A stretch of DNA of 5,007 nucleotides from Planctomycetota bacterium (GTDB taxonomy: Bacteria > Planctomycetota > UBA1135 > UBA2386), in contig QJVU01000416.1 of the NCBI GenBank assembly GCA_003235605.1, positions 1-5,007 on the forward strand. The letters run 5' to 3'. The stretch's first letter is position 1, and every line of letters starts with the position of its first letter. Made by a program: the position numbers and the translations under genes. The notes under the pieces were generated by a model, which was given only the letters and a program-made list of their open reading frames with translations, ran no database searches and was not told the DNA's origin. Below, one piece after another: positions 1 through 5,007 of this stretch.

Positions 1-479
1 GCCTGGACCTCGGACCTGGCTCCTATACCGGGCTACGCATCGCCGTGACGTTTGCGCGTGCGCTGCACGTGTTCCTCGGCATCCCGGTGCTCACCACAAC
101 AAGCCTCCAGCTGATGGCCCTGGCTGCTTGGCGCGAGGGGCTGGTGGCCGAGTCCCGGCGCATTCGTCCGATCCTGGACGCTCGACGCAACCGGTTCCAC
201 AACGCGCTGGTGGAGTTCGCTGATGGCGTGCGGTTGACGGAGCCCCCGCGGGCGGTAGGCCGCGAAGAGCTTCTCGAGAGCATCCGAGCAGACGAGGTAT
301 TGTTGGCCGACGAAGGCCTGCACAAGATGCTCGGTGAGGCCGCGGCGCGTGCGGGGGCTCGTGTCGTGGGGCGCCTGGACTTTGCCGCAGGTCTGCTCTT
401 TGACGCACGGCTGCAGCTCACGAACTGCGCTGGCGACCAGCTGCAACCGCTCTACCTCATGGGCTCGTACGCGGACTAG
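1..479 (+). CDS. tsaB: tRNA threonylcarbamoyladenosine biosynthesis protein TsaB (3' part, start outside window)
   Basis: TsaB is the catalytically inactive ASKHA-fold partner of TsaD. With TsaE they transfer the threonylcarbamoyl group to A37 of ANN-decoding tRNAs in the cytoplasm. Reading from base 3 gives LDLGPGSYTGLRIAV, the TsaB signature loop (family form GPGSFTGLRIG), followed by ALHVFLGIPVLTTTSLQ, which matches the usual 'GIPL.GVSSLEALA' segment. The C-terminus, QPLYLMGSYAD, also has the family's typical 'P.YLR' ending. About 158 codons are visible. TsaB proteins are usually about 220-240 residues, so roughly the first 60-75 residues lie left of the window. A GTG at base 45 falls inside the conserved loop and is not the start. 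The gene ends with TAG at 477-479, facing the histone gene convergently. The frame is intact, with no sign of decay. The identification rests on the motif and the overall layout and is secure. Confidence 0.93.
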   Translation, partial: LDLGPGSYTGLRIAVTFARALHVFLGIPVLTTTSLQLMALAAWREGLVAESRRIRPILDARRNRFHNALVEFADGVRLTEPPRAVGREELLESIRADEVLLADEGLHKMLGEAAARAGARVVGRLDFAAGLLFDARLQLTNCAGDQLQPLYLMGSYAD

Positions 480-509
480 CCACCTGGGCTTGCAGGTCGT
501 ACATGGAAC

Positions 510-548
510 AGCCCACCTGATCTGCGAAAGGTCCAAATCAGATGGGCT
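510..548. terminator. Hairpin in the tsaB/histone convergent gap, likely terminator
   Basis: The arms AGCCCACCTGAT (510-521) and ATCAGATGGGCT (537-548) pair over 12 positions with one C-A mismatch, around a 15-base loop. In minus-strand RNA that mismatch becomes a G-U wobble, so the stem is unbroken for the histone transcript and slightly weaker for the tsaB transcript. There is no clear T-tract on either side, so this is not a textbook intrinsic terminator. The position between two convergent stops supports a termination or 3'-end protection role. A smaller hairpin, ACCTG/CAGGT (482-486 / 493-497), sits directly after the tsaB stop. Confidence 0.5.
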
Positions 549-560
549 TGGCGAGCGCGT

Positions 561-596
561 GACCGGCCCGGGCCCGGTCGGCGGCGCTCCGGCGCC
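561..596. terminator. Two tandem GC-rich hairpins just past the histone stop
   Basis: The first hairpin is GACCGG (561-566) with CCGGTC (574-579), around the loop CCCGGGC. The second is GGCGC (583-587) with GCGCC (592-596), around TCCG. Read on the plus strand, the second is a C(UNCG)G tetraloop, an exceptionally stable RNA fold. They lie 21-56 bases beyond the histone TAA on the minus strand and downstream of tsaB on the plus strand. With the hairpin at 510-548 they form a cluster in a 137-base gap that has no coding signal. There is no U-run, so the terminator role is inferred from position and stability. Confidence 0.45.
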
Positions 597-616
597 TCGA
601 AGGGTCAGCGCAGACC

Positions 617-814
617 TTACAGGTCCTGCGGCTTCAGGGTCTTGCGCTTGTTGGCGAGGGCCCTGGCCTCAGCCTTCTTGATCATGTCGCGCACCACGCC
701 GTCCAGCGCGCCATAGAAGTCCGAGGAGACGTTGCACTTTTTGGTGGCACCTTTCGTGCGGGACTTGGAGATGATGAGCTCCACGGAGCCCGCCTTCTTC
801 TTTCTTGCTGCCAT
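617..814 (-). CDS. Small bacterial histone-fold protein (65 aa, truncated final helix)
   Basis: This probably is a DNA-binding chromatin protein that dimerises through a histone fold on the nucleoid. Visible layout: a basic N-tail (MAARKKK, residues 1-7); a short helix 1 (about 11-22); a loop with C27-N28; helix 2 starting at SSDF (30-33) and running to about residue 54; then NKRKT (55-59) and LKPQDL (60-65), which looks like the beginning of helix 3. The R57-K58-T59 plus D64 spacing (R to D = 7) matches the archaeal histone loop-2 RKT and the 'RD clamp' (R52/D59 in HMfB). There are 12 Lys and 5 Arg against 6 acidic residues, a net charge of about +11. Archaeal histones are usually 65-70 residues with a full helix 3. 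Here the protein stops at D64-L65, as in short bacterial histones of the Bdellovibrio type. The ATG is preceded by AAGGA, and the stop is TAA. It is a single-gene unit, convergent with tsaB and divergent from the AsmA-like gene. The family call comes from motif reading without a search. The alternative is an unrelated small basic protein. Confidence 0.72.
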   Translation of the reverse strand: MAARKKKAGSVELIISKSRTKGATKKCNVSSDFYGALDGVVRDMIKKAEARALANKRKTLKPQDL

Positions 815-825
815 TGTTTTCTTGG

Positions 826-830
826 TCCTT
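826..830 (-). promoter_or_regulatory. Ribosome binding site of the histone gene
   Basis: The minus strand reads AAGGA at 830-826, followed by 11 bases before the ATG at 814-812. This is a partial Shine-Dalgarno with slightly long spacing. It supports the 65-residue start and argues against the overlapping open frame on the same strand (669-881). Confidence 0.55.
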
Positions 831-853
831 ATGACGTTCTGAGCGTGGCACCA

Positions 854-872
854 GCACGCCCCCTCGGCGTGC
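854..872. promoter_or_regulatory. Perfect 7-bp inverted repeat in the presumed histone leader
   Basis: GCACGCC (854-860) and GGCGTGC (866-872) are exact reverse complements around the 5-base spacer CCCTC. The element lies 40-58 bases upstream of the histone ATG. If transcription starts near the candidate promoter at 893-921, this would be a stem-loop in the 5' leader of the mRNA. Otherwise it could be an operator half-site pair. The symmetry is seen directly; the function is inferred. Confidence 0.35.
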
Positions 873-892
873 CGCGCGCAAATAACGCTGGG

Positions 893-921
893 AAGTTTGG
901 GGCCGGTGCTCTTGCTGTCAA
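893..921 (-). promoter_or_regulatory. Candidate sigma-70-type promoter for the histone gene
   Basis: The minus strand has a perfect TTGACA (921-916), a 17-base spacer, and AAACTT (898-893). The -10 hexamer is poor overall but keeps the two most important bases, A at position 2 and T at position 6. The spacing to the ATG would give a leader of about 70-75 bases that includes the inverted repeat at 854-872. The -35 match is good and the -10 is weak, so this is a candidate only. No convincing plus-strand promoter for the AsmA-like gene was found in 815-1091. Confidence 0.3.
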
Positions 922-949
922 CGCAAAAGAATGCACTTTCTGGGCGAAT

Positions 950-985
950 CAGGCCATTTCTCGGCCAAAACAGGCCATCTCGCGG
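950..985. repeat. Imperfect 15-bp direct repeat with 21-bp period in the divergent promoter region
   Basis: CAGGCCATTTCTCGG (950-964) and CAGGCCATCTCGCGG (971-985) match at 13 of 15 positions. Their starts are 21 bases apart, which is two helical turns, so both copies face the same side of the DNA. They lie between the histone gene and the AsmA-like gene, upstream of both starts. This arrangement is typical of a tandem binding site for a regulator, but no regulator can be named from sequence alone. A short CGGG-TTTT-CCCG symmetry (983-994) overlaps the end of the second copy. Confidence 0.45.
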
Positions 986-1091
986 GTTTTCCCGTCACTG
1001 GCCGGTGCAGCCACCCAAGGCCGCCGCAGCTGTGCCGCGCTGATCGACCCTGCGGTGGCGATGGCTAAGATGCCGTCGGGGCCCGACGCCT

Positions 1092-4000
1092 TTGAGCCGC
1101 AAGCGAATCCTGATTCTGTTCCTTGGTTTCTTCACGACCCTTGCCGGCTCCACGTACTTCGCCCTCCACTTCGCGGGTGCCTCCAAAGGGCTGGTGGAGC
1201 GGGCACTGCGACCGTTCTTGCAGACCTTCGAGCTCGCCGACGCCGACGTAAACCTGTCCGAATGGAAGGTGATCCTCCGCAAGTTCAAGATCCCCAACCC
1301 GAACCACCCATCGCGGGGCCCGCTCCTGGCCGTCGAGCGAGTGGACGTGGATCTGGATCCGAACCCGCTTCGCACCGCCGGAACCGTCCGCAAGGTGGCG
1401 CTCACCAAGGTTGGCCTGAACCTGAGCCTCGTCGAGGGTGAGACCCTGGACCTCGACCAGATCCTCAAGACCGCAGGCATCGAGCAGGTCAGCGACGAGC
1501 AGGTTCCGGCGATCACCGTCACAGACTCGGTGGTCCGGCTGCGGCTCGCGCCGAACGAAGACGACATCGTCTTCCGGGACGTGACCGCTCAGCTATTGCC
1601 TGTGGAGAACGAAGACGAGCTCATGCAGCTCTCCGGAACGATGATCTCGCCCATGGGGCAGAGAGTGACCCTCACCGGGAGCTGCAACGTCCGCAAGCAG
1701 GAGTTCAGGGCCATCATGGAGGCGAACGACATCGCGATGGCCCCCCAGCAGGCTGCCTCGTTCAGCAGCGAGGTCGCTCAATACCTCGAGCGAGCGGGTG
1801 TTGCCGGCCTGATCAAGAAGGTTGCTGTGTGGCTGGAACTGCGGGCGCCGGACCCTGAGAACCCCGCGCTCGAACGATTTGGCGGTGGCATCGGTATCGA
1901 CTTCGAGGATCTTCGGGCCACGCCGCCGGACCTCCCCTACCCCGTGAGCGGCGCGCGAGGCAAGGTGTTCTGCAGCACCAGCGACAACGGAACGGTCAAG
2001 TTCCAGGTCGAGAAGCGCGGCATGGACGGCGACCTGCAGGTCGTCGGCAGCATGACCAACTGCTTCTCCAGGCCTTTCGTGCCCAGCTACAACATCAGGC
2101 TCGATGCCCGCGAGGTGCTGATCGGTCCCCGACTGGAGCATGCCCTGAACCAGCCGGAGCTCCCGGAACCCATGCAGGTCTGGCGGGCTTTCGCTCCCTC
2201 CGCAGGTCGGCTGAGCGGCCGGCTGCATTTCTGGAACGAGCGGCCTGGCGAGAGCCCGCAGGTCTCGGCGGACCTGGACCTGCTGGGGGTCTCCGCGAAG
2301 TTCGAGGGCTTCCCACCGGGGCCGGGCGGGCGGCGCATCTGCTTTCCCTACCCCTTGACCAACATCAGGGGTCGCGTGCAGGTGCGGCCCGATGGGATCA
2401 CCCTCTCGGGCCTGAGCGCGGAGGCCGGCGAGGGGCGGATCCAGATGACCGGCAACCTGATTCCGTCGAACGGCCGGATCTTGCCTGCGGTAGACATCGA
2501 GTGCCGGGCCGTTGCATTCTCCCCACAGTTGCGAGATGCCCTCGAGGCCATGCTGGAGGGGGGCGGGGCAATCTACGACGAGTACCAGCCGCAGGGCAGC
2601 ACCGACGTGTCCTTGCAACTGCGGCCCAAGGACGGCCGGGTCCGCTTCGCTGCAAGCATGAGCCCCCTGAGGGCGAGCATGACCTACGCGGGGTTCCCCT
2701 ACCGCGTCGACGGCATCCGCGGCGTGGTCACGATCACGGAGGAAGGCGTCCGGATGAACGTCCACGGCCATTGCCGCGCCGGCGCGGTAGCCGTGAATGG
2801 ACGGTTTCGCTTCGGCTCCGAGAAAGGTCTCCAGGGGTCAGGACTCCACTCGGAGCTCTGGATCAACGCCACCGGCCTTCCCCTGGACAGCGAGATGAAA
2901 CGGGCAGTCGCCACGATGTCGCAGATGGCTGGGAGGGCCTGGGACTTCTTCTCGCCGCGTGGAACAGCGGACTGTGAGGTGACGCTCTGGAAGGGGGCTT
3001 CGGATTCCGAATTCGACTACGACGCGCGCCTCAGAGCACATGGCGTGTCCGCGCTCATGCAGGCGCCGCAGGTCCCCATGGAGGACCTGGAGGGCGACAT
3101 CTTCTTCCATGGCACCGGGACAAGCCTCCGTTGCGACGTCAGCTCACTGCGCGGCCAGATCAACAACGGTCCGAACACCATCCCGGCGAGCATCCTGTTT
3201 CACGGCACGGGCCAGATGGAAGGGGACAAGAGCCGGTTGAACCTGACGAGCATCATCCGGCGCATACGTCTGACCGACGACCTGGCCAGCGCCCTCGACA
3301 AGGCAGAGGTCATCGAGTCGAAGACCTGGGATCTTCTCGCACCCGATGGCTATGTCGACGTCATCGGTCGCCTGCAGAAAGGCTACGACGACAAGGACAT
3401 GCAGCAGTCCTACCGCATCCGCCTCCAGGACGTTCACTCTTCCTGTCGCCTGCTGCCCGGCAAGGCCACCGACTTCAGCGGTGATGTCGCCGTCGAGAAG
3501 GGTGTCGTGAGCTTCCAGAACATCCGCTTCAAGATCGACGGCTCACCGATCCTGTGCACGCGCGGGTCCGCATCCTATGCAGACGGGGTCTCCACGGTCG
3601 AGGCAGCGCTCTTCGCGGAGAGCTACCAGGTCGACAAGCGCCTCGCCAGGATCATGAGCGGGCCGACGCGCCAGATCTATCTCGACAGCAGCATGAGCGG
3701 CGACGTGAAGATCACCGACCTGAAGCTCACGTTCCGCTTCCCCGACGCCGGGCCCAGCTTCGAGACCATGTTCTCAGGACAGCTGGTGGCCAACAACCTC
3801 CAGCTTGGCCTCGCCATCCCGATCCAGCACATCAACGGCATCGTGACGCTCAAGGAGGGCGTCATCGACGAGAAGGGCGGGCACGCCACGGGAAGCGTCA
3901 GCGAGGCCAACGCCATCATCGACCAACACCAGGTGCATGGTGTCTCCTGTTCGTTCGCGTTCGACCAGGACAAGGTGGAAATCAGCGACCTTCGTTTGCG

Positions 4001-4646
4001 CCTGCACTCCGGGCGCGTCGAGGGCAACGGGCCGAACAACCTCGCCCTCCGCCACGAGTTTGCCGGTAGCGGCAACCTGCGGATGTCCCTTCGCTGGGAC
4101 GGGGTCAGCCTCACCGAGACAATGCGCGCCAGCGGCATGTCGCTGGCGAGCAAGTACCAGGGCAACCTGTCGGGCGACATCGACGTGCAGGAGCTGCGGG
4201 GGAGCAACCTGCTGGACATCCGGGCCAGCGGCAACGTGGCGATCAACAACGGCAACCTCGGGCGGGTGCCGGTATTCTCGACCATCTACGACTACCTGAA
4301 GCCGGATCAGCGTCCCCGCTTCTCTTCGGGCCGGCTCAAGTTCACGGTGGCCGAACGAACTGTGGTGCTGAGCCAGATCAAGCTCAAGTCCAGCATCCTG
4401 GACGTGGACGGCAGGGGCAAGGTCACGCTGGATGGCTACTCCGATATCCTCCTGAGCCTGCGCGCCTTCGGCGGCGGCATGGACAGGTTCGTGAGGTCGA
4501 TCATCGAGTTCCAGATCTATGGCTACCTCCGCGAGCCCAAGACCCGACCTGTGTGGCTCGGGCAGCGACGGTCCGGTCGCCGCCTCCTGTCGCCGCTGCC
4601 GCCGGTGAACCCGAACGAGCTGCAAGCGGGCGGAATCCGCGAATGA
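1092..4646 (+). CDS. Large membrane-anchored AsmA/TamB-like protein with internal repeats (1184 aa)
   Basis: This is probably an inner-membrane-anchored periplasmic protein of the AsmA/YhdP/TamB type, a group implicated in phospholipid movement to the outer membrane and in envelope homeostasis. The N-terminus has a basic pair (R3-K4) and a hydrophobic stretch at about 5-27 (ILILFLGFFTTLAGSTYFAL), a signal anchor. The body is almost entirely predicted beta strand. A 'PY-x4-I-x-G-x-V' turn recurs with its Gly at residues 290, 427, 544, 668, 797 and 916. A second motif, 'W/Y-D-x-x-x-P-x-G', recurs at 364, 495, 617, 746 and 863. Residues about 1015-1125 form an AsmA-type C-terminal module (GNVAINNGNLGRVPVFSTIY, then DVDGRGKVTLDG). 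A polar, Arg/Pro-containing tail follows. The start is TTG at 1092: the frame is closed by TGA at 1041-1043, no ATG or GTG lies between, and the next GTG would remove the membrane segment. The Shine-Dalgarno is weak. The length is close to YhdP (about 1270). The stop overlaps manC. The superfamily is fairly sure; the exact subfamily is not. Confidence 0.82.
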   Translation: MSRKRILILFLGFFTTLAGSTYFALHFAGASKGLVERALRPFLQTFELADADVNLSEWKVILRKFKIPNPNHPSRGPLLAVERVDVDLDPNPLRTAGTVRKVALTKVGLNLSLVEGETLDLDQILKTAGIEQVSDEQVPAITVTDSVVRLRLAPNEDDIVFRDVTAQLLPVENEDELMQLSGTMISPMGQRVTLTGSCNVRKQEFRAIMEANDIAMAPQQAASFSSEVAQYLERAGVAGLIKKVAVWLELRAPDPENPALERFGGGIGIDFEDLRATPPDLPYPVSGARGKVFCSTSDNGTVKFQVEKRGMDGDLQVVGSMTNCFSRPFVPSYNIRLDAREVLIGPRLEHALNQPELPEPMQVWRAFAPSAGRLSGRLHFWNERPGESPQVSADLDLLGVSAKFEGFPPGPGGRRICFPYPLTNIRGRVQVRPDGITLSGLSAEAGEGRIQMTGNLIPSNGRILPAVDIECRAVAFSPQLRDALEAMLEGGGAIYDEYQPQGSTDVSLQLRPKDGRVRFAASMSPLRASMTYAGFPYRVDGIRGVVTITEEGVRMNVHGHCRAGAVAVNGRFRFGSEKGLQGSGLHSELWINATGLPLDSEMKRAVATMSQMAGRAWDFFSPRGTADCEVTLWKGASDSEFDYDARLRAHGVSALMQAPQVPMEDLEGDIFFHGTGTSLRCDVSSLRGQINNGPNTIPASILFHGTGQMEGDKSRLNLTSIIRRIRLTDDLASALDKAEVIESKTWDLLAPDGYVDVIGRLQKGYDDKDMQQSYRIRLQDVHSSCRLLPGKATDFSGDVAVEKGVVSFQNIRFKIDGSPILCTRGSASYADGVSTVEAALFAESYQVDKRLARIMSGPTRQIYLDSSMSGDVKITDLKLTFRFPDAGPSFETMFSGQLVANNLQLGLAIPIQHINGIVTLKEGVIDEKGGHATGSVSEANAIIDQHQVHGVSCSFAFDQDKVEISDLRLRLHSGRVEGNGPNNLALRHEFAGSGNLRMSLRWDGVSLTETMRASGMSLASKYQGNLSGDIDVQELRGSNLLDIRASGNVAINNGNLGRVPVFSTIYDYLKPDQRPRFSSGRLKFTVAERTVVLSQIKLKSSILDVDGRGKVTLDGYSDILLSLRAFGGGMDRFVRSIIEFQIYGYLREPKTRPVWLGQRRSGRRLLSPLPPVNPNELQAGGIRE

Positions 4647-5007
4647 CCCTGCATGTCGTGATCATGGCGGGGGGTGCCGGAACCCGCTTCTGGCCGGCCA
4701 GCCGTCGCTCGCGGCCGAAGCAGTTCCTGCCCCTGGCTCGAGGCCGGCCCCTGCTCCAGGACACCATCGACCGCGTTCGTGACGTCAGCGGTACCGAGAA
4801 AACCTGGATCGTCACCAACCCCGAACAGGCGACGTCGCTTCCCCAGGTGCTCGAGGGCTTCCCCGAAGACCATGTCATCGTGGAACCGGAAGCCAGGGAC
4901 ACCGCCCCCTGCGTGGCCCTGGCCACCGCCACGATCGAAGCCAGAGAGCCCGGCGCCACCATCGCGGTGATGCCCGCTGACCATGTGATCGAGTCGGGGG
5001 ATACCCT
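4643..5007 (+). CDS. manC: Mannose-1-phosphate guanylyltransferase (5' part, runs off window)
   Basis: This enzyme makes GDP-mannose from GTP and mannose-1-phosphate in the cytoplasm, feeding lipopolysaccharide, exopolysaccharide or glycoprotein synthesis. The 121 visible codons carry the sugar-nucleotidyltransferase fold signature near the N-terminus: MAGGAGTRFWPASR (8-21) followed by PKQFL (25-29), which is typical of ManC rather than of glucose-1-phosphate enzymes. EPEARDTAPC (81-90) corresponds to the family's 'EP..RNTAPA' (here D86 replaces the common Asn), and MPADH (110-114) is the 'PADH' metal/nucleotide motif. The ATG at 4643 overlaps the TGA of the AsmA-like gene (ATGA), indicating translational coupling. 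A weak GGCGGA sits 8 bases upstream. The catalytic remainder, and any C-terminal isomerase domain that would show a bifunctional enzyme, lie outside the window. A related mannose/glucose nucleotidyltransferase with other specificity cannot be excluded. Confidence 0.92.
   Translation, partial: MTLHVVIMAGGAGTRFWPASRRSRPKQFLPLARGRPLLQDTIDRVRDVSGTEKTWIVTNPEQATSLPQVLEGFPEDHVIVEPEARDTAPCVALATATIEAREPGATIAVMPADHVIESGDT

Follow-up and report, generated by a model that had tools for sequence, protein, structure and literature searches.

The question raised by this locus is whether a short, very basic reading frame in a planctomycete contig encodes a histone and, if so, to which structural type that histone belongs. 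The window (the whole stretch of 5,007 nucleotides that was analysed) carries the following features:

3..479, plus strand: tsaB (partial); TIGR03725 at 71.4 bits against a cut-off of 69.3; common to many Planctomycetota loci
510..548, minus strand: hairpin with arms at 510-523 and 535-548, in the gap where tsaB and the histone gene converge; folding z of -3.62 for 480-620
617..814, minus strand: gene for an alpha3 histone of face-to-face (FtF) type, 65 aa; homologues, profile and fold matches
617..625, minus strand: codons for D64, L65 and stop TAA; 80/80 genome relatives end right after D-[LI]
638..664, minus strand: codons R51 to T59 (RALANKRKT), with the FtF tetramer and loop-L2 residues R51, N55, R57 and T59; alignment, with residue roles from passages of PMC12701072 and PMC11390915
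746..814, minus strand: residues 1-23, comprising the basic N-terminal tail and helix alpha1 (predicted at 17-23), with K17, R19 and K21; model and alignment
826..830, minus strand: Shine-Dalgarno-like AAGGA; sequence
1092..4646, plus strand: AsmA/YhdP-like protein, 1184 aa, divergent neighbour in a conserved position; weak PF05170 and PF13116 matches below cut-off
4643..5007, plus strand: manC-like mannose-1-phosphate guanylyltransferase (partial, at the window end); PF00483 at 1.7e-19, TIGR01479 at 87.2 bits, below cut-off

A conserved minus-strand gene and its neighbourhood

The initial annotation, which proposed a single-domain histone gene here, gave no strand; the ORF list places the gene on the minus strand, with its ATG at 814-812 and stop TAA at 619-617, and the plus-strand translation of the same span is unrelated. 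The computed net charge is +11, as had been estimated, and R51, N55, R57, D64 and C27 are present at those numbers (R57 and D64 having been singled out earlier). Searching a database of 5.8 billion proteins returned homologues in 1212 of 1213 candidates at E <= 1e-3, the top one at 8.6e-31 with 95% identity across 100% of the query; the source name “histone H3/H4” is attached to 17/120 among the homologues listed. An ORF with the same end is present in 80/80 extracted genome loci and is 62-73 aa long in 59 of these 80, as measured from script-chosen start codons (which in loci L014 and L077 are not ATG, GTG or TTG). A chance ORF on the antisense strand, which the short length, the GC-rich region with its many spurious ORFs and a Pfam match under cut-off might have suggested, is refuted by the number of homologues, the shared end and the confident predicted fold, and we give it practically no credence.

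Family models place the product less readily. PF00808 matches weakly (13.5 bits against a curated cut-off of 21.4, residues 40-65), so that a histone could not be called from Pfam alone. Scanning Pfam at E up to 10 gave no PF00216 (HU/IHF) match, and no Rfam family was found. Matches to NCBIfam BsmA (15.3 bits against a cut-off of 100) and, in 15/42 relatives, to Secretin_N_2 were judged to be chance. The gene had also been credited with its own ribosome-binding site and stop: the stop is as described, and the AAGGA lies 11 nt upstream of the ATG, a rather long spacing. A consensus scan of 440-1150 returned no promoter-like and no terminator-like site; it did not call the hairpin at 510-548, a possible terminator of the histone transcript that has G-U pairs on the minus strand and no T tract. 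The leader folds slightly better than shuffled sequences (z -1.95).

The order tsaB / histone / AsmA-like / manC recurs in Planctomycetota. Counting neighbours by tblastn (E <= 1e-3) across those of the 41 Planctomycetota-titled loci with enough flanking sequence, we found that tsaB adjoins the histone in 16/36 with sufficient downstream sequence and the AsmA-like gene in 22/32 (both in 7/28), and that manC lies on the expected strand in 25/31. The corresponding tblastn counts in the other named groups are 0/28 for tsaB and 0/25 for the AsmA-like gene, against 2/3 and 2/4 in loci whose titles name no phylum. The AsmA-like protein itself matches no family above the curated cut-off in Pfam or NCBIfam; its best matches (loci L013, L025, L003 and L054) are all Planctomycetota by title, and in the histone tree L003, L013 and L025 share with the window histone a weakly supported fork that also includes rows from Eisenbacteria, Latescibacterota, Krumholzibacteriia and Myxococcota. 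It is the gene order, not the histone tree, that makes an uncultured planctomycete the most likely host. In both Methylomirabilota loci inspected, the gene ahead of the histone is PBP1A. Carriage by a virus or plasmid was considered and rejected on phage, viral and plasmid searches: no phage matches the histone, the 35 viral stretches that match a pattern include 0 encoding a relative, and the 75 plasmid records that match all do so at <60% identity, with haloarchaeal plasmids making up 20/20 among the matches listed.

Fold and histone type

The AlphaFold2 monomer (mean pLDDT 85.9) has modelled helices at residues 17-23 and 31-54, plus a 3-residue turn at 62-64; a prediction made from 42 close relatives had a poor N-terminus (pLDDT 68.8) and was excluded from the fold searches. 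In structure searches with the monomer, the highest-ranking matches included HTkC, HLp and HBb, prokaryotic histones of solved structure, and the fold matches span residues 10-65, precisely the coverage anticipated for a histone fold. HTkC is the best Foldseek match (no match reaching E 0.001), and VIA-align returned a tie between HBb (7.5) and HLp (7.4); on monomer fold alone the histone types cannot be told apart. Judged by these fold matches and by profile matches to solved histones, the product of 617..814 is a real single-domain bacterial histone, as the initial annotation held. Its modelled alpha3 is the 3-residue turn, in keeping with the 3-4 residues of the FtF alpha3 histones (the top matches are themselves alpha3 histones); the alpha3 of ~10 residues of nucleosomal archaeal histones is absent, the chain ending at residue 65.

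Sequence profiles are more discriminating. A profile including 29 archaeal-search rows matched HTkC at 1.4e-12, HLp at 4.5e-8, HBb third at 7e-4 and HmvA at 0.011, and one made of close relatives only matched HTkC at 3.2e-7 and HLp at 4.9e-4, with HBb absent from its list at E up to 10; the sequence is therefore nearer to FtF histones than to dimer or nucleosomal ones. FtF histones are defined by a predicted two-sided tetramer and have conserved R48, N52, R54, T56 and D61, whereas bacterial dimers are said to be without R48 and N52 (passages of Schwab et al, 2024; PMC11390915). For HLp, the tetramer interface includes R49, N53 and R55, and the clamp is R55-D62 (passages of Hu et al, 2025; PMC12701072). 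The window protein carries the RxTxxxxD motif together with the R48/N52 equivalents as R51 and N55; R51, N55, R57, T59 and D64 are identical in 100/100 aligned rows, of which 29 archaeal-search and 15 database rows were not pattern-picked and 55 are pattern-found loci (the patterns used to find the 80 loci span NKRKTL and LIISKSRT, a choice that biases these positions towards conservation). With these five residues at the FtF positions, the protein agrees with the FtF pattern and departs from that of the bacterial dimers. Among characterised proteins, sequence thus puts archaeal HTkC and Leptospira HLp, both FtF tetramer histones, closest to the window protein; the dimeric Bd0055/HBb, which had been put forward as the comparison point, is more distant. 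The name FtF tetramer-type histone therefore suits the product better than that of a Bd0055 relative.

The principal alternative is a bacterial-dimer histone like HBb/Bd0055, which would stay a dimer and bend or coat DNA without being wrapped by it. We regard this as improbable, given that HBb ranks third by profile and drops out of the list obtained with close relatives only, and that the R51/N55 pair is invariant in the alignment.

HTkC of Thermococcus kodakarensis (PDB 9F2C) is the best match by both profile and Foldseek; in haloarchaeal FtF histones (e.g. H. volcanii D4GZE0) the five FtF residues occur in 29/29 rows aligned from a haloarchaeal query, and the window protein shares 50% identity over 52 residues with a haloarchaeal plasmid protein. 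Relative to HTkC and the haloarchaeal FtF histones, the window protein is bacterial and has a longer basic N-terminal tail, and its basic R19, K25 and K26 are mostly A (24), D (20) and D (22), respectively, in the 29 archaeal rows. HLp of Leptospira perolatii (PDB 9QT0-9QT2) is 29-30% identical in structural alignment, and its gene neighbours are SMC/MAP rather than tsaB/AsmA-like/manC. A few of its interface residues are not shared, which speaks against the FtF reading: S52, T61 and F63 are, by offset, A54, Q63 and L65 here. HBb/Bd0055 of Bdellovibrio bacteriovorus (PDB 8CMP, 8FVX) is 23-24% identical, and its class is said to lack the R48/N52 pair that the window protein has.

Distribution, inheritance and topoisomerase VI

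The view that bacterial histones are confined to a few lineages does not survive the search of the GTDB genome set, where 136/142 pattern matches encode a relative. Of 80 relatives kept (nearly all from metagenome-assembled genomes, whose titles can be wrong), 75 fall by title into nine phylum-level groups and 5 are without a group: Planctomycetota 41, Myxococcota 17, Methylomirabilota 8, Pseudomonadota 3, Eiseniibacteriota 2, and one each in Gemmatimonadota, Krumholzibacteriota, Latescibacterota and Acidobacteriota. Two records, the Latescibacterota one and a “Deltaproteobacteria” one, carry chromosome titles. Among sampled genomes, 79/197 Planctomycetota have a match at E <= 1e-3 (12 at >75 bits, 67 at <50) and 60/189 Myxococcota have a match (39 at >80 bits); 50 carrier genomes chosen from the 80 loci have one match in 45 cases and a weaker second in 5.

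We examined inheritance in Myxococcota using an rpoB FastTree of 100 of the 189 genomes (12 strong carriers with no usable listed rpoB row and 77 other Myxococcota were not placed). The 27 strong carriers placed on it group together in a single clade (support 100) that contains 0/73 of the others, which fits vertical inheritance and retention. One genome of the Myxococcota sample holds two near-identical histone copies fused in frame in one ORF of 141 aa (L182:220-645, G312:C50, minus strand), a doublet that is either natural or made by the assembly.

Topoisomerase VI subunit B is encoded at E <= 1e-30 in 42/50 carrier genomes. In Planctomycetota (n=197, E < 1e-40) it occurs in 58/79 histone-positive against 41/118 histone-negative genomes, counted without correction for ancestry, and in Myxococcota (n=189) in 27/39 strong-histone genomes against 11/150 others, including 0/21 with a weak histone match only. 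On the rpoB tree (27 strong carriers and 73 others) the histone amounts to one change and 1 independent pair is left; nothing beyond shared ancestry emerges, and we rejected a functional histone-topo VI link in Myxococcota. In the Latescibacterota chromosome a topo VI subunit B gene lies ~1.1 kb upstream of the histone (L001:2610-4871, minus strand). Topoisomerase is mentioned once in PMC11390915, for IHF histones.

DNA binding and role beside HU/IHF

The HLp DNA-contact lysines K15, K17 and K21 align with R19, K21 and K25 of the window protein. K17, R19 and K21 are present in 71/71 bacterial rows and K or R at position 25 in 54/71; C27, also in 54/71, is common and not required. The tails of the 80 relatives (the residues ahead of the last 54, from script-chosen starts) span 1 to 51 residues; their net charge has a median of +6 and is not positive in 3/80. 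Seven loci (L031, L038, L043, L045, L049, L029 and L066) have Lys/Ala-rich stretches of 39-51 residues before the last 54, like H1-like tails, and PF07382 (HC2) matches 1/100 alignment members. HU/IHF family proteins are encoded in 50/50 carrier genomes searched, so the histone need not be a main organiser.

HLp has ~60 bp of DNA wrapped around it (passages of PMC12701072). By homology, the window protein quite probably forms an FtF homotetramer with ~60 bp of DNA wrapped, beside HU; its dimerisation and tetramerisation, the wrapping, its abundance and its role in vivo are what we infer. Two chains would form a handshake dimer, and two dimers would meet at both ends to give a torus-shaped homotetramer, the dimer-dimer contacts coming from loop L2, the short alpha3 and the last part of alpha2 (through R51, N55, R57 and the carboxylate of the C terminus). 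Such a tetramer would wrap DNA nonspecifically, ~60 bp each as for HLp, around a basic rim to which both alpha1 (K17, R19, K21, K25) and the RKT loop contribute. The basic tail would strengthen binding electrostatically, and the histone would act as a second chromatin protein alongside HU/IHF.

The retention of HU/IHF in all 50 carriers would also suit a histone fold reused beyond bulk chromatin, e.g. in local regulation or RNA binding, and DNA binding seems to have been lost in some minor histone families (passages of PMC11390915). The conserved basic alpha1 residues, the positive tails in all but 3 of the 80 relatives and a gene that stands alone, its neighbours lying on the other strand, argue against such reuse, which we consider slightly less probable still than the HBb-like dimer. 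A role as a wrapping chromatin protein is the likely one.

A bolder reading, which we hold tentatively and at rather less than even chances, assigns the protein to a large and strongly conserved FtF subfamily of bacteria with the signature LIISKSRTK...CNVSxDFYxALD...RAxxNKRKTLxPxDL. Whole clades of Planctomycetota, Myxococcota and Methylomirabilota would have passed it on vertically (inheritance having been examined in Myxococcota), and its members would form nucleosome-like particles alongside HU. If true, two chromatin systems would share one chromosome, some planctomycete members having long H1-like Lys/Ala tails. A literature search for the histone fold together with Methylomirabilota found no paper. 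Hocher et al (2023; PMC10627809) note the persistence of histone genes in Planctomycetota, and FtF histones of Planctomycetota and Myxococcota are already in the published survey (passages of PMC11390915). The window protein is one more member of a group already placed in these two phyla: the result is sound if modest, a genuine histone of bacteria and probably of the tetramer-forming kind. Laboratory work on bacterial FtF histones, as far as we found, concerns Leptospira, where HU is reported absent, in contrast to the 50/50 carriers here. Since the subfamily sits beside HU/IHF in every carrier searched, it could be used to find out what a normal bacterial nucleoid gains from a wrapping histone, and the same setting lets one ask whether the histone came from archaea or is ancestral.
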